DNA of 64,000 nucleotides from Phycisphaerae bacterium (GTDB taxonomy: Bacteria; Planctomycetota; Phycisphaerae; Phycisphaerales; Phycisphaeraceae): the NCBI GenBank assembly GCA_030432595.1, contig JAUIGU010000022.1, forward strand, positions 1-64,000, written 5' to 3'. Positions 1 to 64,000 of this stretch are shown here, piece by piece. The notes beneath the pieces are model-generated. The model saw nothing but the letters and a program-made list of their open reading frames with translations, had not been told where the DNA came from and searched no databases. Both the position numbers and the translations under genes were made by a program. The stretch's first letter is position 1. Each line of letters opens with the position of its first letter.

Positions 1-553
1 ACACCATCTCGGCGCCGCCCAACCCGAGGCAGCGTGCGCCGTCGGGGAAGTGCCGGTCGTAGCAGATGTACACGCCGACCTTGCCGACACGCGTGTCGAA
101 CACGGGGTACCCGAGATTGCCCGGGCGGAAGTAGAACTTCTCCCAGAACCCGGGGTTGCAGTGCGGGATGTGGATCTTGCGGAACTTGCCCAGGTACGTG
201 CCGTCGGCGTCGATGACGGCGGCGGTGTTGTAGTACACGCCCGTCATCGCTTCCTCGTACATCGGCACGACCATGACCATCTTGTGCTTTTTGGCCAAGT
301 CCATCATGAGTTGCGTGGTCGGGCCGTCGGGGATCGGCTCGGTGAGCGAGTACCACTTGGTGTCCTGCTCGGCACAGAAGTACGGGCCGTAGAAAAGCTC
401 TTGGAGGCAGCAGACCTGCGCGCCTTGGTCGGCGGCCTGGGCGATGAGTTCGACGTGCTTGTCGATCATCGCCTGCTTGATCTTCTCGACCGGCGACGTG
501 GCCGGCTCACACAGGGCCGTCTGGATCAGGGCACCGCGGACATTTCGGGGCAT
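1..553 (-). CDS. Nitrilase-family amidohydrolase, beta-ureidopropionase / N-carbamoylputrescine amidase-like (C-terminus cut off)
   Basis: Carbon-nitrogen hydrolase superfamily, cytosolic, hydrolysing C-N bonds of N-carbamoyl or amide substrates. Translating the minus strand from the ATG at 553 gives 184 codons before the window ends, so the C-terminal third or so is missing. The Glu-Lys-Cys triad is visible: E52 (QELFYGPYF), K126 (FRKIHIP) and C164 (YICYDRHFPDGAR). A GGAG-type ribosome site lies about 9 nt before the ATG. It is divergent from a methylmalonate-semialdehyde dehydrogenase gene. That pairing suggests reductive pyrimidine (carbamoyl-beta-alanine) or polyamine breakdown feeding a semialdehyde; the substrate is inference, the fold and triad are seen. 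Confidence 0.85.
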   Translation of the reverse strand, partial: MPRNVRGALIQTALCEPATSPVEKIKQAMIDKHVELIAQAADQGAQVCCLQELFYGPYFCAEQDTKWYSLTEPIPDGPTTQLMMDLAKKHKMVMVVPMYEEAMTGVYYNTAAVIDADGTYLGKFRKIHIPHCNPGFWEKFYFRPGNLGYPVFDTRVGKVGVYICYDRHFPDGARCLGLGGAEMV

Positions 554-851
554 GGGGACAGACTCCGTCGTCGGATGGGGTAGGGGAGGTGCGGTTCGGT
601 AGGTCGTCAAGCCCGTTCGGCGTGCTGACTGAGGCCGGGGGCGTGGGTTTCCAAGACAGGCAACATTCCGTAACTTAGCGGGTCGGGATTCGGCACGCCA
701 GTGTTTTGTTTGGCCTGGGTATTCGGCCGTGTCTTCGTTTGTTTCAGAGCCGGGAGCGTCAGCGACCGGCCGAACCCCGTGGTGCTGACCGGTCGCTCAC
801 GCTCCCGGCTCTGATGGAACTTGCCTGCCCACATCAATTAGGCCCAACGTC
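554..851. other. Divergent intergenic region between nitrilase and mmsA
   Basis: No convincing gene. An ORF of 76 codons on the minus strand (607-837) is made mostly of the palindromic repeat at 745-813 and has no recognisable domain. The region must contain the start signals of two divergent genes, but I see no clear -35/-10 pair. Confidence 0.5.
745..813. repeat. Palindromic repeat, family F1 (GAGCCGGGAGCGT type)
   Basis: Two 25-nt arms at 745-769 and 789-813 are reverse complements with a single mismatch, around a 19-nt loop. The arm begins CAGAGCCGGGAGCG and ends GCGACCGG. A second, more degenerate member lies at 21521-21585. No U-tract follows either arm, so it is not a typical intrinsic terminator. 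Confidence 0.85.
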
Positions 852-2372
852 ATGACCCTCACCGCCTCCGCGTCCGGTTCTGAACTCCGTGTGCCGCAAC
901 TGATCGGCGGCCGATGGTCGGTCGTGGACGCGGCGCAGCACGGCGACGTCTTCAACCCCTCCAAAGGCACGGTGCTCGCGCGCGTCGCCTTAACCGGTGC
1001 CGAGGAAGCGGACGCCGCGGTCCGCGCCGCGCAGGCCGCGCTGCCGGGCTGGGCCGAGACGCCCGCGGTGGAACGCGCCCGGGTGATGTTCGCGTTCCGC
1101 GAAAAGATCGTCGCCCACTACGACGAACTGGCGCGCCTCGTCACGCGCGAGCACGGCAAAACCCACGCCGAGGCCCGGGCCGAGGTCCAGCGCGGTTTGG
1201 AGATGGTCGAGTACGCGTGCTCGGTACCGGCGCTCTTGGCCGGCGACACGTTCCCGCAGCTCGCCAACGGCGTGGACGGCGAGACGAACCGGCACCCCGT
1301 GGGCGTGTGCGTCGGGATCACGCCGTACAACTTCCCGCACATGGTGCCGCTGTGGATGTTCCCCATCGCGCTGATCTGCGGCAACACGTTCATCCTCAAG
1401 CCCAGCGAGAAGGTCCCGCTGTCCGCGGTGCGCCTCGGCGAGCTGCTCGTGGAATCGGGCGTCCCCGACGGTGTGTTCAACCTCGTACACGGCGGCAAGG
1501 ACATGGTCGATGCGCTGCTGACGCACGAAGGCGTCAACGCCGTGTCCTTCGTCGGCTCGACCGCGATCGCGAAGTACGTTTACACCACCGCGACCGCGCA
1601 CGGCAAGCGCGTGCAGTCGGCCGGCGGCGCGAAGAACCACCTGATCATCATGCCCGACGCCGACCTGGACCAGGCGGTCAAGGCGCTCGCGGCCTCGGCG
1701 TTCGGCTGCGCGGGGCAGCGGTGCATGGCCGGCAGCGTCGCGCTTGCGGCGGGGGGCGTCGGCGACGCGCTCATCGAGCGACTGGTCTCGCACGGCCGCA
1801 CCATCGACACCGCGCCCACGGACGGCAACGACGCCGCCGACATGGGGCCATTGATCAACGCGGCGCACCGTGACCGCGTGGCCGGCTATTTGGACACCGC
1901 CAAGAACGAAGGCGCCGATGTCGCGCTCGACGGCCGGGAGGTTGAAGCCGGCGACGCGTTCCTGCTCGGGCCCTGCGTCGTGGACCAGGTCACGCCCGAC
2001 ATGTCGCTGTGGAAGGACGAGATCTTTGGCCCGGTGCTGTCCGTCGTGCGCACCGACGACCTGGAAGAAGCCATCGCGGTCGGCCAGCGCTGCCCGTACG
2101 GCAACGGCGCGTCCATCTTTACCCAGAGCGGCCACGCGGCGCGCGAGTTCAAGCGCCGCTTCAACGCCGGCATGATCGGCGTCAACGTCGGCGTGCCCGC
2201 GCCCATGGCCTGGCTGCCCTTCACCGGGTGGAACCAGTCCTTCTTCGGCGACCTGCACATCCAGGGCACCGAAGGCGTCCACTTCTACACCCGACAGAAG
2301 ATGACGCTCACGCGATGGTTCGCCTCGGCCGCCGAGTCGCACCACGACCCGGTGTGGAAGAGTGGACGATAA
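852..2372 (+). CDS. mmsA: Methylmalonate-semialdehyde dehydrogenase (CoA-acylating), ALDH6 family
   Basis: Oxidises methylmalonate or malonate semialdehyde to propionyl-CoA or acetyl-CoA with NAD and CoA, at the end of valine, beta-alanine or inositol breakdown. The 506-residue length is normal. Family hallmarks visible: the ITPYNFPHMVPLWMFPIA segment (about 156-173), KPSEK (183-187), SFVGST (232-237), GGAKN in place of the catalytic Glu loop of other ALDHs (258-262), and the nucleophile C291 in CAGQRCMAG. The ATG at 852 follows the intergenic repeat closely and has no strong Shine-Dalgarno. The divergent nitrilase-family gene is a plausible supplier of the semialdehyde precursor (inference). 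Confidence 0.93.
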   Translation: MTLTASASGSELRVPQLIGGRWSVVDAAQHGDVFNPSKGTVLARVALTGAEEADAAVRAAQAALPGWAETPAVERARVMFAFREKIVAHYDELARLVTREHGKTHAEARAEVQRGLEMVEYACSVPALLAGDTFPQLANGVDGETNRHPVGVCVGITPYNFPHMVPLWMFPIALICGNTFILKPSEKVPLSAVRLGELLVESGVPDGVFNLVHGGKDMVDALLTHEGVNAVSFVGSTAIAKYVYTTATAHGKRVQSAGGAKNHLIIMPDADLDQAVKALAASAFGCAGQRCMAGSVALAAGGVGDALIERLVSHGRTIDTAPTDGNDAADMGPLINAAHRDRVAGYLDTAKNEGADVALDGREVEAGDAFLLGPCVVDQVTPDMSLWKDEIFGPVLSVVRTDDLEEAIAVGQRCPYGNGASIFTQSGHAAREFKRRFNAGMIGVNVGVPAPMAWLPFTGWNQSFFGDLHIQGTEGVHFYTRQKMTLTRWFASAAESHHDPVWKSGR

Positions 2373-2399
2373 CTGCTGCAATTTGCGATTTAACCTGAA

Positions 2400-2469
2400 C
2401 CCTCCCCTAACCCCTCCCAAAGGGAGGGGAACCGGATCTCCCCTCCCTTTGGGAGGGGCCGGGGGAGGG
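2400..2469. repeat. Palindromic repeat, family F3 (CCCCTCCCAAAGGGAGGGG type)
   Basis: Arms of 31 nt at 2400-2430 and 2439-2469 surround an 8-nt loop and differ at about four central positions; each arm is itself nearly palindromic. It lies directly between mmsA and the phosphoesterase gene, so it may separate or terminate transcripts, but no U-tract follows. Confidence 0.85.
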
Positions 2470-2495
2470 TGCCCACTGTTCGCCCGAAAGCCAAC

Positions 2496-3302
2496 ATGCC
2501 CACCGTCCTCCAACTCTCCGACCTGCACCTGGGCCGAATGCCCGAGCAAGACGATCAGCGCTGCGCGGCCCTCGTCGAGTTCGTGAAGCAGCAAGCGCCC
2601 GACCTGGTCGTCATCTCCGGCGACCTCTGCGACGATGCGCCCTGCCAACCGCAGCAGGTCGCGTACGGCAAGGCGCTAGTCGATGCGCTCGAGCCAACCA
2701 CGTTCGTCGTCCCCGGCAACCACGACGTCGGCAACAAGCCGGGCATCGAACACGACCCGCTCACGCCGACCCGCTACGAACACTGGCAACAAACCTTCGG
2801 CCCCGGATGGTTCCGCCGCGACTTCGAAAGCTGGACGGTTCTGGGCATCAACAGCCAGATCGTCAACAGCGGCTTCGACGCCGAGCGCGAGCAAGAGGCG
2901 TGGTTAGCGCAACAGATTGCGGACTGCGAGCGCTGTGTGGTGTTCACGCACATGCCGCTGGACCTGGCCGTGCTCGTTGATGTGCATGAGGACAAACGGA
3001 GCAACCTGCGCTACTGGCCGGTCGATCCGCCTGGACGGTCAAGAATCCTCGAAATGTTGCGAAACCCGAAAGTCCGGCTGGTTTGCTCGGGGCACCTGCA
3101 CAACCTCGCGTCGCTGCCGCACGCGAGCCCGCCGCGTTTGTGGTGCCCGTCGCTGTCGTTTGGCGTGATCATCCCAGGCGTGACCGGCGCCGTCGGCGCG
3201 GGCGAACGCATCGGCGCAATCCGGCACGAACTCACCGACTCCGGCGTCGCGTCCACGTTCGTGCCCGTCGACCTGCCCGTGTCGGCGACGATGACGATCT
3301 GA
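2496..3302 (+). CDS. Metallophosphoesterase (calcineurin-like, Icc/CpdA type)
   Basis: Binuclear-metal phosphoesterase of 268 residues from the ATG at 2496. The metal-binding motifs appear in order: DLH (SDLHLGR), GD (VISGDLCDD), GNHD (VVPGNHDVG), H (VFTHMPLD) and GHLH (CSGHLHN). This is the complete set for the family, so it is probably active. A GTG at 2469 in the same frame would add nine residues, but it falls inside the F3 repeat, so the ATG next to the conserved VLQLSDLH strand is preferred. The substrate (cyclic nucleotide, nucleotide sugar or phosphoprotein) cannot be told from sequence. It converges with the secretion operon. Confidence 0.85.
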   Translation: MPTVLQLSDLHLGRMPEQDDQRCAALVEFVKQQAPDLVVISGDLCDDAPCQPQQVAYGKALVDALEPTTFVVPGNHDVGNKPGIEHDPLTPTRYEHWQQTFGPGWFRRDFESWTVLGINSQIVNSGFDAEREQEAWLAQQIADCERCVVFTHMPLDLAVLVDVHEDKRSNLRYWPVDPPGRSRILEMLRNPKVRLVCSGHLHNLASLPHASPPRLWCPSLSFGVIIPGVTGAVGAGERIGAIRHELTDSGVASTFVPVDLPVSATMTI

Positions 3303-3442
3303 ACGCTTGGGAAGTCCGGAGGTCGCGGTCTGCCGGGTGCCACGGACGTTTACTCGCGTGACTTCAATTTCTGTGCTTCGCGGTCTCTAGCGCTCGTCAC
3401 GGATTGAAGTCCGAGGTACCTCTCAGCGCCGACCGGACGATC

Positions 3443-3880
3443 TCAATGTGTCCGGTACAACTCCGCGCTCGTCACGGCCCATCCGGCGTTGCCGTCACGT
3501 TGCCAAACCACGCGCTGCTCGGCTTCGGCGTCGCCCAGTGTGGCCGTGATGATCGCCGCGCGGGTGTCCGGGGCCTTCTCATCCGGCGTCAACGTGACCG
3601 TAAGCGTCGCCGAATCCGCGAGCGCTCCGGGCAGAGGTACGTCCCACGATTCGTCTGGTGGCATGTTATGGTCGGGCGCGTTCAGGCGTTCGTGGGCGGC
3701 GTCCGCGCCGGCGCGGAGCAGTTGTGTCAACTGTGTTTCGTCCCGCAGGTCGTGCGTCCGCCGGACATCCAGGCGGAACATCGACGTCAACGACAGCGCC
3801 GCGACTCCGAGCAGGCCCAGCGCGAGTATTGCGACCACCGACGCCACGCCCCGGTGGTGTTTTCCACACGCTCCGGTCAC
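3443..3880 (-). CDS. GspK/PilX-like minor pseudopilin
   Basis: Last gene of the minus-strand secretion operon; 145 residues. It begins with basic residues, then a hydrophobic helix at about 13-32 (GVASVVAILALGLLGVAALS) preceded by HHRG, which resembles a prepilin peptidase site. As in GspK/PilX proteins there is no Glu at +5. The rest is a soluble region without recognised motifs, and much shorter than classical GspK (over 300 residues). The GTG start overlaps the preceding stop (GTGA at 3877-3880), so it is translationally coupled. The exact pseudopilin class is uncertain. Confidence 0.6.
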   Translation of the reverse strand: MTGACGKHHRGVASVVAILALGLLGVAALSLTSMFRLDVRRTHDLRDETQLTQLLRAGADAAHERLNAPDHNMPPDESWDVPLPGALADSATLTVTLTPDEKAPDTRAAIITATLGDAEAEQRVVWQRDGNAGWAVTSAELYRTH

Positions 3881-4392
3881 CGCGCACCTCCTGTCGATGT
3901 GCGTCGCAGCCGGCGCAACTCGCTCACGAGTGTGACCGCGGCGTCGTCCATCAAGACCCGGACCGTGCCCGCGTCAACCGCCTCGAACCGCAGCACCTCG
4001 GGCAGCGGCATCTCGGTCACGGCGTCGTCCGCATCGCCCGCATCGCTTTCGGTCGCCACTGTGCGGCGCAGCGCCGGCGTGCCGAACGTGTCGTCATCCG
4101 CGCCGTCGGCGGTCCACGTCGCGTGGACGCCGTACGTGACCGCCGCGCCGTCGCCGCGCACGACCTTGAGCGCGCCCTCGCCCGTGATCCGCAGTTCGGC
4201 GGCGTTCCACACGTCGGCCCTGAGGCGGCGCAGCGCGGTCTCGACGTGGATCGTCGACCACGCCGCGCGGTCGGCCGCACCCTGCACCGACACCGAGCCC
4301 AGGTACAGCCGGCTCGTCAACGCGATCACCACCGCGAACACGCTTACGGCCACCAGCACCTCCATCAACGTCGTCCCGGATCGGCGCGTCAC
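3877..4392 (-). CDS. Prepilin-type protein, GspJ/PilW-like
   Basis: 171-residue pseudopilin. Starting at the GTG at 4392, the protein opens with TRRSG/TTLMEV followed by a hydrophobic helix (LVAVSVFAVVIALTS); cleavage after Gly leaves Glu at +5, the classical N-methylation motif. The start is chosen because GTG at 4392 overlaps the upstream stop (GTGA) and puts the motif at the N-terminus; a longer reading up to 4464 would only add an arginine-rich shadow. The soluble part contains beta-rich segments as in GspJ (LRRLRADVWNAAELRI). Overlaps the downstream gene by 4 nt. Confidence 0.75.
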   Translation of the reverse strand: MTRRSGTTLMEVLVAVSVFAVVIALTSRLYLGSVSVQGAADRAAWSTIHVETALRRLRADVWNAAELRITGEGALKVVRGDGAAVTYGVHATWTADGADDDTFGTPALRRTVATESDAGDADDAVTEMPLPEVLRFEAVDAGTVRVLMDDAAVTLVSELRRLRRTSTGGAR

Positions 4393-4721
4393 GGCAGCCC
4401 TCCTTCCGGCAGCCCCACGAACAACTCCGCCGTGCCGCCGGCGTACGACAACGAAAGCCGGCACCAGCGCGCATCGACCGTTTCAATCGTCACACCCGAC
4501 TCCGCGATGTCGCCGCCAAGCTCCATCGCCGCGGCGGCCGCTTCAAGAACGCGCAACGCCTCGCGCTCCGCGGCGAGCCGTCCGGCGACCCGGCGCTGCT
4601 GACCGGCCGTGGTCGCCAGTGCCGTGACCATCGCCGTGATCAGTACGAGCCCCACGAACGAGTCGAACACCACCGCGCCGCGGCGGCGTGAATCCCGGCG
4701 CGTTTTCGCGTGGGTTTTCAT
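4389..4721 (-). CDS. Small prepilin-like protein (GspI-position pseudopilin)
   Basis: 110 residues from the ATG at 4721, preceded by the strongest Shine-Dalgarno in the operon (GGGAGGTGAT). N-terminus is basic (KTRRDSRRRG), then a hydrophobic stretch (AVVFDSFVGLVLITAMVTALATT); cleavage after Gly15 would put Asp, not Glu, at +5, a variation on the prepilin motif. Its place between GspF-like and GspJ-like genes fits GspI. The start overlaps the upstream stop as TGATG. Confidence 0.6.
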   Translation of the reverse strand: MKTHAKTRRDSRRRGAVVFDSFVGLVLITAMVTALATTAGQQRRVAGRLAAEREALRVLEAAAAAMELGGDIAESGVTIETVDARWCRLSLSYAGGTAELFVGLPEGGLP

Positions 4722-6040
4722 CACATCACCTCCCACGCCGGCACGAGCGACTCGATGAGCGTCGCCAACGGCATCATCAGGCTGACCGCGATCCATCCCA
4801 CGACCACGGCCAGCGCCAGTGTTACCACCGGCAGCGCCGCAGCCCGCATCAACAGCACCGCACGGCTGAACCGGCCGGCGTGATACCGCGACAGGAACTC
4901 GAACGCCCGGACCAGGTCCGGCGTGAGCGACGCGCTGCTCAGGATGCCGCGCTCGAGCCGGCCCAGCCTCGCCGCGCCCGCGGCCGCGCCCACCGGTTCG
5001 CCCCGCTCGACCGCGGCCGCTAGGTGGGTGAGTCGTCGCTGCGCCACGGCGTTGCCGCCCGCGGTCGCCGCGCCGCGCAGCGCGTCGGGCAACCCGCGTC
5101 CGGCGCGCAGCCCCTCCGCCGTCATCTGGAACGCCTCGCGCCACGCCCGCGACCGCACCACCCCGCCCAGCCACGGCAGCCGCCACGCCCAACGGTCAAA
5201 GAAGCGTCGCCCCGCCGGCTCCTCGCGCTCGGAACGTCCGATCGTCCGCAGCGCCCTGCCGGCCACCAGCCCCACCATGACCACCGCCACGACGATCAGC
5301 CCGTATGTCACGCCGACGCTCCACTCGAACGTGACGCGCGTCACCCACGGCAGCGCCGTGCCGAAATCGTCGAAGATGTCGATGAACCGCGGGAAGATCA
5401 GCAGGTTCATCGCCCCCAGCACCGTGAGCACAAAGCAACACATCACCATGCCGTACGCCCCGCCCATCACCGGCGTCGACGACGCCTCGCGCAGGCCGCT
5501 GAGGTTCCGGCGGTAAAGCCCGGTCAGCACGGTGGGCAGCCGGCCCATCGCCTCGGCGGCGGCGATGGTGCGCCGCGTCCGCCAGTCGACCTCCGGGACG
5601 TCGCGCTCCAGCGCCTCGCCCAGCGTGCCGCCCTCGGTGAGCGTGGCCGCGATGCGCTCGAGCCGGCGGCGCACCCGGCCGCGCTCGCTGCGCGCCGCGA
5701 CATCCAGCATCGCCGTCAACGGCAGGTTCAGCCGCACCGCCTGCTCGAGGTAGCCCAGGACGGTCGACGCCCGCCGCTGCCGGGCCTTCCGCGACGCCCG
5801 TGCGAATAGCAACACGAACAGCAGCGCCGCCGGCGGCGCAAACAGCAGCAGGAACGGCACCGTGTACGCGAACAGCCCCGACAACAGCACCAGCATGCCC
5901 AGGCCCACGACCGCCCAGATCAGGATGTCGAACGCCCGGGCGATCAAACCGAACACCGTGATGTGTTTCAACTGCCACGCCGCGACCGCGATCACGCCGG
6001 CCACGACGAACAAGACCGGGATGACGACGAACGGTTCCAC
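4721..6040 (-). CDS. Second GspF-like inner-membrane platform protein, divergent
   Basis: 439 residues with N-terminal transmembrane helices (about 5-25 and 42-80), a cytoplasmic four-helix region resembling the GspF repeat (GYLEQAVRLNLPLTAML ... LGEALERDVPEVDWRTRRTI), a TM pair near the middle, a second repeat (FQMTAEGLRAGRGLPDALR) and a C-terminal TM helix. This is the double-repeat layout of T2SSF proteins, but with an extra N-terminal membrane region. It lies just downstream of a more conventional gspF. Two GspF-type proteins in one operon suggest a heteromeric platform (inference). Confidence 0.7.
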   Translation of the reverse strand: MEPFVVIPVLFVVAGVIAVAAWQLKHITVFGLIARAFDILIWAVVGLGMLVLLSGLFAYTVPFLLLFAPPAALLFVLLFARASRKARQRRASTVLGYLEQAVRLNLPLTAMLDVAARSERGRVRRRLERIAATLTEGGTLGEALERDVPEVDWRTRRTIAAAEAMGRLPTVLTGLYRRNLSGLREASSTPVMGGAYGMVMCCFVLTVLGAMNLLIFPRFIDIFDDFGTALPWVTRVTFEWSVGVTYGLIVVAVVMVGLVAGRALRTIGRSEREEPAGRRFFDRWAWRLPWLGGVVRSRAWREAFQMTAEGLRAGRGLPDALRGAATAGGNAVAQRRLTHLAAAVERGEPVGAAAGAARLGRLERGILSSASLTPDLVRAFEFLSRYHAGRFSRAVLLMRAAALPVVTLALAVVVGWIAVSLMMPLATLIESLVPAWEVM

Positions 6041-6094
6041 GAAGGCGGTGTGCTCCAGACCCGGGAAGAACTCACAAAAACAAAGTCGTCCCGC

Positions 6095-7306
6095 TCACAT
6101 CAACGACGACATCAGTTTGACCAGCGGCAGGAACAGCACGATCACCGCCGTGCTCACCACCCCGCCCACGATGATGAGCATGAACGGCGCCAACGAGACC
6201 TGCAGCGTGTTGAGTCGCATCTCGGCCTGCTGCTCGAACATCGCGGCCAGGTCGCCGAGCATCGCCGACAAATCCGCCCGCTGCGACGCCAATTCCATCG
6301 ACGCCGGCACGGTCGCGGGGATGATCTCGAGGTGCCCCGCCCAGTTCAGCGGCTTGCCCGCCTCGAGCGTGTCGATCAGCCGCGCCGTGTCCCGCCGCAC
6401 CGGCCCCGAGCCGACGGCGTCGCGCGCGAGCGCCAGCGCCGTGGGCAGGTCCAGCCCGGCGCTCACGCCCAGCCGCAGCAGGTCGCACCACCGCGTCATC
6501 AGGTTCCGGTTCACCGCCCGGCCCACCAGCGGCAGCGGCAGCAACAGGTGGTCGCGCAGCGCGCCGCCCAGGCCCATGCGCGTCAACACCCACACGGTCA
6601 GCGGAACGCCCACCAGCAGCACGCCAAACCCGATCAGCAGCGGCAGCGCAAACGTCGAAAGCGACAGCGCCGCGCTGGTCAGCGTCGGGAGCTCCATGGC
6701 GAAGTCGTCGTACATCTCGCCGAACTGCGGCATGATCACCACGCCGATGAACCCCAGCACCGCCACGAGCACGACCAGCACGACCAGCGGGTACGCGCCC
6801 GCGCGCCACAGCGCCGCCTGGAGCCGACGCGTCATCTCCATGTGCCGGCTGAGGTTCAGGAGCACGCCCGACAGCCGGTTGGACCGGATGCCCGCGTCCA
6901 CGAGCCGGCCGTACAGCGGCGGGAATAACTGCCGGTTCGCCTCAAACGCCTCAGGCAGCGTCGCGCCGGCGTCGAGCGCGTCCGCCACCGCGCGCACCGA
7001 CGCCGCGAGCCGGCCGCGCCGCATGTCCTCGGCGATCAGCCGCAGCCCCGACTCCACCGGCAGGCCCGCGTCCGTGAGCTGGGCGAGCTGCTGGTTGAAC
7101 GCGTAGAAGTCGTCGCCGCGCAGCGGGCGCGGCGTCACGTCGTGTCGCTCCTCGAGTTCGAGCACGCGCAGCTCGGCGCGTTCGAGCACGGCGCGGGCGT
7201 CGTCGGCGTCCTTCGCGCGCAGCGTGCCCGACAGCGGGTGTCCGTCCGCCGCCTGGGCCTCGTAACGGAAGTCGCGCAGCGCGGCCGCACCGGTGTCGTC
7301 GTTCAT
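6095..7306 (-). CDS. gspF: Type II secretion / type IV pilus inner-membrane platform protein GspF-like
   Basis: 403 residues, normal for GspF/PilC. The N-terminus has the small FRYEAQAADGHPLSGTLRA domain found before the first T2SSF repeat; the first repeat starts near FNQQLAQLTDAGLPVESGLRL, followed by TM helices (YPLVVLVVLVAVLGFIGVVI and LPLLIGFGVLLVGVPLTVWV). The second repeat begins near WCDLLRLGVSAGLDLPTALAL and ends in a C-terminal TM helix (LIIVGGVVSTAVIVLFLPLV). The platform connects the cytoplasmic ATPase to the growing pseudopilus. It sits 63 nt after the GspE-like ATPase gene. Confidence 0.88.
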   Translation of the reverse strand: MNDDTGAAALRDFRYEAQAADGHPLSGTLRAKDADDARAVLERAELRVLELEERHDVTPRPLRGDDFYAFNQQLAQLTDAGLPVESGLRLIAEDMRRGRLAASVRAVADALDAGATLPEAFEANRQLFPPLYGRLVDAGIRSNRLSGVLLNLSRHMEMTRRLQAALWRAGAYPLVVLVVLVAVLGFIGVVIMPQFGEMYDDFAMELPTLTSAALSLSTFALPLLIGFGVLLVGVPLTVWVLTRMGLGGALRDHLLLPLPLVGRAVNRNLMTRWCDLLRLGVSAGLDLPTALALARDAVGSGPVRRDTARLIDTLEAGKPLNWAGHLEIIPATVPASMELASQRADLSAMLGDLAAMFEQQAEMRLNTLQVSLAPFMLIIVGGVVSTAVIVLFLPLVKLMSSLM

Positions 7307-7369
7307 CGGCGGGGTCCCCCGGCTCGGTCGTGTTTCATCGGTCGGACCTTTTCGGCCCAGTCAGAATGG

Positions 7370-8581
7370 CTACGCAAGGTCCTCTCCCGGGTCGTTTCTC
7401 TGGTTGGGTTCGGCTTCCTCGCCGAACACACGCACCCACTCGGGCTTATCCATCGCGCCGGCGCGGATCAGGTCCTGGGCAACGTCGCGCAGGTCCGCGT
7501 AGGTCGATTGTGCGCGGAACGCCTCGTCGAGCGCGTCCGTGCCGCCGCCGCGCAGCACCGCGTCCCGCGCGGCCTGATCCATGTGTGCATACGACGCGAC
7601 CGGCATCCTTCCTGCGTACCCGCCGGTTCCGTCGCAACGCCGCACCAGCCGCAGCATCACCACGCCCACCAGCGCCCCCGCGACCTGGTAACGCTCGAGC
7701 CCCATCTCCAGCAGCCGCGCCACCGCGCCCGCCGGGCCGCCCGCGTGCAGCGTCGAGACCAGCCGGTGCCCCGACAGCGCCGCCTGCACCGCCACCGCCG
7801 CCGTTGCCGCGTCACGGATCTCGCCCAGCGCCAGCACCTGCGGGTCTTGTCGCAGCATGCTCCGCAGCGCGCGTTCGTACGTCAGCTCGCCGAACGGCGT
7901 GACCTGCACCTGCGTCACGCCCGGCAGGTCGCGCTCGATCGGGTCTTCGAGCGCGACGACGCTCACGCCGGCGTGGGTCTGCACGAGGTGCTCGAGCAGC
8001 GCGTAGGTCGTCGTCGTCTTGCCCGAACCGGCCGGGCCGCACAACAGCAGCATCCCCGCGTCGGCCGAGGCGAACGATCGCAAACCCCGCAACACCGCCG
8101 GCGGCATGCCCAGATCGTTGAGGTTGCGCGGCTGGATCAACTCCGCGGGCAGCCGCACCACCGCGCGCAGGCCGTGGTTCGTCGGCATCACCGAGACCCG
8201 CAGGTCCAGCGCCGCGGGCATCTCTGTCTTTTCCGATGGGGCCGCTTCCAACGCGTCTTCGTCCGAAAGCACGACGCGGCAGCGCCCCTCCTGCGGGATG
8301 TCCAGCCGGTAGGTCAGCAGCTTGGCGAGCACCATCAAACGGTTGACGCGGGCCCGGCCCTGGGTGTGATCGATCTGTTCCAGCGTGTCGAGCATCCCGT
8401 CCACGCGCAGCCGGACGTCGTAGCCCCGGGCGGTGGGTTCCAGGTGCAGGTCGGACGCGCGTTTGGACACGGCGTCGCGCAGCAGCGACACAACCCCGGG
8501 TTTGGCGTCGTGCGGGCCGGGGCCCGGTTCCGGTCCTTCGTTCGGCAGGTCGGCAAGATGGGCGGCGCGGAGCGGGGCCAT
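7370..8581 (-). CDS. GspE/PilB-like secretion ATPase, short form lacking the zinc domain
   Basis: 403 residues from the ATG at 8581. The conserved core is present: SDLHLEP with an RVDGMLD strand near the N-terminus, Walker A GPAGSGKTTTT, the Asp-box region (ALEDPIERDLPGVTQVQV), Walker B-like LALGEIRD and the His box STLHAGG. Compared with GspE/PilB (about 500-570 residues) it lacks the N-terminal T2SSE_N/MshEN domain. The four-Cys zinc subdomain is reduced to one Cys (LVRRCDGTGG). It heads the operon. The start is set by homology to the core and by divergence from the gene at 8704. Powers pseudopilus or pilus assembly. Confidence 0.85.
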   Translation of the reverse strand: MAPLRAAHLADLPNEGPEPGPGPHDAKPGVVSLLRDAVSKRASDLHLEPTARGYDVRLRVDGMLDTLEQIDHTQGRARVNRLMVLAKLLTYRLDIPQEGRCRVVLSDEDALEAAPSEKTEMPAALDLRVSVMPTNHGLRAVVRLPAELIQPRNLNDLGMPPAVLRGLRSFASADAGMLLLCGPAGSGKTTTTYALLEHLVQTHAGVSVVALEDPIERDLPGVTQVQVTPFGELTYERALRSMLRQDPQVLALGEIRDAATAAVAVQAALSGHRLVSTLHAGGPAGAVARLLEMGLERYQVAGALVGVVMLRLVRRCDGTGGYAGRMPVASYAHMDQAARDAVLRGGGTDALDEAFRAQSTYADLRDVAQDLIRAGAMDKPEWVRVFGEEAEPNQRNDPGEDLA

Positions 8582-8703
8582 TACCCCATGGACGTTAGCC
8601 GAGCGGGGTTGATTCGGCCAACGCGCCGCGGCGGCATTCCGAGGCGTTTCTTTCAAAGAAAGGCGCACACCCCCGTGGCCCGGCGATCCTCTAAAATCCG
8701 GGT

Positions 8704-9019
8704 CATGAGCGCGTTGGCACGCCACTGCTTCCGGCACCCGGACCGTGCGGCGATCGGGGTCTGCGTCGTGACCCGCCGGGCGATCTGTGAAGAGTGCTCG
8801 ACGCGGCACCAGGGGGTGAACTATTCAAAGGAAGGCTTGGCCCAGTTCCTCGCCGAGCAGCGTCAAGCCGAGGGCAAAAGCGGCCGGGGCGTGGGGGCGT
8901 GGGTGCTGCTGGGGTTGTTGTCGGCGCCGTCGGCGTACCTGATGTGGCTGGGGCTGGCGATGTTCGGCGAGGCGTTGGTGGATCTGTTGCAGATGTCCGT
9001 GCCGGGGGCGGGCTATTGA
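8704..9019 (+). CDS. Small B-box-type zinc-finger membrane protein
   Basis: 104 residues. The N-terminus has a compact Cys/His set (CFRHPDRAAIGVCVVTRRAICEEC in part) resembling the B-box-like zinc finger common in small bacterial membrane proteins. A C-terminal TM helix follows (GAWVLLGLLSAPSAYLMWLGLAMF). Its stop overlaps the next start (TTGA), so it heads the MoxR-cluster operon. Function unknown. Confidence 0.65.
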
Positions 9020-9810
9020 GCGCGGCGGCGCCGGTGTACGACCCGCGTGCCGACCGGGGGGTTGGTTCGTTGGACCTGGCGTCGGCGTACCTGCGGTCGC
9101 GCGGCGGGGGGGCGGCGGCGTGGTACGTCGTCGCGGTGACGCCGCTGCTGGCGGCGGGGTGGTGGTGGATCGACGCGGTCGTCGCGCAGGCGCGGCGGGA
9201 CCTCGCGCCGCTGAGCCTGCTGCTCGCCGGCGCGATGCTCTGGCGGTGGGCGTGGCTGATGGCGTTGCAGGCGCGCGTCATGAAAGACATCGGGCTGGAC
9301 CTCGCGGTCAGCGCGCCGCGCGCCGTGGCTGTGTTGCTCATACGGCTGGTCGCGCACGCGGTCATGGGGTGGGGCGGCATCCTGATCCTGCCGGGCATCC
9401 TGGGGTTTTATCTGTCGTCGTTCGCGACGCCGACGCTCTTCACCACGACGCACCCCTCGGCCGGCCGGGCGCTGCGGGCGCTGGTCGGCCTGGTGTGGCA
9501 GAACCTCGGCGCGCTGTGGCACCACGCGGCGAAGACCACCCTGCTGTTTTTCCTCTGGCTGCTGAGCCTGGTGCTGGTGCAGTCGATGGTCGCGTTCCTG
9601 GTCTTGCCGAGTCTGTTGGGCATGGACGTGACCGACTGGGAACTCGCCGTCGCGGGCCCGGCGTGGTGGTTCTCGCTGGTGTTCCTGGGCTGGGTGTTGT
9701 TCGACTTCTTCTGGTCGGTCGCGGCGGTGTTCGAGTGGAACCGGCTCGTCTCGCAGCGCAACGGGCGCGACCTGTCGCTGCGGCTGGCCCGGCTGGAGGC
9801 GGAGGCGTGA
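9016..9810 (+). CDS. Polytopic membrane protein of the MoxR cluster, function unknown
   Basis: 264 residues from a TTG at 9016 that overlaps the upstream stop; a GTG at 9034 is an alternative start. Five to six hydrophobic segments are visible (for example AAWYVVAVTPLLAAGWWW, APLSLLLAGAMLWRWAWLMA, WGGILILPGILGFYLSSF, TLLFFLWLLSLVLVQS and WWFSLVFLGWVLFDFFW). No catalytic motif recognised. It is followed by a DUF4129 gene with a GTGA overlap, the usual position of an integral membrane component in these clusters. Confidence 0.7.
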   Translation: MSAAAPVYDPRADRGVGSLDLASAYLRSRGGGAAAWYVVAVTPLLAAGWWWIDAVVAQARRDLAPLSLLLAGAMLWRWAWLMALQARVMKDIGLDLAVSAPRAVAVLLIRLVAHAVMGWGGILILPGILGFYLSSFATPTLFTTTHPSAGRALRALVGLVWQNLGALWHHAAKTTLLFFLWLLSLVLVQSMVAFLVLPSLLGMDVTDWELAVAGPAWWFSLVFLGWVLFDFFWSVAAVFEWNRLVSQRNGRDLSLRLARLEAEA

Positions 9811-10649
9811 GGCGCGTCGTGCTTTTCATGTTGTTGACGATCGCGCTTCTTCTCGGTGCGCCGGGGAGCGATGCGCAGTCGCCCGGTATAGACGCCGACG
9901 AAGCCGCCGCGCAACTGCGCGACGTGATGAACGACCCGTTGTTCTCGCGTTGGGAACGCCGGCAACAGCGTGCCGACCCCGGGCAGCAGACCGACATGTC
10001 CTGGCTCGAAGAACGCGTCGAGGCGATGGCCGACTCGGTCGGGGACTTCTTCGAGTGGCTGTTCGAGCGCGACCGCCAAACCACGCCACCGTCCGGCGGC
10101 GCGACCGGGGGGGGCGGCGGCGGGTGGTTCGAGATCGGTTCGTTGTTCAAGCTGATGGGGTGGGTGCTGCTGATCGTGTGCGTGCTGCTGATCGTGTGGG
10201 CGCTGATCGGGCGGGTGCGGTGGAACGCGGTCTCCGTGGGGCAGGCCGCGCCCGACCGGCAGACGCTCGACCGCGCGCTGGACACCGGCGATGCGCTCGT
10301 GGCCTCCAGCGCGGCCTGGGCCGACCACGCCGGGCAACTCGCCGGCGAGCAGGACCTGCGTCAGGCGTTCCGCGCGATGTACCTCGCGCTGCTGTCGGGT
10401 TTGCACGCCGGCGGCGCGATCCGGTTTCGGCCGCAGCGCACGAACTGGACCTACGCCGACGGCTTCAACGGGTCCGACGCCCACCGCGCGACGTTCCGTC
10501 AGCTGACCTCCGTCTTCGACGACGTGTGGTACGGGCAACAACAACCCGACACGTCGTCCTTCGCGACCATCCGGCGTGACGTCGACGGCCTGCTGCGCGA
10601 ACACGGCGGCGAAGGCGGAAGCACCTCCGCGGAAGGGGGGCACGCGTGA
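9807..10649 (+). CDS. DUF4129 domain protein
   Basis: 280 residues from the GTG at 9807 (GTGA overlap with the upstream gene). It has an N-terminal signal or anchor helix (VVLFMLLTIALLLGAPGSDA), a Gly-rich linker, a central TM helix (MGWVLLIVCVLLIVWALIG) and a C-terminal DUF4129 region (AFRAMYLALLSGLHAGGAIRFRP ... FRQLTSVFDDVWYG in part). DUF4129 proteins accompany MoxR/DUF58 proteins and transglutaminases in envelope-associated clusters. The biochemical role is not established. Confidence 0.8.
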   Translation: MRRVVLFMLLTIALLLGAPGSDAQSPGIDADEAAAQLRDVMNDPLFSRWERRQQRADPGQQTDMSWLEERVEAMADSVGDFFEWLFERDRQTTPPSGGATGGGGGGWFEIGSLFKLMGWVLLIVCVLLIVWALIGRVRWNAVSVGQAAPDRQTLDRALDTGDALVASSAAWADHAGQLAGEQDLRQAFRAMYLALLSGLHAGGAIRFRPQRTNWTYADGFNGSDAHRATFRQLTSVFDDVWYGQQQPDTSSFATIRRDVDGLLREHGGEGGSTSAEGGHA

Positions 10650-12037
10650 AACAGGTCCTCACCGGCACGCTGATCGTGCTCGCGATGGTGCTGGTCGCCG
10701 CGGCGTTCCTGCGCCTTTCCATCTCGGCCGGGCGCGGCGGGGAGACCAACCCGCTGTACTCCACGCACCGCTTCGACCCCTACGGCACGGCCGCGCTGTA
10801 CCGCGTCTTGCAGACCCGCGGCATCGACGTGCAGACCCTCGACCGGCCGCGGCTGCCCGAGACCCAGACCGGCGTGCTCCTCCAGGTGCTCGGTCGTCCC
10901 GACGACGCGGACGGTCTCTTCCTCGACGACGAGGACGTCAACCCCTACGCCTTGCCGCCCGCGCACGTGCTCGAGTGGGTCGCGCGCGGCAACACGCTCA
11001 TCCAACTCACGCGCACCCGCACCGGCGTCATGACCGAGCTGGGCTTCAGCGATGCGAGCGTGGACGAGCCGACCGACGCCGACATCTATTTCGACGAAGA
11101 CGCCGTCGAGGCGTACCAACGCAAAGGCGGCGCGCCCGACGATCAGCCCGGGCGGGTCGTGGAAGCGACCTGGCTCGACGAAGACGACGCGGACCGCTGG
11201 GCCGACGTCCGCCTGCGCGAACCGATGCGCTTCACGCAGGACACGCCCGAAGGCTGGGACCCCGTGTTGATGCGTGGCGGCGAGGCGTACGGCGGGCAGA
11301 TCGAACACGGGCAAGGCCGGGTCATCCTGGTCGGCGCGCCCACGCCGGCGCTGAACCGCGAGCTCGGCGAGCTGGACCACCTGCCGTGGCTGCTGGCGTT
11401 GGCGGGCGACGGGCCGGTCGTGTTCGACGAGTGGGCGCACGGCGTGGGGCACACGGGCACGCTGATCGAGACCCTCGCGCGGTTCGGGCTGGTGCCGCTG
11501 CTTCTGCAGGTCCCGGTGTGGCTGCTGTTTTATCGCTGGAGCACCGCGGGCCGCGCGGCGGCGCCCGAGCCCAGCACGCGCCGCGCCCGGTCGAGCCTGG
11601 AGCAGATAGACACGCTCGGCCGGCTGTACGACAACGCGTGGAACGACTCGGAGAAGTTCACCCGCGCCTACGCCGAGCTGCTCACGCGGCTGGGCGACGG
11701 CTGCCGGTGCGATGCGTCCGAAGTCGTGGCGCGGCTGCAGGCGCGCCAGGACGAACCGGCCAAACGCGCACTGGAGTTGATCGAGCGGGCCGCGCGGATG
11801 TCGCGCTCGGTGCGCCCGACCTGCCCGCGCTGCGGCTACAACCTGTCGGGGTCCAAGGGCGACCGCTGCCCCGAGTGCGGCGAGGTGGTGCCGCGCCGCG
11901 TCCGCCGGCTGATCCGGCAGCAAGGCACGGTCGCCGCCGATCGCGCGGTGCGTGACAAGGGCCGCTGGAGCGACGCCACCATGACCCGTATCCTCAACGA
12001 CGCCGCCACGACCGCCCAGGAGCTTTCGCGTGCCTGA
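10646..12037 (+). CDS. DUF4350 domain protein with C-terminal zinc ribbon
   Basis: 463 residues. It has an N-terminal TM helix (GTLIVLAMVLVAAAFL), then a DUF4350 module (NPLYSTHRFDPYGTAALYRVLQTRG ... RGNTLIQLT in part) and the VVFDEWAHG motif preceding a second TM segment (LVPLLLQVPVWLLFY). A zinc ribbon lies near residues 392-413 (CPRCGYN ... CPECG). The Cys-pair ribbon at the end of a DUF4350 protein is a class-specific addition. The start is a GTG overlapping the DUF4129 stop (GTGA); its end overlaps MoxR by 8 nt, so the operon is tightly coupled. Confidence 0.8.
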   Translation: MKQVLTGTLIVLAMVLVAAAFLRLSISAGRGGETNPLYSTHRFDPYGTAALYRVLQTRGIDVQTLDRPRLPETQTGVLLQVLGRPDDADGLFLDDEDVNPYALPPAHVLEWVARGNTLIQLTRTRTGVMTELGFSDASVDEPTDADIYFDEDAVEAYQRKGGAPDDQPGRVVEATWLDEDDADRWADVRLREPMRFTQDTPEGWDPVLMRGGEAYGGQIEHGQGRVILVGAPTPALNRELGELDHLPWLLALAGDGPVVFDEWAHGVGHTGTLIETLARFGLVPLLLQVPVWLLFYRWSTAGRAAAPEPSTRRARSSLEQIDTLGRLYDNAWNDSEKFTRAYAELLTRLGDGCRCDASEVVARLQARQDEPAKRALELIERAARMSRSVRPTCPRCGYNLSGSKGDRCPECGEVVPRRVRRLIRQQGTVAADRAVRDKGRWSDATMTRILNDAATTAQELSRA

Positions 12038-13043
12038 TCCCGAATCGTCCCCGGAACCGCGTCCCGAACCGCTGCCGGGCGCCGCCGAGCCCAGACCCGA
12101 CGCACGCAGCCAGCTCAAGCTGCTGTTCAAAGGCGTGAGCCGCGTCGTACTCGGCCAGCCGAAAGTCATCGAGCAGACGCTCATCACGCTGCTGTGCGGC
12201 GGGCACGCGCTGCTCGAAGGCGTGCCGGGCACCGCGAAGACGCTCACCGTCCGCACCATCGCGGCGCTGCTGAACTGCCGGAGCAAACGCATCCAGTTCA
12301 CGCCCGACCTGATGCCCGCCGACATCATCGGCACCAACACCTACAACCTGCAGACCAAGGCGTTCGAGCTGCGGCAGGGCCCGATCTTCACCGACTTCGT
12401 CATCGCCGACGAGATCAACCGCACGCCCGCCAAGACGCAGTCGGCGCTGCTCGAAGCCATGAGCGAGCAGCGCGCGACCATCGACGGCGTCAGCCACGAG
12501 CTCTCGCCGGTGTTCACCGTGTTCGCGACGCAGAACCCCGTCGAGTTCGAGGGGACGTACCCGCTGCCCGAGGCGCAGCAGGACCGCTTCCTGATGAAGA
12601 TCAAGATCGACTACCCGCCACTGGACGCCGAACGGGCGCTGCTGCAGGCGGTGGACCGCGGCGACCCGCCGGAGGCTTTGCTGGACGGGCGCGTCGAGCC
12701 GGTGTTGGGGGTGGAGGACCTGCTGGCGATGCGTTCGGCGTTGGCGGGGGTGCGGGTGGAGGCAGGCGTGTTGGACTACATGCTCAAGATCACCCGCGCG
12801 ACGCGGGGGCACGCGCTGCTGCAGATGGGTGCCGGGCCGCGCGGGTCGATGAACCTGCTCAAGGCGGCCAAGGCGCGGGCGCTGCTGGCGGGGCGGGACT
12901 TTGTTTCGCCCGACGACGTGGTGGCGGTGGTCGAGCCGGTGCTGGGCCACCGCCTGGTGCTCACCGCCGAGGCCGAGGTCAGCGGCGAGCACGCGGCCGG
13001 CGTGCTGCGCCACGTCCTCGACGGGATCGACGTGCCGCGATGA
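12030..13043 (+). CDS. MoxR-family AAA+ ATPase
   Basis: 337 residues. Walker A GVPGTAKT at 64-71, Walker B with D127-E128 (FVIADEINR), sensor I ATQNPVEFEGTYPLPEAQQDR, and the C-terminal lid (about 250-337) with the Arg-rich sensor II region. MoxR proteins act as chaperone-like ATPases, commonly with DUF58 or VWA partners encoded next to them, as here. A Pro/Glu-rich N-terminal tail precedes the AAA domain. The GTG start lies inside the end of the DUF4350 gene. Confidence 0.93.
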   Translation: MPDPESSPEPRPEPLPGAAEPRPDARSQLKLLFKGVSRVVLGQPKVIEQTLITLLCGGHALLEGVPGTAKTLTVRTIAALLNCRSKRIQFTPDLMPADIIGTNTYNLQTKAFELRQGPIFTDFVIADEINRTPAKTQSALLEAMSEQRATIDGVSHELSPVFTVFATQNPVEFEGTYPLPEAQQDRFLMKIKIDYPPLDAERALLQAVDRGDPPEALLDGRVEPVLGVEDLLAMRSALAGVRVEAGVLDYMLKITRATRGHALLQMGAGPRGSMNLLKAAKARALLAGRDFVSPDDVVAVVEPVLGHRLVLTAEAEVSGEHAAGVLRHVLDGIDVPR

Positions 13044-14347
13044 CCGTGCCGACCCGCTGGGCGCTGGCGTGGGTGGGCGTCGGGCTTGTGTGCTGCGCGC
13101 TGGCGGCGGTGGATCGGCGGTGGGTGCTGGTCGCGCTCGTGCTGGACGTCGTAGTGGTCGCGGCGGTGCTGTTGCAAGGGCGGATGCACCGGCGGCGCGA
13201 GGTCCGCGCGGCGTGGCACTGGCACGGGCAGCCGCAGGTCGGCCAATCCGCCGCGCTCGAGCTGCACGTCGACAACCCCGGCCCGCGCCCGCTGCACCTG
13301 CACCTGCGTCAGGACTGGCCCGCCGACGTGTTCGCCGACCGCAACGAGTGGCTCACCGCCGTCGCGCCGCGGCAGCGCGTGGTCTTCCCCGTCGAAGCGA
13401 CGCCCACGCGGCGCGGCCGGCTCGTGCTGCCGCCGCTCGAGGCCGACGTCACCGCGCCGTTCTCGCTGGCCGCATCGCGCCGGCGGATCGACGCCGGCGG
13501 GGCGGTCACCGTGTTCCCCAACCTCTCGGGCATCCGCACCTACGAGACGCTCCGCCGCAGCCGGGCGCTGCGCTCCGCCGGGTTCCACCAGCAGCGCACC
13601 ATCGGCGCCGGGCGCGAGTTCGACCAGATGCGCGAGTACCTGCCCGGCGACGACTACCGCGACATCAACTGGAAGGCCACCGCCCGCTCCGGCGAGCCGC
13701 TCACCAACCAGTACCGCGTCGAACGCAGCCGCGACGTCGTGATCTGCGTCGACGGCGGACGCATGATGGGCAACCCCGTCGGCAACGGCACCGTGCTCGA
13801 CCGCTGCGTCGACGCAGCGCTCCTGCTCACCCACGCCGGCCATGACCAGGGCGACCGCGTCGGGCTGGTCACCTTCCGCGACCGCGTCGACACCGTCATC
13901 CGCCCGGGCACGACCAACCGCCCGATGATCCTCCGCACCCTCGCCGACTTCGACAGCCGGCCGGTCTTCCCCAGCTACCTCTCGCTCGTCGAAGCGCTGC
14001 GCACCCGCCAGACGCACCGCAGCCTCGTGTTCCTGCTCACCGACCTCAACGACCCGCAGCTCGCGGCCGACCTGGTCGAGCTGATGCCCGTGCTGGTCAG
14101 CCGGCACTTGGTCGTGGTCGTGTCGCTGCAGGACCGTCTGTTCGAGCGCGTCGCCTCGGGCGTGGTCGAGCCGGGGCGCGGCGCCATCGCGCGCGTGCTT
14201 GCCGCACGCGAGCTCGATCAGGAGCGCCGGGAGCGCACCCGCCAACTCATCAAGGCCGGCGTGCAGGTCCTCGACGCCGACGCCGAGACGCTCTCCCTCG
14301 CCGTTATCAACCACTACATGAGCGTCAAGGCGCGGCAACTGGTGTGA
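13040..14347 (+). CDS. DUF58 domain protein, MoxR partner
   Basis: 435 residues from the ATG at 13040 (ATGA overlap with moxR). Two N-terminal TM helices (ALAWVGVGLVCCALAAV, WVLVALVLDVVVVAAVLL) are followed by a beta-rich region and the DUF58 core (GAGREFDQMREYLPGDDYRDINWKATARSG in part). A VWA-like fold follows (DVVICVDGGRMM; a degenerate MIDAS, since DxSxS is replaced by DGGRM). The loss of the Ser residues suggests metal binding is altered. The 3' end overlaps the convergent SpoIIM gene by 23 nt. Confidence 0.88.
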   Translation: MTVPTRWALAWVGVGLVCCALAAVDRRWVLVALVLDVVVVAAVLLQGRMHRRREVRAAWHWHGQPQVGQSAALELHVDNPGPRPLHLHLRQDWPADVFADRNEWLTAVAPRQRVVFPVEATPTRRGRLVLPPLEADVTAPFSLAASRRRIDAGGAVTVFPNLSGIRTYETLRRSRALRSAGFHQQRTIGAGREFDQMREYLPGDDYRDINWKATARSGEPLTNQYRVERSRDVVICVDGGRMMGNPVGNGTVLDRCVDAALLLTHAGHDQGDRVGLVTFRDRVDTVIRPGTTNRPMILRTLADFDSRPVFPSYLSLVEALRTRQTHRSLVFLLTDLNDPQLAADLVELMPVLVSRHLVVVVSLQDRLFERVASGVVEPGRGAIARVLAARELDQERRERTRQLIKAGVQVLDADAETLSLAVINHYMSVKARQLV

Positions 14348-15383
14348 CGCCGCCGTCGATCTCGAGCCCGCCGCCCGCCGCGTCGCGCCCCGCCGCCTCG
14401 TCCACCGGCAGCACGAACAAATACCCCATCAGCATCGCGAAAAGCAGCCCCGCCACCGCGATCTTCAGCGGGTACGGCAGCGTCGGCTCGTTGATCTGGC
14501 TGAACCCGCCCTCGATCACGCCCGCCACCACCAGCCACGTCGAAGTGCCCACCACCAGCGCCAACAGCTTCGGCCGCTGTTCCGCCAAACGTTGCCACAG
14601 CGGCGTCCGTGCGCTGCGCCACTGCGCCCTGCCCAGAATGAACCCCGCCGCCCCCGCGAACACCACGCACGGCAGCTCGATCGACCCGTGCGGCCCGACC
14701 CACGCGACAAAGAACTCGCCCACCCCGTCGTCGAAATACCGCCACGTGATGCACCCCAGCATCGCCCCGTTGTAAAGCAGCACCACCGCGGTCCCCACGC
14801 CGAACGTCAGCCCCAGCCCGAACGCGAACACGCACACGCGGATGTTGTGCGTGAACAGAAAGCTCGAAAAGATCGTGAACATCCCGCCGTCCACCCGTCC
14901 GCCGTTACGTTCTTCTTCTTCCAGATCCGCGACGCGCTCCGACGGCGTCTCCGTCAAGTGCTCGGCCGGCAGGAACACCATCGACAAGTCCGGGTCCGCG
15001 ATCGTCGCCAGCGCCCCGAACAACCCGCCCAGCACGAAGATCGCCGCCGACAACGCGAACACCCGCCGCTCCGCCCGGACCGCCGCGGGGAACCGGTGCC
15101 GCATGATCCGCCACCACGCCCGGACCGGCCGCGCCCGCGCCGGCGGGGCCAGCAGGCTGTACGCCCGCGCCACCGTCGACTCCAGGTACTCGATCAGCGC
15201 CGGGTTGCCCGTCTGTGTCTGCGCCCAGTTCAAATCACTCGCCGAAAGCCGGTACAGCCGAAACAGCTCGTCCAGCTCGTCGGGCGCGAGCGCCCCCAGG
15301 CTGCGCTGCTCCACGCGGTCCAGCAGGTACGCCAGCCGTTCCCACCGCGGCCGCTTGATCCGGATGAACTGGTTGAGGTCCAC
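14325..15383 (-). CDS. SpoIIM-family (stage II sporulation protein M) membrane protein
   Basis: 352 residues from the GTG at 15383, which places DLNQFIRIKRPRWERLAYLL at the N-terminus as in other SpoIIM-like proteins; a GTG at 15401 would add six residues. The cytoplasmic helical N-terminus is followed by about six TM helices, including FTHNIRVCVFAFGLGLTFG and the conserved WVGPHGSIELP turn. In non-sporulating bacteria SpoIIM homologues are usually linked to RDD, MoxR and DUF58 genes, exactly the context here. Convergent with the DUF58 gene and divergent from the RDD gene at 15428. Confidence 0.88.
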   Translation of the reverse strand: MDLNQFIRIKRPRWERLAYLLDRVEQRSLGALAPDELDELFRLYRLSASDLNWAQTQTGNPALIEYLESTVARAYSLLAPPARARPVRAWWRIMRHRFPAAVRAERRVFALSAAIFVLGGLFGALATIADPDLSMVFLPAEHLTETPSERVADLEEEERNGGRVDGGMFTIFSSFLFTHNIRVCVFAFGLGLTFGVGTAVVLLYNGAMLGCITWRYFDDGVGEFFVAWVGPHGSIELPCVVFAGAAGFILGRAQWRSARTPLWQRLAEQRPKLLALVVGTSTWLVVAGVIEGGFSQINEPTLPYPLKIAVAGLLFAMLMGYLFVLPVDEAAGRDAAGGGLEIDGGVTPVAAP

Positions 15384-15427
15384 GACGGGATTTTGACGCA
15401 CCCCGCCCGCCGCGCCAACATGCCCGC

Positions 15428-16171
15428 ATGGAAGCCGGCCTGACCCCCCGCCTCGCGATCCACACCCCGGAGCTGGTCACGTTCCACCTCCGCCCGGCCG
15501 AGTTGCCCACCCGCGCCCTCGCCTGGCTGCTCGACCAGCTCATTGTCCTGGCCCTGCGCATCGTCACGCTCGTCGCGCTCGCCGGCCTGGGGTCGTTCGG
15601 CCTCGCGCTGTGGCTGGTCACCCTCCTGCTCATCGACTTCGGCTACTTCACCCTCATGGAGTGGAAGTACGCCGGCCAGACCGTCGGCAAACGCGCCCTG
15701 GGCCTCCGCGTCGCCACCGTCTCGGGCGCCCGCCTCGAACCCGGCGACATCCTCCTGCGCAACCTCCTCCGGCCCGTCGATAGCCTGCCGTTCACCATGG
15801 CCCTGGGCGGCACGATCGCCTGGCTCGACCCGCACCGCCGCCGGCTGGGCGACCTGCTCGCCGGCACCGTCGTCGTCCGCGAGGCCGTCGCCGACCTGCC
15901 CGAGGCCGTCTTCGACACCGGCCAGCGCGTCAACGTCTTCTGGTCCGACGCCGCCGTCCGCCAGCGCATCCTCGCCCGCGTGACCCGCGACGAGCGCGAC
16001 CTGCTCATGGACCTTGCCCAGCGCCGCGAAGAGCTCTCCACCCTCGCCCGCGAAGCCGTCTTCGCCGACGCCGCCCGCCACTTCCGCGCCCGCTTCAACC
16101 TCCCCGAAGCCGAACACCTCACCGACGAGCAGGCCGTGCTCAACGTCGCGCTGGTCGTCCGCTCGCCGTGA
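15428..16171 (+). CDS. RDD-family membrane protein (SpoIIM partner)
   Basis: 247 residues. The RDD domain spans about 25-155: TM1 carries an R-x-L-A-W-L-L-D motif (TRALAWLLDQ), TM2 lies in LWLVTLLLIDFGYFTLME, and the GQTVGKRALGLRV loop and the third conserved segment (LDPHRRRLGDLLAGTVVV) follow. The C-terminal 90 residues are a helical cytoplasmic domain with a DERDLLMDLAQRREEL segment. Divergent from spoIIM, its usual partner. Role in envelope or transport unknown. Confidence 0.88.
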   Translation: MEAGLTPRLAIHTPELVTFHLRPAELPTRALAWLLDQLIVLALRIVTLVALAGLGSFGLALWLVTLLLIDFGYFTLMEWKYAGQTVGKRALGLRVATVSGARLEPGDILLRNLLRPVDSLPFTMALGGTIAWLDPHRRRLGDLLAGTVVVREAVADLPEAVFDTGQRVNVFWSDAAVRQRILARVTRDERDLLMDLAQRREELSTLAREAVFADAARHFRARFNLPEAEHLTDEQAVLNVALVVRSP

Positions 16172-16278
16172 AACCTCTCGCCGACCGAGACATTTTCCTA
16201 GACGACCGTCGCCCCTTCCGCTAAAACGCGTCCGGCTTGTCCGCGCGATCTTTCCCTTCGCCAAACCCCGAGACCCCC

Positions 16279-16941
16279 ATGGAACACCTTCCGGATTCCG
16301 ACGCCCCGAACATGGTCCGCTGTGACGTGACCGACGAGCTGGTGCCCGAGGACGAGACCGTCGTCCTCCAGGGCAAGCGCGTCTCGGCCCGCGGCAAGCA
16401 GATTCTGTTGGACCAGCTCCGCACCGGGCACAGCATCGGCGGCGAGATCGAGGCCCCCGGGTCGCTGCGGCGGTTCGGCTGCGCCCTGATCGACGGCCTG
16501 CTCGTGTTTGTCGTGGCGTTCGCGGCCGGGTTCATCATGGCGGTCGCCGCGGCCACCAGTTTCGAGCTGGAGGTGAGGCTGACCGGGCTCGTCGAGGTCG
16601 CCGTCACCATTGCCGCAATGATGTACTTCGCCCTGATGCACGCCCGCACCGGCCAGACGCTGGGCAAGATGGCCGGCAAGATCAAGGTCGTCAACCTCGA
16701 CGGCAGCGACATCGACTTCAAGACCGCGCTGCTCCGCGCGTTCATGTTCAACGGCATCCAGGGCATCTCGGGCCTGGTCTTGCTGATCGGCGGCGCCGCC
16801 GTCGCCGTGCTCTACGGCGTCCTCGATCTGGTCGTCATGGTCTACGGCCTGGCCAACGCCATCACCGTCCTGGCCACGCCGGACAAACGCGCCATCCACG
16901 ACTTCGTCGCCGGCACCCGCGTGATCATGCTCGACAACTGA
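16279..16941 (+). CDS. RDD-family membrane protein with conserved N-terminal domain (paralogue 1)
   Basis: 220 residues from the ATG at 16279. The first 60 residues (MVRCDVTDELVPEDE ... GKRVSARGKQ) form a soluble domain that resembles a treble-clef or zinc-finger tag but keeps only one Cys. The RDD domain follows, with TM helices near 73-95 and 100-125, the GQTLGKMAGKIKV loop and a C-terminal IHDFVAGTRVIML. It is paralogous to the next gene; their 5' ends are almost identical in DNA while the RDD parts differ. An in-frame start at 16237 is less likely. Confidence 0.85.
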   Translation: MEHLPDSDAPNMVRCDVTDELVPEDETVVLQGKRVSARGKQILLDQLRTGHSIGGEIEAPGSLRRFGCALIDGLLVFVVAFAAGFIMAVAAATSFELEVRLTGLVEVAVTIAAMMYFALMHARTGQTLGKMAGKIKVVNLDGSDIDFKTALLRAFMFNGIQGISGLVLLIGGAAVAVLYGVLDLVVMVYGLANAITVLATPDKRAIHDFVAGTRVIMLDN

Positions 16942-16969
16942 CCCGCTCGCCCCCACGCCGAGTCTTGCC

Positions 16970-17653
16970 ATGGAACACCTTCCGGACGCCGACGCCCCGA
17001 ACATGGTCCGCTGTGACGTGACCGACGAGCTTGTGCCCGAGGACGAGACCGTGGTCCTCCAGGGCAAGCGTGTCTCGGCCCGCGGCAAGCAGATACTCCT
17101 GGACCAGCTCCGCACCGGGCACAGCATCGGCGGCGAGATCGAAACCCCCGGCTGGCTCCGCCGGCTCGGCTGCGCGTTGCTGGACTACATCATCGTGATG
17201 ATCCCCAGCAGCGTCGTGGGCCAGGTGTATCAAAGCTGGGTCATGATGAATCCGGACGCGTTCAGCGTCCGCGTCGCGGGGGCGCTCGACCTGACGGTCA
17301 GCCTGATCGCCACGTCGTACTTCGTCTTCATGCACGCTGCCAAGGGCCAGACCGTCGGCAAGATGGCGGGCAAGATGAAAGTCATCAACCTGGACGGCAG
17401 CGACATCCGCTTCGGCACGGCGTTGGTCCGCGGGTTGTTCTACTTCGGCATCAGCGGCTTCATGCCCCTGCTGCTGGTCATCGGCGGCGAGACGTTCATG
17501 GACCCCGAGACCGGGCTGGGCGTCTACCTCGTCTTCGCCGGCATCGCCGTTCTATATTGGATCGCCAACATCATCACTGTCCTGGCCACCCCGCAGCGAC
17601 GCGGCATCCACGACTACGTCGCCGGCACGCGCGTGATCCTGCTCGACCCCTGA
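16970..17653 (+). CDS. RDD-family membrane protein (paralogue 2)
   Basis: 227 residues. It shares the N-terminal domain of the preceding gene nearly residue for residue (VRCDVTDELVPEDETVVLQ onward), then an RDD domain with its own TM helices and the GQTVGKMAGKMKVINLDGSD loop, and ends IHDYVAGTRVILLDP. It starts 28 nt after paralogue 1, so the two are co-transcribed. The N-terminal DNA similarity drops sharply after about 165 nt, suggesting recent duplication followed by divergence, or gene conversion limited to the 5' end. Confidence 0.85.
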   Translation: MEHLPDADAPNMVRCDVTDELVPEDETVVLQGKRVSARGKQILLDQLRTGHSIGGEIETPGWLRRLGCALLDYIIVMIPSSVVGQVYQSWVMMNPDAFSVRVAGALDLTVSLIATSYFVFMHAAKGQTVGKMAGKMKVINLDGSDIRFGTALVRGLFYFGISGFMPLLLVIGGETFMDPETGLGVYLVFAGIAVLYWIANIITVLATPQRRGIHDYVAGTRVILLDP

Positions 17654-17699
17654 GCCCTCAGCCTTTGATCCTTAACCCGGACACCGGACCCGCTCGCCC

Positions 17700-18332
17700 G
17701 TGAGCCAAGCCCCGCCGCCCCTGACCTTCGGCTCGCAGCCGCTCTACCACGCGAGCTGCCTCGCCTGTGGGTACTGGCTCGAAGACCCGCCCGACTGGCC
17801 GGGCGCCTGCCCGCGGTGCGGACGCAAGATCGCCTGGTACGACTTCGACCCCGTCGTCCCCGACGCCGCGGGCCCCGAGGTCGCCATGCCCGAGGACGTC
17901 ACCTGCGCCTTCCACCCCGGCAAAAAAGCCGTCGAGACCTGCGCCGGCACCGGCAGCTACATCTGCTCCCTCTGCGCCGTCCCCGTCGGCGACCAGACCT
18001 ACAGCGCCGACTTCCTCAACCGCGGCGGGCTCCAGAAAATCGGCCGGCCCCAGGCGTTCAACCACACCCTCCCCCGGCCCGACCACACCGCCGGCATCTG
18101 CATGCTCTTCGCGGTGCTGATGTCTTGCTTCATCATCGCCAGCCCGATCATCTGGGCGCTCGCCATCTGGCAGACCGTCAAGCACGCCCGACTCCGCGGC
18201 ACCAACCCGCTCTACGCCAAGGTCACCAGCGGCGGCACCACCGCGTGGCTCGTCGTCGGCCTGATCACCACCGGACTGATCGCGTGCTTCTTCACCTTCG
18301 CCGTCGTCATCGGGGCGTTGGACGACTTCTGA
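17700..18332 (+). CDS. Zinc-ribbon / B-box membrane protein, function unknown
   Basis: 210 residues from a GTG. N-terminal zinc ribbon (CLACGYWLEDPP ... CPRCGRK, about 20-42), then a second Cys/His cluster (CAFHPGKKAVETC ... YICSLCAVPV, about 70-100) of the B-box-like type. Two C-terminal TM helices follow (GICMLFAVLMSCFIIASPII and AWLVVGLITTGLIACFFTF). Adjacent to RDD genes; no known function. Confidence 0.7.
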   Translation: MSQAPPPLTFGSQPLYHASCLACGYWLEDPPDWPGACPRCGRKIAWYDFDPVVPDAAGPEVAMPEDVTCAFHPGKKAVETCAGTGSYICSLCAVPVGDQTYSADFLNRGGLQKIGRPQAFNHTLPRPDHTAGICMLFAVLMSCFIIASPIIWALAIWQTVKHARLRGTNPLYAKVTSGGTTAWLVVGLITTGLIACFFTFAVVIGALDDF

Positions 18333-18369
18333 TCCACCCTACGCGTGACGTTCCTGTTTTGGATTTGCC

Positions 18370-18837
18370 ATGCCCGTCGACCTCACCACCGCCGCGATGA
18401 CTGTCCGCCAGGGCCTGCTGCTCGACGACGACGCCCTGGTCATCCTCGAGTCGCGCGGCACGTCCAGCCGGCTGTGGCGCATCCCCTACGAACAGACCCA
18501 GCGCCTCGTTGTCGCCCGCGTCTGGCCCGTCGGTCGCATCGCGCTGATCTCGGTGGTCCTCGGCCTGCCGGGCACGCTGCTCATGCTCGTCGACGAGACC
18601 GCCGTCCGCGTCATCGCCGCCGCGCTGCTGATCGTCCTCGCCGCCGTGCTGACCTGGTACGCCGTCTGCCGACGCACCAACTTCGAGGTGCACTTCGGCC
18701 ACCGCGTGCGCTCCTTCGCCGTCATCGCCCGCCCCGCCCGCATCGACCGCTTCATCGCCCGGTTCGTCACCCACGTCCGCGACGCCCAACAGGCCGGCCA
18801 CGCCGAAGCACCCCCGCCCGACCAAAGTGTCCTGTAG
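18370..18837 (+). CDS. Small two-TM membrane protein, function unknown
   Basis: 155 residues. It begins with LTTAAMTVRQGLLLDDDALVI and a basic/aromatic strand region (SSRLWRIPYEQTQRLVV) that looks like the start of a PH-like membrane-associated domain. A TM hairpin (IALISVVLGLPGTLLML and AAALLIVLAAVLTWYAV) and a Cys/Arg-rich strand region follow. I do not recognise the family. It is the last gene of the cluster before a 0.9-kb non-coding stretch. Confidence 0.6.
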   Translation: MPVDLTTAAMTVRQGLLLDDDALVILESRGTSSRLWRIPYEQTQRLVVARVWPVGRIALISVVLGLPGTLLMLVDETAVRVIAAALLIVLAAVLTWYAVCRRTNFEVHFGHRVRSFAVIARPARIDRFIARFVTHVRDAQQAGHAEAPPPDQSVL

Positions 18838-18879
18838 CCGAACAACGCGCTCGGTTGAGCAAACGAAACCCATTCACGC

Positions 18880-18972
18880 CGGGTGCCACGGTCTCTTGCG
18901 ACCGTGCTGTTGACCAGCGCCTCGAAGCTTGAAAGCACGGAAGAACACGGTCGCAAGCGACCGTGGCACCCG
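18880..18972. repeat. Palindromic repeat, family F2 (GGTGCCACGGTCGC type)
   Basis: Arms at 18880-18906 and 18946-18972 are reverse complements with one mismatch; each arm contains an inner palindrome (CGGTCGC/GCGACCG). Other copies lie at 42681-42777 and 53994-54084, always just after a gene end. Confidence 0.85.
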
Positions 18973-19063
18973 ACCCGCTACGTTTGCATCGAGTGGGGTC
19001 TGAATCAAAACGGTGTATTCCTGCGCACGCTTGGCCCGGTACTTCGCCGTGGTGTCTTGACCC

Positions 19064-19665
19064 GCGGGTAAAATGTAGAAGCGAGAGACGGGCGTGGCCT
19101 CCGCGTGGGTGCCAGGTGGGTGAGGGCTTGAGTTCCTTAATCACGAAGTGACGTGCGGCCTTGGACGCGGGTGAATCGGGACGGATTCCGATTGCACGCC
19201 GTCTCCCGCCGGAACCCCCCGAGTGAGTCCCATCCGAAGCGCGGTGACGGCGGGCTGGAAAGCCGACGCCGGCCGGGGGCCTGCGGATCGTGACGACGGT
19301 CCCGCCCCGGGTTTGTTTCGCAGCGAGTCCAAAGCGAGCCGGGCCGTGTCGGCCCGGATGCCGGACACCGGGCCGACACGGCCCGGCTCGCGAGAGGCGC
19401 ACACGGCGTTCTTTCACAAGTGAATCCGAGGGGCGTTGTCGTCCCCACAATCATCCGTGCTTGCTTGCACGGATAGCCGGAACCGGGCCGGTTCCGGACC
19501 GGGAGCCGCCGGCTCCCGGCTGACGCGCGGGTTCCCTTTTCCTTCCCTCCCTTTCAAGGAGGGATCGAGGGAGGGTGGGGCGTGCGCGGAACCACGGCGT
19601 AGAGATTTGAAATGATGGCGAGGTTCGACCCTCACCCCGGCCCTCTCCCGGCCCGGGAGAGGGAG
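19064..19665. repeat. Long composite repeat R1, copy A
   Basis: About 600 bp that reappears, as its reverse complement, at 59483-60079 with most positions matching by eye and only short indels. It contains a chain of hairpins: a perfect 24-bp stem (19334-19357 with 19368-19391), ATCCGTGC/GCACGGAT (19453-19474), CCGGAACC/GGTTCCGG (19478-19497), CCGGGAGCC/GGCTCCCGG (19499-19519), and two pyrimidine/purine-rich palindromes at the right end. No transposase, no conserved protein. Confidence 0.85.
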
Positions 19666-19743
19666 TAGGAAGCGCCGCCGTCACCACGTTCCAACGGGCT
19701 GCACACGGATGCGGCGCTCTGCCGGCGCGGGTACAACCCTTTG

Positions 19744-20484
19744 ATGGCCACGTCTCCCGGAACGCAAACCTCCTCATGCCGCGCCGCGGTGCTCGCGTTG
19801 TTGGTCAGCGTGCCGATCCCGACGCTGGGGGCGTACCTCGCGATGATCGCCTTCCCCGAGGACACGTGGGCGAAGGTGCTGTTCTTCGTCGCCAAGCTGT
19901 GGATGCTCGCAGTGCCGGTGCTTTGGCTGATGTTCATTGCAAAGCAGAAGCCCCGCCTGCCGCGCTGGTCGAACCGGGGGATGCTTGCGGCGCACGTCAC
20001 CGGCGTGTTGATCTTCCTCATCATCCTCGGCGCCTACTTCGGCTTCGCGCACGCGTGGGTCGATTTCGAGCCGATGCGCGAGAAGATCGCGTCGATGAGC
20101 CTGGACAACCCGTTGCTCTACCTCGCGGGCGCGGCGTACTGGTGCACGGTCAACTCGCTGCTGGAGGAATACTTCTGGCGGTGGTTCACCTTCGCCCGGC
20201 TGGCGGACCTCATGCCGCGTGGGCCGCAGGGCGTGAAGACCGCGGGCGTCGTCGCGGCGGTGGTCCTCTCGGGGTTGCTCTTCACGGCGCACCACATCTT
20301 CGCGCTGGACGTCTACTTCGACTGGCGCATCACCACGCTCGGGTCGCTGGGCGTATTCATCGGCGGCGTGACGTGGTCGGCGCTGTACGCGAAGTACCGC
20401 AACATCTACGCCGGCTGGGTCAGCCACATCTGGGCCGACCTCGCGGTGTTCGGGCTCGGGTGGCTGCTCATCTTCGGGGATTGA
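19744..20484 (+). CDS. CPBP-family intramembrane glutamic/metalloprotease (CAAX-like)
   Basis: 246 residues, polytopic. The three family motifs are visible: EEYFWR (EExxxR) in NSLLEEYFWRWF, the F-x3-H-type motif in LLFTAHHIFAL, and H-x3-D in VSHIWADLAVFG. Hydrophobic segments before and between them give about six or seven TM helices. Members cleave or modify membrane substrates; the substrate here is unknown. The ATG at 19744 follows a long non-coding repeat region. Confidence 0.88.
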   Translation: MATSPGTQTSSCRAAVLALLVSVPIPTLGAYLAMIAFPEDTWAKVLFFVAKLWMLAVPVLWLMFIAKQKPRLPRWSNRGMLAAHVTGVLIFLIILGAYFGFAHAWVDFEPMREKIASMSLDNPLLYLAGAAYWCTVNSLLEEYFWRWFTFARLADLMPRGPQGVKTAGVVAAVVLSGLLFTAHHIFALDVYFDWRITTLGSLGVFIGGVTWSALYAKYRNIYAGWVSHIWADLAVFGLGWLLIFGD

Positions 20485-20542
20485 ACGGCGCTATGATCCG
20501 GCGAGTGTGTCGATGTTTGGCCGTTTTGTTCAGGAGATGCCC

Positions 20543-21505
20543 ATGCCCCGTGCTGCGTTCGTGTTCGTGATGCTGCTTCTCGTTTCGGTGACGGCGTGCG
20601 GTCAGTGGGTCGGGCCGGACTACGGCAAAGACTTCGACAAACAATGGCGCGACGGCAAGGCGGAACTCGCGTCGTACGACCTGGTCTACCCGCGCTACGG
20701 CGAGAAGCGTCAAGGCACCGCGGTGGCGATCACGGTCACAGAGCCCTTCCTCTGGGAGCCGCGCGTCAAGGCCGACGACCCCGGCAGCGCCGGCAACAAC
20801 GCGTTCGGCGTGGTCAAGCTCAACTTCGTCGAAGACTTCCCCACGGGTGTGTACGACTACAACCTGATGACCTCGGTGTTCGTCGCGACCGAAGCGACGC
20901 ACGGCCTGCCCGCCGGGGTGCCGGTCAAGCTGACGTTCACGAGCCAGGAGTGGTGCGGCCACGTGTTTCAGCAGGCGGTGTTTTTCAAGGACAAGGTCGC
21001 ACACGAGTCGCGGAGCTACTTCGAGCAGGAGGCGGACGTGGACCGCGAGTTTGACGGCCGGCAGAAATTTGTCGCGGAGGACGCATTGTTTCTGTGGGCG
21101 CGCGGCCTGGCGGGGCCGGTCGTGGAGCCCGGGGCGCGGCACACGGTGGCGCTGTACCGCTCGGCGGCGGTGAGTCGGTTGCGGCATGTGCCCGTCGCGT
21201 GGGACTCGGCGACGCTGGCGACGGCCCGGGACACCCGTACGGTCCACAGCGACGCGTTGGGGGAGGTCAAGGTCTTGACGCGGACGGTCTCGATCGAGCG
21301 GGCGGGCTTGGGCGAGTCGGCCGAGTACACGTTCCAGGTCGAGGCGGCGGCCCCGCACCGCGTGGTGTCGATCTCCCGCGACGACGGGTACGAGGCGACG
21401 CTGGCCGGCGTCAGCCGCGAGCCGTACTGGCAGCAGAACCGCCCGGGCGGGGAGAAGGTGCTGGAGAACCTGAATCTTGAGCCGCGTCCGGCCCGGACGC
21501 CGTGA
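20543..21505 (+). CDS. Predicted lipoprotein, function unknown
   Basis: 320 residues from the ATG at 20543, chosen because an AGGAG lies 6 nt upstream and the protein then opens with a lipoprotein signal (AFVFVMLLLVSVTAC, lipobox SVTAC). The body is beta-rich with a repeated WE/WVGP pattern. It contains WVGPDYGKDFDKQW, FVEDFPTGVYDYNLMTSVF and TFTSQEWCGHVFQQ, which recall envelope-bound proteins of planctomycetes without an assigned function. Probably anchored to a membrane facing the periplasm. Confidence 0.65.
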   Translation: MPRAAFVFVMLLLVSVTACGQWVGPDYGKDFDKQWRDGKAELASYDLVYPRYGEKRQGTAVAITVTEPFLWEPRVKADDPGSAGNNAFGVVKLNFVEDFPTGVYDYNLMTSVFVATEATHGLPAGVPVKLTFTSQEWCGHVFQQAVFFKDKVAHESRSYFEQEADVDREFDGRQKFVAEDALFLWARGLAGPVVEPGARHTVALYRSAAVSRLRHVPVAWDSATLATARDTRTVHSDALGEVKVLTRTVSIERAGLGESAEYTFQVEAAAPHRVVSISRDDGYEATLAGVSREPYWQQNRPGGEKVLENLNLEPRPARTP

Positions 21506-21520
21506 GATCAGACGGGGCCA

Positions 21521-21585
21521 CCGGTCGCTGACACTCCCGGCTCTTTCAAAATGCCGGATACAGAGCCGGAAACGTGAGCGCCCGG
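21521..21585. repeat. Palindromic repeat, family F1, degenerate copy
   Basis: Arms at 21521-21545 and 21561-21585 match the F1 element at 745-813 with several mismatches (CGGTCGCTGACACTCCCGGC versus AGCCGGAAACGTGAGCGCC). It sits between the lipoprotein gene and the rpmB promoter region. Confidence 0.75.
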
Positions 21586-21611
21586 CCGGGCCGGCGTCAT
21601 TTTCCCGGATT

Positions 21612-21641
21612 TGCCCTTGGCCCCGGGGTCTGGCTACACTG
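21612..21641 (+). promoter_or_regulatory. Candidate sigma-70-type promoter for rpmB
   Basis: TTGCCC at 21612-21617 and TACACT at 21636-21641 with an 18-nt spacer, about 80 nt before the rpmB start. Fair matches to -35/-10 consensus in a GC-rich setting; no experimental support. Confidence 0.4.
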
Positions 21642-21718
21642 TGCGGCTCGACGCAGCGGGGCCTGCAAACCCCGCGGCCGACGTCCGAAACCCCGCCCCG
21701 AGCTTTTTGAGGTGCCCC

Positions 21719-21985
21719 ATGCCCCGCGTCTGTGACTTCACCGGCAAGCGAACCACCACCGGCAACACCTACACCCTCCGCGGCAAGAAGAAGTACCTCG
21801 GCGGCGTCGGTACCAAGGTCACCGGCAAGACCAAGCGGCAGTTCAAGCCCAACATCCAGACCCTCACCGTCGTGGACGAAAACGGCGCGATCAAACGGGT
21901 CAAGGCCTCGACCAAGGCGATCAAGTCCGGCCTGATCACCAAGCCCCTCAAACGCAAGTACGCGTACCAGCCGAACGAGGCGTAA
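21719..21985 (+). CDS. rpmB: 50S ribosomal protein L28
   Basis: 88 residues, basic, with the family N-terminus PRVCDFTGKRTTTGNTY and the conserved KRQFKPNIQ segment leading into a basic C-terminus (KPLKRKYAYQPNEA). The long reading frame extends upstream, but the ATG at 21719 matches the family start. Only one of the Cys pairs seen in zinc-binding L28 proteins is present, so this is a zinc-independent form. It precedes dnaG, separated by an F6 palindrome. Confidence 0.95.
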   Translation: MPRVCDFTGKRTTTGNTYTLRGKKKYLGGVGTKVTGKTKRQFKPNIQTLTVVDENGAIKRVKASTKAIKSGLITKPLKRKYAYQPNEA

Positions 21986-21993
21986 ACGACCGG

Positions 21994-22166
21994 ACCGGGG
22001 ATCGGGTGTCGGGTTCCGGGCTGAAGGATCGGCTCGGTTGATCGCGTTTCACGGACGCGGGGGAAGAAACTTCATCGACGGCCTGTGGCCCGACCTATGG
22101 TTTTGTGGTCGGTATCGCGTGTCTTCCCCGAGACCCGAACCCCGCAACCCGAAACCCAAGACCCGA
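21994..22166. repeat. Palindromic repeat, family F6 (CGGGTTCGGG / CCCGAACCCCG type)
   Basis: A left arm rich in GGGTTCGGG-like units (21994-22021) faces a right arm of CCCGAACCC-like units (22128-22166) across a 106-nt loop. The right arm ends 7 nt before the dnaG ATG, so any ribosome site of dnaG must be inside the repeat; none is visible. Confidence 0.65.
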
Positions 22167-22173
22167 GTCGCCC

Positions 22174-24462
22174 ATGGCCTTCCGCGACAACCAGGACCGT
22201 GACAAAGTCCTCGCCGCCTCGGACATTGTCGAGGTGGTGGGCGAGCACGTCTCGATCAAGGCGAAGGGCCGGGAGTTTGTCGGGCTGTGCTGCTTCCACG
22301 ACGACAGCAAGCCGTCGATGTACGTGAGCCCGAGCAAGCAGATATTCAAATGTTTCGCGTGCGGGGCCGGCGGGTCGGTGTTCGATTTCGTGATGCGCTA
22401 CCACAAGATGACCTTCCCCGAGGCGCTGCGGTACCTGGCGGACCGCGCGGGGATCAAGCTGACGCCGTGGAAGCGGGAAGCGGGGAACGGGGACCCGGGA
22501 TCGGAAGAAAACCGGGGCCCGTCGCTGCGGGAACGCTTGAGCGAGGCGAACGCGCAGACGCTCGAGTTCTACCGCAGGCTTTTGCAGCACGACGAGCACG
22601 GGGCCGAGGCACGCGGCTACCTCGAACGCCGCGGCGTCACGGCCGAGATGATCGAGCGCTTCCAGCTCGGCGTCGCCCCCGACCGCTGGGACGGCCTGGC
22701 GACGATGGTCGGGCACAAGGGGTGGGACGTGGAGGCGTTTGTGTCCGCCGGGCTCATCAAGCCGCGGCGTTCCGCCGCGGAGGGTGCCGGGGACAGGGTT
22801 CAGGGTTCGGGCGAACAGCCGGAACCGCAAAACGATCCTGATTCTTCCCCAAGCCCCGAACCCCGTACCCCGAACCCCGCAGTCGCCCCCGGCGACTGCT
22901 TTGACCTGCTCCGCCACCGCCTCATCTTCCCGATCTGTGACCAACTCGGCCGGCCTGTTGCGTTCGGCGGGCGGAAGCTGCGCGAAGAAGACGAGCCCAA
23001 GTACCTCAACTCGCCCGAGTCGGCCGTGTTCCACAAGTCCGGCACGCTCTACGGCCTGCACCTCGCGAAGAAAACCATCATCGATTCGCAGACCGCGGTC
23101 ATGGTCGAGGGTTACACCGACGTCATCGCGTGCCACCAGCACGGCGCGACCAACGTCGTTGCGGCCTTGGGCACCGCGCTCACCGCCGACCACGCGAAGG
23201 TGCTCAAGCGATTCGCCGAGCGGATCGTGCTGGTGATGGACGGCGACGAGGCCGGGCAACGCGCCGCGGACCGTGCGATCGAGGTGTTCCTCACGGCCGA
23301 GCTGGACGTATACCTCGCGGTGATCCCCGGCGGGGCGGACCCGGACGAGCTGTTGCAAGACCGTGGCCTGGACGGTTGGAACGACGTGATCACCTCGGCG
23401 CAGGATGCGCTCCAGTGGCAGTTCGACCGGCTGGCCGAGTCGCTGGACGACGCGCAGACGGTGACGGGTCGGCAGCGTCTGGCCGAGGCGTTCGCGCGGC
23501 GGGTGGTGGACGCTGGGCTGGCCCGGGCGGGGGCGCTGCGGCGGGCGTTCATCGTGCAGCGGCTGGCGGAGCTTCTGGGGCTGGGCGTGCCGGCGGTGGA
23601 GTCGCTGCTGGGCAGCTTTCAGCCGCGCCGGCGGGTGCAGGCCCCGCGACCGCCGGCACCCAAACCGGCCCCCCACTCCGACCCCTCGGCCGACGGGTTG
23701 AACACGCCGGGTCCGGAAACCGGGGAATCTGGGGTGTCTGCGGCGGAGGACGATGCGTACGCCCAGTACCTTTCGGAGTCCGAGGGGGCGGGTTTCTCGG
23801 ACGGCGCGTTAAACCAGGAAAATCAAGCCGATTCTGCCGTTGCTTCCGCCATTTCCGGGGGTAAGCTCAGAGGGTTGGAGCGAGCGGAGAGGCGGGTCAT
23901 CGCGGCGTTGGTGACCGACAACGAGCTCTTTCACCACGCCCTGCCCGGCGGCCGCAGCGTCGACGAGGCGGTGGCCCCGGCCGAGTTCGTCACGCCCCTG
24001 CACCGTGCGCTCTACCAACGGCTGTTCGACGCGCTGTGCGGCGGACACGCCGTCACCCTGGCCGGCCTGCTCACCGACCTGGCCGCCGAGGGCCGACCCG
24101 ACCTCGCCGACGCCCTGCACCGCGCCGACACCGAGCTGACCCGCCTGCTCGACGGAGACCCCAACCCCCACGCCCGCACCGACACCCTCGTCAAGTCCGC
24201 CGGCGACCTGTTGGACTTCGAGGTCCAACGCCAACGCGAACAGGCCCGGCAACAGCTCACGCATAACCCTGGATTTCCCCCCCCAATCCCGCAAGAAACC
24301 GAGGACACCCCCGCCTACGATTCAGACACGACCCGCACCGGCGACCCCCGCGAATCACCGGCAGCGCCCGACAAGCTGGCCCAACTCCAGGCCCTGATCG
24401 AGGACTGCAAAACCTCCGCGTCGCCCAAGCGCATCGCCCGCGTCTCGTCCAAACCGCAGTAG
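22174..24462 (+). CDS. dnaG: DNA primase
   Basis: 762 residues, longer than the usual 580-660. Synthesises RNA primers at the replication fork. Zinc domain C39/H42/C60/C63 (CCFHDD ... CFACG), RNA polymerase core, TOPRIM with EGYTD near 311 and the metal Asp motif VMDGDEAG. A C-terminal region starts after a linker near 570. The extra length comes partly from an in-frame insertion at about residues 204-236 (QGSGEQPEPQNDPDSSPSPE), encoded by an F6 palindromic repeat (22788-22879), and partly from a Pro/Glu-rich stretch (about 490-560). Encoded just before rpoD, the classical rpsU-dnaG-rpoD neighbourhood without rpsU. Confidence 0.95.
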   Translation: MAFRDNQDRDKVLAASDIVEVVGEHVSIKAKGREFVGLCCFHDDSKPSMYVSPSKQIFKCFACGAGGSVFDFVMRYHKMTFPEALRYLADRAGIKLTPWKREAGNGDPGSEENRGPSLRERLSEANAQTLEFYRRLLQHDEHGAEARGYLERRGVTAEMIERFQLGVAPDRWDGLATMVGHKGWDVEAFVSAGLIKPRRSAAEGAGDRVQGSGEQPEPQNDPDSSPSPEPRTPNPAVAPGDCFDLLRHRLIFPICDQLGRPVAFGGRKLREEDEPKYLNSPESAVFHKSGTLYGLHLAKKTIIDSQTAVMVEGYTDVIACHQHGATNVVAALGTALTADHAKVLKRFAERIVLVMDGDEAGQRAADRAIEVFLTAELDVYLAVIPGGADPDELLQDRGLDGWNDVITSAQDALQWQFDRLAESLDDAQTVTGRQRLAEAFARRVVDAGLARAGALRRAFIVQRLAELLGLGVPAVESLLGSFQPRRRVQAPRPPAPKPAPHSDPSADGLNTPGPETGESGVSAAEDDAYAQYLSESEGAGFSDGALNQENQADSAVASAISGGKLRGLERAERRVIAALVTDNELFHHALPGGRSVDEAVAPAEFVTPLHRALYQRLFDALCGGHAVTLAGLLTDLAAEGRPDLADALHRADTELTRLLDGDPNPHARTDTLVKSAGDLLDFEVQRQREQARQQLTHNPGFPPPIPQETEDTPAYDSDTTRTGDPRESPAAPDKLAQLQALIEDCKTSASPKRIARVSSKPQ
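22788..22879. repeat. Palindromic repeat, family F6, inserted inside dnaG
   Basis: The left arm (22788-22813, GGGTTCAGGGTTCGGG units) and right arm (22847-22879, CCCCGAACCCCG units) are imperfect reverse complements and lie within the dnaG coding sequence, read in frame as a Pro/Ser/Glu-rich linker between the RNA-polymerase subdomains. Confidence 0.75.
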
Positions 24463-24574
24463 ATGCCCCCGCGCTGTCGTGTGAAAACGATCCAACATCC
24501 CGCCGCCGACTTATCACCACCACTGACCACTGACCACTGACACTGACACTGTCACCGACTCAAGAGAGACAACC
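24463..24574. other. dnaG-rpoD intergenic with short tandem CACTGAC repeats
   Basis: Contains ACCACTGACCACTGACC units at about 24519-24540 followed by CACTGACACTGACACTG, then GAGAGA just before the TTG of rpoD. The tandem units resemble the F4 repeat units but show no inverted partner. No clear promoter seen. Confidence 0.45.
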
Positions 24575-26389
<1,815 letters not shown>

Positions 26390-26415
26390 ACCGCGTTTGG
26401 TTGTTGAATCACCCC

Positions 26416-26448
26416 GAAGCCCACGCTGTCACAGCGTGGGCTTCTTTT
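26416..26448. terminator. Intrinsic terminator between rpoD and the ABC ATPase gene
   Basis: A 14-bp perfect stem (GAAGCCCACGCTGT with ACAGCGTGGGCTTC) with a minimal loop, followed by TTTTG on the plus strand. It terminates rpoD and, being symmetrical, could also end the convergent ABC gene. Confidence 0.9.
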
Positions 26449-26462
26449 GTGGCGCTGCAACT

Positions 26463-27329
26463 TCACGGAACCCACGCCTCGGGCAGGACTTCGAGCCACC
26501 ACCGGCCGTGCTCGCGTTTGACGTGGACCGGGCAGCCGAACGCGTCGGTGAGCGCTTCGGGGGTGATGACCAGTTCGGGCGGGCCGTCGGTGACGATCCG
26601 GCCGTGCTTCATGAGCCAGACGCGGTGGGTGCGGGGCGACAACTCCTCGACGTGGTGCGTGATCATCAGCACGGCGGGTCGGTCGGGCCGGTCGGCGAGT
26701 TGTTCGAGCGTGGCGAGCAGGGCTTCGCGGCCGGCGACGTCGAGGCCGGTGGTGGGTTCGTCGAGGATGAGCAGTTCGGGCGCGGTCACCAGCGCGCGGG
26801 CGAGCAGGACGCGGCGCTGCTCGCCGGAGGACAGCACGGCGACACGGTGGTCCAGGCGGTGGTCGAGCCCGACTTGGCGCAGCGTGTTCCGCGCGGCGTC
26901 GGTCTGGGAATCAGTCGGGCGGTCGTAGAGCCCGACGCTGCCGAAGAACCCGGTGCACACGGCCTGGGTCGCGGTGAGGTCGGCGTCGACGACGGCGCCG
27001 GGTTGATGTGTGCCGCCGGCGTCGAGTGCGGGGTGAACGACCGAGACGCGCCGGCGCAGGGCGCGGATGTCGGTGCGTCCGATGCGTTCGCCCAGGACAT
27101 TCACGTTGCCGGACGCGGCGAAGGCGTGCCCGGTGAGCAGGCGCGACAGCGTGGTCTTGCCGCAGCCGTTGGGCCCGAGCAGCGCGACGGTCCGACCGCG
27201 CGGCGCGGCGCAGGACACGGCGTCGACAAGGGTCAGGTCGCCGCGTCGCACCGTCGCGCGGTCAAGGCGGAAGGCGTCGCCGTCCGCAGGGTGTTCGTTT
27301 GAAGGCCGGTTGGGGTCGTGATCGGGCAT
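26463..27329 (-). CDS. ABC transporter ATP-binding protein (ModF/iron-type stand-alone ATPase)
   Basis: 288 residues. Walker A GPNGCGKT (52-59), Q-loop region, signature LSSGEQRRVLLARAL, Walker B LLILDEPTTGLD and the H-loop ITHHVEE. All elements are intact. No permease lies next to it. The motif spacing and the LSSGEQRR signature resemble the single-domain ATPases with ModF-like architecture, some of which bind metals or act on the membrane indirectly. Divergent from the M42-type peptidase gene with 23 nt between start codons. Confidence 0.88.
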   Translation of the reverse strand: MPDHDPNRPSNEHPADGDAFRLDRATVRRGDLTLVDAVSCAAPRGRTVALLGPNGCGKTTLSRLLTGHAFAASGNVNVLGERIGRTDIRALRRRVSVVHPALDAGGTHQPGAVVDADLTATQAVCTGFFGSVGLYDRPTDSQTDAARNTLRQVGLDHRLDHRVAVLSSGEQRRVLLARALVTAPELLILDEPTTGLDVAGREALLATLEQLADRPDRPAVLMITHHVEELSPRTHRVWLMKHGRIVTDGPPELVITPEALTDAFGCPVHVKREHGRWWLEVLPEAWVP

Positions 27330-27352
27330 CGGGTTGCCTTAGCATCGTGCAC

Positions 27353-28489
27353 ATGAACGACACCGACAAGCGGGCCCTGCGGGAACTGACTTCATTGCCC
27401 ACGGCGGCGGGCTGCGAGCACGCGGCGATCGCGTGGGTGCGCCGCTGGGCGAAGCGTCGGCGGTGGGTGCGGCTCCGTGAAGACAAACTCGGCAATCTCT
27501 TTCTGGAGGCGAACGATGCGAACCAGAAAAAGCGTCGAGCGCCCGTGATCCTCGCGGCGCACATGGACCACCCGGCGTTCGTCGTCGAGGCCGTGGACGG
27601 AACGGCGGTGACGGCGTCGTTCCGCGGCGGCGTGAAGGAGTCGTTCTTTGTCGGCTCGGCAGTCCGGCACTGGTCGGGCGTGACGCGCGGCGGGCGCGGC
27701 ACGGTCCAGACATACCAACGCGACGGAGACGCCGATCCGCGGGTCACGATCCGCATGACGCGTCCAACAGCGGGGGAAACCGGGCCGATCCGTGTCGGCG
27801 ATGTCTTGACCTGGGACCTGCCGGCGGCGTCGTTCACGAAGGGCCGGCTGCACGCCCCGGTGTGCGACAACCTCGTCGGGGTGTTCGCGGCGTTGCACGC
27901 GTTTGCGCGGTGGCACGCAAAACGCGGGAAGTGTGGGGCGGAGGGAGGCGAGATGCGTGTGCTGCTCACGCGGGCCGAGGAGGTCGGGTTCGTCGGCGCG
28001 ATTGGAGTATGCAAAGACCGTGGGCTTCCAAAGGACGCCGACGTGGTGGTGTTGGAGATGTCCAAGTCGTTCGCGGACTCGCCGATCGGCGGCGGGCCGA
28101 TCGTGCGGGTGGGCGACGCGACGCGCACGTTCGATCCGGCGTTGACCGCGCGGCTGGCGGAGGCGGCGCGCGGCCTGGCCGAGCGCGACCCCGCGTTCCG
28201 TTGGCAGCGCCGGCTCATGCCCGGCGGGACGTGCGAAGCGACGGCGTACGCGGCCTACGGCTACCGGGCCGGCTGCGTGTGTCTGGCGCTGGGGAATTAC
28301 CACAACATGGACGAGCCGCGCAGCGTCGTCGCGCGCGAGTGCATCGACCTCGCGGACCTGGAGCGCATGATCCGTTTGCTTTCGTCGTTGCCGGCAGGGC
28401 CGGGCGTGGCGGCGGTGTCGATCCGCGCACGTCTGGACCGGCGCTACGCGGACCGGCGTGCGATGCTGGCTGAACTGAACGGGCCCTGA
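27353..28489 (+). CDS. M42/M28-type zinc aminopeptidase (FrvX/glucanase-M family)
   Basis: 378 residues from the ATG at 27353. Dinuclear metal-site motifs in order: AAHMDHPAF (H and D), APVCDNLVG (D), TRAEEVGF (catalytic Glu and metal Glu), VVVLEMS and GNYHNMDEP (H). The fold resembles cytosolic M42 peptidases, which trim oligopeptides as large dodecamers. The central apical insertion (WSGVTRGGRGTVQTYQRD) matches the family. No signal peptide, hence cytosolic. Confidence 0.85.
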   Translation: MNDTDKRALRELTSLPTAAGCEHAAIAWVRRWAKRRRWVRLREDKLGNLFLEANDANQKKRRAPVILAAHMDHPAFVVEAVDGTAVTASFRGGVKESFFVGSAVRHWSGVTRGGRGTVQTYQRDGDADPRVTIRMTRPTAGETGPIRVGDVLTWDLPAASFTKGRLHAPVCDNLVGVFAALHAFARWHAKRGKCGAEGGEMRVLLTRAEEVGFVGAIGVCKDRGLPKDADVVVLEMSKSFADSPIGGGPIVRVGDATRTFDPALTARLAEAARGLAERDPAFRWQRRLMPGGTCEATAYAAYGYRAGCVCLALGNYHNMDEPRSVVARECIDLADLERMIRLLSSLPAGPGVAAVSIRARLDRRYADRRAMLAELNGP

Positions 28490-28505
28490 ACATTGAGGTC
28501 GGCAC

Positions 28506-28598
28506 AAAAAAACGCCCGGCGTCTCACGAGGAGAACGCCGGACGCTTCCGGGGGCGGGTTTGAGTCGAATCCTCGGGTATTCCCCAATTGCTTTCGAC
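28506..28598 (-). ncRNA. Candidate small RNA with own promoter and terminator
   Basis: On the minus strand a TTGCCC (28632-28627), 16-nt spacer and perfect TATAAT (28610-28605) are followed, about 60 nt later, by a strong GC-rich hairpin (28513-28544) and seven U (28512-28506). The roughly 90-nt transcript would start near 28598 with a 5' stem-loop (GTCGAA at the start pairs with TTCGAC about 23 nt later, enclosing GGGGAATACCC). No ORF fits. It is unlike 6S or SRP RNA; the GGGG...GGATTCGAC string recalls the 5' end of tmRNA but the transcript is far too short. Confidence 0.45.
28513..28544 (-). terminator. Intrinsic terminator ending the candidate small RNA
   Basis: Read on the minus strand the stem starts CGTCCGGCGT and closes with ACGCCGGGCG around a short CTCGT loop, with one bulged U; seven U (28512-28506) follow. 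Orientation is opposite to the peptidase gene, which ends 24 nt to the left. Confidence 0.7.
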
Positions 28599-28604
28599 GA
28601 ATGA

Positions 28605-28632
28605 ATTATAGTCTTCCCGGCGGGTTGGGCAA
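28605..28632 (-). promoter_or_regulatory. Minus-strand promoter of the candidate small RNA
   Basis: TATAAT (complement of 28605-28610) with TTGCCC (complement of 28627-28632) and a 16-nt spacer, close to the sigma-70 consensus in a GC-rich genome. No protein gene lies downstream on this strand before the terminator. Confidence 0.5.
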
Positions 28633-28917
28633 GTCAGAATCTTTCACCTGCGTGGATGCCGGTCTGGTATCGAGGGGGCGGGGCAGCGCAAGGCCTGCGC
28701 CGCGGGGTCGATGATTCTTGCGCTCCATTTAGTTACGCGTCAGGCACCATGAACCTCGATATGAATGTAAATATCTATTTATAATGAATTTATAAAACTA
28801 TCATTTAGATTGCCTTTGGGTATCGCCGTTGCTTGGGTCTGGTCACACGGTTCTCGTTGCCTCGGTGTTGGGGGCGGGCATCGTGGAATCCCGGACTAGA
28901 ACTCGAAAGCTCTCCCG

Positions 28918-29115
28918 ATGACACATGCCTGGTTAGACCTACTGCCCGACGACGCGCTGACGCCCGACCGGCTCGGGGCGACCGTTCGCCGGCTCGCGGT
29001 GCTGGCCGCGGCGACGCACCGGGCGGAGGCGGCGCAGCACCCGTTCTCACATCAGGCGAACGCGGCCGTGGTCACGCCGCCGATGGAGAACACGCCGTTC
29101 GGGGGTGACGCGTGA
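28918..29115 (+). CDS. 65-residue protein heading the flagellar operon, function unknown
   Basis: 65 residues, ATG at 28918. The stop overlaps the flgF start as GTGA, implying translational coupling, and the reading frame is the only sensible one here. The sequence is helical (LTPDRLGATVRRLAVLAAATHRAEAA in parts) and ends TPPMENTPFGGDA; no domain recognised. Possibly a small flagellar-assembly or regulatory factor; that is inference from position only. Confidence 0.55.
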   Translation: MTHAWLDLLPDDALTPDRLGATVRRLAVLAAATHRAEAAQHPFSHQANAAVVTPPMENTPFGGDA

Positions 29116-29891
29116 ACTACGGGCTGTACCTCTCGGCGTCGGGTCTGCTGACCAACACGTACCGGCAGGACGTGTACGCGAACAATCTGGCGAACGTGAA
29201 CACGGTCGCGTTCAAGCCGGACGTCGCGGCGGTGCAGGGCCGGTCGGCCGAGGCGGTCGAAGACGATCTGCGCTCCGACGTGTCGGGCCAGTTGCTGGAC
29301 CGGCTGGGCGGGGGGGTGCAGGCGGCACCGCAGCGCATCGCGTTTGCGCCCGGCGCGCAGGAGAAGACCGGCGACCCGATGGACGTGTCGATCGAGCACC
29401 CGCGCGGGTTCTTCCAAGTCCGCACGGCCGGCGCGGACGGCGAAACGGTGGACATGCTGACGCGGGCCGGTTCGTTCCTGGTGTCGGACGGCGGCGAGCT
29501 GGTGACGCATCACGGCGACGTGGTGCTGGACGAGAAGGGCAAGCCGATCGACGTGCCGGATGGGCTGGCGGTGTCGTTTCTTCCGCACGGCGACGTGTTG
29601 GCCGGCGACGTGCCGACGGGGCAACGGATCGGCGTGTTCGAGCCGGCGGATTTGACCGCGCTGGAGAAGGCCGGCGGCAACCGCTTCGCGCTCAAGCGTG
29701 CGACCGATCTGGAGCCGATTGCCGGCCCGGTGCTGCGGCCCGAGACGCGCGAGGCGTCGGCGGCCGACCCGATCACCACGTTGATGCAACTGATCGCCGC
29801 GACCAAGGCCGCGACCGGCAACGCGAACATGATCCGCTACCACGACACGCTGATGGACCGGGCGGTGAACACGCTGGGCCGCGTTGCGTAG
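29112..29891 (+). CDS. flgF: Flagellar basal-body rod protein FlgF
   Basis: 259 residues. Proximal/distal rod component assembled in the periplasm via the type III export apparatus. N-terminal rod motif (SASGLLTNTYRQDVYANNLAN, VNTVAFK) and C-terminal helix (NANMIRYHDTLMDRAVNTLGR) are both present, as in rod/hook axial proteins. The central GSFLVSDGGELV strand matches FlgF/FlgG. Starts with GTG overlapping the upstream stop. It precedes flgG, the usual order. Confidence 0.88.
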   Translation: MNYGLYLSASGLLTNTYRQDVYANNLANVNTVAFKPDVAAVQGRSAEAVEDDLRSDVSGQLLDRLGGGVQAAPQRIAFAPGAQEKTGDPMDVSIEHPRGFFQVRTAGADGETVDMLTRAGSFLVSDGGELVTHHGDVVLDEKGKPIDVPDGLAVSFLPHGDVLAGDVPTGQRIGVFEPADLTALEKAGGNRFALKRATDLEPIAGPVLRPETREASAADPITTLMQLIAATKAATGNANMIRYHDTLMDRAVNTLGRVA

Positions 29892-29897
29892 GCGCGG

Positions 29898-29984
29898 AAG
29901 TAGACAGTAGCCAGGAGTCAGTAGCCAGTAGATGACTCCGCGTTTGCTTCTCTCCTGACTACTGGCTCCTGACTCCTGGCTCCT
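29898..29984. repeat. Palindromic repeat, family F4 (CAGTAG / CTACTG units), gene-less copy
   Basis: Left arm 29898-29931 of AGTAGCCAG-type units, loop 29932-29952, right arm 29953-29984 of CTGACTACTGGCTCC-type units. It ends 4 nt before the flgG ATG, leaving no room for a Shine-Dalgarno. Other members at 35109-35205 and 39711-40155. Confidence 0.75.
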
Positions 29985-29988
29985 TCCC

Positions 29989-30804
29989 ATGGCCACCACC
30001 GCACTCCACGCCGCTGCCACCGGGCTCAAGAGCCTGTCCACCGAAGTTGATGTCATCGCCAACAACCTGGCGAACGTGAACACCGTGGGCTTCAAGGGCT
30101 CGCGGGTCAACTTCGAAGACCTGATGTACGAGCACAAGAAGCAGCCCGGCGTCGAGAACGCGCTGGGCGGGCGCACGCCCGCGGGCCTTCAGGTCGGCCT
30201 GGGCACGACGATCAGCAACACGCAGTACGACTTCGTCCAGGGCGCGGCGCAGCAGACGGACCGCCCGCTGGACATCATGATCGTCGGCGACGGCTTCTTC
30301 CGGGTGCAGCTCCCGCCGGATCAGGGCGGCGGCGTCGGTTACACGCGTGCCGGCAACCTCTTCCGCAACAGCGACGGCGACCTGGTGATTGGGAACACCA
30401 ACGGCTATCTGCTTGCGGACGGCATCAACATTGACCCGCAGGTTGCCGAGGACGACATCGCGGTTTCGTCGAGCGGTGTTGTCTCGTTCCAGGATCGCAC
30501 GAACGGCACCAACAACGTGATCGGTCAGCTCGAGCTGGCGACGTTCGTCAACAAGGCCGGACTCGAAAGCATCGGCGGCAACATCTACATCGCCACCGAC
30601 GCGTCGGGCACCCCCATCACCGGTGAACCGCAGTCCGGCGGCCTGGGCGCGATCCAGCAGGGGCACCTCGAACAGTCCAACGTCGACCCGGTGAAGGAAC
30701 TTGTGGCGCTGATCAAGACGCAGCGGGCGTTCGAGCTGAACTCGCAGACCATCCAGGCCGCCGACGAGGTGCTGCAGGTGGTCGGCAACCTGAGGCGGTT
30801 CTGA
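29989..30804 (+). CDS. flgG: Flagellar distal rod protein FlgG
   Basis: 271 residues. Distal rod protein joining the rod to the hook. N-terminal motif (LHAAATGLKSLSTEVDVIANNLANVNT) and C-terminal helical tail (ELVALIKTQRAFELNSQTI) of axial rod proteins, plus the FlgG-specific loop RLAQLS/YTRAGNLF-type sequence (GYTRAGNLFRNSDGDLVIGN in part). Slightly longer than the usual 260. No Shine-Dalgarno precedes the ATG because the F4 repeat abuts it. Confidence 0.95.
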   Translation: MATTALHAAATGLKSLSTEVDVIANNLANVNTVGFKGSRVNFEDLMYEHKKQPGVENALGGRTPAGLQVGLGTTISNTQYDFVQGAAQQTDRPLDIMIVGDGFFRVQLPPDQGGGVGYTRAGNLFRNSDGDLVIGNTNGYLLADGINIDPQVAEDDIAVSSSGVVSFQDRTNGTNNVIGQLELATFVNKAGLESIGGNIYIATDASGTPITGEPQSGGLGAIQQGHLEQSNVDPVKELVALIKTQRAFELNSQTIQAADEVLQVVGNLRRF

Positions 30805-30873
30805 TCGGCGGCCTTAGGCCCGTTTGAACGTCGTGGCCGGAGGCCGCGCCGCAACTCGATTCTCTCGAAAGGC

Positions 30874-32076
30874 ATGGAAGCCATGACTCGATTCGCGAAT
30901 CAACACGCCCGACGTTTGATCCTGCTGCTGGTGGCGCTGGTGCTGCTGCTGGTGTGGTTCGTGGGTTCGGCGTCGGGCGATTCGGTGACGCTGCGGCCTG
31001 ACGCGGCGCTCCCGCCGGACGCGACGCACATCAAGCTCGGCGACCTCGCGGATTTAGAAGGCCCGTACGCCGAGGCGCTGCGCGAGCTGGTGGTGCTGCC
31101 CGCCGACGCACTTGCCCAAGGCGGCGTCACGTTGGAGATGTCCGCGCTGCGTGATGCGCTGTCGCGGCAGGGCGTGAACTTGGGGTTGGTTTCGGTGAAG
31201 GGGCATGCGGTCTGTCGGCTGCGGCGGGAAGGAAACGTGGTCGCTGCAGAACAGCCGGATGCGCCGAACGCCGGGCGGAAAGAGGCGAACTCAACCGTTG
31301 CGCCGGTAGCCCTTGCCGATGGCACGGTGGCCGCCCTGATCGACGCCCCCGTGGATGCCGAAGACCCGGCGACGGTGTCGGGGTTGATCCGCCGAGCGCT
31401 CGTCACGGGCCTGGACTACCCGGCGGACGCGTTGCAAGTTTCGTTTCCGCGCGGCGACGCGGCGCTGCTGAACCAGAGCACGCTGGGCACGAAGTTCGAG
31501 GTGGCGCCGATCGGGGCGCCGCGGCTGGGCCGGGTGAACGTCCGGGTGCGGCGGGTGGCCGGCTGGGGCGAACCGGACGAACGCGTGGTCACGGCCGAGG
31601 TCGCCTGGCGGACGCGGGTCGTGGTGGCCACCCGCAACATCGCGCGGGACCAGCACCTCAGCGCCGACAACCTGGCGTTGCAAGACGTCGTGTTCGACCG
31701 TCCGCCGACCACGGAGCTGTTTGACCTCAACGAAGCCCGCGGCGCGGTGAGTGCGGAGCACCTGCGCGCCGGCGAGCCGATCAAGCGGGAACATCTCGGT
31801 TTGCCGATGCTCGTGAAGCGGGGGCAGCTCGTGACCCTGACGATTTACCGGCAGGGGTTTTCGATGACCACGAGCGCGTTCGCGACGGCCGACGCGGCGC
31901 TGGGCGAGCCGGTGCAGGTGCGTCTGGGCCAGCGTCGGCGTGACGCGCCGGTGGTAACGGCGGTGGTCACCGGGCCGGACGCGGTGGCGGAGGGGCGGCC
32001 GGCGGTGCCGGAGACCGTGCGTCGTATCCCCGACCAGGTCGCCGACGCGTCTGTGCAGATATCCGATCCTTATTAA
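30874..32076 (+). CDS. flgA: Flagellar P-ring assembly chaperone FlgA
   Basis: 400 residues, longer than classical FlgA (about 220). N-terminal signal helix (RRLILLLVALVLLLVWFVGS), several beta domains and a C-terminal SAF-like domain (TRNIARDQHLSADNLALQDV, AEHLRAGEPIKREHL, LVKRGQLVTLTI). FlgA chaperones P-ring protein FlgI in the periplasm, consistent with flgI nearby. An alternative ATG at 30883 would remove three residues. Confidence 0.85.
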   Translation: MEAMTRFANQHARRLILLLVALVLLLVWFVGSASGDSVTLRPDAALPPDATHIKLGDLADLEGPYAEALRELVVLPADALAQGGVTLEMSALRDALSRQGVNLGLVSVKGHAVCRLRREGNVVAAEQPDAPNAGRKEANSTVAPVALADGTVAALIDAPVDAEDPATVSGLIRRALVTGLDYPADALQVSFPRGDAALLNQSTLGTKFEVAPIGAPRLGRVNVRVRRVAGWGEPDERVVTAEVAWRTRVVVATRNIARDQHLSADNLALQDVVFDRPPTTELFDLNEARGAVSAEHLRAGEPIKREHLGLPMLVKRGQLVTLTIYRQGFSMTTSAFATADAALGEPVQVRLGQRRRDAPVVTAVVTGPDAVAEGRPAVPETVRRIPDQVADASVQISDPY

Positions 32077-32090
32077 CGCGGGAATCTTTG

Positions 32091-32843
32091 ATGTTGTATT
32101 CGTATCGCGGTGTTTTGTTGGGTTCGTTCGTGTTTCTCTGGTCGATCGGCGTTCAGTCGCGCGGGCAGGGCCTGTCGGAGTTGATGGCCGAGGCGCAGCT
32201 TGCGCCGGCGGCGCCGCAGCGCATGGACGCGATGGTCGCCGTGCCGGGGCAGCAGAGCGATTTGCGCCGGCTCAGCCCGGCGGTGAGCGAGTTCAGCTAC
32301 TTCGCGGTGAGCCGGCCGGCGCCGCGGACGTACGCCCTGCACGACCTGGTCACCGTCGTGATCCGCGAAGATTTGTCGGTGGATTTCGAGGCGGAGATGG
32401 AGGCCGAGAAGGAGACCAGCACGTCCGGCGGGATCCGCGAGTTTCCCCGGCTCAAGCTGAGCGACCTGATCGACGGCCAGATCAACGGAAGTGAGGTCGA
32501 TCCCGAGATATTGCTCGACGTCGAGTACGAGCGCGCGTTCTCCGGCGAGGGCGAATATTCCCGTCGGGAGACCATGAACGCGAAGGTCACCGCCCGCGTG
32601 ATCGACGTCAAGCCCAACGGCACGCTCGTGCTCGAGGCCCGCAAGCACATCGCCTCCGATGAAGAGACGGTCACACTCGTGGCCACCGGCACCTGCCGCG
32701 TTGACGACATCTCGGCCGACAACGAGGTGCTCTCGACCCTGCTCTACGACCTGCACATTGTCAAGCATCACCACGGCGAGCTGCGCAAGAGCACCAAGAA
32801 GGGCCCGCTGACCAAGCTGCTCGACGCGATCTTCAACTTCTGA
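32091..32843 (+). CDS. flgH: Flagellar L-ring protein FlgH without lipobox
   Basis: 250 residues. FlgH core recognised by the HDLVTVVIREDLS strand, the repeated KLSDLIDG and the VEYERAFSGEGEYSRRET segment. The N-terminus is a plain signal peptide (GVLLGSFVFLWSIGV) without any Cys, so the protein cannot be acylated in the normal way; canonical FlgH is an outer-membrane lipoprotein. Follows flgA with 14 nt between them and is followed by a strong terminator. Confidence 0.9.
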   Translation: MLYSYRGVLLGSFVFLWSIGVQSRGQGLSELMAEAQLAPAAPQRMDAMVAVPGQQSDLRRLSPAVSEFSYFAVSRPAPRTYALHDLVTVVIREDLSVDFEAEMEAEKETSTSGGIREFPRLKLSDLIDGQINGSEVDPEILLDVEYERAFSGEGEYSRRETMNAKVTARVIDVKPNGTLVLEARKHIASDEETVTLVATGTCRVDDISADNEVLSTLLYDLHIVKHHHGELRKSTKKGPLTKLLDAIFNF

Positions 32844-32875
32844 ACGCGTCAAGGCAAAAGAATAGATTTGCGAAG

Positions 32876-32901
32876 CCCACGGACAACATCCGTGGGTTTT
32901 T
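32876..32901 (+). terminator. Intrinsic terminator after flgH
   Basis: Stem CCCACGGA with TCCGTGGG around a 5-nt loop, followed by TTTTT. It ends the flgF-flgG-flgA-flgH transcript, before the separately promoted flgI operon. Confidence 0.85.
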
Positions 32902-32949
32902 CATGGATGTTTCTCGTTTCCAATCGGCGAACGCGGCATCGATCAGAAC

Positions 32950-32965
32950 TGGCACGTCCCTTGCT
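32950..32965 (+). promoter_or_regulatory. Sigma-54-type promoter directly before flgI
   Basis: TGGCAC at 32950-32955, five nt, TTGCT at 32961-32965: a full match to the -24/-12 consensus TGGCAC-N5-TTGCW. The predicted transcription start (about 12 nt after the TTGC) falls at about 32976, practically on the flgI ATG at 32977. It would drive flgI and the genes up to fliC. Confidence 0.65.
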
Positions 32966-32976
32966 CGTTATGGGAC

Positions 32977-34179
32977 ATGAGCCGCATTACCCCGCGCACC
33001 GATGTCTCCGCCGCGCAAGAGTTGCCGACCCGCCGCGCACGTCGCGACGGTTCGCCGTGGCCGCTGCTGGGTTCGTGGTGGTGGATCGTGGTGGCGTTGG
33101 TTTCGCTGTTGGCGGTGCAGGCCGGCGCGGTGCAGATCCAGGACGTCGCGCGGCTCCGCGGGGCGGAGGGGTTGCCGGTGGTCGGCGTCGGGTTGGTGAC
33201 CGGCCTGAACGGCACGGGCGACCAGGACCTGGGCCCCAGCCACCGCATGGCCCGCGAGGTGATCATGCGCCTCGCCGACGACACGATGAGCGTCGCCGAG
33301 ATGGACGGCGTCGAGTCGGTCGCGCTGGTGATGATCCACGCCCGCATCCCCGAGAGCGGCGCCGTGGCGGGCGACCGGCTGGATGTGGTGCTCTCCACCG
33401 TCGGTTCGGCCGAGTCGATCGAGGGCGGGTACCTCGAGCTGGCGATCATGCACGCGCCCGTCCCCGGCCAGCGCCGGCCGGACCCCGGTCAACCGCTGCC
33501 GCCGGGCACGGGGATCTACGGCCTGGCGTCAGGGCAGATCATCGTTGACCAGCCGGAGGCCTCGCCGACGGTCGGCCGCGTCCGCGCGGGGCTGCACGTC
33601 ACGCGCGACGTCGTGCCCAACGTGATCAACCGCGCCGGGCAGATCGAGCTGGTGCTCAACCAGGCCAACGCGTCCTGGCCGGTCGCGAAGAACCTCGCCG
33701 CACTGGTCAACGGCCTGGGGCCGCTGGGGCAGGACGCCGACATCGCCCGCGCCATCAGCCCCAAGAGTGTCATCGTTCAGCTGCCCGAAGCCGAGCGCCG
33801 CCGGCCCGCCGCGTTCATCAGCCGGATTCTTGAGAGCTACATCGACGCGTCGCAGGTCACCAGCGGCGCCCGCGTGAGCATCAACCAGACCGCCGAGACC
33901 ATCGTGATCGACGCCGACGTCGAGTTCACGCCCGTCGCATTGTCGGTGCGCGGCCTGAAGATCACGGGCCTGCGCCCGGCCCCCGACCCCGAGACGCTGC
34001 CGCCGACCGAGGTCAACGAGAGCTTCGTCGCCCTGGACCCGCAGGCCCGCGCCAACGCCCGGCTGCAGGACCTGGTCGATGCGTTCAACCTGCTCGACAT
34101 CCCGTTTGCGGATCAGGCCAACGCCATCCGCGAGCTGCACCGCTCGGGCAACCTCCACGCGCAACTGGAGGAGTATTGA
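32977..34179 (+). CDS. flgI: Flagellar P-ring protein FlgI
   Basis: 400 residues. P-ring subunit in the periplasm around the rod. After a basic N-terminal extension (about 30 residues) there is a signal helix (WWIVVALVSLLAVQAGA). The FlgI core follows: VQIQDVARLRGAEG, GVGLVTGLNGTGDQ and VVDQPEAS-like strands, and the conserved ITGLRPAPD near the end. If the sigma-54 start at about 32976 is right, the mRNA is leaderless or translation begins further down. TGATG overlap with the rod-binding gene. Confidence 0.93.
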   Translation: MSRITPRTDVSAAQELPTRRARRDGSPWPLLGSWWWIVVALVSLLAVQAGAVQIQDVARLRGAEGLPVVGVGLVTGLNGTGDQDLGPSHRMAREVIMRLADDTMSVAEMDGVESVALVMIHARIPESGAVAGDRLDVVLSTVGSAESIEGGYLELAIMHAPVPGQRRPDPGQPLPPGTGIYGLASGQIIVDQPEASPTVGRVRAGLHVTRDVVPNVINRAGQIELVLNQANASWPVAKNLAALVNGLGPLGQDADIARAISPKSVIVQLPEAERRRPAAFISRILESYIDASQVTSGARVSINQTAETIVIDADVEFTPVALSVRGLKITGLRPAPDPETLPPTEVNESFVALDPQARANARLQDLVDAFNLLDIPFADQANAIRELHRSGNLHAQLEEY

Positions 34180-34595
34180 TGCACGCCCTCGATGCCTTGA
34201 ACAACTCGGTGCAGACCCCCTTTACCACGAAGTCCGCGTTCATCGAACGTGGGCCGGCGACGGACAGCGACGCCTTCCGCAAGCAGCTCGAAACAGACCA
34301 CGCCTCGGGCAAAGCCAAATCCTCGCAAGACAAGGAAGCGCAACTCCGCCAGGCCGCGGGCCAGCTTGTCAGCGCCGCGTTCATCCTGCCGCTGCTGGCC
34401 GAGACGCGTGACAGCGCGTTCAAGTCCGACCTGTTCGGCGGCGGGTTCGCCCAGGACTCGATCCAGCAAAAGCTGGACGTCAAGCTCGCGGACGCCGTCG
34501 CCACGTCGGGCCGGTTCCCGCTGACCGATGCGCTGGTCCGGCAATTCACCCGCCCCGAGCCCGTTCAGAACCCGGAGGTCTCACGCTTTGCCTGA
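34179..34595 (+). CDS. flgJ: Rod-binding protein, FlgJ N-terminal domain type (no muramidase)
   Basis: 138 residues. Only the FlgJ rod-capping half is present (LRQAAGQLVSAAFILPLLAETRDSAFKS and SIQQKLDVKLADAVATSG in parts), with no C-terminal peptidoglycan hydrolase, as in many bacteria with single-domain FlgJ. It helps rod assembly. ATG overlaps the flgI stop (TGATG). Confidence 0.8.
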   Translation: MHALDALNNSVQTPFTTKSAFIERGPATDSDAFRKQLETDHASGKAKSSQDKEAQLRQAAGQLVSAAFILPLLAETRDSAFKSDLFGGGFAQDSIQQKLDVKLADAVATSGRFPLTDALVRQFTRPEPVQNPEVSRFA

Positions 34596-35103
34596 CGGCC
34601 TGAAGCAACACGTCGAACGCCTGGAAAGCACGCTCCGCGCGTCCATCGACCGGCACGGCCAGCTCGTGTCGCTGCTCGAGCGCAAACGTGCCGCCATGCG
34701 CGACGGCAACGCCACGCTCATGACCGACCTGACGCGCCTGGAAAACGCTCAAGTGCAGGCGATCAGCGAACTGGAAAAGACCCGACTGAAACTCGTCGCC
34801 GACTTGACGCTGTGCGTGGTCCCCGGCTCGCCCGAGCCGTTGAAGTTGGCCGACCTGGCGGAGCACTTCCCCGAGCCGACGCGCGGGCGCTTGCTGGTGA
34901 TGCGGGCGCAGCTTCTGGATCAGATGAAAGCGGCGCAGGCGCAGACCGCGGTGGTCAAGCGGGCCGGCGAGGCGTTGGTGCGTCACGTCGACGGCCTGGT
35001 CAAGACGCTGGTGAACGTGTCGCACGGCGGCGCCGCGTACGGGCCCGTCGGCCGAACGAAAGAACAACCCGCGACGCTCTCGACGCTGTCGCTGACCGCG
35101 TAA
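34588..35103 (+). CDS. flgN: FlgN-like export chaperone
   Basis: 171 residues from a TTG preceded by GGAGG at a good distance. All-helical and charged (coiled-coil pattern LKQHVERLESTLRASIDRHG, SLLERKRAAMRDGN, ELEKTRLKLVADLT), as in FlgN, the chaperone for the hook-filament junction proteins FlgK and FlgL, which follow directly. The start and identity rest on position and helical character; sequence conservation in FlgN is low. Confidence 0.65.
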   Translation: MPDGLKQHVERLESTLRASIDRHGQLVSLLERKRAAMRDGNATLMTDLTRLENAQVQAISELEKTRLKLVADLTLCVVPGSPEPLKLADLAEHFPEPTRGRLLVMRAQLLDQMKAAQAQTAVVKRAGEALVRHVDGLVKTLVNVSHGGAAYGPVGRTKEQPATLSTLSLTA

Positions 35104-35108
35104 ACGGA

Positions 35109-35205
35109 AAGGAGCCAGTAGCCAGTAGTCAGTAGCCAGTAGGTCACGGGAAGTCTTTGGTTTGGTGCTTTGCTCCTGACTACTGACTCCTGACTCCTGA
35201 CTCCT
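35109..35205. repeat. Palindromic repeat, family F4, gene-less copy before flgK
   Basis: Left arm 35109-35143 (AGGAGCCAGTAGCCAGTAG-type units) and right arm 35173-35205 (CTCCTGACTACTGACTCC-type units) across a 29-nt loop. The right arm ends 7 nt before the flgK ATG, again without a visible Shine-Dalgarno outside the repeat. Confidence 0.8.
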
Positions 35206-35212
35206 CAAGCAC

Positions 35213-36922
35213 ATGGGACTGACCGGAGCCCTCCAAGTCGGCAAGTCGGGCCTGCTCGCCCACCAGGCGGCGATCCAGGTCACCGGCAGCAACCTCGCGA
35301 ACGCGGCGACGCCCGGTTACAAGCGGCGCAGCGTCGAGCTGTCGCCGTTGTCCGACCAGCGGATCGACCGTGACAACTTCATCGGGCGTGGCGTGGAGAT
35401 CGCTTCCATCACCCGCGAGGTCAACGAAGCCCTCGAAGCCCGCCTGCGCACCGCGATCACAGACGAGAACGGCAGCGCCACCACGCAGGAGCTGCTCGCC
35501 CAGATCGAGGGTATCCAGGCCGAGCTTTCGGACGTCGATCTGTCCACGCGCCTGACCGAGTACTTCGGCGCCTGGTCGCAGCTGAGCACGAACCCGCAGG
35601 ACGCGTCGCTGCGGACGCTGGTGATTCAGGAGGCGGACAACCTCACCGCGTTTATCCGCGACCTGCGCGACGCGTACGGCTCGCTGGAGAAACAAACGGT
35701 GGATCAGCTCGCGCTCGCCGTGCGCGAGGCCGATGACGTGTTGACACGCATCGAAGAGATCAACGAGCAGATCACCGCGGCGGAAGCGGGCCGGGGCGAC
35801 TCCGGTGGCCTGCGCGACCAGCGGGATCAGCTTCTGGCGCAGCTCTCCACGTCGCTGAACATCTCGACGTACGAGCAGGACAACGGGCAGGTCAACGTGT
35901 TCGTCGGCTCGCTGCCGTTGATCCTCAACGGCGACTCGCGCGGGCTGGAGCTGCGGTCCGAAACGCTCACGGACGGCACGGTCCAGCACAACGTCGTGGT
36001 CAGCGAGGACGGCTCGGTGCTCGACACGTCCAAGGGCCAGCTCGGCGCGCAGGTCGCGTTCCGCAACGGGTCGCTTCAGGGCGCGATCGACGCGATCGAC
36101 CAACTTGCCGGGCAGATCATCTTTCAGACCAACCGCGTCCACAGCACGTCGCAGGGCCTGAGCCTGCGCAACAGCCACGACGGCACGGTCCGGGTGACCG
36201 ACGCCACCGCGGCGCTCAACGACACCGCGGCGACCGAGCTCGAGTTCACGCCGCAGCACGGCTCGTTTCAGCTTCACCTGACCTCGCGCGCGACCGGCAT
36301 CCGCGAAACGAGCACGATCAGCGTTGACCTCGACGGCATCGGCGGGGCGGACACCACGCTCAACGACCTGGCCGCGTCGATCAGCGCGGTGACGGGCGTG
36401 ACGGCGACGGTGACGGCGGACGGCCGGCTCACCCTGGCCGGCGACACGGCCGACACGCTCGTGAGTTTTTCCGACGACAGCTCGGGCGTGCTCGCGGCGC
36501 TGGGGGTCAACGGCTTCTTCGACGGCCAGGACGCCTTCGACATCGCAGTCAACGCCGACGTCGCCGCCGACCCGCGCCTGCTCGCCGCCGCGAAAGAGCA
36601 CCTGCCCGGCGACAACCGCGCCGCGCTCGCCGTCGCCGACCTGGCCAACACCGCGCTCGACGACCTCAACGGCCTGTCGATCACCGAGCACTGGCGGCGG
36701 CATGTGGAAGACGTCAGCGTCGAACTCTCCCGCGCCCGCGACCAGCGCGAGTCCGACTCGGTCGTCCGCGAGAACCTGCAGACCCAGCAGGCCGCGCTTT
36801 CCGGCGTCAACGCGGACGAAGAAGCCATCAACCTCTTGCAGTACCAGCGCGCGTATCAGGCCAGCGCACGGTTCATCAGCGTGGTGGACGAACTGATGCA
36901 GACGTTGATTTCACTTGTCTAA
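35213..36922 (+). CDS. flgK: Flagellar hook-associated protein FlgK
   Basis: 569 residues. First hook-filament junction protein. Rod/hook-type N-terminal motif (QVGKSGLLAHQAAIQVTGSNLANAATPGYKR), FlgK middle segments (DLSTRLTEYFGAWSQLSTNP, LRDQRDQLLAQLSTSLNI) and the C-terminal axial helix (NLLQYQRAYQASARFISVVDELMQTL). Size typical. Shares an operon with flgN and flgL. Confidence 0.95.
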   Translation: MGLTGALQVGKSGLLAHQAAIQVTGSNLANAATPGYKRRSVELSPLSDQRIDRDNFIGRGVEIASITREVNEALEARLRTAITDENGSATTQELLAQIEGIQAELSDVDLSTRLTEYFGAWSQLSTNPQDASLRTLVIQEADNLTAFIRDLRDAYGSLEKQTVDQLALAVREADDVLTRIEEINEQITAAEAGRGDSGGLRDQRDQLLAQLSTSLNISTYEQDNGQVNVFVGSLPLILNGDSRGLELRSETLTDGTVQHNVVVSEDGSVLDTSKGQLGAQVAFRNGSLQGAIDAIDQLAGQIIFQTNRVHSTSQGLSLRNSHDGTVRVTDATAALNDTAATELEFTPQHGSFQLHLTSRATGIRETSTISVDLDGIGGADTTLNDLAASISAVTGVTATVTADGRLTLAGDTADTLVSFSDDSSGVLAALGVNGFFDGQDAFDIAVNADVAADPRLLAAAKEHLPGDNRAALAVADLANTALDDLNGLSITEHWRRHVEDVSVELSRARDQRESDSVVRENLQTQQAALSGVNADEEAINLLQYQRAYQASARFISVVDELMQTLISLV

Positions 36923-36927
36923 GAATT

Positions 36928-37098
36928 GTGAAACCGCAGATGAACACAGATAAACGCAGATTGCTTTTGAGTTCTCAGATCAATTGGCCTGAGGCGTTGT
37001 CGATCCTGGTTGTTTATGGGGTCAAATCTGTGCCATCTGTGAAATCTGCGTGTCCTTCCTTTCGTAATCGGCGTTTATCTGTGTTTATCGGTGGTTTC
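36928..37098. repeat. Palindromic repeat, family F5 (ACACAGATAAACGCAG type)
   Basis: Left arm 36928-36962 containing GAACACAGATAAACGCAG; right arm 37070-37098 containing GCGTTTATCTGTGTTTATC; about 110 nt apart with further ATCTGTG fragments in the loop. Fills the flgK-flgL gap. AT-richer than its surroundings. Confidence 0.75.
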
Positions 37099-37110
37099 AT
37101 CCTCTAACAC

Positions 37111-39081
37111 ATGGCCGGCATCACCCCGATCATCTCGCGTACCTCGACGCTGCTGAACTCGCAGACGGCGCTCGCGCGGCTGCAGGAGACGCAGCGGGAG
37201 CTTTACGATGCGCAAGAGCAGATCACGACCGGGCGGGCGATCAACCGGCCCAGTGACGCGTCGGCGAAGGTGTCGTCGGTGCTCTACCTCGAGCAGCGCC
37301 TCGCCGAGCGGGAGCAGCAGCAGACCAACCTCACTGCCGCGTCGGGCTACCTCAACTTTGCCGACATCGGCCTCGCCGACGCGAACAACCTGCTCAACGA
37401 GGCCCATTCGATCGCGTCGTCGCAGATCGGCGTCGGCTCCGACGAGAACACGCGTAAGTCCCAGGCCATCGTCATCGACAGCCAGGTCCAGGCGCTGCTG
37501 GAGATCGGCAACCGGCAGTTCAACGGGCTGTCCGTGTTCGGCGGCAACAACGGCGCGGCGCCGGGCGAGCGCATCTTCGAGGACTTCCTCGGCGGCGTGC
37601 GCTACGTCGGCAGCGCGGACAACCTCCGGGGCGACGTCGGCAGCTTCGAGCACCAGAACCTCAGCGCCAACGGCGTCGATGCCTTCGGCGCGCTGTCGGG
37701 GCGCGTCAAGAGCACCGTCGACTTCGACCCGGCCGCGACGAGTTCGACACGGCTGGCCGACGTAGACGGCGCGGTCGGCCGGGGCGTGCGCGACGGCACG
37801 ATCAGCCTCAATATCAACGGCACCGTGTACGCGGTGGACCTCACCACCGCCGACACGCTCAGCGACGTCGTCACGCGCGTCAACGACACCATCGCCAACA
37901 ACGCCCCGGGCGCCGGCTCGCTGGCCCTGACCGCGACGGGCTTTGCGCTCACCGGCAACGGCGGCAACACCGTGTCCATCGCCGACCCCACCGGCGGGCA
38001 GACCGCGGTCGATCTCGGGCTCGACGGCGTGTCGTCCACTGGCGGCGTGCCCACCGCCGGCGCGGACGTCGGTGTGCGTCTGACCGAAACCACCGCGCTC
38101 GCCGCGCTGGGCGCCACCATCGACTTTGCGTCCGGCCTGGTCATCACCCAGGGCGCCGAGACGCGCACCGTCGACCTTTCCACCGCCACGACCGTGCAGG
38201 AACTCCAGAACATCATCCGCGATCTTGATCTTGGTTTGCGGATCGACATCAACGCCGCCGGCGACGCGCTGGACCTGGTGACCGAGGTCGCCGGGCTCGA
38301 GTTGTCCGTCGGCGAGAACGGCGGCACCACCGCGGAAGACCTGGGCTGGCGGACGCTCGGCGACGCGACGCTGCTTTCGGACTTCAACCACGGCCGGGGC
38401 GTCGCGACCAAGGCCGGCGAAGACGACGCCCAGTTCACGCTCCACGACGGAACGACGTTCGCGGTCAACTTCGACACGGCCACGACCACGCAGGACGTGC
38501 TGACCCTGATCAACGCCGCCGCCACCACCGCCGGCGCGACCGTCGGCACCGGGCCCGGGCAGTTCGCCGCGACGCTGGCCACCACCGGCAACGGCATCGT
38601 GCTCAACGACAACACCGCCGGCGGCAACGACTTCGTCTTCGAGGAACTCAACCAGTCCCGCGCGATCCAGCATCTTGGTTTCGGCCTGGAAAACAACGCC
38701 GCGGCCGGCACCACCCTGACCAGCACCGACGCCGCCACCGCGCGGGTCGAGAATCTTTTTACGCATCTGATCGATTTACGGAATTCTTTGGACGGCAACG
38801 ACCCGACTGGCATCAGTCTTGCTGCCGGTCGTTTAGAGGACGACATCGAGTCCGCCATCAGCGCCCGCGCCACCGTCGGCGTCCAGGCGAAGCGGCTCGA
38901 AGACACCAAGGCACGCACCGAAGACCAGACGCTCACGGAGCAAGGCATGCTCAGTCAGATCAAAGACGCGGACCTGACCGAGGTCATCACCCGTTACCAG
39001 CAGCTCCAGTTGCAGTTGCAGGCCTCGCTGCAGACGACCGCGCAAATCCAGCAGCTCTCTTTGCTCGACTTCCTGCGCTGA
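37111..39081 (+). CDS. flgL: Flagellar hook-associated protein FlgL, enlarged, with flagellin IN-like repeats
   Basis: 656 residues, about twice a typical FlgL. Flagellin-type N-terminus (LQETQRELYDAQEQITTGRAINRPSDASAKVSSVLYLEQ in parts) and C-terminus (QTLTEQGMLSQIKDADLTEVITRYQQLQLQLQASL in parts). Between them a large insertion holds three beta motifs reminiscent of flagellin IN domains (INGTVYAVDLTTADTLSDVV, TRTVDLSTATTVQELQNI, TTFAVNFDTATTTQDVLT). The insertion would be surface-exposed at the hook-filament junction. Confidence 0.85.
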   Translation: MAGITPIISRTSTLLNSQTALARLQETQRELYDAQEQITTGRAINRPSDASAKVSSVLYLEQRLAEREQQQTNLTAASGYLNFADIGLADANNLLNEAHSIASSQIGVGSDENTRKSQAIVIDSQVQALLEIGNRQFNGLSVFGGNNGAAPGERIFEDFLGGVRYVGSADNLRGDVGSFEHQNLSANGVDAFGALSGRVKSTVDFDPAATSSTRLADVDGAVGRGVRDGTISLNINGTVYAVDLTTADTLSDVVTRVNDTIANNAPGAGSLALTATGFALTGNGGNTVSIADPTGGQTAVDLGLDGVSSTGGVPTAGADVGVRLTETTALAALGATIDFASGLVITQGAETRTVDLSTATTVQELQNIIRDLDLGLRIDINAAGDALDLVTEVAGLELSVGENGGTTAEDLGWRTLGDATLLSDFNHGRGVATKAGEDDAQFTLHDGTTFAVNFDTATTTQDVLTLINAAATTAGATVGTGPGQFAATLATTGNGIVLNDNTAGGNDFVFEELNQSRAIQHLGFGLENNAAAGTTLTSTDAATARVENLFTHLIDLRNSLDGNDPTGISLAAGRLEDDIESAISARATVGVQAKRLEDTKARTEDQTLTEQGMLSQIKDADLTEVITRYQQLQLQLQASLQTTAQIQQLSLLDFLR

Positions 39082-39092
39082 GTGCGCAAAAC

Positions 39093-39111
39093 CTGCATGC
39101 GGATCATGCAG
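39093..39111 (+). promoter_or_regulatory. Possible CsrA hairpin in the fliW leader (upstream)
   Basis: CTGCATG at 39093-39099 pairs perfectly with CATGCAG at 39105-39111 around CGGAT, which exposes GGA. It lies 130 nt upstream of fliW and just after the flgL stop. Confidence 0.35.
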
Positions 39112-39180
39112 AACACGACGCGGCCCCCGGGCACCCACGGCCAGCCCCACCGCGTCCCGATTCGGCGGCACGACGCCGCC

Positions 39181-39204
39181 CCCCGCTCATCGGAGGATGC
39201 GGGG
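39181..39204 (+). promoter_or_regulatory. Possible CsrA hairpin near the fliW start
   Basis: CCCCGC (39181-39186) pairs with GCGGGG (39199-39204); inside, ATC (39089-style inner stem at 39189-39191) pairs with GAT (39196-39198) leaving GGAG in the loop. GGA in the loop of a stem is the core of a CsrA target. It is 36 nt before the fliW ATG. Confidence 0.4.
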
Positions 39205-39240
39205 CAAACCAGGACGGTCGGCCGTGAAGGAACGAAGACG

Positions 39241-39708
39241 ATGAAGATCCAGACCACCCGTTTCGGCACCATCGAGATCGACGCCAGCCGCAAGCTGCGC
39301 TTCCCCCAGGGCATGCTCGGCTTCCCGGACTGCCGGGAGTACGTGCTGCTCGAGACCGGCGACGAGTCGGCCGAGCAACAAGGCCCTTCGTTCTGGTGGC
39401 TGCAGTCGCTGGACGACCCGGCGTTGGCGTTCATCGTCACCGACCCGCTGCTGTTCGTGCCGACCTACCGCGTGCCGGTCCACCCGCCGCAGATGGCCGA
39501 GTTGGGCCTGAGCAAGATCGAAGACGCGCAGGTGCTGGTGATCGTCAACAAGCACGGCCAGACGCTGACCGGCAACCTCCAGGGGCCGCTGGTCATCAAC
39601 CTGCACAGCCGCGAGGGCCAGCAGATGGTGCTCTCCGACCGCCGCTTCACGACCCGCGTGCCGCTGGCGGAGCTGCCGGCCGAACAACCCGCGGCGATGG
39701 CGGGGTGA
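39241..39708 (+). CDS. fliW: Flagellar assembly factor FliW
   Basis: 155 residues, complete. FliW binds CsrA and flagellin alternately, so that free flagellin releases FliW to inhibit CsrA. Recognised by TTRFGTIEIDASRKLRFPQGMLGF, the acidic LLETGDES segment and FWWLQSLDDPALAFIVTDP. Located beside csrA and fliC, the conserved FliW-CsrA-flagellin arrangement known from Bacillus subtilis and related systems. The ATG at 39241 matches the family start. Confidence 0.95.
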   Translation: MKIQTTRFGTIEIDASRKLRFPQGMLGFPDCREYVLLETGDESAEQQGPSFWWLQSLDDPALAFIVTDPLLFVPTYRVPVHPPQMAELGLSKIEDAQVLVIVNKHGQTLTGNLQGPLVINLHSREGQQMVLSDRRFTTRVPLAELPAEQPAAMAG

Positions 39709-39710
39709 GG

Positions 39711-40155
39711 AAGTAGCCAGTAGCCGGTAGTCAGTAGTCAGGAGTGAAACGTCGTGGCTGAATCAAGACCTGCAACTCGAACGTTCACCCAGGTCCAGGC
39801 CTGGCAGAAGGCTCACGCGTTCGTGCTGCTGGTTTACAAAGCCACGAAGAAGTTTCCCGACGACGAGCGCTTCGGGCTCACGGCACAACTCCGCCGCGCC
39901 GCAGTATCGATCCCGGCCAACTTCGCCGAGGGATACGGCAAGCGGTCCAAAGCCGAGAAGCTCCGCTTTATGGAGATCTCGCGCGGCTCGATCGAAGAAT
40001 GCCGCTACTACACGATCCTTGCCGGAGACCTCGGGTACACCAAGACCAACCGACTTGCGGACGCACTCGAAGAGGCAAGCAAACTCCTCGCGTCCTACGC
40101 CGCCGGCCTCCGCCGGTCCCGACAATCCGCCTGACTACTGACTACTGACTACTGA
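39711..40155. mobile_element. Candidate F4 element carrying a four-helix-bundle gene
   Basis: Inverted repeats of CAGTAG/CTACTG units bracket the four-helix-bundle gene: left 39711-39746 (AGTAGCCAGTAGCC, CAGTAGTCAGGAG), right 40131-40155 (CTGACTACTGACTACTGAC). The AGGAG of the gene's ribosome site lies in the left repeat, and the TGA stop (40132-40134) lies in the right repeat. It interrupts the otherwise conserved fliW-csrA neighbourhood. Two copies of the same inverted repeat without the gene are at 29898-29984 and 35109-35205. No transposase is present, so mobilisation in trans or another mechanism is inferred. Confidence 0.55.
39754..40134 (+). CDS. Four-helix-bundle protein (23S rRNA-intervening-sequence type, TIGR02436-like)
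   Basis: 126 residues from a GTG, 9 nt after an AGGAG. Family motifs are clear: VQAWQKAHAFVLLVYKATKKFP, FGLTAQLRRAAVSIPANFAEGYG and GSIEECRYYTILAGDLGY. Homologues occur inside 23S rRNA intervening sequences and as free-standing genes; they form a pentameric four-helix bundle with proposed nucleic-acid binding. No role in flagella is known. The basic C-terminus (GLRRSRQSA) runs into the right inverted repeat, which provides its stop. Confidence 0.9.
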   Translation: MAESRPATRTFTQVQAWQKAHAFVLLVYKATKKFPDDERFGLTAQLRRAAVSIPANFAEGYGKRSKAEKLRFMEISRGSIEECRYYTILAGDLGYTKTNRLADALEEASKLLASYAAGLRRSRQSA

Positions 40156-40206
40156 ATTCCGCCGCTGGAAGCGGCGCATCTGGCCCACGGAAGGAGCCGC
40201 CCCCCC

Positions 40207-40449
40207 ATGCTGGTGCTATCCCGGCAAAGAGACGAAACCATCATGATCGGCGACGGCATCGAGATCACCGTCGTCGACATCCGCGGAGACAAAGTGCGCC
40301 TGGGCATCAACGCCCCGCGCACCGTGCAGGTCCACCGCAAGGAAGTCTACGAAGCCATCCAACGCGAGAACGCCGCCTCCGCCAACGTGCAGGTCAAAGA
40401 CCTCGGCAGCTTGCAACGCAACCTCACCCCGCGGTCCAAGTCCGCGTGA
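40207..40449 (+). CDS. csrA: Carbon storage regulator CsrA
   Basis: 80 residues. RNA-binding translational regulator. [36 protein letters not shown] (in parts) with the RNA-contact residues L4/R6 near the N-terminus and the conserved RLGI strand. A short C-terminal extension ([16 protein letters not shown]) beyond the usual 61-65 residues. Ribosome site GGAAGGAG before the ATG. Immediately upstream of fliC, whose leader carries a near-ideal CsrA hairpin. Confidence 0.95.
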
Positions 40450-40530
40450 GACCGTCCACCCCGTAACCCCCGCGACGCCCAGGACGGGCCCGCACTTCCC
40501 GGAACTTCTCCCACGCCGACACCCACGCAG

Positions 40531-40556
40531 TAACCCGCCGGCACGCACCCCGACAA
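40531..40556 (+). promoter_or_regulatory. Weak sigma-28-like promoter candidate for fliC
   Basis: TAACCCGC (40531-40538), 10-nt spacer, CCCGACAA (40549-40556), 6 of 8 matches to GCCGATAA. The spacing to the Shine-Dalgarno hairpin would leave almost no leader, so this is doubtful. fliC may instead be expressed from the flgI operon. Confidence 0.25.
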
Positions 40557-40571
40557 TCAAGGAGGATTGTC
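40552..40571 (+). promoter_or_regulatory. CsrA-target hairpin with the fliC Shine-Dalgarno in the loop
   Basis: GACAATC (40552-40558) and GATTGTC (40565-40571) form a perfect 7-bp stem around the hexaloop AAGGAG (40559-40564). The loop holds both the Shine-Dalgarno (8 nt before the fliC ATG at 40573) and the ANGGA core of a CsrA site. Binding of CsrA here would block ribosome access. Established for CsrA-Hag in B. subtilis; inferred here. Confidence 0.75.
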
Positions 40572-40572
40572 A

Positions 40573-42036
40573 ATGTCCCGGATCAACACCAACGTCTCCG
40601 CCCTCATCGCCCAGAACCGGCTCGCGTCGACCAACGCCGACCTCAACACCCGGCTGCAGCGGCTCTCGACCGGCCTGAAGATCAACCGCGGGGCCGACAA
40701 CCCCGCCGGCCTGATCGTCTCCGAGCGCCTGCGCTCCGAGATCCAGTCCGTCGGCCAGGCCGTCGACAACGCCGAGCGGGCCAGCAACGTCATCGCCACC
40801 ACCGAGGCGTCGCTCGACGAGATCAACCAGCTCCTGGTCTCGATCAAGTCGCTCACCATCGAGGCGGCCAACACCGGCGCGTTCTCGCCCGAGGAGATCC
40901 GCGCCAACCAGCTCGAGATCGACTCGGCCGTCGAGTCCATCACCCGCATCAGCAACACCGCCAGCTTCGCCGGGCTCAAGCTGCTCAACGGCTCGCTGGA
41001 GTTCCTCCAGTCCGGTGCCGTCACCAGCCAGATCGCCGACCTGAGCATCAACGGGGCGAACTTCGGCCTGGACGCGAACATCCCCGTCTCGGTCGAAGTC
41101 CTCAACTCCGCCGAACGCGCAACGCTCTTCCTCTCCGGCAACACCACCGGCTCGGTCGGGGCGATCCAGTCGTCGGTCGTTTTCGAGTTGCAGGGCAACA
41201 CCGGCGTGCAGACCTTCAGCTTCGCGTCGGGCACCACGCTCTCCGCCGTCGCCGCCGCCGTCAACCAGATCCGCGACGCCACCGGCGTCACCGCCCGGCT
41301 CGTCTCCGCCACCGACCCGTCCTCGGGCTTGGTCTTCGAGTCCATCGAGTTCGGCACCGACTCGTTCGTCTCCGCCCGCGCCATCGAGGGCGGTGAAGCC
41401 TTCCAGACCTTCGACGCCCAGGCCGGCTCCGCCATCCTCCGCGACACCGGCGAAGACGTCCTCGCCATCGTCAACGGCAACCTCGCCGTCGGCCAGGGCC
41501 TCGACGTCACCCTCAACACCCCCACCCTCAACGTCGAGCTCACCCTCACCTCCGGCGCCGCGCAGGTCATCAACACCGCCTACGACTTCACCGTCACCGG
41601 CGGCGGCGCGACCTTCCAGATCGGCCCGTCGGTCAACTCCCTGCAGCAGGTCGGCTTCGGGCTCAACTCCGTCGCCGCCTCGCGACTGGGCAACGCCCGC
41701 TACGGCTTCCTCAACTCCATCACCACCGGCGGCGCGAACTCCCTCGTGGCCGGCCAGGCCCGCTCCGCCTCGGAGATCATCGACGTCGCCATCGACCAGG
41801 TCTCCCAGGTCCGCGGCCGACTCGGCGCCTTCGAACGCAACACGCTCCAGACCTCGGTGCGTTCGCAACAGATCGCGCTGGAGAACCTCACCGCCGCCGA
41901 GAGCGCCATCCGCGACGCCGATTTCGCCGAGGAAACCTCCGCGCTCACCCGGGCGCAGATCCTCCAGCAGGCCGGCACATCGACGCTCGCGCTGGCGAAC
42001 AGCCAGGCCCAGAGCGTGCTGTCGCTGCTGGGTTAA
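40573..42036 (+). CDS. fliC: Flagellin
   Basis: 487 residues. N-terminal D0/D1 region (SRINTNVSALIAQNRLASTNADLNTRLQRLSTGLKINRGADNPAGLIVSERLRSE in parts) and C-terminal D1/D0 (LENLTAAESAIRDADFAEETSALTRAQILQQAGTSTLALANSQAQSVLSLL in parts) are complete; the central 250 residues form the variable outer domain (D2/D3). Expressed under CsrA control as judged from its leader. It is the last flagellar gene of the locus. Confidence 0.97.
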   Translation: MSRINTNVSALIAQNRLASTNADLNTRLQRLSTGLKINRGADNPAGLIVSERLRSEIQSVGQAVDNAERASNVIATTEASLDEINQLLVSIKSLTIEAANTGAFSPEEIRANQLEIDSAVESITRISNTASFAGLKLLNGSLEFLQSGAVTSQIADLSINGANFGLDANIPVSVEVLNSAERATLFLSGNTTGSVGAIQSSVVFELQGNTGVQTFSFASGTTLSAVAAAVNQIRDATGVTARLVSATDPSSGLVFESIEFGTDSFVSARAIEGGEAFQTFDAQAGSAILRDTGEDVLAIVNGNLAVGQGLDVTLNTPTLNVELTLTSGAAQVINTAYDFTVTGGGATFQIGPSVNSLQQVGFGLNSVAASRLGNARYGFLNSITTGGANSLVAGQARSASEIIDVAIDQVSQVRGRLGAFERNTLQTSVRSQQIALENLTAAESAIRDADFAEETSALTRAQILQQAGTSTLALANSQAQSVLSLLG

Positions 42037-42119
42037 GGCACGAATGAAAACCAAGGCCTGGCCTGGTCGCGTAGGCGGCCGGGCCGGTCACCAGGATCGC
42101 CGGAGTGACCCCGCCCGTC

Positions 42120-42650
42120 ATGAGATCGACGCAACCCTTCCGCCGCCGCCGCGCGCTCGAAGTCGGGATGGACGCCGTCCTGACCACCGCCGCCCGCGCC
42201 CTGGAACGCGGGCACCCGCGCGCCGCGGAGCGGCTGTGCCGGCAGGTGCTCACGCTCGAGCCCGACCACGCGCCGGCGCTGCGCCTGCTCGGGCACGTCG
42301 CCGAGCGCGGCGGCAGCGTGTTCGACGCCCTGCCGCTGCTGGGCCAGGCGATCGCGCTCGAGCCCGACCGTGCGAGCTGGCACCACGAGTACGGCACTTG
42401 GTGCCGCCGCGTCGGCCGGTTCGCCGACGCCGCCGCGGCGCTGCGCACCGCAATCCGCCTCCGGCCGTACCGCGCCGGGTCGATGGTCGAGTTGGGCATG
42501 GCCCTGGCCGCGATGGGCGGCTGCGACGACGCCGAGTACTGGGCCGCCCGCGCCCTGCAGATCGAGCCCGCCAACGCCGACGCCCGCGCACTGCTCGAGT
42601 ACGTCCTCGAAGCCCAACGAGACCTGGACTTAGAAGCCGACGCTGCGTGA
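42120..42650 (+). CDS. TPR-repeat protein
   Basis: 176 residues from the ATG at 42120; a GTG at 42105 would add five residues. Three to four tetratricopeptide-like repeats (RAAERLCRQVLTLEPDHAPALRLLG, DALPLLGQAIALEPDRASWHHEYG, DAAAALRTAIRLRPYRAGSMVELG, DAEYWAARALQIEPANADARAL in parts) and nothing else. TPR proteins serve as interaction platforms. Adjacent to flagellin, so a role in filament or motility regulation is possible but unsupported. Confidence 0.75.
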   Translation: MRSTQPFRRRRALEVGMDAVLTTAARALERGHPRAAERLCRQVLTLEPDHAPALRLLGHVAERGGSVFDALPLLGQAIALEPDRASWHHEYGTWCRRVGRFADAAAALRTAIRLRPYRAGSMVELGMALAAMGGCDDAEYWAARALQIEPANADARALLEYVLEAQRDLDLEADAA

Positions 42651-42680
42651 AATCGCCATCCGAACGGACGGGATTAAGAC

Positions 42681-42777
42681 ACCCATGTGGGTGCCACGGT
42701 CGCTCGCGACCGTGTTGATTGCGCGCTGATGGGTCCGTGATTTTTGTCAGACCACACAATCGCAAGCGGTTGTGTCA
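42681..42777. repeat. Palindromic repeat, family F2, degenerate right arm
   Basis: Left arm 42691-42714 (GTGCCACGGTCGCTCGCGACC); right arm 42753-42777 (CACAATCGCAAGCGGTTGTG), the latter decayed but itself hairpin-forming. It ends 4 nt before the cysS stop codon and may terminate cysS transcription. Confidence 0.65.
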
Positions 42778-42781
42778 ATCC

Positions 42782-44338
42782 TCACGCGAGCTTCTTTGTC
42801 GCGACCGTGCCGTCCTTGGTCGTCTTCACCTCGTACCCCGCGTCCTGTAGCTCCGCACGCAGCGCATCCGCTGCCGCAAAATCTTTCGCCGCCCGGGCCG
42901 CGTCGAGGGCGGCGCACTTCGCTGTGATATCGTCGTCTGCGCCCGTGTGTGTGCCCGAAGCGTTCGACACCGGCAGAACGCCCAGCACCTGGTCAAACGC
43001 GGTCAGCGCACCCACGACCTCGTCCGCATCGTCCGGCGGGTCGGCGATGAACTCGAACACCACCGCCAACGCCCCCGCGATGTTCAGGTCGTCCGCGAGG
43101 CATTCCACGAAACGCTTCACCGGTGCCTGCTCCCATAGTCCCGCAAGCGCTTGCGGGGCTGTTTCGGTGTTTGTTGGCGGTTCATATTCGACACGCTCCG
43201 CAAACCCGCGCAGCTTCGTCACCGCCGACGCCGAGTCCATCAGCCCTTTGCGCGAGAAGTCCATCTGGCTGCGGTAGTTCGCCTTGAGCAACTCGAACCG
43301 CAGCACCGCGGGATCGACGGCTCGGCCCGTAAACGATCCGTCGAGGATCTGCCGCACCGTGAAGAAGTTGCCCTTGCTCTTGGACATCTTCGCGCCTTCG
43401 ACCATGAGGTGCCGGGAGTGCATCCAGAACCGCGCAAAGCTCGGCTCGCCGGTCGCGCCGCAGGTCTGTGCGATCTCGCACTCGTGGTGGGGGAAGATGT
43501 TGTCTTCGCCGCCGGTGTGAATGTCGATGACGTCACGCTTCAGCACCGCCTTGGCCATCGCGCTGCACTCGATGTGCCAGCCGGGGTAGCCCTCTTGCAG
43601 TTGCGCCGCCGCCCCGGCGACCCCCAACTTCCGGGGCGACCATTTCATGAGGTGGGTGGGGTCGGGCTTCCACAAAAGGAAGTCGGCCGGGTGCTGCTTG
43701 CCCGCGTGGTGCGTCGCGTCGATGCGTCCGCCGGCCCCGCCGCGCAGCTGGTCGAGCGTGTTGCCGCTGAGCTTGCCGTACTCCGGGAAGCTCTGCACCC
43801 GGAAGTAGCACGCGCCGTCCGGTGCGATATACGCGTGGTCTTTCTCCAGCAACGTGCCGACCAACTCGAGCATCTGCTTCACATGGTCGGTCGCCCGCGG
43901 CATGTTCTGCGGGTACTCGTCCGCTACCTTCAGCCGCAACGCTCGCGCATCTTCGAGGAACGCGTCGATGTAAAACTGCGCGACCTGGTAGGGGTCATCT
44001 GGGTCGGCGATCGTGTCGGCATGAGCCTGCCCCGACTTCTTCGATTCTTTCAAACGCTTGGCGGCCGCGGCCATCTTGTCCTCGCCGCCGCCGTCCGCGA
44101 GCGCATCGTCGGTCATGTGCCCCACGTCGGTGAGGTTCATGACCTGGTGTACGTCGTGCCCGATGAGTTCGAGGAACCGCCGGAGCACATCCGAAAAGAT
44201 GAACGTCTTGAAGTTCCCGATGTGCGCGAAGTCGTAGACCGTCGGCCCGCAGTTGTACATCGACACCTCGCCCGCGACGAGCGGCGCGAAGGTTTCGAGT
44301 TGGTGCGTGAGCGTGTTGTAGAACTGCGGGGTGGTCAT
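42782..44338 (-). CDS. cysS: Cysteinyl-tRNA synthetase
   Basis: 518 residues. Class I synthetase. N-terminal [18 protein letters not shown] with the HIGH-type HIGN, zinc-ligand Cys and His (near [20 protein letters not shown], the KMSKS at about 317), DALR-type C-terminal helical domain ([22 protein letters not shown]). Complete and of normal length. Charges tRNA-Cys. Confidence 0.97.
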
Positions 44339-44371
44339 GGGCTCAGCAGCTTAGCGTTCCGGGTCACGTAC

Positions 44372-44899
44372 TTAAGGCTCCAAAGCTTGTATCGCCTCGT
44401 CTTCGGGGAAGACGTCTTGCGCCCAGTCGATCAGTTCGGCCGCAACGGGATCGAAGTCCTCGCCGCGGCCGGGCTCAAACTGCACGATGTTGCATTCGTA
44501 GCAGAGACGGACTTCCGAGCGTCCCGTCGCGTTTTCAAACACGATGAGAACACCCGGCGTCGGGAGGCAGGCTTTGGCGTAGTCCCATTCGTAAGAGTCA
44601 TCATCCAGCAAAAGCCGCGTGAGCCGGGAGGTCTGTTCGGCGTCCAGCGGGACCGGGCCGGCCACCCGCTTCTCGTTCTCGCGGCGGGCGGCGCCGTTGA
44701 GCCGGTACGCCTCGACAGTGTCGGGGTTCAGCAACACATCTTTTTGTGCTTCTCCGCCCACAATCGTCAAGGCGCTGTCATTTGGTTTGTTGGCACCGCC
44801 GAAGCAGCACCCGTGCGTGAACAGTGCCGCAATGACGACGTTCAACGGGGGGATCACACGGCGAACCGGAGATTTGATTGGTTTGTTCTGGTAAGGCAT
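44372..44899 (-). CDS. Putative small lipoprotein, function unknown
   Basis: 175 residues. N-terminus with a short hydrophobic stretch ending THGCCFGG, a plausible lipobox (Cys at about 31), then a soluble domain with an acidic motif (LLLDDDSYEW) and a Cys pair (LCYECNIVQFEPG). The ending (DWAQDVFPEDEAIQAL) is helical. I do not recognise the family. Lies 33 nt upstream of cysS on the same strand. Confidence 0.55.
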   Translation of the reverse strand: MPYQNKPIKSPVRRVIPPLNVVIAALFTHGCCFGGANKPNDSALTIVGGEAQKDVLLNPDTVEAYRLNGAARRENEKRVAGPVPLDAEQTSRLTRLLLDDDSYEWDYAKACLPTPGVLIVFENATGRSEVRLCYECNIVQFEPGRGEDFDPVAAELIDWAQDVFPEDEAIQALEP

Positions 44900-44981
44900 G
44901 GTTGATAAACCTAAGGTTGTTTACCATCCAGAATAATAGTGTATCGCGACACGAACGGCCGACACCGTCAACGTTTGGGTA

Positions 44982-45491
44982 TCAGTGCTTATACGAACGG
45001 CGTTTGTAGCGAGGCAATGGGTTGCGTTGGCCCTTCTGTTCGGTGTGTTCAAATTCCCATAGCAGCATTCCGCCGAGCAGTAGAAAGGGGGCACTCAGTA
45101 GAAAGAGCACGATTGTGGTTGGGATTGGCCATGCAATGAAAGCGTTTTCCGGGTTTTCTGGATCGTATTGAAGATTGGCCGACGTGCCCAAGGAATGACT
45201 GATACCTGCGGGAATCGAGTATTGATCGCCATCAACGTGATAGATAATCAGCTGGGAATGATTTGTGCGCACCTTGGGAGGTCGATATCGGCTCTGCGTC
45301 AGGCAGTCCGATTCTTCGACGGAAACGACTCGGCCGCTGGTGGTGGACCAACTAAGAACTGACGGCATCACGGTTTGCCGGAAAACCATCGCGCAAAGCA
45401 GAAGCCCGCAAGACATGGATAAGGCTGCAATAGCAATTCTGATGTAGGACTTGCGGCTCACGATTGGCCGGATTTTGATCCGGTTGAGCAT
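44982..45491 (-). CDS. DUF3592-type two-TM membrane protein
   Basis: 169 residues. Layout TM1 (IAIAALSMSCGLLLCAMVF), extracytoplasmic beta domain with SGRVVSVEESDCLTQS and YDPENPENAFI, and TM2 (TTIVLFLLSAPFLLLGGMLLWEF). This matches the general plan of DUF3592 proteins. Codon third positions are AT-richer than neighbours, suggesting acquisition. Function unknown. Confidence 0.6.
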   Translation of the reverse strand: MLNRIKIRPIVSRKSYIRIAIAALSMSCGLLLCAMVFRQTVMPSVLSWSTTSGRVVSVEESDCLTQSRYRPPKVRTNHSQLIIYHVDGDQYSIPAGISHSLGTSANLQYDPENPENAFIAWPIPTTIVLFLLSAPFLLLGGMLLWEFEHTEQKGQRNPLPRYKRRSYKH

Positions 45492-45494
45492 GAA

Positions 45495-46775
45495 TTAGCC
45501 TTGACGGACAGTACTTTGCTCAGGGGCTTGGACTTTCTCCACCGTCACCCTCAGCACCTTCGTCTTCTCCGCTTCGTCGATGACGACCTTGACGCCGTCG
45601 TGTTCGAAGGATTCGCCGGGGGCGGGGATGTGGCCCAGGACGCTCACGACGTAGCCGGCGACGGTTTCGTAGTCCTCGTCTTCGGGGAGGTCGAGCCCGA
45701 GCGCGTCGTTGAGCTCGTCGATGTGGAGGCGGGCGTCCATGGTGGCGGACAGTTCGTTGGGCGCGACGTCGATGGTGGGGTCGTCGGGCTGGTCTTCGTA
45801 TTCGTCGTGGATCTCGCCGACGATCTCTTCGAGGATGTCCTCGATGGTGACCAGGCCCGCGGTGCCGCCGTACTCGTCGAGGACGACGGCGAGGTGGACC
45901 TTCTTCTGACGGAACTCGGCGAGCAGGTCGCGCACCGGTTTGGACTCGGGGACGACGAAGGGTTCGCGGACGACGTCGTCGAGGTTGAACTCGTGGCCGT
46001 CGTTGAGGAAGCGGATGAGGTCCTTGGCGTAGAGGATGCCGGCGATGTCGTCGAGGTTCTCGCGGTAGACGGGGATGCGGCTGTGTCCGGCTTCGAGCGC
46101 GGCGGCCTTCACCTCGGCGAGGGTGAGCCCGGCCGGGATGCCCTGGACGTCGGTGCGCGGCGTCATGATCTCGCCCACCGTGGTCTCCGCAAGTTCGACG
46201 ACGCCTTCGATCATCTGCCGCTGGGTCTCGTCGAAGGTTTCTTCCTCGTCGTGACGCTCGACGGCGTCGAGGACCTGCTCGGCGAGGTCTTCGTCGTCTT
46301 CGAGGTCGATGCCCGACAGGCGGCGCAGCACCGGATCGACGATGCGCAGCGGGAAGGTGAACGGCGCGAAGACCACGCGCACCAGGTGGAGGAACGGGAT
46401 CGACCAGACGAGCAGTTTTTCGCGGCGGTAGCGCGCCCAGTAGACGGGCACCGCGACGGTGAAGACGGACATCAGCGCGATGGCGATCGCGAACGAGATG
46501 GCGTAGTGCGGCAGGGGCTCGGTGACGCCGTTCTGTTCGACCAGGTCGTGGGTCGAGAGGACGATGATCAGTGCGCAGACCGCGCGGGCGATGCCGGTGG
46601 CGAGCAGGAGCGAGGGGGCCTGATCGACGATGGGCTCAAGGCGGTGGGCCTTGCCGCGTTCGTCAAGCAGTTCGCCGAGGCGGCGCTTGGAGAGCGTCTT
46701 GAGCGCGTTGTGGCAGGCGGCGAAGTAGCACGCGAGCAGGCAGGCGGCGAGCAGGAGGATGAGGACGGGGGTCAT
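45495..46775 (-). CDS. CNNM/CorC-type transporter-associated protein with CBS pair
   Basis: 426 residues. N-terminal CNNM domain (TM helices at about 3-20, 55-80, 95-115), two CBS domains (GEIMTPRTDVQGIPAGLTLAEV, AKDLIRFLN ... VAGIVL-type), and a C-terminal CorC_HlyC domain (DARLHIDELNDALGLDLPEDEDYETVAGYVVSVLG in parts). CBS domain sequence VVLDEYGGTAGLVTIEDILEEIVGEI is highly typical. Implicated in Mg2+/Co2+ handling. Encoded with ybeY (ATGA overlap), a common pairing. Confidence 0.93.
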   Translation of the reverse strand: MTPVLILLLAACLLACYFAACHNALKTLSKRRLGELLDERGKAHRLEPIVDQAPSLLLATGIARAVCALIIVLSTHDLVEQNGVTEPLPHYAISFAIAIALMSVFTVAVPVYWARYRREKLLVWSIPFLHLVRVVFAPFTFPLRIVDPVLRRLSGIDLEDDEDLAEQVLDAVERHDEEETFDETQRQMIEGVVELAETTVGEIMTPRTDVQGIPAGLTLAEVKAAALEAGHSRIPVYRENLDDIAGILYAKDLIRFLNDGHEFNLDDVVREPFVVPESKPVRDLLAEFRQKKVHLAVVLDEYGGTAGLVTIEDILEEIVGEIHDEYEDQPDDPTIDVAPNELSATMDARLHIDELNDALGLDLPEDEDYETVAGYVVSVLGHIPAPGESFEHDGVKVVIDEAEKTKVLRVTVEKVQAPEQSTVRQG

Positions 46776-47515
46776 GGGAGCGCCTCCTGCGGAGGCGTGA
46801 TCTCAGATTTTCGATTGGCGATTCCCGATTGGAAGACCGGGCCGACGCCCAGCGCGGTGAGCAATTCGTCTTCGCGCTGGTGCATCTGTCGGTAGGCGTC
46901 GGGGTCGTGGTCGTCTTCGCCGAGCAGGTGGAGGACGCCGTGGACGGCGTAGAGGAGCAGCTCGGTGCGGGCGTCGTGGCCGCGGGTCTGGGCTTCGCGG
47001 ACGGCGACGTCGCGTCCGAGCACGAGGTCGGCGTGGAGCGGGCCGGCCGGCTCTTCGTCGGCGGCGGTCGGGTCGCGGTGGTCGAAGGTCAACACGTCGG
47101 TGGTCCCTGCGACGCCGGTGTAGCGTTGGTGCAGGTCGGCCATCTGGGCGTCATCGGCCAGAACGATAGTGAGGTTGGGTGGGGCCGGGTCGTGATCGGG
47201 CGTTGGCGCGGTCGTGTTCGGCGTGGCGGGCGTGGACGCGGCGTCCAATAAGGCCAGCGCCCGCCCGAGCATGACGTCGAGCCAGCCCTGCGCGGGCGGG
47301 TCGGTGTCGGGCGCGTCGAGGATCAGCGTGACGGGCGGGCCGCCCGGCGGCGCGGCGGCGGGGGTGGGGTTGGGTGGCGCGGCGGATCGCGCGGCCGGAC
47401 TGAGCGGGTCGTCGGCGTCCGGGCCGGCGGTTCCGGGAGCGGGGCTTCCGGGGCGTCCGGGGGAGTGGCGTCTGGGGCCGGAAGGGTCGGGGTCCGCGTC
47501 GGCGGCGGGGGGCAT
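46772..47515 (-). CDS. ybeY: Endoribonuclease YbeY (rRNA maturation), with Pro-rich N-terminus
   Basis: 247 residues from the ATG at 47515; the reading frame extends further up, and the first 60 or so residues are Pro/Ala-rich and unlikely to be conserved. Domain at about 70-230: TIVLADDAQMADLHQRYTGV, TDVLTFDH and the zinc site HGVLHLLGEDDH, in which the third His is one residue further on than in the canonical H-x3-H-x5-H. YbeY processes 16S rRNA 3' ends. The C-terminal tail (FQSGIANRKSEI) looks encoded by a dispersed repeat. Overlaps the CorC-like gene by 4 nt. Confidence 0.8.
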   Translation of the reverse strand: MPPAADADPDPSGPRRHSPGRPGSPAPGTAGPDADDPLSPAARSAAPPNPTPAAAPPGGPPVTLILDAPDTDPPAQGWLDVMLGRALALLDAASTPATPNTTAPTPDHDPAPPNLTIVLADDAQMADLHQRYTGVAGTTDVLTFDHRDPTAADEEPAGPLHADLVLGRDVAVREAQTRGHDARTELLLYAVHGVLHLLGEDDHDPDAYRQMHQREDELLTALGVGPVFQSGIANRKSEITPPQEALP

Positions 47516-47689
47516 GGCGGTGCGGGTCAGGTCGCGGCGGGCGGGGGGAAAAGCAGGGGGACAACACGCGGCCAGGCCCATCCGCCGGGGCACGGCCACG
47601 GCGCATGTTATCGGGGGAAAGCGGATCGGCAAAGCGTCGTCAACGCAGGCGCTGCGCGGGGCACCGTGGGGCTCCTCGGGGCGGGTGGG

Positions 47690-49504
47690 TCACGCGCGGT
47701 GGCGTCGGACCATGGCCGGGAGGGCGGCGAGCAGCCCCGCCGCCGCGCCGGGTTCGGGGACATAGGCCAGGACGTAGCCGCTGTAGCTGTCGGGGTTGGA
47801 CCAGACGGTGATGTTTCCCGACTCGAAGCCGTCCGTGAAGATGCCCCAGTCGCCGGCGATGCCGTTGGGCGGGCCGAGGAACGGGGAACTGCCGCCCAGG
47901 CCCGGGGACAGGGTGTAGTTGCCCTGCAGCTCAAAGTCTTCGGAGAGTTTCAGCAGCCGGAGCCGGTGGAGTTCGATCTCGTTGAGTTCGAGGAAGCCCT
48001 CGGCCGCGTCGGACAATTCGATCGTGAACGCGCCGTTGTACGCGTCAGCGGGCACCTCGCCCAGGCCCCCGACGAAGAACCCGGCCGTGAACGGCAGCAA
48101 GCCCTGGATATTCAACGCGGCCAGCCGGGCGTCGAGGTCTTCCAGGCCCGGGAGCATGCCGAGGCTGCCGGGGTTGACGCGTTGCACGGTGACGGTCTCC
48201 TGCCCCGTTAGCACCTCCGTGTCGATGTCGGTGAGGCTGATGATGACATCCGTGGCCGGGGGCGCGAAGATCGGCTGCGACAGGTCTTCCCACAACTCCT
48301 CCCCGGAGAACGGGTCGCCCATCGCGGCGGCGGCGGCGTTGGCGCCGATGTTGGAGAAGAACACGCCGGGCGTGACCTCCTGCCCGAAGGGCACGATGCT
48401 GCCGACGATGTTGGGTTGGCTGCCGGAGGGGTCGTAGGTCGTGGGGTCGACGACGTTGATCGAGGCCGCGGTGCCGTTGCCGCGGGAGACGATCAACTCA
48501 TCGACGCCGTCGCCGGTGAAGTCGATGCCGCCGGCGACGCGCACGCCGGTGGTGACGATGGTGTCGTTGAAGAACCCGAACTGATCGATGGGCGGCGCGA
48601 GGTCTTCGTCGTCGAATACGTTGACCTGCGAGAAGCCCGAGCCGGGTGCGGTGCCGGTGGCAAACGCCGGGTGATCGTTGTTGATGCCCGAGTCGAGGAT
48701 GGCGACCGTGACGCCCTCGCCGTAGCTCGGGCCGAACGCGTCCCAATCGACGAACGGCGCCGGCGTGAGCCCCAGGCCGATGTCCGCGCCGCCGGTGGAT
48801 GGCGGCGGCGCGAATGAAAACGCACGGACCGACGACTGCGGGTTGGCCGCGTCGCGCCCGGGTCCGGTCAGGACGTCCGCGCGACCGTCGCCGTCGACGT
48901 CGCCGGCGGCAACGAACACGCCGCCGAGGAACGCGTTGTCGTAGGGGAAGAACGACGCGAGCTCGGTCAGCCCCAGCGTCGCCACGGTCGTGCCGTCGAA
49001 CACCTTCACGTGTGGCTGCCCGCCCGGCCCGGCGCCGGTGATGATGTCGTCCACGCCGTCGCCGTTCACGTCCCCCGCCGAGACGCGCACGCCGCCCGTG
49101 AACGCGTCGCCGAACGGCGAGAACCCGCCGATCGGCGCGTGCGTCACGCCGTCGAACACCCTGACGTGCGGCCCGCCCCGGGGCAGCGCACCGGGCCCGG
49201 CCCCGGTGATGATGTCGTCCGTCCCGTCGCCGTTGATGTCCCCGACCGCGACCGTCACCCCGCCCAGAAAGCCCGTCCCGTACGCCTCGAACTCCGACAC
49301 CGCCCGGAACCCGCCGAAGCTCGACGCGTCCGGCTCATAGACCCGCACGATCGGCCCGGGGTACAGCGGGTTCGTGCCGTTGGACAAGTCCTCGTCGGGC
49401 GCCACCACGATCGTCGGCTTCGCCAAGGCCTCAACGGAACCCGAGCAACACATCGCCGCCGCCAGTCCGCCGAAACACCAACGCCACGGAAGTATGCCCA
49501 TCAT
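47690..49504 (-). CDS. VCBS/FG-GAP-type secreted protein with PEP-CTERM-like signal
   Basis: 604 residues with a signal peptide (CFGGLAAAMCCSGSVEALA) and repeated FG-GAP motifs (VAVGDINGDGTDDIITGAGPG, SAGDVNGDGVDDIITGAGPGG, AAGDVDGDGRADVLTGPGRD), which form a beta-propeller and bind Ca2+. In the middle, VAILDSGINNDHPAF resembles the catalytic Asp motif of subtilases, but the HGT and GTSMA motifs are absent. The C-terminus (YVPEPGAAAGLLAALPAMVRRHRA) is a PEP-CTERM-like sorting signal. Likely cell-surface. Confidence 0.8.
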   Translation of the reverse strand: MMGILPWRWCFGGLAAAMCCSGSVEALAKPTIVVAPDEDLSNGTNPLYPGPIVRVYEPDASSFGGFRAVSEFEAYGTGFLGGVTVAVGDINGDGTDDIITGAGPGALPRGGPHVRVFDGVTHAPIGGFSPFGDAFTGGVRVSAGDVNGDGVDDIITGAGPGGQPHVKVFDGTTVATLGLTELASFFPYDNAFLGGVFVAAGDVDGDGRADVLTGPGRDAANPQSSVRAFSFAPPPSTGGADIGLGLTPAPFVDWDAFGPSYGEGVTVAILDSGINNDHPAFATGTAPGSGFSQVNVFDDEDLAPPIDQFGFFNDTIVTTGVRVAGGIDFTGDGVDELIVSRGNGTAASINVVDPTTYDPSGSQPNIVGSIVPFGQEVTPGVFFSNIGANAAAAAMGDPFSGEELWEDLSQPIFAPPATDVIISLTDIDTEVLTGQETVTVQRVNPGSLGMLPGLEDLDARLAALNIQGLLPFTAGFFVGGLGEVPADAYNGAFTIELSDAAEGFLELNEIELHRLRLLKLSEDFELQGNYTLSPGLGGSSPFLGPPNGIAGDWGIFTDGFESGNITVWSNPDSYSGYVLAYVPEPGAAAGLLAALPAMVRRHRA

Positions 49505-49640
49505 GATGCTCTTTCTCCCAGACGATCAGACACGAAACCAAGATGATCCCACAGGATAACGCACCGGTTCAACAGGGATTCCCCGCGCGAAAGATGGGGA
49601 TACTGGAGAATCCGGCAGGGCGGTTTGGAGACCGTTCGCG

Positions 49641-50747
49641 CTAGCACGGTGGAATCTGCGCAGCCATCTTTCCGCGGCGTGCGGCGTTCCTGTATCGGCC
49701 GGCGTTTTCCGCCAACCACGTCAGCCCGAGCGTGCCCGCGACCACGACCGGGAACATCACGAAGACAAACATGGCGGCCCACACCCTTTCATGGACCGGC
49801 TCGCCGGTGCTCAGTTGGGCGGGTTCGTGTTCTGAGAAATGCATCTGCACGCTGTCGGTGAGCGCAGCGATTGGCCCGGCAAAGAGCGCGACGTAAACGA
49901 ACTGCGCGGCCGCCCTGGCCATCAATCCGGAGAGGAAGAAGCTGGGAATCACCGCGAAACACCCGATCATGCTTTCGAATGAATCGTGTGGCAAGCCCCG
50001 CCGGCGGCGCAGCGCCCTAGTCGCGCACACGGCAAGCGGCACGACGCACAGCGCGTTGAGGGCTGGATGCCGGGACGCGATCAGCGCGACGCACGCTAGG
50101 TAGAGGGCAACCGAACCCGTCGCCGTTTTGCCGGTCAGCGGGCGTTCCTTACGCGGAGTTTTGACGGCGCTTGAATCTGCGCGGTCGTCGTCGGGAATCC
50201 ATTCGACTTCCGGCCGATCAGGATCAAAGTCAGAGGGACTCTCGGGTGGTGCACCTCCTTCGCGGAGGACGCGGCCTGCCCCCGCCAACATCATCACGGC
50301 GGCGCTGGAGAACAGCAGCCAGTGCCCGGAAAACCCACGCACGATGTACGCCTGATGTCGGTGGTACTCGCTCAACGTCAGTTCGCGGATCAAGGCGCCC
50401 CTGATTCTCAAAAAGTAACGCCCAAACTCCTGATACGGCTTGCCGCCTTCGCTCAGCACCAGGAACAGAACGAAATTCGTCAGCGCATAAGCACCGCACA
50501 CGCCGACAACCGCCTTGAGCCACATGGGTGCCGCTTGAATCACGCCGTCCTGTTTGAGGCCCGTTTCCCCCGCACGATTGGCGTAAACGATGGCCGCGAC
50601 AAACGGCGGGAAGATCAACACATGCAGCCACATGACGCCGGGTACGGCGTGCATCGGGTTGACGCCGAAGAACGTCGCGGCGTGGGCGGTAAGGCTCAGA
50701 GCAAAGACGACCGCCGCGAAGATCATCCATAACCACCGGAAGATCAT
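49641..50747 (-). CDS. Polytopic membrane protein, function unknown
   Basis: 368 residues with seven or eight hydrophobic segments (IFRWLWMIFAAVVFALSLTA, VMWLHVLIFPPFVAAIVY, WLKAVVGVCGAYALTNFVLFLVL, LLFSSAAVMMLAGAG, ALYLACVALIASRH, MFVFVMFPVVVAGTLG). A hydrophilic loop in the middle (DFDPDRPEVEWIPDDDRADS) may be cytoplasmic. No homologue recognised. Next to a STAS/anti-sigma pair, without visible linkage. Confidence 0.6.
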   Translation of the reverse strand: MIFRWLWMIFAAVVFALSLTAHAATFFGVNPMHAVPGVMWLHVLIFPPFVAAIVYANRAGETGLKQDGVIQAAPMWLKAVVGVCGAYALTNFVLFLVLSEGGKPYQEFGRYFLRIRGALIRELTLSEYHRHQAYIVRGFSGHWLLFSSAAVMMLAGAGRVLREGGAPPESPSDFDPDRPEVEWIPDDDRADSSAVKTPRKERPLTGKTATGSVALYLACVALIASRHPALNALCVVPLAVCATRALRRRRGLPHDSFESMIGCFAVIPSFFLSGLMARAAAQFVYVALFAGPIAALTDSVQMHFSEHEPAQLSTGEPVHERVWAAMFVFVMFPVVVAGTLGLTWLAENAGRYRNAARRGKMAAQIPPC

Positions 50748-50877
50748 CGCTCACGCCTTCCTGTGCCGAGATTCACGGACCGGCGGCGACGCCCTGCGGG
50801 CAGGCACCGATGCGAATCGAACAGGGGTTTCACACGGTGCCCCGTGTTCATCTGAACGTGTTCACTTCCGGCTCGCA

Positions 50878-51288
50878 TCACTCCGGCAACGGGCAGCCCT
50901 TCGTCTTCACCAGCGTCACGCGGTTGCCCGAGTCGTTGAACGACACGTCGGTCATGTACGCCCGCATCAGCATCACGCCCCGGCCGGACGGCACCACCAG
51001 GTTCTCCTCCAGCGTCGGGTCCGGCACCTCGTCGGGGTCGAAGCCCGGGCCTTCGTCTTCGACGCTGACCGTGAACTTGTCCGGCGTGGCGTCCCACTCG
51101 ACGGTGACGTGCTTGCTCGGGTCGCCGCCGTTGCCGTGACGCACCGCGTTGGCGAGTGCCTCGGCCATGGACAGCCGGATCGCGAACACCGCCTTGTCGC
51201 TGAACCCCGCCGCGTTCACGTCGTCGAGGATCGCCGACTCGACCGCGGGGATCTCGTCGAGCCGGCTGGGGAAGACGCGTTGGGGCAT
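50878..51288 (-). CDS. Anti-sigma factor / serine-protein kinase of the RsbW-SpoIIAB type
   Basis: 136 residues. HATPase_c_2-type fold with the N box (LSMAEALANAVRHGN), G1 (VSVEDEGPGFDPDEV) and G2 (SGRGVMLMRAYMTDV). Such kinases bind a sigma factor and phosphorylate the STAS antagonist, encoded just upstream on the same strand (51378-51740). Its target sigma factor is not in this window. Confidence 0.85.
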   Translation of the reverse strand: MPQRVFPSRLDEIPAVESAILDDVNAAGFSDKAVFAIRLSMAEALANAVRHGNGGDPSKHVTVEWDATPDKFTVSVEDEGPGFDPDEVPDPTLEENLVVPSGRGVMLMRAYMTDVSFNDSGNRVTLVKTKGCPLPE

Positions 51289-51377
51289 GTCGTCTTCTCC
51301 GCGGGCGGGTCTCAGGCCATGGGTTGATCCGGGGCTTCGCTTCGCTCAGCCCTCGGCTTCGGGGTGGGTGGGGGGGT

Positions 51378-51740
51378 TTACTTGAAGCTCTTGATGGCCT
51401 TGGCTTCGTCGTCGTGGATCTGGAAGAGCTTGTCGAGCTTGGTGATCTTGAAAACCTCGTAGATCTGCTTGTCGATGTTGCTCAGCCGGAGCTGGCCACC
51501 TTTCTGGCGGACCTTGTTGTTCACGGTGATCAGCGTGCCCAGCGCCGCGGACGACAGGTGCTCGACGTTGAGGAAGTTCAGCAGCAGCTTGGGGTTGGAC
51601 GAGGCGTCGATGATCGCGGTCAGTTCGTCGCCGATCTGCTGGATCGCGGACTCTTCGAGGATGTTGCGGTCCTTGAAGACGACCTTGGTGATGCCTTGGT
51701 CGTCCCCGACCGCGGTGGTGATGAGGCGGGTTTCGGACAT
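51378..51740 (-). CDS. STAS-domain anti-sigma factor antagonist (SpoIIAA/RsbV type)
   Basis: 120 residues. STAS core with the phosphorylatable Ser site (LNFLNVEHLSSAALGTLI), strand HTVLKVVFKD-like (TKVVFKDRNILEES) and a C-terminal helix (EVFKITKLDKLFQIH). It is the antagonist of the partner kinase encoded 89 nt downstream. Together they form a two-gene partner-switching module. Confidence 0.85.
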   Translation of the reverse strand: MSETRLITTAVGDDQGITKVVFKDRNILEESAIQQIGDELTAIIDASSNPKLLLNFLNVEHLSSAALGTLITVNNKVRQKGGQLRLSNIDKQIYEVFKITKLDKLFQIHDDEAKAIKSFK

Positions 51741-51845
51741 CGGCCGGCTCCGGCGGCAGGGGGCGATTGAGAAAAACCAGAGAATCCAGTCAAGAACGGT
51801 ATCCCGCGCAACGGGGCAGTGTCAAACGGGGCGCGGCGGCATATG

Positions 51846-51990
51846 GAAGATCAAGAACATCCAGAAAATCGAGAACATCCGGAAAACCGAAACGGCGATC
51901 AGTCCGCATCGAACCCTCGGCCAACCGCGGACCACGATTCACGCCTCTTGGTTTTCTGGATGTTCCCGATGTCCTGCATGTTCCCGATTC
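51846..51990. repeat. Palindromic repeat, family F7 (AGAACATCCAGAAAA type), overlapping a gene end
   Basis: Left arm 51846-51888 (ATCAAGAACATCCAGAAAA, CGAGAACATCCGGAAAACC) and right arm 51950-51990 (GGTTTTCTGGATGTTCCCG and following) are imperfect inverted copies. The right arm codes for the C-terminus of the glycosyltransferase gene. Confidence 0.7.
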
Positions 51991-52808
51991 GCCAGCCCCC
52001 TCTGCACCGCCCACAACGCCGCGTATTTGAGCTGCACCGACGTCGCCGCCTTCTGCGCGATCAGCAGACCGAACGCGCCGTCCAGAAACCCGCGTTTGAG
52101 GATGAAGAACTTGAAGAACGCCGCCGCCGGCCGCAGCCACAACCCGAAGAATCCGACCCGCTTGCCCCGGGCGTGCATCTGCCGGGCGACCATCAGCAGC
52201 CGCTCGTCCATCCGCCGGCCACTGAAATAGTCCGCGAAGTCTGGCGGGCCCGCCCGCTTGTGCTCCAGGTGCCCGGTCAGCCGCCGCGTCCGGCCCGGGT
52301 CCGTCGGTTTGCGGTCCTCGTGCAACGCCTCGTCGGGCCAACTCACCCGCCCGCGGTGGATCAGCCGGCTCTGCCAGTCCGGCCACCACGCCCGCACCGC
52401 CTGGCCCATCACCCAGTTCCGCCGACGGACGTAGAGCACGTCCAACCCGTCCAACTCCGCGGCGCTCAGCGCCTGCACCTGCGCCGCCAGTTCCGGGCTC
52501 ACCTCTTCGTCGCCGTCGAGCACCAGCACCCAGTCGTGCGCAGCCAGCTCGGCCCCGAACTTCTTCTGCCCGCTGTACCCCCGCCACGGCTCGAGCCGGT
52601 ACACATCCGCCAGCTCCCGCGCGATCGCCTCGGTGCGGTCGGCCGAACCCGAATCGACCACGACGACCTCGTCGGCGAACCGGGCGGATTTCAAAGCCGC
52701 CGGCAGCGTCGCCTCCGCGTTCGCACAGCAGATCACGACCGACCAGCGCGGTTTCTGCGGCGTCGCCGCCGGGTCGGCCGAAGGTGGGGACGCCGCGTCG
52801 TCGGGCAT
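51939..52808 (-). CDS. Family 2 glycosyltransferase (WaaE/KdtX-like)
   Basis: 289 residues. GT-A fold with the N-terminal WSVVICCANAEATLPAALKSA, the DxD-type region VLVLDGDEEVSPEL, RGYSGQKKFGAE and WPDWQSRLIHRGRVSW, as in the WaaE/LpxE-type glycosyltransferases of surface polysaccharide or LPS core synthesis. The C-terminal ENQEA tail is encoded within an F7 repeat. A membrane-associated helix (FGLWLRPAAAFFKFFILK) precedes the end. Confidence 0.85.
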   Translation of the reverse strand: MPDDAASPPSADPAATPQKPRWSVVICCANAEATLPAALKSARFADEVVVVDSGSADRTEAIARELADVYRLEPWRGYSGQKKFGAELAAHDWVLVLDGDEEVSPELAAQVQALSAAELDGLDVLYVRRRNWVMGQAVRAWWPDWQSRLIHRGRVSWPDEALHEDRKPTDPGRTRRLTGHLEHKRAGPPDFADYFSGRRMDERLLMVARQMHARGKRVGFFGLWLRPAAAFFKFFILKRGFLDGAFGLLIAQKAATSVQLKYAALWAVQRGLANREHAGHREHPENQEA

Positions 52809-52988
52809 GCCGCCATGCTAACGAGACGCCGGCCGCGCTCGTGCGGGGCTGCGTGGCGTCAGCTTGGGCTCAACGGTCGGACCGCAAAACCGGCGAACGG
52901 CGGGGCTCGGCCGGGCGTAGCAACCCGACCGTTGCCGTCCGCCCGGCCGACGCATATGGTGTGAGTGTCCCGTTTGGAAGTTGTTGCC

Positions 52989-53966
52989 GTGACCCTGCCC
53001 TACAAACTCGCGCTCGCGCTGGCCTGCCTCACCCTGGCGGCCGCGGTCGTCGTGCGTTTCACCGGCGGCCCCGGCACGGAAGACGCGTCCGACGTCGAGG
53101 CCGTCGCCCAGAAAACCCTGTACGACACCGCCCGCTCCAAGCCCCCGCCGGTCGTGGTCGAGTCTGAACCCGAGCGCACGGTCGCGGTCGCGTCGTCAGA
53201 GTCCGCCGAGGGCCATGTTGACAGTCCCATTGACTCCCGCGTCAACAATCCCGACTTGGCCGATTCGTTGAACGACCTGAACGAACAAAGCGCCACGGAC
53301 ACCGACGCCGACCCCGCACCCGGCCCGCCGACCCTTACCGTCGGGCGCGACCCCCACGCCGTGCCCGCCGCCGGCACCGCGTTCGCCTCCACCGGCCTGG
53401 ACGGGCCCGAAGAAGACGAGGCCGACGGCACCACGCTCGGATCGATCGACAGTACCGCCACCTTCACCGTCTACACCGTCCGCTCGGGCGACACCTTCGA
53501 GGGCATCGCCAAACGCCAGCTCGGTCGCTCCTCACGCTGGGTCGACCTTGCCCAGGCCAACCCGCTCGTGGACCCTATGAAGCTCCGAGTCGGGCAGACC
53601 CTCCGCCTGCCACTGCCCGCCCCCGATGAAGCCACCGAAAGCGACACCGCAACCGCGATCGCCGCGCTCGACGAAACCGAAACCGACGAGACGCCCACCG
53701 CCGCGGGCATCGCCGACGCCGCCAGCGCCTTGACCACCCCCGCCGCGCCGCAACTCCCCGAGCTGCCCGAGCCGGTCACGCACACCGTTCGCACCGGCGA
53801 CTCGCTCAGCACCATCGCCGCCCGGTACTACGGCGACAGCACCCGCTGGCGCGCCATCTTCGACGCCAACCGCGACGTCCTCGACGACCCCCACGCCGTC
53901 CGCGCCGGCGTCACCCTGACCATCCCCCCGGCCGTCTCCGCGACCGAACGCTCCGCGTCGCGGTAA
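52989..53966 (+). CDS. LysM-domain protein, membrane-anchored
   Basis: 325 residues from the GTG at 52989 (a GTG at 52965 is possible). N-terminal membrane helix (LPYKLALALACLTLAAAVVV), a long acidic Ala/Pro/Thr-rich stretch, and two LysM domains: YTVRSGDTFEGIAKRQLG ... NPLVDPMKLRVGQTLRLP and HTVRTGDSLSTIAARYYGDSTRWRAIF (in parts). LysM binds peptidoglycan or chitin-like glycans, so the protein probably links the cytoplasmic membrane to the wall. Confidence 0.85.
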   Translation: MTLPYKLALALACLTLAAAVVVRFTGGPGTEDASDVEAVAQKTLYDTARSKPPPVVVESEPERTVAVASSESAEGHVDSPIDSRVNNPDLADSLNDLNEQSATDTDADPAPGPPTLTVGRDPHAVPAAGTAFASTGLDGPEEDEADGTTLGSIDSTATFTVYTVRSGDTFEGIAKRQLGRSSRWVDLAQANPLVDPMKLRVGQTLRLPLPAPDEATESDTATAIAALDETETDETPTAAGIADAASALTTPAAPQLPELPEPVTHTVRTGDSLSTIAARYYGDSTRWRAIFDANRDVLDDPHAVRAGVTLTIPPAVSATERSASR

Positions 53967-53993
53967 CGCGTCGATATCTGTTTTTCACTGTTT

Positions 53994-54084
53994 CGGGGGT
54001 GCCACGGTCGCTTGCGACCGTGCGATGTCTTGAGCACGCGTAGTGGTTCACTGACCGCACCGTCGCAAGCGACGGTGGCACCCG
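53994..54084. repeat. Palindromic repeat, family F2 (GGTGCCACGGTCGC type)
   Basis: Left arm 53994-54023 and right arm 54057-54084 are near-perfect reverse complements, each with an internal CGGTCGCTTGCGACC palindrome. It lies just beyond the stop codons of both the LysM gene and lysA (which converge on it). Confidence 0.85.
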
Positions 54085-54094
54085 AGAAAAGAAG

Positions 54095-55402
54095 TCACAA
54101 CCCATCGGGCACGCGCTCGTTCTCCACGAGCTGCTCGAACGTCTGGCGCTGCCGCGTCAGGTGCAGCTCGCCGCCGTGGTTCAACACCTCGGCCGCGGCG
54201 TAACGCGAGTTGTAGTTGCTCGACATCGCGGCGCCGTATGCGCCGGCGTCGTGGATCACCACCAAGTCACCCGGCCTCGCTTCCGGCAAGCGCCGCGTCT
54301 CGACAAACCCACCCTCGGCCTGCGTAAACACGTCGCACGACTCGCACAACGGACCGGCCACCACGTAGTCCAGTTCGTCACCGAGCGCCCGTCCGTCGGC
54401 GGGCACCACGCTGAGGTGGTGGTACGCCCCGTACATCGCCGGCCGCAGCAGGTCATTGAACCCCGCATCAATCAACAAGAAGTCCTTCGCGTCGTCGCCG
54501 GCGCCCTGTACCTTCGTCGATCGCACCTTCGTCACGAGGTACCCGCACTCGGCCACGAGGTAACGCCCCGGCTCGACCTCCAGCTCGACCTGATCCCCCG
54601 CAATCTGTTTGATCCGTTCGTGCGCCTCGCCCCACACCGCAAAGAACCGGTCCAGGTCGAGCCGGTGGTAGTGCTCCGCGTCTTTGCGGTAAGGGATCGG
54701 CAGCCCGCCGCCGGTGGAAACTAAATCCAGCCCGGGCCCGCCCGCATCGACGTACGCCTGCACCGCGTCAACCATCGCATCGCCGACCTGCGCGAGGTGC
54801 TCGAAGTCCGCGCCCGAGCCGATGTGCATGTGCAGCCCGCGGATGCGCACGCCGTGTTTCTTCCCCAGCGCAATGCAGTCGGCGATCTGCGTGTGCCAGA
54901 TGCCGTGCTTGGACGACGTGCCGCCGGTGTTGACCTTCTGCGAGTGCCCGTGCCCGAAACCCGGGTTGAGCCGCAGCGTCACGGGGATGTGCGAAAGCCC
55001 CGCGTCGCCGAGCTGCGCGATCATGTCCGGGCTGCCGACGTTGACCGGGCAGCCGTGCGTGCGGATCGTGTCGAGCGCCGCGTCGTCAAACAGGTCCGCG
55101 GTGTAGACGATCTCGCTCGGCTCGTACCCGACCTTCAGGCCGCGACGGATCTCGCCCTCGGTCACCGCATCGACCACCACGCCGAGCTTGCGCATCAGCG
55201 AAAGCAAAGCCAGGCTGCTGTTGGCCTTCTGCGCGTAACGCACGGTCACGCCCGGCCGGGTCAGTTCGGCGACGCGCCGCTCGAGCGTCGCCGCGTCGTA
55301 CACCCACGTCGGCGTGCCGAAACGCTTCGCCACGTCGAGCGCATCAAAGGGGATCGAAACGGCCGGGGACGCGGGACGGTCGGTGGTACTGCTGGGAGTC
55401 AT
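54095..55402 (-). CDS. lysA: Diaminopimelate decarboxylase
   Basis: 435 residues from the ATG at 55402. PLP enzyme of lysine synthesis (meso-DAP to lysine). The N-terminal TIM-barrel has the PLP Lys in VRYAQKANSSLALL. The substrate-binding region is HIGSGADFEHL, and the C-terminal beta domain has GPLCESCDVF and DAGAYGAAMSSNYN, where the catalytic Cys (LCESCD) is conserved. An upstream in-frame extension to 55453 adds residues not found in the family. Confidence 0.94.
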   Translation of the reverse strand: MTPSSTTDRPASPAVSIPFDALDVAKRFGTPTWVYDAATLERRVAELTRPGVTVRYAQKANSSLALLSLMRKLGVVVDAVTEGEIRRGLKVGYEPSEIVYTADLFDDAALDTIRTHGCPVNVGSPDMIAQLGDAGLSHIPVTLRLNPGFGHGHSQKVNTGGTSSKHGIWHTQIADCIALGKKHGVRIRGLHMHIGSGADFEHLAQVGDAMVDAVQAYVDAGGPGLDLVSTGGGLPIPYRKDAEHYHRLDLDRFFAVWGEAHERIKQIAGDQVELEVEPGRYLVAECGYLVTKVRSTKVQGAGDDAKDFLLIDAGFNDLLRPAMYGAYHHLSVVPADGRALGDELDYVVAGPLCESCDVFTQAEGGFVETRRLPEARPGDLVVIHDAGAYGAAMSSNYNSRYAAAEVLNHGGELHLTRQRQTFEQLVENERVPDGL

Positions 55403-55529
55403 GCGGCGGATTGTAGAGAACGGGCAGACCCACGGCCGCGCCGGTTTCTCCACCGAATCGCGTGTGTTTTAAGCGAGCGTCCACGCCGTACGCTCCGGGG
55501 CTCATTCGGCAACGGTTATCATCGCCGCC

Positions 55530-56321
55530 ATGCGGGTGCTCCTGACCAACGACGACGGCATCGACGCGCCGGGCCTGGCGGCGCTCCGCCGCGCTCTCGA
55601 CGGCGTCGCCGCTTTCACCCGCATCGACGTCGTTGCGCCCGCCAAGGTGCAGTCCGCGACCAGCCACGCCGTCACTTTTCACCGCCCGATCCGCGTCGAG
55701 CCCCGCGACCTGCCGTGGGGCCGGGGCTTCGCCGTCGACGGCCGGCCCGCCGACTGCGTCAAGCTTGCCCTCGCCGGCGTCCTGCACGAGCCCGACGCCA
55801 CGCCGGTCGACCTGGTTGTCAGCGGCATGAACGCCGGCGCGAACGTCGGCATCAACGTGCTCTACTCCGGCACGGTCGGCGCCGCCCGCGAAGCAACGTT
55901 CGAAGGCCTGCCCGCGATCGCCGTATCGCTGCACATCGGCGACTGGGATCACGACCACTGGGACCGCGCCGCCGAGCACGCCGCCGACACCGTCCGCGCC
56001 ACCGTCGATCACGGCATCGACCCCGGCACGCTGGTCAACGTCAACGTCCCCGTTCTCGACGGCGGCGCCGAGCCCGTCGGCACCCGCGTCTGCCCCGTCG
56101 CCGCGACGCCCATGGTCAGCGGCTACGACCGCGAAGCCTTGCCCGACGGCACGCACACCTACACCGCGCACCGCGGCATGGACTTCGGCAGCTACGCGCC
56201 GGACACCGACGTGGCGTTCCTCTTCGACAAGTTCATCACCGTCTCTCCGCTTCACTTCGACCTGACCTGCCGCGACACGCTGACCAAGTGGGCCGACTTC
56301 GCGGGGGCCACCCATGCCTGA
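55530..56321 (+). CDS. surE: 5'/3'-nucleotidase SurE
   Basis: 263 residues. MRVLLTNDDGIDAPGLAAL with the metal-binding NDDG, SGINAGANVG-type motif (VSGMNAGANVGINVLYSGTVGAAREA) and GWDGAEPVG-type segments. Acid phosphatase acting on nucleoside monophosphates and exopolyphosphate. Its last 8 nt overlap mgtE, implying coupled translation. Confidence 0.94.
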   Translation: MRVLLTNDDGIDAPGLAALRRALDGVAAFTRIDVVAPAKVQSATSHAVTFHRPIRVEPRDLPWGRGFAVDGRPADCVKLALAGVLHEPDATPVDLVVSGMNAGANVGINVLYSGTVGAAREATFEGLPAIAVSLHIGDWDHDHWDRAAEHAADTVRATVDHGIDPGTLVNVNVPVLDGGAEPVGTRVCPVAATPMVSGYDREALPDGTHTYTAHRGMDFGSYAPDTDVAFLFDKFITVSPLHFDLTCRDTLTKWADFAGATHA

Positions 56322-57696
56322 GTCCGCCTCGGTCGAGCGCGAAGCCTTCGAGGAGCTGTCGCACCTGGTCGGCACGGGCGACGCCGAGCGCGTCGTCGCG
56401 TTCGTGCGCCTGCTCCCGCCGGAGGACACGCCCTACACCATCCACCACCTGGGCGAGGCGGACCGCACGAAGTTCTTCGAGCTGCTCGCCCAGGCGGACG
56501 TCGACCTCGCCGCCGACCTGCTCGAACACTTCGATGATGCGCACGCCGCGGACATGGTGTCGGAGTTGCAGCCCGAGACCGCGGCGGTTGTCGTCGACGC
56601 GATGGACTCGGACGAGCAGGCCGACGTCCTCGCCGAACTCGACGACGACGACGCCCACGCGATCCTCGAAGCGATGCAGCCGGAGGAGGCCGAGGACCTC
56701 CGCCAACGCCTGACCTACGAGGAAGACACCGCCGGCGGGCTGATGATCACCGAGTACCTCGCCTACCCGCAGCGCGACACGGTCGAGATGGTCGTCGAAG
56801 ACCTGCGTGAAAACGCCGACCGCTACAACGAGTACGAGGTCCGCTACCTCTACACGATCGACGAAGAAGACCGGCTCACCGGCGTCGTGCCCATGCGCCA
56901 GATGGTCATGAGCCACCGCGGCACCCCGCTCGCCAGCCTCCGCATCAACACGCCCGTCACCGCCACCGTCGATCAACACGTCGACGACCTCGAAGACCTC
57001 TTCGACCGCGTGGACTACTCGGCTGTGCCCGTGCTCGACCCCGACGGCCGACTCGTCGGATTAGTCCAACGCGCCGCCGTTCAGGAACACCGCGGCGAGA
57101 TGGCCGAGGAAGACCTCGCCAAGGTCGGCGGCATCATCGGCGGCGAAGAGCTCCGCACCATGCCCACGCCCAACCGGGCGCTGCGCCGGCTCGCGTTCCT
57201 GCTGCCGATCCTCGCGCTGACCATGGTGTCGGCGTCGGTGATCGTGCTGTTCGAGAACATCATCGCCGCGGCGCCCAACTTGGCGAAGTTCCTCCCCGTG
57301 GTGGCCGGCGTGTGCGGGGCCAGCGGCGGTCAGGCCGTCGCCGTGTCGATGCGCGAGATCTCGCTGGGCCTGATTAAGGTCTCCGACATCCGCTGGGTCG
57401 TGATCAAAGAGCTCGGCGTCGCGGTGATGCTCGGCGCGGCGATCGGCGTGGTCCTCTTCTTCACCGGTTGGATCTGGGACGGCCAGATCCAGATGGGCCT
57501 GGTCGTCGGGCTCGCCGCGCCCGCGGTCATGCTCGTCGCCACCGCGCTGGGCGGCGCGGTCCCCATCGCCCTGCGCGGCCTGGGCCTGGACCCCGCCATG
57601 CTTTCGGTGCCGCTGGCCCTGACGGTCATCGACCTGCTCAGCTTCCTGGGCGTGCTGGCGCTGGCGGCCCTGCTGCTTAACGTGGTGAGCGGGTAG
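56314..57696 (+). CDS. mgtE: Magnesium transporter MgtE
   Basis: 460 residues. N domain (helical, SHLVGTGDAERVVAFVRLLPP ... ILEAMQPEEAEDLRQRLTYEEDTAGGLM in parts), two CBS domains (VRYLYTIDEEDRLTGVVPM and VDYSAVPVLDPDGRLVGLVQ), then five TM helices containing the conserved pore segment (VCGASGGQAVAVSMREISLG). MgtE is a cytoplasmic-Mg2+-gated Mg2+ channel. Starts inside the surE end. Confidence 0.93.
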   Translation: MPESASVEREAFEELSHLVGTGDAERVVAFVRLLPPEDTPYTIHHLGEADRTKFFELLAQADVDLAADLLEHFDDAHAADMVSELQPETAAVVVDAMDSDEQADVLAELDDDDAHAILEAMQPEEAEDLRQRLTYEEDTAGGLMITEYLAYPQRDTVEMVVEDLRENADRYNEYEVRYLYTIDEEDRLTGVVPMRQMVMSHRGTPLASLRINTPVTATVDQHVDDLEDLFDRVDYSAVPVLDPDGRLVGLVQRAAVQEHRGEMAEEDLAKVGGIIGGEELRTMPTPNRALRRLAFLLPILALTMVSASVIVLFENIIAAAPNLAKFLPVVAGVCGASGGQAVAVSMREISLGLIKVSDIRWVVIKELGVAVMLGAAIGVVLFFTGWIWDGQIQMGLVVGLAAPAVMLVATALGGAVPIALRGLGLDPAMLSVPLALTVIDLLSFLGVLALAALLLNVVSG

Positions 57697-57848
57697 CGAA
57701 ACGTCGCCATTTTCGGCCGGTTTTTCGCGATTCGATATCTCCGAGCCAACGCCACGGCCCAATTTCCATTGTTTTCCATGGGCGGCGCGGTAGATTTATA
57801 ACGCTGTCGGTTTAACCCTCTTCAGGGCGTGGGGAAAGGTGATTCCAC

Positions 57849-59474
57849 ATGACGTTGTTCAGCCCGCCCGTGCTCGGTCGGTCCCGCCGTATTTCGCCCG
57901 CCTGCCTTCCTTTTGCGTCGATGCTGCTGGCGCTGCCCGGCCTGTCCGTCCACGCCGCCGAGTACTACGTCGCCACCACCGGCCTGGACACCAACCCCGG
58001 CACGATCGACCAGCCCTTCGCCTCCCTCGCCCGAGGCCAGCAGGCCGCCTCCGCCGGCGACACCGTCTGGATCCGCGGCGGCGTCTACGAGTTCAACGCC
58101 GGCCCCGGCGCGCCCGCCAACGCCGTCACCTTCAACAAGTCCGGCTCTTTCAACAACCGCATCAACTACTGGGCCTTCCCCGGCGAGACGCCCGTCTTCG
58201 ACTTCTTCAACTACCGGCCCGTCGAACGCATCCGCGGCTTTTCGATCACCGCCGACTGGCTCCACTTCAAGGGCCTCGAGCTCCGCGGCGTCCAGCAGAT
58301 CATCACCAACGTCAACGAGTCCTGGGCGATCCGCCTCGAGGGCGGCGGGGCCGACTTCAACATCTTCGAGCAGCTCAACCTCCACCACAACGAGGGGCCG
58401 GGCTTCTTCATCGCCAACGGCGGCAACAATCTTGTCTTGAATTCGGACTCCCACCACAACTACGACCCCGACCGCGGCGGCGAAAACGCGGACGGCTTCG
58501 GCAGCCACTCCAACGACGATGGCAACGTCTTCATCGGCAACCGCGCCTGGGAGAACTCCGACGACGGCTACGACCTCATCAACTCGCCCGGCCAAGTCGA
58601 CATCATCGACTCCTGGGCTTGGCGCAACGGCTACATCCCCGACACCAACACCGCCGCCGGCAACGGCGCGGGCATCAAGGCCGGCGGCTTCCTGCTCGAC
58701 TCCTCACGCTTCCCCGACCCCGAGGACGTCCCGACCCACCGCGTCGAGGGCAGCGTCGCCTTCGACAACCGCGTCCAGGGCTTCTACGCCAACCACCACC
58801 CCGGTGGCATCGAGTGGGTCAACAACACCGCCTTCGACAACCCGCGCGGCTTCGACCTGCTCAACGACGTCGACATCGAGAACTGGCCCGCCGACCACTA
58901 CCTCCGCAACAACATCGCCTTCGACAACAACGACGATCTGCGCAACGCTAACCAAGCGCTCATCGACGACGAGTTCAACACCTGGAACGCCGGCTTCGAC
59001 GTCGACGCCGCGGACTTCGTCAGCCTCTCTTCGCTCGGGGTCGACGGCCCGCGCCAGGCCGACGGCAGCCTGCCCGACATCGACTTCCTCAAGCTCGCGA
59101 CCGGCAGCAACCTGATCGACGCCGGCGAAGACGTGGGCCTGCCCTTTGAAGGAACCGCGCCGGATTTGGGCGCGTTCGAGAGCGCCGCTGCGGTCGCGCT
59201 CAACGGCGACTACAACGGCTCGGGTCAGGTCGAACAGGGCGATCTGGACCTGGTGCTGGGCAACTGGGGCGTCGACACCGACACGGCCGGCATCCCCGCC
59301 GGTTGGATCGGCCCGCCGCCCGTGGGCCAGGTCGACCAGGCCGAGCTTGACGGCGTGCTCCAGAACTGGGGCCAGTCCGACGGCCAGCCGAACTTCCTCA
59401 CCGTGCCCGAGCCCGCCACCGTGTCCGTGTTCGTCGGCTTCGGCACCGTGCTGCTGACCCGCGCCGGTCGATGA
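57849..59474 (+). CDS. PL9-like right-handed beta-helix pectate lyase homologue with dockerin-like and PEP-CTERM ends
   Basis: 541 residues with a signal peptide (SMLLALPGLSVHA). The N-terminal part matches PL9 pectate lyases: YVATTGLDTNPGTIDQPFASLARGQQAASAGDTVWIRGGVY (in parts) and coils such as NSDSHHNYDPDRGGENADGFG. The likely catalytic Lys277 lies in GNGAGIKAGG, close to the catalytic Lys in Dickeya Pel9A. A dockerin-like segment (DYNGSGQVEQGDLDLVLGNWG) and a PEP-CTERM-like tail (VPEPATVSVFVGFGTVLL) follow. Probably a secreted polysaccharide-degrading enzyme. Confidence 0.85.
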   Translation: MTLFSPPVLGRSRRISPACLPFASMLLALPGLSVHAAEYYVATTGLDTNPGTIDQPFASLARGQQAASAGDTVWIRGGVYEFNAGPGAPANAVTFNKSGSFNNRINYWAFPGETPVFDFFNYRPVERIRGFSITADWLHFKGLELRGVQQIITNVNESWAIRLEGGGADFNIFEQLNLHHNEGPGFFIANGGNNLVLNSDSHHNYDPDRGGENADGFGSHSNDDGNVFIGNRAWENSDDGYDLINSPGQVDIIDSWAWRNGYIPDTNTAAGNGAGIKAGGFLLDSSRFPDPEDVPTHRVEGSVAFDNRVQGFYANHHPGGIEWVNNTAFDNPRGFDLLNDVDIENWPADHYLRNNIAFDNNDDLRNANQALIDDEFNTWNAGFDVDAADFVSLSSLGVDGPRQADGSLPDIDFLKLATGSNLIDAGEDVGLPFEGTAPDLGAFESAAAVALNGDYNGSGQVEQGDLDLVLGNWGVDTDTAGIPAGWIGPPPVGQVDQAELDGVLQNWGQSDGQPNFLTVPEPATVSVFVGFGTVLLTRAGR

Positions 59475-60234
59475 CCGCTTCCTCCCTCTCCCGGGCAGGG
59501 AGAGGGCCGGGGTGAGGGTCGAACCGCACCATCACTTCAAATTCTCTACGCCGTGGTCACGCGCACACCCCACCCTCCCTGATCCCTGCCTGAAAGGGAG
59601 GGAAGGAAAAGGGAACCCGCGCGTCAGCCGGGAGCCGGCGGCTCCCGGTCCGGAACCGGCCCGGTTCCGGCTATCCGTGCAAGAAACACGGAAGATTGTG
59701 GGGACGACAACGCCCCTCGGATTCACTTGTGAAAGAACGCCGTGTGCGCCTCTGAGCGAGCCGGGGCGTGTCGGCCCGGTTCCCTTCATTCGGAAATCCG
59801 GGGTGACACACCCCGGCTCGCTGCGAAACATCCCGGGGCGGAACCGCCGTCGCGATCCACAGACCCCCAGCCGGCGTCGGTTTTTCAACCCGCCGTCACC
59901 GCGTTTCGGATGGGACTCACTCGGGGGGTTCCGGCGGGAGACGGCGTGCGATCGGATTCCATTCCAACCCACCCGCGTCCAAGGCCACGTGTGATTTCAC
60001 GTTCAAGGAACTCAAGCCCTCACCCACCTGGCACCCACGCGGAGGCCACGCTCGTCTCTCGCACATTCATTTTACCCGCACGTCAAAGCGTCACCGCGAA
60101 GTCATCGACAAAGCGTGCGCAGACAAACGAAAGTGATGTCTGCGTACCAAACCTTGTCGCAGGCGATGTGTGCGGGGAGTCTTTCAACATCCGGCACACA
60201 TCACGCTGCGCGTGAGATGTGCGACCCGGCCGGA
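59475..60234. other. Long non-coding stretch after the PL9 gene
   Basis: 760 bp filled mainly by copy B of the composite repeat R1 (59483-60079). The remaining 60080-60234 shows no gene. An ORF of about 160 codons through R1 (59512-59994) shares residues with an ORF in copy A, but differs mostly by non-synonymous changes and frame slips, so I do not call it a gene. Confidence 0.7.
59483..60079. repeat. Long composite repeat R1, copy B (inverted relative to copy A)
   Basis: About 600 bp, the reverse complement of 19064-19665 by eye over the whole length. The long hairpin is kept (arms 59756-59779 and 59798-59821) although the two copies differ inside the stem; one pair changes from C-G in copy A to G-C in copy B, a compensatory change. 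Loop sequences differ completely. Confidence 0.85.
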
Positions 60235-61308
60235 CTAAAGGTTCAACTGCGCATGCTCGTGGCTGTAAAACGCCAAAAAATGCCCGCCTCCGCATCCCGG
60301 ACATTTACCCGCAACTAAGCTTTCAGTATTTGTCCCGGATGGGATGGCTGCTTTCACTTTCAAACAATGAATCAGAAGTATTGCATCACGAGCTTCGTCG
60401 TTGTACTCGCCGCAATTTGGGCATGCAATAATCAGTCCGCGTTCAGCGTGTTTCCTTGAGTCAGCCTCGCCTAAATCATGGACAAGCGATATAGAATGGC
60501 TTAATTGCTTGATCTCAATTTCGATCGACCACAACTGTATTTCGACGCCTTCCCTTTGATATCTTTCGAGTAGCTTCTCTGACGCGCGCCGTGCTTTTTG
60601 CCTCGTATTTCGCAGGCGTTGAATCTGGCGTTGGCTTTCAGCCCAAGCAATCTTGTGCTTAAGTTCTTCAATTTTTCGTCCAACTTCTGCGTACGGGACC
60701 TCACTGAAACCGCGCTTTGCAATCTGATCTAGCAGTGATAGCCAGTCATCATGATTCCAGCCGTCGGGGTGATCTTTAACCCAAGATTCGAGGTATCCGC
60801 TCTGCTCTAGTTCCGTCAGTTTTGATGTTGGCGTTTGCAGCGGATCATTATCCTGCGATTGGACGGTTTTGGCTGGTGTATTTGCCTCTGCGCTGTCTGA
60901 ACTACCCAGGGTTGACGAGTGAGATAGTGTTCCAAGCAATCCATCGTTTGTACGAAACTTGGCGAAAGGATCGGATGCACTCGAATCTATAGGATTTTCA
61001 GACAACATGCGACATATGTCTGAATCCGATGTTTTGTATCGTTCGGCGAGTTCGTTAATCGTCTTGGCAGTGAGATCCTTGAGGATTTGGTCGCGATTAT
61101 TTTGCATTTCTTCGACTTTACCGATGGCCTGGCAACGTTGTTGAACATCGGAGATTTGAACACACATCGCCTCTCGGTATTCCGAGGCAATCTTTTCACG
61201 GTTTTCGTGAGCAAGAGAAACCGTCTGGTTGACGTGACGGGTTTCTGACTCTTGGGCTTTTTCCGAAGCCTTGTTCTTCCGGATCAGTGAAAGTGCTCGT
61301 CGAAGCAT
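60235..61308 (-). CDS. Coiled-coil and zinc-ribbon protein, function unknown, low-GC
   Basis: 357 residues. The N-terminal third is charged and helical (SLIRKNKASEKAQESETRHV), then a long coiled-coil-like section (SQRQIQRLRNTRQKARRASEKL), ending with two zinc-knuckle pairs (IACPNCGEYN and GKCPGCGGGH), one on each side of a helical segment. GC content is well below that of its neighbours and third positions are AT-richer, suggesting horizontal acquisition. No homologue recognised; a nucleic-acid-related role is possible. Confidence 0.6.
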   Translation of the reverse strand: MLRRALSLIRKNKASEKAQESETRHVNQTVSLAHENREKIASEYREAMCVQISDVQQRCQAIGKVEEMQNNRDQILKDLTAKTINELAERYKTSDSDICRMLSENPIDSSASDPFAKFRTNDGLLGTLSHSSTLGSSDSAEANTPAKTVQSQDNDPLQTPTSKLTELEQSGYLESWVKDHPDGWNHDDWLSLLDQIAKRGFSEVPYAEVGRKIEELKHKIAWAESQRQIQRLRNTRQKARRASEKLLERYQREGVEIQLWSIEIEIKQLSHSISLVHDLGEADSRKHAERGLIIACPNCGEYNDEARDAILLIHCLKVKAAIPSGTNTESLVAGKCPGCGGGHFLAFYSHEHAQLNL

Positions 61309-61473
61309 AGTTCTTGTCCTTTATCGAGATGATAAATCTGCTTCTAGGAAAATGTCCATACCAAACTTCAATGTGGTTTGAAGAACGAGGCGTGAAGATG
61401 GGAGTTTTTTCGATCGGGTATCTGAGTTTTATTATCATAGATTGCGAGCTTTCGCGTGGTGTATGCTGCAGGC

Positions 61474-62520
61474 ATGCTTACCCGTGGAAACAAGTCGCGC
61501 AGCAGTGGGGGGGCGTTTGTGCCTTCGGGGGATTTGCGGTTTGTGGTGTTGTACGGGCCGGAGGAGATGTTGCAGCGGGGGCATCTGGACGCGTTGCGGG
61601 CCGTACTCGGGGAGGAACACGGCGATGTCGATGAACGGCGGTTTGACGGGGGGCACGTGGAGTTGGCGGAGGTGTTTGACGAGGTGCGGGGGTATTCGTT
61701 GATGGGCGGGTACAAGCTGGTGGTGGTGGAGGACGCGGACGAGTTTGTGAAGAAGCACCGGGAGGCGTTGGAGCGGTATGCGGCGAATCCGGTGGATCAC
61801 GCGACGCTGGTGCTTCGGCCGGGGTCGTGGGTGACGACGAGCAAGCTGCACAAGGCGTTAGTGAAGGCGGGTTCGGGCGGCGCGGTGGTGAAGTGCGAGG
61901 CGCCGCGGCCGGGCGAGGCGGTGACGTGGCTGGTGACGCGGACGGCGGAGGTGCACAAGGCGAAGCTGGACCGGGACGCGGCGGCGCTCCTGGTCGAGCG
62001 GGTGGGCACGTCGCTGACGGCGCTGGACACGGAGGCGGGCAAGCTGGCGCTGATGGCGTCGGCGGGTTCGCGTGGCGGGAACACCATCACGCGGCAATTG
62101 GTCGCGGAGGCGGTGGGCAAGGGGTCGGACGAGAAGGCGTGGGAGGTGCAGTCGGCGGTGCTGGACGGGATGCGGAACAATAGTGCGAAGGAGATGTTGG
62201 AGACGGTGCATGAGTTGATCGCAGTGGGCGGGCAGCCGGATGTGTTGGTGCTGTATTTCGTGGCGGATTTGATGCGGAAGTTCGCGGTGGCGGCGGCGAT
62301 GCGGAAGTCGGGAGGCAACGACGCGACGATCGGCAAGGCGCTGCGGCTGTGGGGGGCGGGGGCGTCGACGTTCCACAACGTGAGCCGACAGATCGACGAG
62401 GCGACGGCGGCGCGGCTGCTGTCGGCGGTGCTGGACGCGGACGCACGGAGTAAGTCGGGGTTGGGGTCGGCGAAGGGGAATCTCGAAGGGTTTTGCGTCG
62501 GTTTGGCCGATGTGGCTTGA
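61474..62520 (+). CDS. holA: DNA polymerase III subunit delta
   Basis: 348 residues from the ATG at 61474. Clamp-loader delta subunit with AAA+-like fold but degenerate P-loop: VVLYGPEEMLQRGHLDAL, GGYKLVVVEDADEFV, VLRPGSWVTTSKLHKALVKAG and the C-terminal helical domain (AAAMRKSGGNDATIGKALRLWG in parts). Loads the beta clamp on DNA. Divergent from the low-GC gene. Confidence 0.85.
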   Translation: MLTRGNKSRSSGGAFVPSGDLRFVVLYGPEEMLQRGHLDALRAVLGEEHGDVDERRFDGGHVELAEVFDEVRGYSLMGGYKLVVVEDADEFVKKHREALERYAANPVDHATLVLRPGSWVTTSKLHKALVKAGSGGAVVKCEAPRPGEAVTWLVTRTAEVHKAKLDRDAAALLVERVGTSLTALDTEAGKLALMASAGSRGGNTITRQLVAEAVGKGSDEKAWEVQSAVLDGMRNNSAKEMLETVHELIAVGGQPDVLVLYFVADLMRKFAVAAAMRKSGGNDATIGKALRLWGAGASTFHNVSRQIDEATAARLLSAVLDADARSKSGLGSAKGNLEGFCVGLADVA

Positions 62521-62731
62521 GATGGGGCAGCCAGGGCGGGGGTTGGGGTGTGGTTGTGGGTGGTTGATCCGGCCCTTCGCGTTGCTCAGGACCGGCTTAA
62601 GGGGGCGATGGGTGGGGTTTGCGGGTGGGGCGTGACGCCGGAGGCGTGGCGTGTGTGGCGGCTTGGTCTGATCGCGAGGTCAGCGCGGGTTGCCGGTGAA
62701 TCCTGTTCCGACTTGCTCGCATGGAGGCGAC

Positions 62732-64000
62732 ATGGCCGGTCTTGAAGACGTTGAACGTGGCGGGGTGTCGGGGGTTCGTCGTGTCGGTGCGGCCCGTGGG
62801 GGGCGCTTTTCGACGGCGGGCTTGCTGTCGGCGTGTCTGCTGAGCGCGGGCGCGGTGGGGTTGACGGGTTGTGAAGCCTCGCCGCAGCCGGGCGTGGCGC
62901 AGGGGCAGAGGCCTTACGGGGGCGCGGTGTCGCCGTCGTATCGGTACGAGGCGCCGCCGGAGGTGTTGGCGGCGCAGGGCCACGAGGCGGCGGGGATGGT
63001 GGATCCGGTGTCGGCGGTGCGGGACCAGCAGACGCATTTGGGGTCGATGGCGCCGCCGGTGGTGGAGGGTTTCGCGGACCCGGACGTGGCGTGGCTGAAC
63101 GTGCCCGGCGGCGCGGCCGCGGCGCCGGCGGCGGACCGGGAGGTGCTGCGCACGAGCGTGAAGCGCCTGGACGAGCGGGTGGACGCGACGGGCGGCGGCG
63201 GGCTGGCTGACGCGGCCCCCGGTGCGGACGGCGGGGCGGCGGGCAACGCGGAGATGAACCTCGACGCGGGCGATGCGCAGGGCGCGGAAGGCGACGAAGG
63301 CGAAGGCCCGGGCGAGGCCGCGCCGCAGCCGCTCTACGCCGACGCGACGAAGCTGACGCAGGCGGAACTGCTGGCCGAGCTGCGCGAGCGGTTGCTGGGC
63401 GACGATGCGCCGGCGGTGCGGCGGGCGTTGTCGGTGTCGGCGCTGTCGCTGGCGGACCCGACGATCGCGTTGTCGGACGAGCTCAGCGCGGATCTGACGC
63501 CCGAGCAGGCGGAGCTGGTGCAGCGGTACCGCACGCTGTTGCTGGAGATTGCGCAGCGGATCGACGCGGGGGACGTGGAGACGCTCGACGCGGAGGAGGT
63601 GGCGCGGGCGGTGTCGGGGTTGACGGGCCCACGGCCGGTGACGCTGCGGAACGCGGCGCTGTGTCGGCGGGTGAGCGGGTTCGGGGTGTACGAGCCGTTC
63701 GCCTCGCACGAGTTCATCGCGGGTCAGGAGAACCGGATGATCATCTACGCGGAGGTGGAGGATTTTGCGGTGGCGCCGGCGACGACGGACGGCGGTCGGC
63801 CGGGCTTCGCGGTGAGCCTGGAGCAGGAGGTGGTGCTGTACAACGAGGCGGACGGGCTGGCGGTATGGCGTCACGACCCGCAGCCGGTGCAGGACGTGTC
63901 GCGTCGGCAGCGGCGGGACTTCTGGGTGGTGCAGATGGTGGCATTGCCGGCGAACCTGGGCGTCGGGAAGTACCGGCTGAAGGTGCGGGTGAGCGACCTG
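62732..64000 (+). CDS. Predicted lipoprotein (C-terminus beyond the window)
   Basis: 423 codons visible, no stop before the window ends. N-terminal lipoprotein signal (STAGLLSACLLSAGAVGLTGC, lipobox LTGC with Cys47), then a Pro/Gly/Ala-rich disordered section (residues 50-230) and an acidic helical domain (VRRALSVSALSLADPTIALSDELSADLT in parts). Toward the visible end is a beta-type region (MIIYAEVEDFAVAPATTDGGRPGFAVSLEQ in parts). I do not recognise the family. Confidence 0.7.
   Translation, partial: MAGLEDVERGGVSGVRRVGAARGGRFSTAGLLSACLLSAGAVGLTGCEASPQPGVAQGQRPYGGAVSPSYRYEAPPEVLAAQGHEAAGMVDPVSAVRDQQTHLGSMAPPVVEGFADPDVAWLNVPGGAAAAPAADREVLRTSVKRLDERVDATGGGGLADAAPGADGGAAGNAEMNLDAGDAQGAEGDEGEGPGEAAPQPLYADATKLTQAELLAELRERLLGDDAPAVRRALSVSALSLADPTIALSDELSADLTPEQAELVQRYRTLLLEIAQRIDAGDVETLDAEEVARAVSGLTGPRPVTLRNAALCRRVSGFGVYEPFASHEFIAGQENRMIIYAEVEDFAVAPATTDGGRPGFAVSLEQEVVLYNEADGLAVWRHDPQPVQDVSRRQRRDFWVVQMVALPANLGVGKYRLKVRVSDL

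Follow-up and report, generated by a model that had tools for sequence, protein, structure and literature searches.

A four-helix-bundle gene between inverted arrays of short repeats as a putative mobile element without a transposase

The 64,000-nt stretch of DNA analysed here (the window) comes from a Phycisphaerae bacterium and carries, among its flagellar genes, a gene for a four-helix-bundle (4HB) protein enclosed by two inverted arms made of short tandem repeats. We consider it probable (around 0.7) that the unit at 39712-40160 is a selfish mobile element that encodes no transposase and whose ring-forming protein reads about five AG cores in each arm; the binding itself is inferred.

The element and its arms

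The 4HB gene lies on the forward strand at 39754-40134, between fliW and a csrA-like gene; it has a GTG start, a TGA stop at 40132-40134, and a product of 126 aa. The left arm (39712-39746, forward strand) reads AGTAGCC AGTAGCC GGTAGTC AGTAGTC AGGAG; its first core is located 4 nt past the last base of the fliW stop codon, and the AGGAG ribosome site of the gene (39740-39744) is contained within it. The right arm (40130-40160, forward strand) is the inverted copy, CCTGACTACTGACTACTGACTACTG and onwards, and overlaps the TGA stop. An inverted-repeat search of the window paired 39718-39742 with 40130-40154 at 92% complementarity. The preliminary description had placed the gene between CAGTAG/CTACTG arms, with AGGAG in the left arm and TGA in the right one, and both the coordinates and the pairing agree with it.

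These arms are tandem 7-mers that are better read as AG cores spaced 7 nt. The cores of the left arm are at 39712, 39719, 39726 (where the dinucleotide is GG), 39733 and 39740, and the mirror CT dinucleotides of the right arm are at 40131, 40138, 40145 and 40152, with a CC at 40159; each arm of this gene-bearing copy has thus five core positions, but given one GG and one CC the exact count of AG is below five. In the genome from which the window comes, AGTMGYCAGKAGYCAGKAG as arm pattern is matched 32 times (overlapping matches counted) and the reversed control pattern never, so the repeats are not a product of chance.

The protein belongs to TIGR02436 (E 4.7e-33, 113.7 bits versus a curated cut-off of 24) and PF05635 (E 1.9e-34, 118.5 bits versus a curated cut-off of 33.8). 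The assignment to the 4HB family rests on these profile matches together with the predicted structure: an AF2 model, of the monomer only, shows four helices with a pLDDT of 93, and its closest solved fold is 2gsc, the structure of XCC0516 (Foldseek E 1.9e-7). Two ORFs are present inside the arms, the 4HB ORF and, antisense to it on the same stretch, one of 120 aa; an identity was obtained for the former only, and no transposase or recombinase was found between the arms.

Arms around other 4HB genes

The same genome (4.39 Mb) contains ten TIGR02436 genes, nine of which are flanked by inverted arms of short tandem repeats, each gene with its own unit of 7-9 nt: AGTAGTC, CGAAAGT, GATTGCC, ATTGATG, GATGTTA and GGCGGAT (7 nt), AGTAGAGC (8 nt) and AAACGCAGG (9 nt). 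The exception without arms is a weak member of the family (L010, 38.7 bits); in another gene, L007, the ORF reads through the right arm and the arms are nonetheless present (L263, 17833-18275). It had been proposed that the CAGTAG/CTACTG arms were the vehicle of the whole family, and this had to be given up, since nearly every TIGR02436 gene has a unit of its own. Because of this, the observation that was to refute the mobile unit, i.e., genes of the family elsewhere without these arms, takes another form: the other genes lack CAGTAG/CTACTG arms and carry equivalents instead. Some subclades also have a core other than AG, as illustrated by the GGGGTTT and GATT types.

With an inverted-repeat score of at least 18, arms were detected around 8 of the 10 4HB genes of this genome, and around 55 of 80 4HB genes at named loci of many phyla versus 5 of 334 other ORFs at the same loci. 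Two of these five control ORFs are further 4HB genes (L184, L202), a third (L206) is a gene between separate gene-less hairpins, L173 is an AT-rich match, and L214 resembles the gene of a Y1-type transposase; at this last locus (8579-9134) the ORF is RAYT-like and a GC-rich hairpin lies alongside. In genomes of the same family, 36 of 63 4HB genes reached the score of 18 and 27 fell below it. A further set of 32 genomes had arms with a unit in 71 of 78 4HB genes (90 were fetched, and 12 were dropped with cores identical to genes already in the sample), and 23 of 30 genes from Xanthomonadales had arms. Plasmid copies reached a score of at least 17 in nine of ten cases; these ten were picked by hand among 25 plasmid records with a match, and two pairs of them are near-identical sites. 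The family comprises at least 590 relatives among the matches listed.

The low-scoring, unarmed genes of the same-family set may be resident host genes, although this is an inference. Low-scoring TIGR02436 relatives, mostly without arms, are found at L010, L097-L103 and L131-L140, possibly a resident host clade. A separate observation is the 4HB gene at L401, which has unusual arms of longer units (CTGGGGAACG, with hairpins between) and a score of 51. No viral contigs with close relatives were found in a search with a single protein as query that covered close relatives only.

A second, unrelated family shows the architecture of the 4HB element. GxxExxY genes (TIGR04256; L041-L047 and L355-L382) had inverted arms with units of 8-10 nt in 25 of the 34 genes read (35 were fetched, and one was left out for too short a flank). 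The three GxxExxY proteins tested match PF13366, of the PD-(D/E)XK nuclease superfamily. In the 50 arms of the 25 armed genes, three cores was the commonest number (30 arms), as counted with a looser pattern that was chosen after the arms had been seen. That a second family, of nucleases, has the same architecture suggests a general way of building a mobile element.

Gene-less hairpins

The unit of the window element also occurs in two hairpins without a gene. One of them (29898-29985) is located between the flgF stop and the flgG start, and its arms, 29906-29931 and 29959-29984, pair at 92%; the other (35110-35205) is placed between the flgN stop and the flgK start, with 35110-35142 pairing at 82% with 35173-35205. 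Both have five AG cores per arm, and the gene-less copies that had been noticed before flgG and flgK were recovered as inverted pairs. Three more hairpins of the window have units of other types. The one in the flgK/flgL gap (36929-37099) is of the GxxExxY type, with a unit of 10 nt (compare the gene-bearing loci L376, L358 and L379); that at 21996-22165 has the unit CGGGTTT, which shares six of seven letters with the unit of a 4HB gene of the same genome (L001), and that at 22782-22877, with the unit GGGTTCG, is of the same class. Elsewhere in the window there is a hairpin with arms of 9-nt-like units (ATCAAGAACATCCAGAAAATCGAGAACATCC) at 51850-51988, and two copies of a palindrome (GGGTGCCACGGTC...GACCGTGGCACCC-like) at 18880-18972 and 53991-54089 that bear no relation to the heptamer arms.

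In 464 kb of this genome, some of it chosen around AGTAGTC sites, paired tandem arrays were searched for; 85 matches were obtained versus 3 after letter shuffling in 100-nt windows, and some of the 85 are coding repeats rich in GC. Among the 25 gene-less hairpins with units of 7 or 8 nt that passed the filter in these 464 kb, 23 match a unit borne by a gene of the same genome in at least six of seven letters, versus a mean of 6.7 and a maximum of 17 in 2000 draws of equal numbers of units from related genomes. Without the nine hairpins of the AGTAGTC type the match is still 14 of 16. Short non-coding copies with the termini of a coding copy, a feature of MITEs, are therefore present. At the named loci, the unit of a gene-less hairpin agrees with that of the local 4HB gene in 4 of 16 cases (permuted mean 0.5, maximum 4), and the mean similarity of hairpin and gene units is 0.536 versus a permuted maximum of 0.585; the result has the expected direction and is weak, and the test used only the 4HB gene of the same locus, not the other 4HB genes of those genomes. 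An Rfam search returned two matches with scores of 28.8 and 28.2, far below the gathering score of 99.

Occupied and empty sites

At six sites in cyanobacterial plasmids, relatives were found that lack both the gene and the arms. Site S1 is filled in Trichormus variabilis plasmid C and in Scytonema, and empty in Nostoc linckia and Aulosira plasmid 3, with flanks 97-98% identical to those of T. variabilis. At S2, in Picosynechococcus PCC 7003 (L224, NZ_CP016476.1), the element separates cas10 from cmr3 in a type III-B CRISPR operon, and the site is empty in PCC 7002 (89% identical). S3, a tra site, is filled in Nostoc edaphicum and empty in L239 (88%), and L238 holds a gene-less hairpin there. 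In the filled copy of S4 (Aulosira plasmid 2) the upstream gene is about ten codons shorter and a stop codon stands at the junction. S5, a gap in one Nostoc operon, is filled in L225, L243 and L244 and empty in L236, L237 and L241; in L242 a different element, of the AGGGAAA type, occupies the next gap of the operon. S6 is filled in Calothrix brevissima, where the last codons of an integrase gene are replaced, and empty in three relatives. A seventh candidate, S7 (L228), was rejected as a clean pair of empty and filled sites, as its relatives carry a different intergenic sequence. In L244 (NZ_CP026682.1, 1222-1391) a 4HB gene is itself broken by a gene-less hairpin of the same unit with five cores per arm; compared with the intact gene of L225 and L243, the duplication at this junction is 0-1 base.

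These sites answer two questions raised by the preliminary description. It had regarded gene and arms as one mobile unit that contains no transposase and gives rise to gene-less derivatives, and had asked for homologous loci that are empty or gene-less; the joint presence or absence of gene and arms at the six plasmid sites, and the units shared with the hairpins, bear this idea out. Its search for target-site duplications was met only in part: a clear duplication exists at S1 alone, where the filled copy is bracketed by GTAAT (5 bp, or 8 bp if one mismatch is allowed), whereas none is clear at S4 and S6, that of L244 is limited to 0-1 bp, and S5 is ambiguous. The junctions therefore vary: some have a short duplication, some have none, and some have lost a little sequence. 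With no fixed duplication of the target apparent at these junctions, an insertion of the repair or template-switch type would be favoured over a classical transposase.

The site of the window element was followed in relatives as well. In a survey of 30 fliW-csrA loci, taken from the 59 genomes in which FliW had a match, 29 gaps were resolved (L077 was left unresolved) and only that of the present genome is filled; the other 28 gaps measure 56-301 nt, too short for a 4HB gene. One of them, L057, contains an independent gene-less hairpin with another unit.

Most elements follow closely on the stop codon of a gene with the same orientation. The upstream gene is co-directional in 112 of the 134 elements for which both neighbours were predicted, and in loci below 55% GC in 58 of 61. 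For control pairs, taken from all loci, the figure is 185 of 279. The distance from stop codon to arm has a median of 3.5 nt, with 80 of 112 elements between -10 and +15 nt. This placement reflects either an insertion preference, or the survival and expression of only those landings; the copy in L244 reveals that insertion within a gene also occurs.

Five cores and a putatively ring-shaped protein

Chains of AG with exact spacing were counted in the arms of the main clade. The longest chain has five AG in 81 of the 196 period-7 arms (the next class, four, has 25) and in 22 of the 52 period-8 arms (the next, three, has 9). The other dinucleotides of these arms have no peak at five, being mostly four at period 7 and three or four at period 8; GT, which is part of the AGT core, is about evenly divided between four and five at period 7. 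The median array length is 4.57 units at period 7 and 4.62 at period 8. Given the AG peak at five at both spacings and the absence of such a peak for other dinucleotides, it seems that the number of cores, not the length of the arm, is conserved; more than half of the main-clade arms deviate from five AG cores.

XCC0516, a member of the 4HB family, forms a toroidal homopentamer, according to the accessible part of PMC4990558. Five chains each are listed for 2gsc and 2rld among the structure matches, and the five-core peak fits the homopentamer reported for XCC0516. The trp RNA-binding attenuation protein (TRAP) is a ring that reads a repeated short word with tolerant spacing. By analogy with TRAP, and in the absence of binding data, one protomer might bind each AG core; the likeness consists of the ring and the repeated word, and it remains an analogy only, as TRAP serves attenuation and not mobility. 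The two arms of an element match each other in register better than after shuffling the order of the units (99 up and 57 down of 169, p 6.7e-6), and this suggests that the arms pair or are copied from each other.

Correspondence between proteins and arms

Protein identity correlates with unit similarity both for 7-mers (r=0.250, n=86) and for 8-mers (r=0.389, n=25); neither value was reached in 2000 permutations, also when these were made within GC quintiles. Among the five fetched plasmid copies nearest to the window protein (52-58% identity), four have AGGAGTC, AGAAGTC or AGAATTC arms that come close to the mix of AGTAGTC and AGGAGTC in the window, though their hosts belong to another phylum; the fifth, L224, has the 8-nt unit AGGAGATA. 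Such similarity is also to be expected where gene and arms simply travel together.

When the alignment columns of the main clade were scanned, residue 53 (L187 numbering) came out on top, with Y accompanying AGG (30:5) and F accompanying AGT (18:3); 61 of the 161 main-clade genes with a unit were not classifiable as AGG or AGT. In genes added later, which come from the same genomes as the named loci with identical cores removed, the counts of Y/F by AGG/AGT were 14,2/1,12 (Fisher 2.2e-5), so that the rule holds in 26 of 29; another 7 of the 36 labelled genes have neither Y nor F at this position. On a tree with all branches, mostly of weak support, 16 contrasts were available, on average 10.5 in the same direction, none opposite and 5.5 unchanged. 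Supported branches provide only three independent contrasts (on average 2.6 in the same direction, none opposite), and common descent is therefore not excluded as the source of the rule. In the model of the window protein, helix 3 has K69, the counterpart of residue 53, in its first turn, and helix 2 ends with Y61, the counterpart of residue 45, which ranked second; the window protein, with its lysine, is not covered by the Y/F rule, and both AGT and AGG occur in its arms. The pairing of Y or F at residue 53 with AGG or AGT offers a candidate recognition code, which rests on sequences and not on binding data.

Proposed mechanism and alternatives

The mechanism that we propose would run as follows. 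A protein of a ring-forming, putatively pentameric family is encoded between two inverted arms, each of which would present the AG core about five times at a spacing of 7 nt (8 nt in other members), one protomer reading one core. The protein would bind its own arms, probably as single strand, either RNA or hairpin DNA, and this binding would mark cognate hairpins, including the gene-less ones, for copying into new sites. Since the arms hold stop codons and a ribosome site, a landing may be harmless and the gene could be read from a host operon. There are no binding data for this reading, and no enzyme has been identified that would link the copy to the DNA.

A Y1/HUH tyrosine transposase (REP-associated or IS200-like) could instead move the hairpins in trans, as for REPINs, the 4HB protein being a passenger or a helper; we regard this as unlikely, though not ruled out. 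The genome has two Y1_Tnp matches above the cut-off and one REP_Tyr_transpos-like match below its cut-off. In 37 genomes of the same family, a Y1 match is present in every one of the 17 with armed 4HB genes, and armed genes are absent from the five genomes that lack Y1. This association is weak (one-sided p 0.036); three of the five Y1-less genomes are less than 90% complete, and in G012, one of the 17, the sole Y1 match is under the curated cut-off. The absence of duplications at most junctions is compatible with Y1, but S1 has a duplication of 5-8 bp. Moreover, the protein co-varies with the arms, which is not required of a passenger.

Movement by a retroelement in trans, in which an Avd-like 4HB ring delivers the RNA of the arms to a reverse transcriptase whose gene lies elsewhere, is quite unlikely. 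The fold resembles Avd (4dwl and the DGR RNP 8ub7, TM about 0.7, Foldseek E 0.04), the window protein matches the Avd profile NF033474 with E 5.8e-7, and the genome does encode one reverse transcriptase. Nevertheless, 8 of the 17 same-family genomes with armed 4HB genes lack an RVT_1 match, G004 (99% complete) and G027 (98%) included, and there is no association between reverse transcriptase and armed genes (p 0.75). A resident reverse transcriptase as a requirement is thus disfavoured.

It is very unlikely that nothing moves, and that the heptamer hairpins are regulatory or structural RNAs of the host bound by resident 4HB regulators. The hairpins do lie between co-directional genes, near stop and start codons, and regulatory roles are discussed for the TAACTGA and GGGAATC repeats in the available portions of PMC4679880 and PMC4692102, respectively; against this stand the presence or absence of gene and arms at six sites, the sister plasmids with different elements in adjacent gaps of one operon (L225 versus L242), and the gene-less hairpin inside the gene of another element (L244). 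That polymerase slippage made the repeats and the gene was captured by chance can be set aside almost entirely: close copies such as L226 and L227 do differ by two whole units, but slippage yields no matched inverted arms around one gene family, being strongly disfavoured by the 55 of 80 4HB genes with arms versus 5 of 334 other ORFs, and accounts neither for the five cores seen with spacings of 7 nt and 8 nt alike nor for the in-register fit of the arms (p 6.7e-6).

Orphan heptamers and comparison with known systems

Tandem repeats with units of 7 nt and mostly intergenic location have been described as GGGAATC in Xanthomonas, GGGGAYT in Nostoc and TAACTGA in Beggiatoaceae, in the sources as far as available. 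X. campestris has 186 GGGAATC patterns, 70 of them with two sites facing each other, and the heptamers were generally not found tied to mobile elements (PMC4692102, in part); no mechanism is evident for their transfer (PMC4679880, in part). The three genes nearest to XCC0516 (58-59 of 84 residues) among the 30 Xanthomonadales genes have GGGAATC or GGGATTC arms (L396, L398, L400), in a sample that includes no X. campestris locus, and the reverse complement of TAACTGA is a unit of the AGT type. The term 'four helix' is absent from the accessible text of PMC4679880 and PMC4692102, as is 'S23' from that of PMC4679880; the tie between orphan heptamers and 4HB genes is drawn here. In a literature search that included PMC8934634 and no subscription journals or preprints, and within the portions of the papers available, heptamer arms and 4HB genes were tied only in Coxiella rRNA. 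A search for the STRR repeats of cyanobacteria gave no match.

The element group may explain orphan seven-letter repeats in many bacteria. We see about even chances that it represents a class of mobile elements, free of transposases, in bacteria and archaea, which combines a ring protein with one core per subunit (five in 4HB, most commonly three in GxxExxY) and private, co-evolving units, with the orphan heptamers of cyanobacteria, Xanthomonas and Beggiatoaceae and the S23 rRNA intervening sequences as members or debris. Linking the heptamers to a family with solved structures opens the question to a binding assay, and a very widespread family of unknown function, with its at least 590 relatives among the matches listed, would gain a role.

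MITEs and REPINs share with the 4HB element the dispersed, short, gene-less inverted-repeat copies and a gene-bearing relative in the same genome; they differ in that the gene-bearing copy here has no transposase and in that its arms are arrays of 7-8-nt units which vary from element to element. Avd, from diversity-generating retroelements, has a related fold and a weak sequence match to the window protein; however, the protein attains only 29.8 bits versus the NF033474 cut-off of 80, there is no reverse transcriptase at the locus, and the single RVT_1 match of the genome is on contig C19 whereas the window is on C35.

There is a close likeness to the 23S rRNA intervening sequences of Coxiella and Leptospira, which have the same gene family, terminal inverted repeats and heptamers. 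The accessible text of PMC4990558 describes, for Coxiella, an S23 gene, a 28-bp terminal stem and tandem GACAGAT heptamers just before the S23 start codon, in numbers that vary between strains, and refers to older work that proposed mobility for such sequences. The preliminary description had invoked them as a history of dispersal of the family, an argument that the Coxiella heptamers strengthen. The window element has terminal inverted repeats and an ORF of the S23 family as well; the intervening sequences, in contrast, are parts of rRNA helices from which RNase III excises them, whereas the window element is outside any rRNA gene, between two protein genes. The matching of unit and protein, the five cores and the dispersed gene-less copies are not described for them in the part of that paper available. 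If the rRNA intervening sequences are counted as the same kind, the element may be less novel; relative to its nearest kinds it is new, since it has neither the rRNA location of the one nor the encoded transposase of the other.
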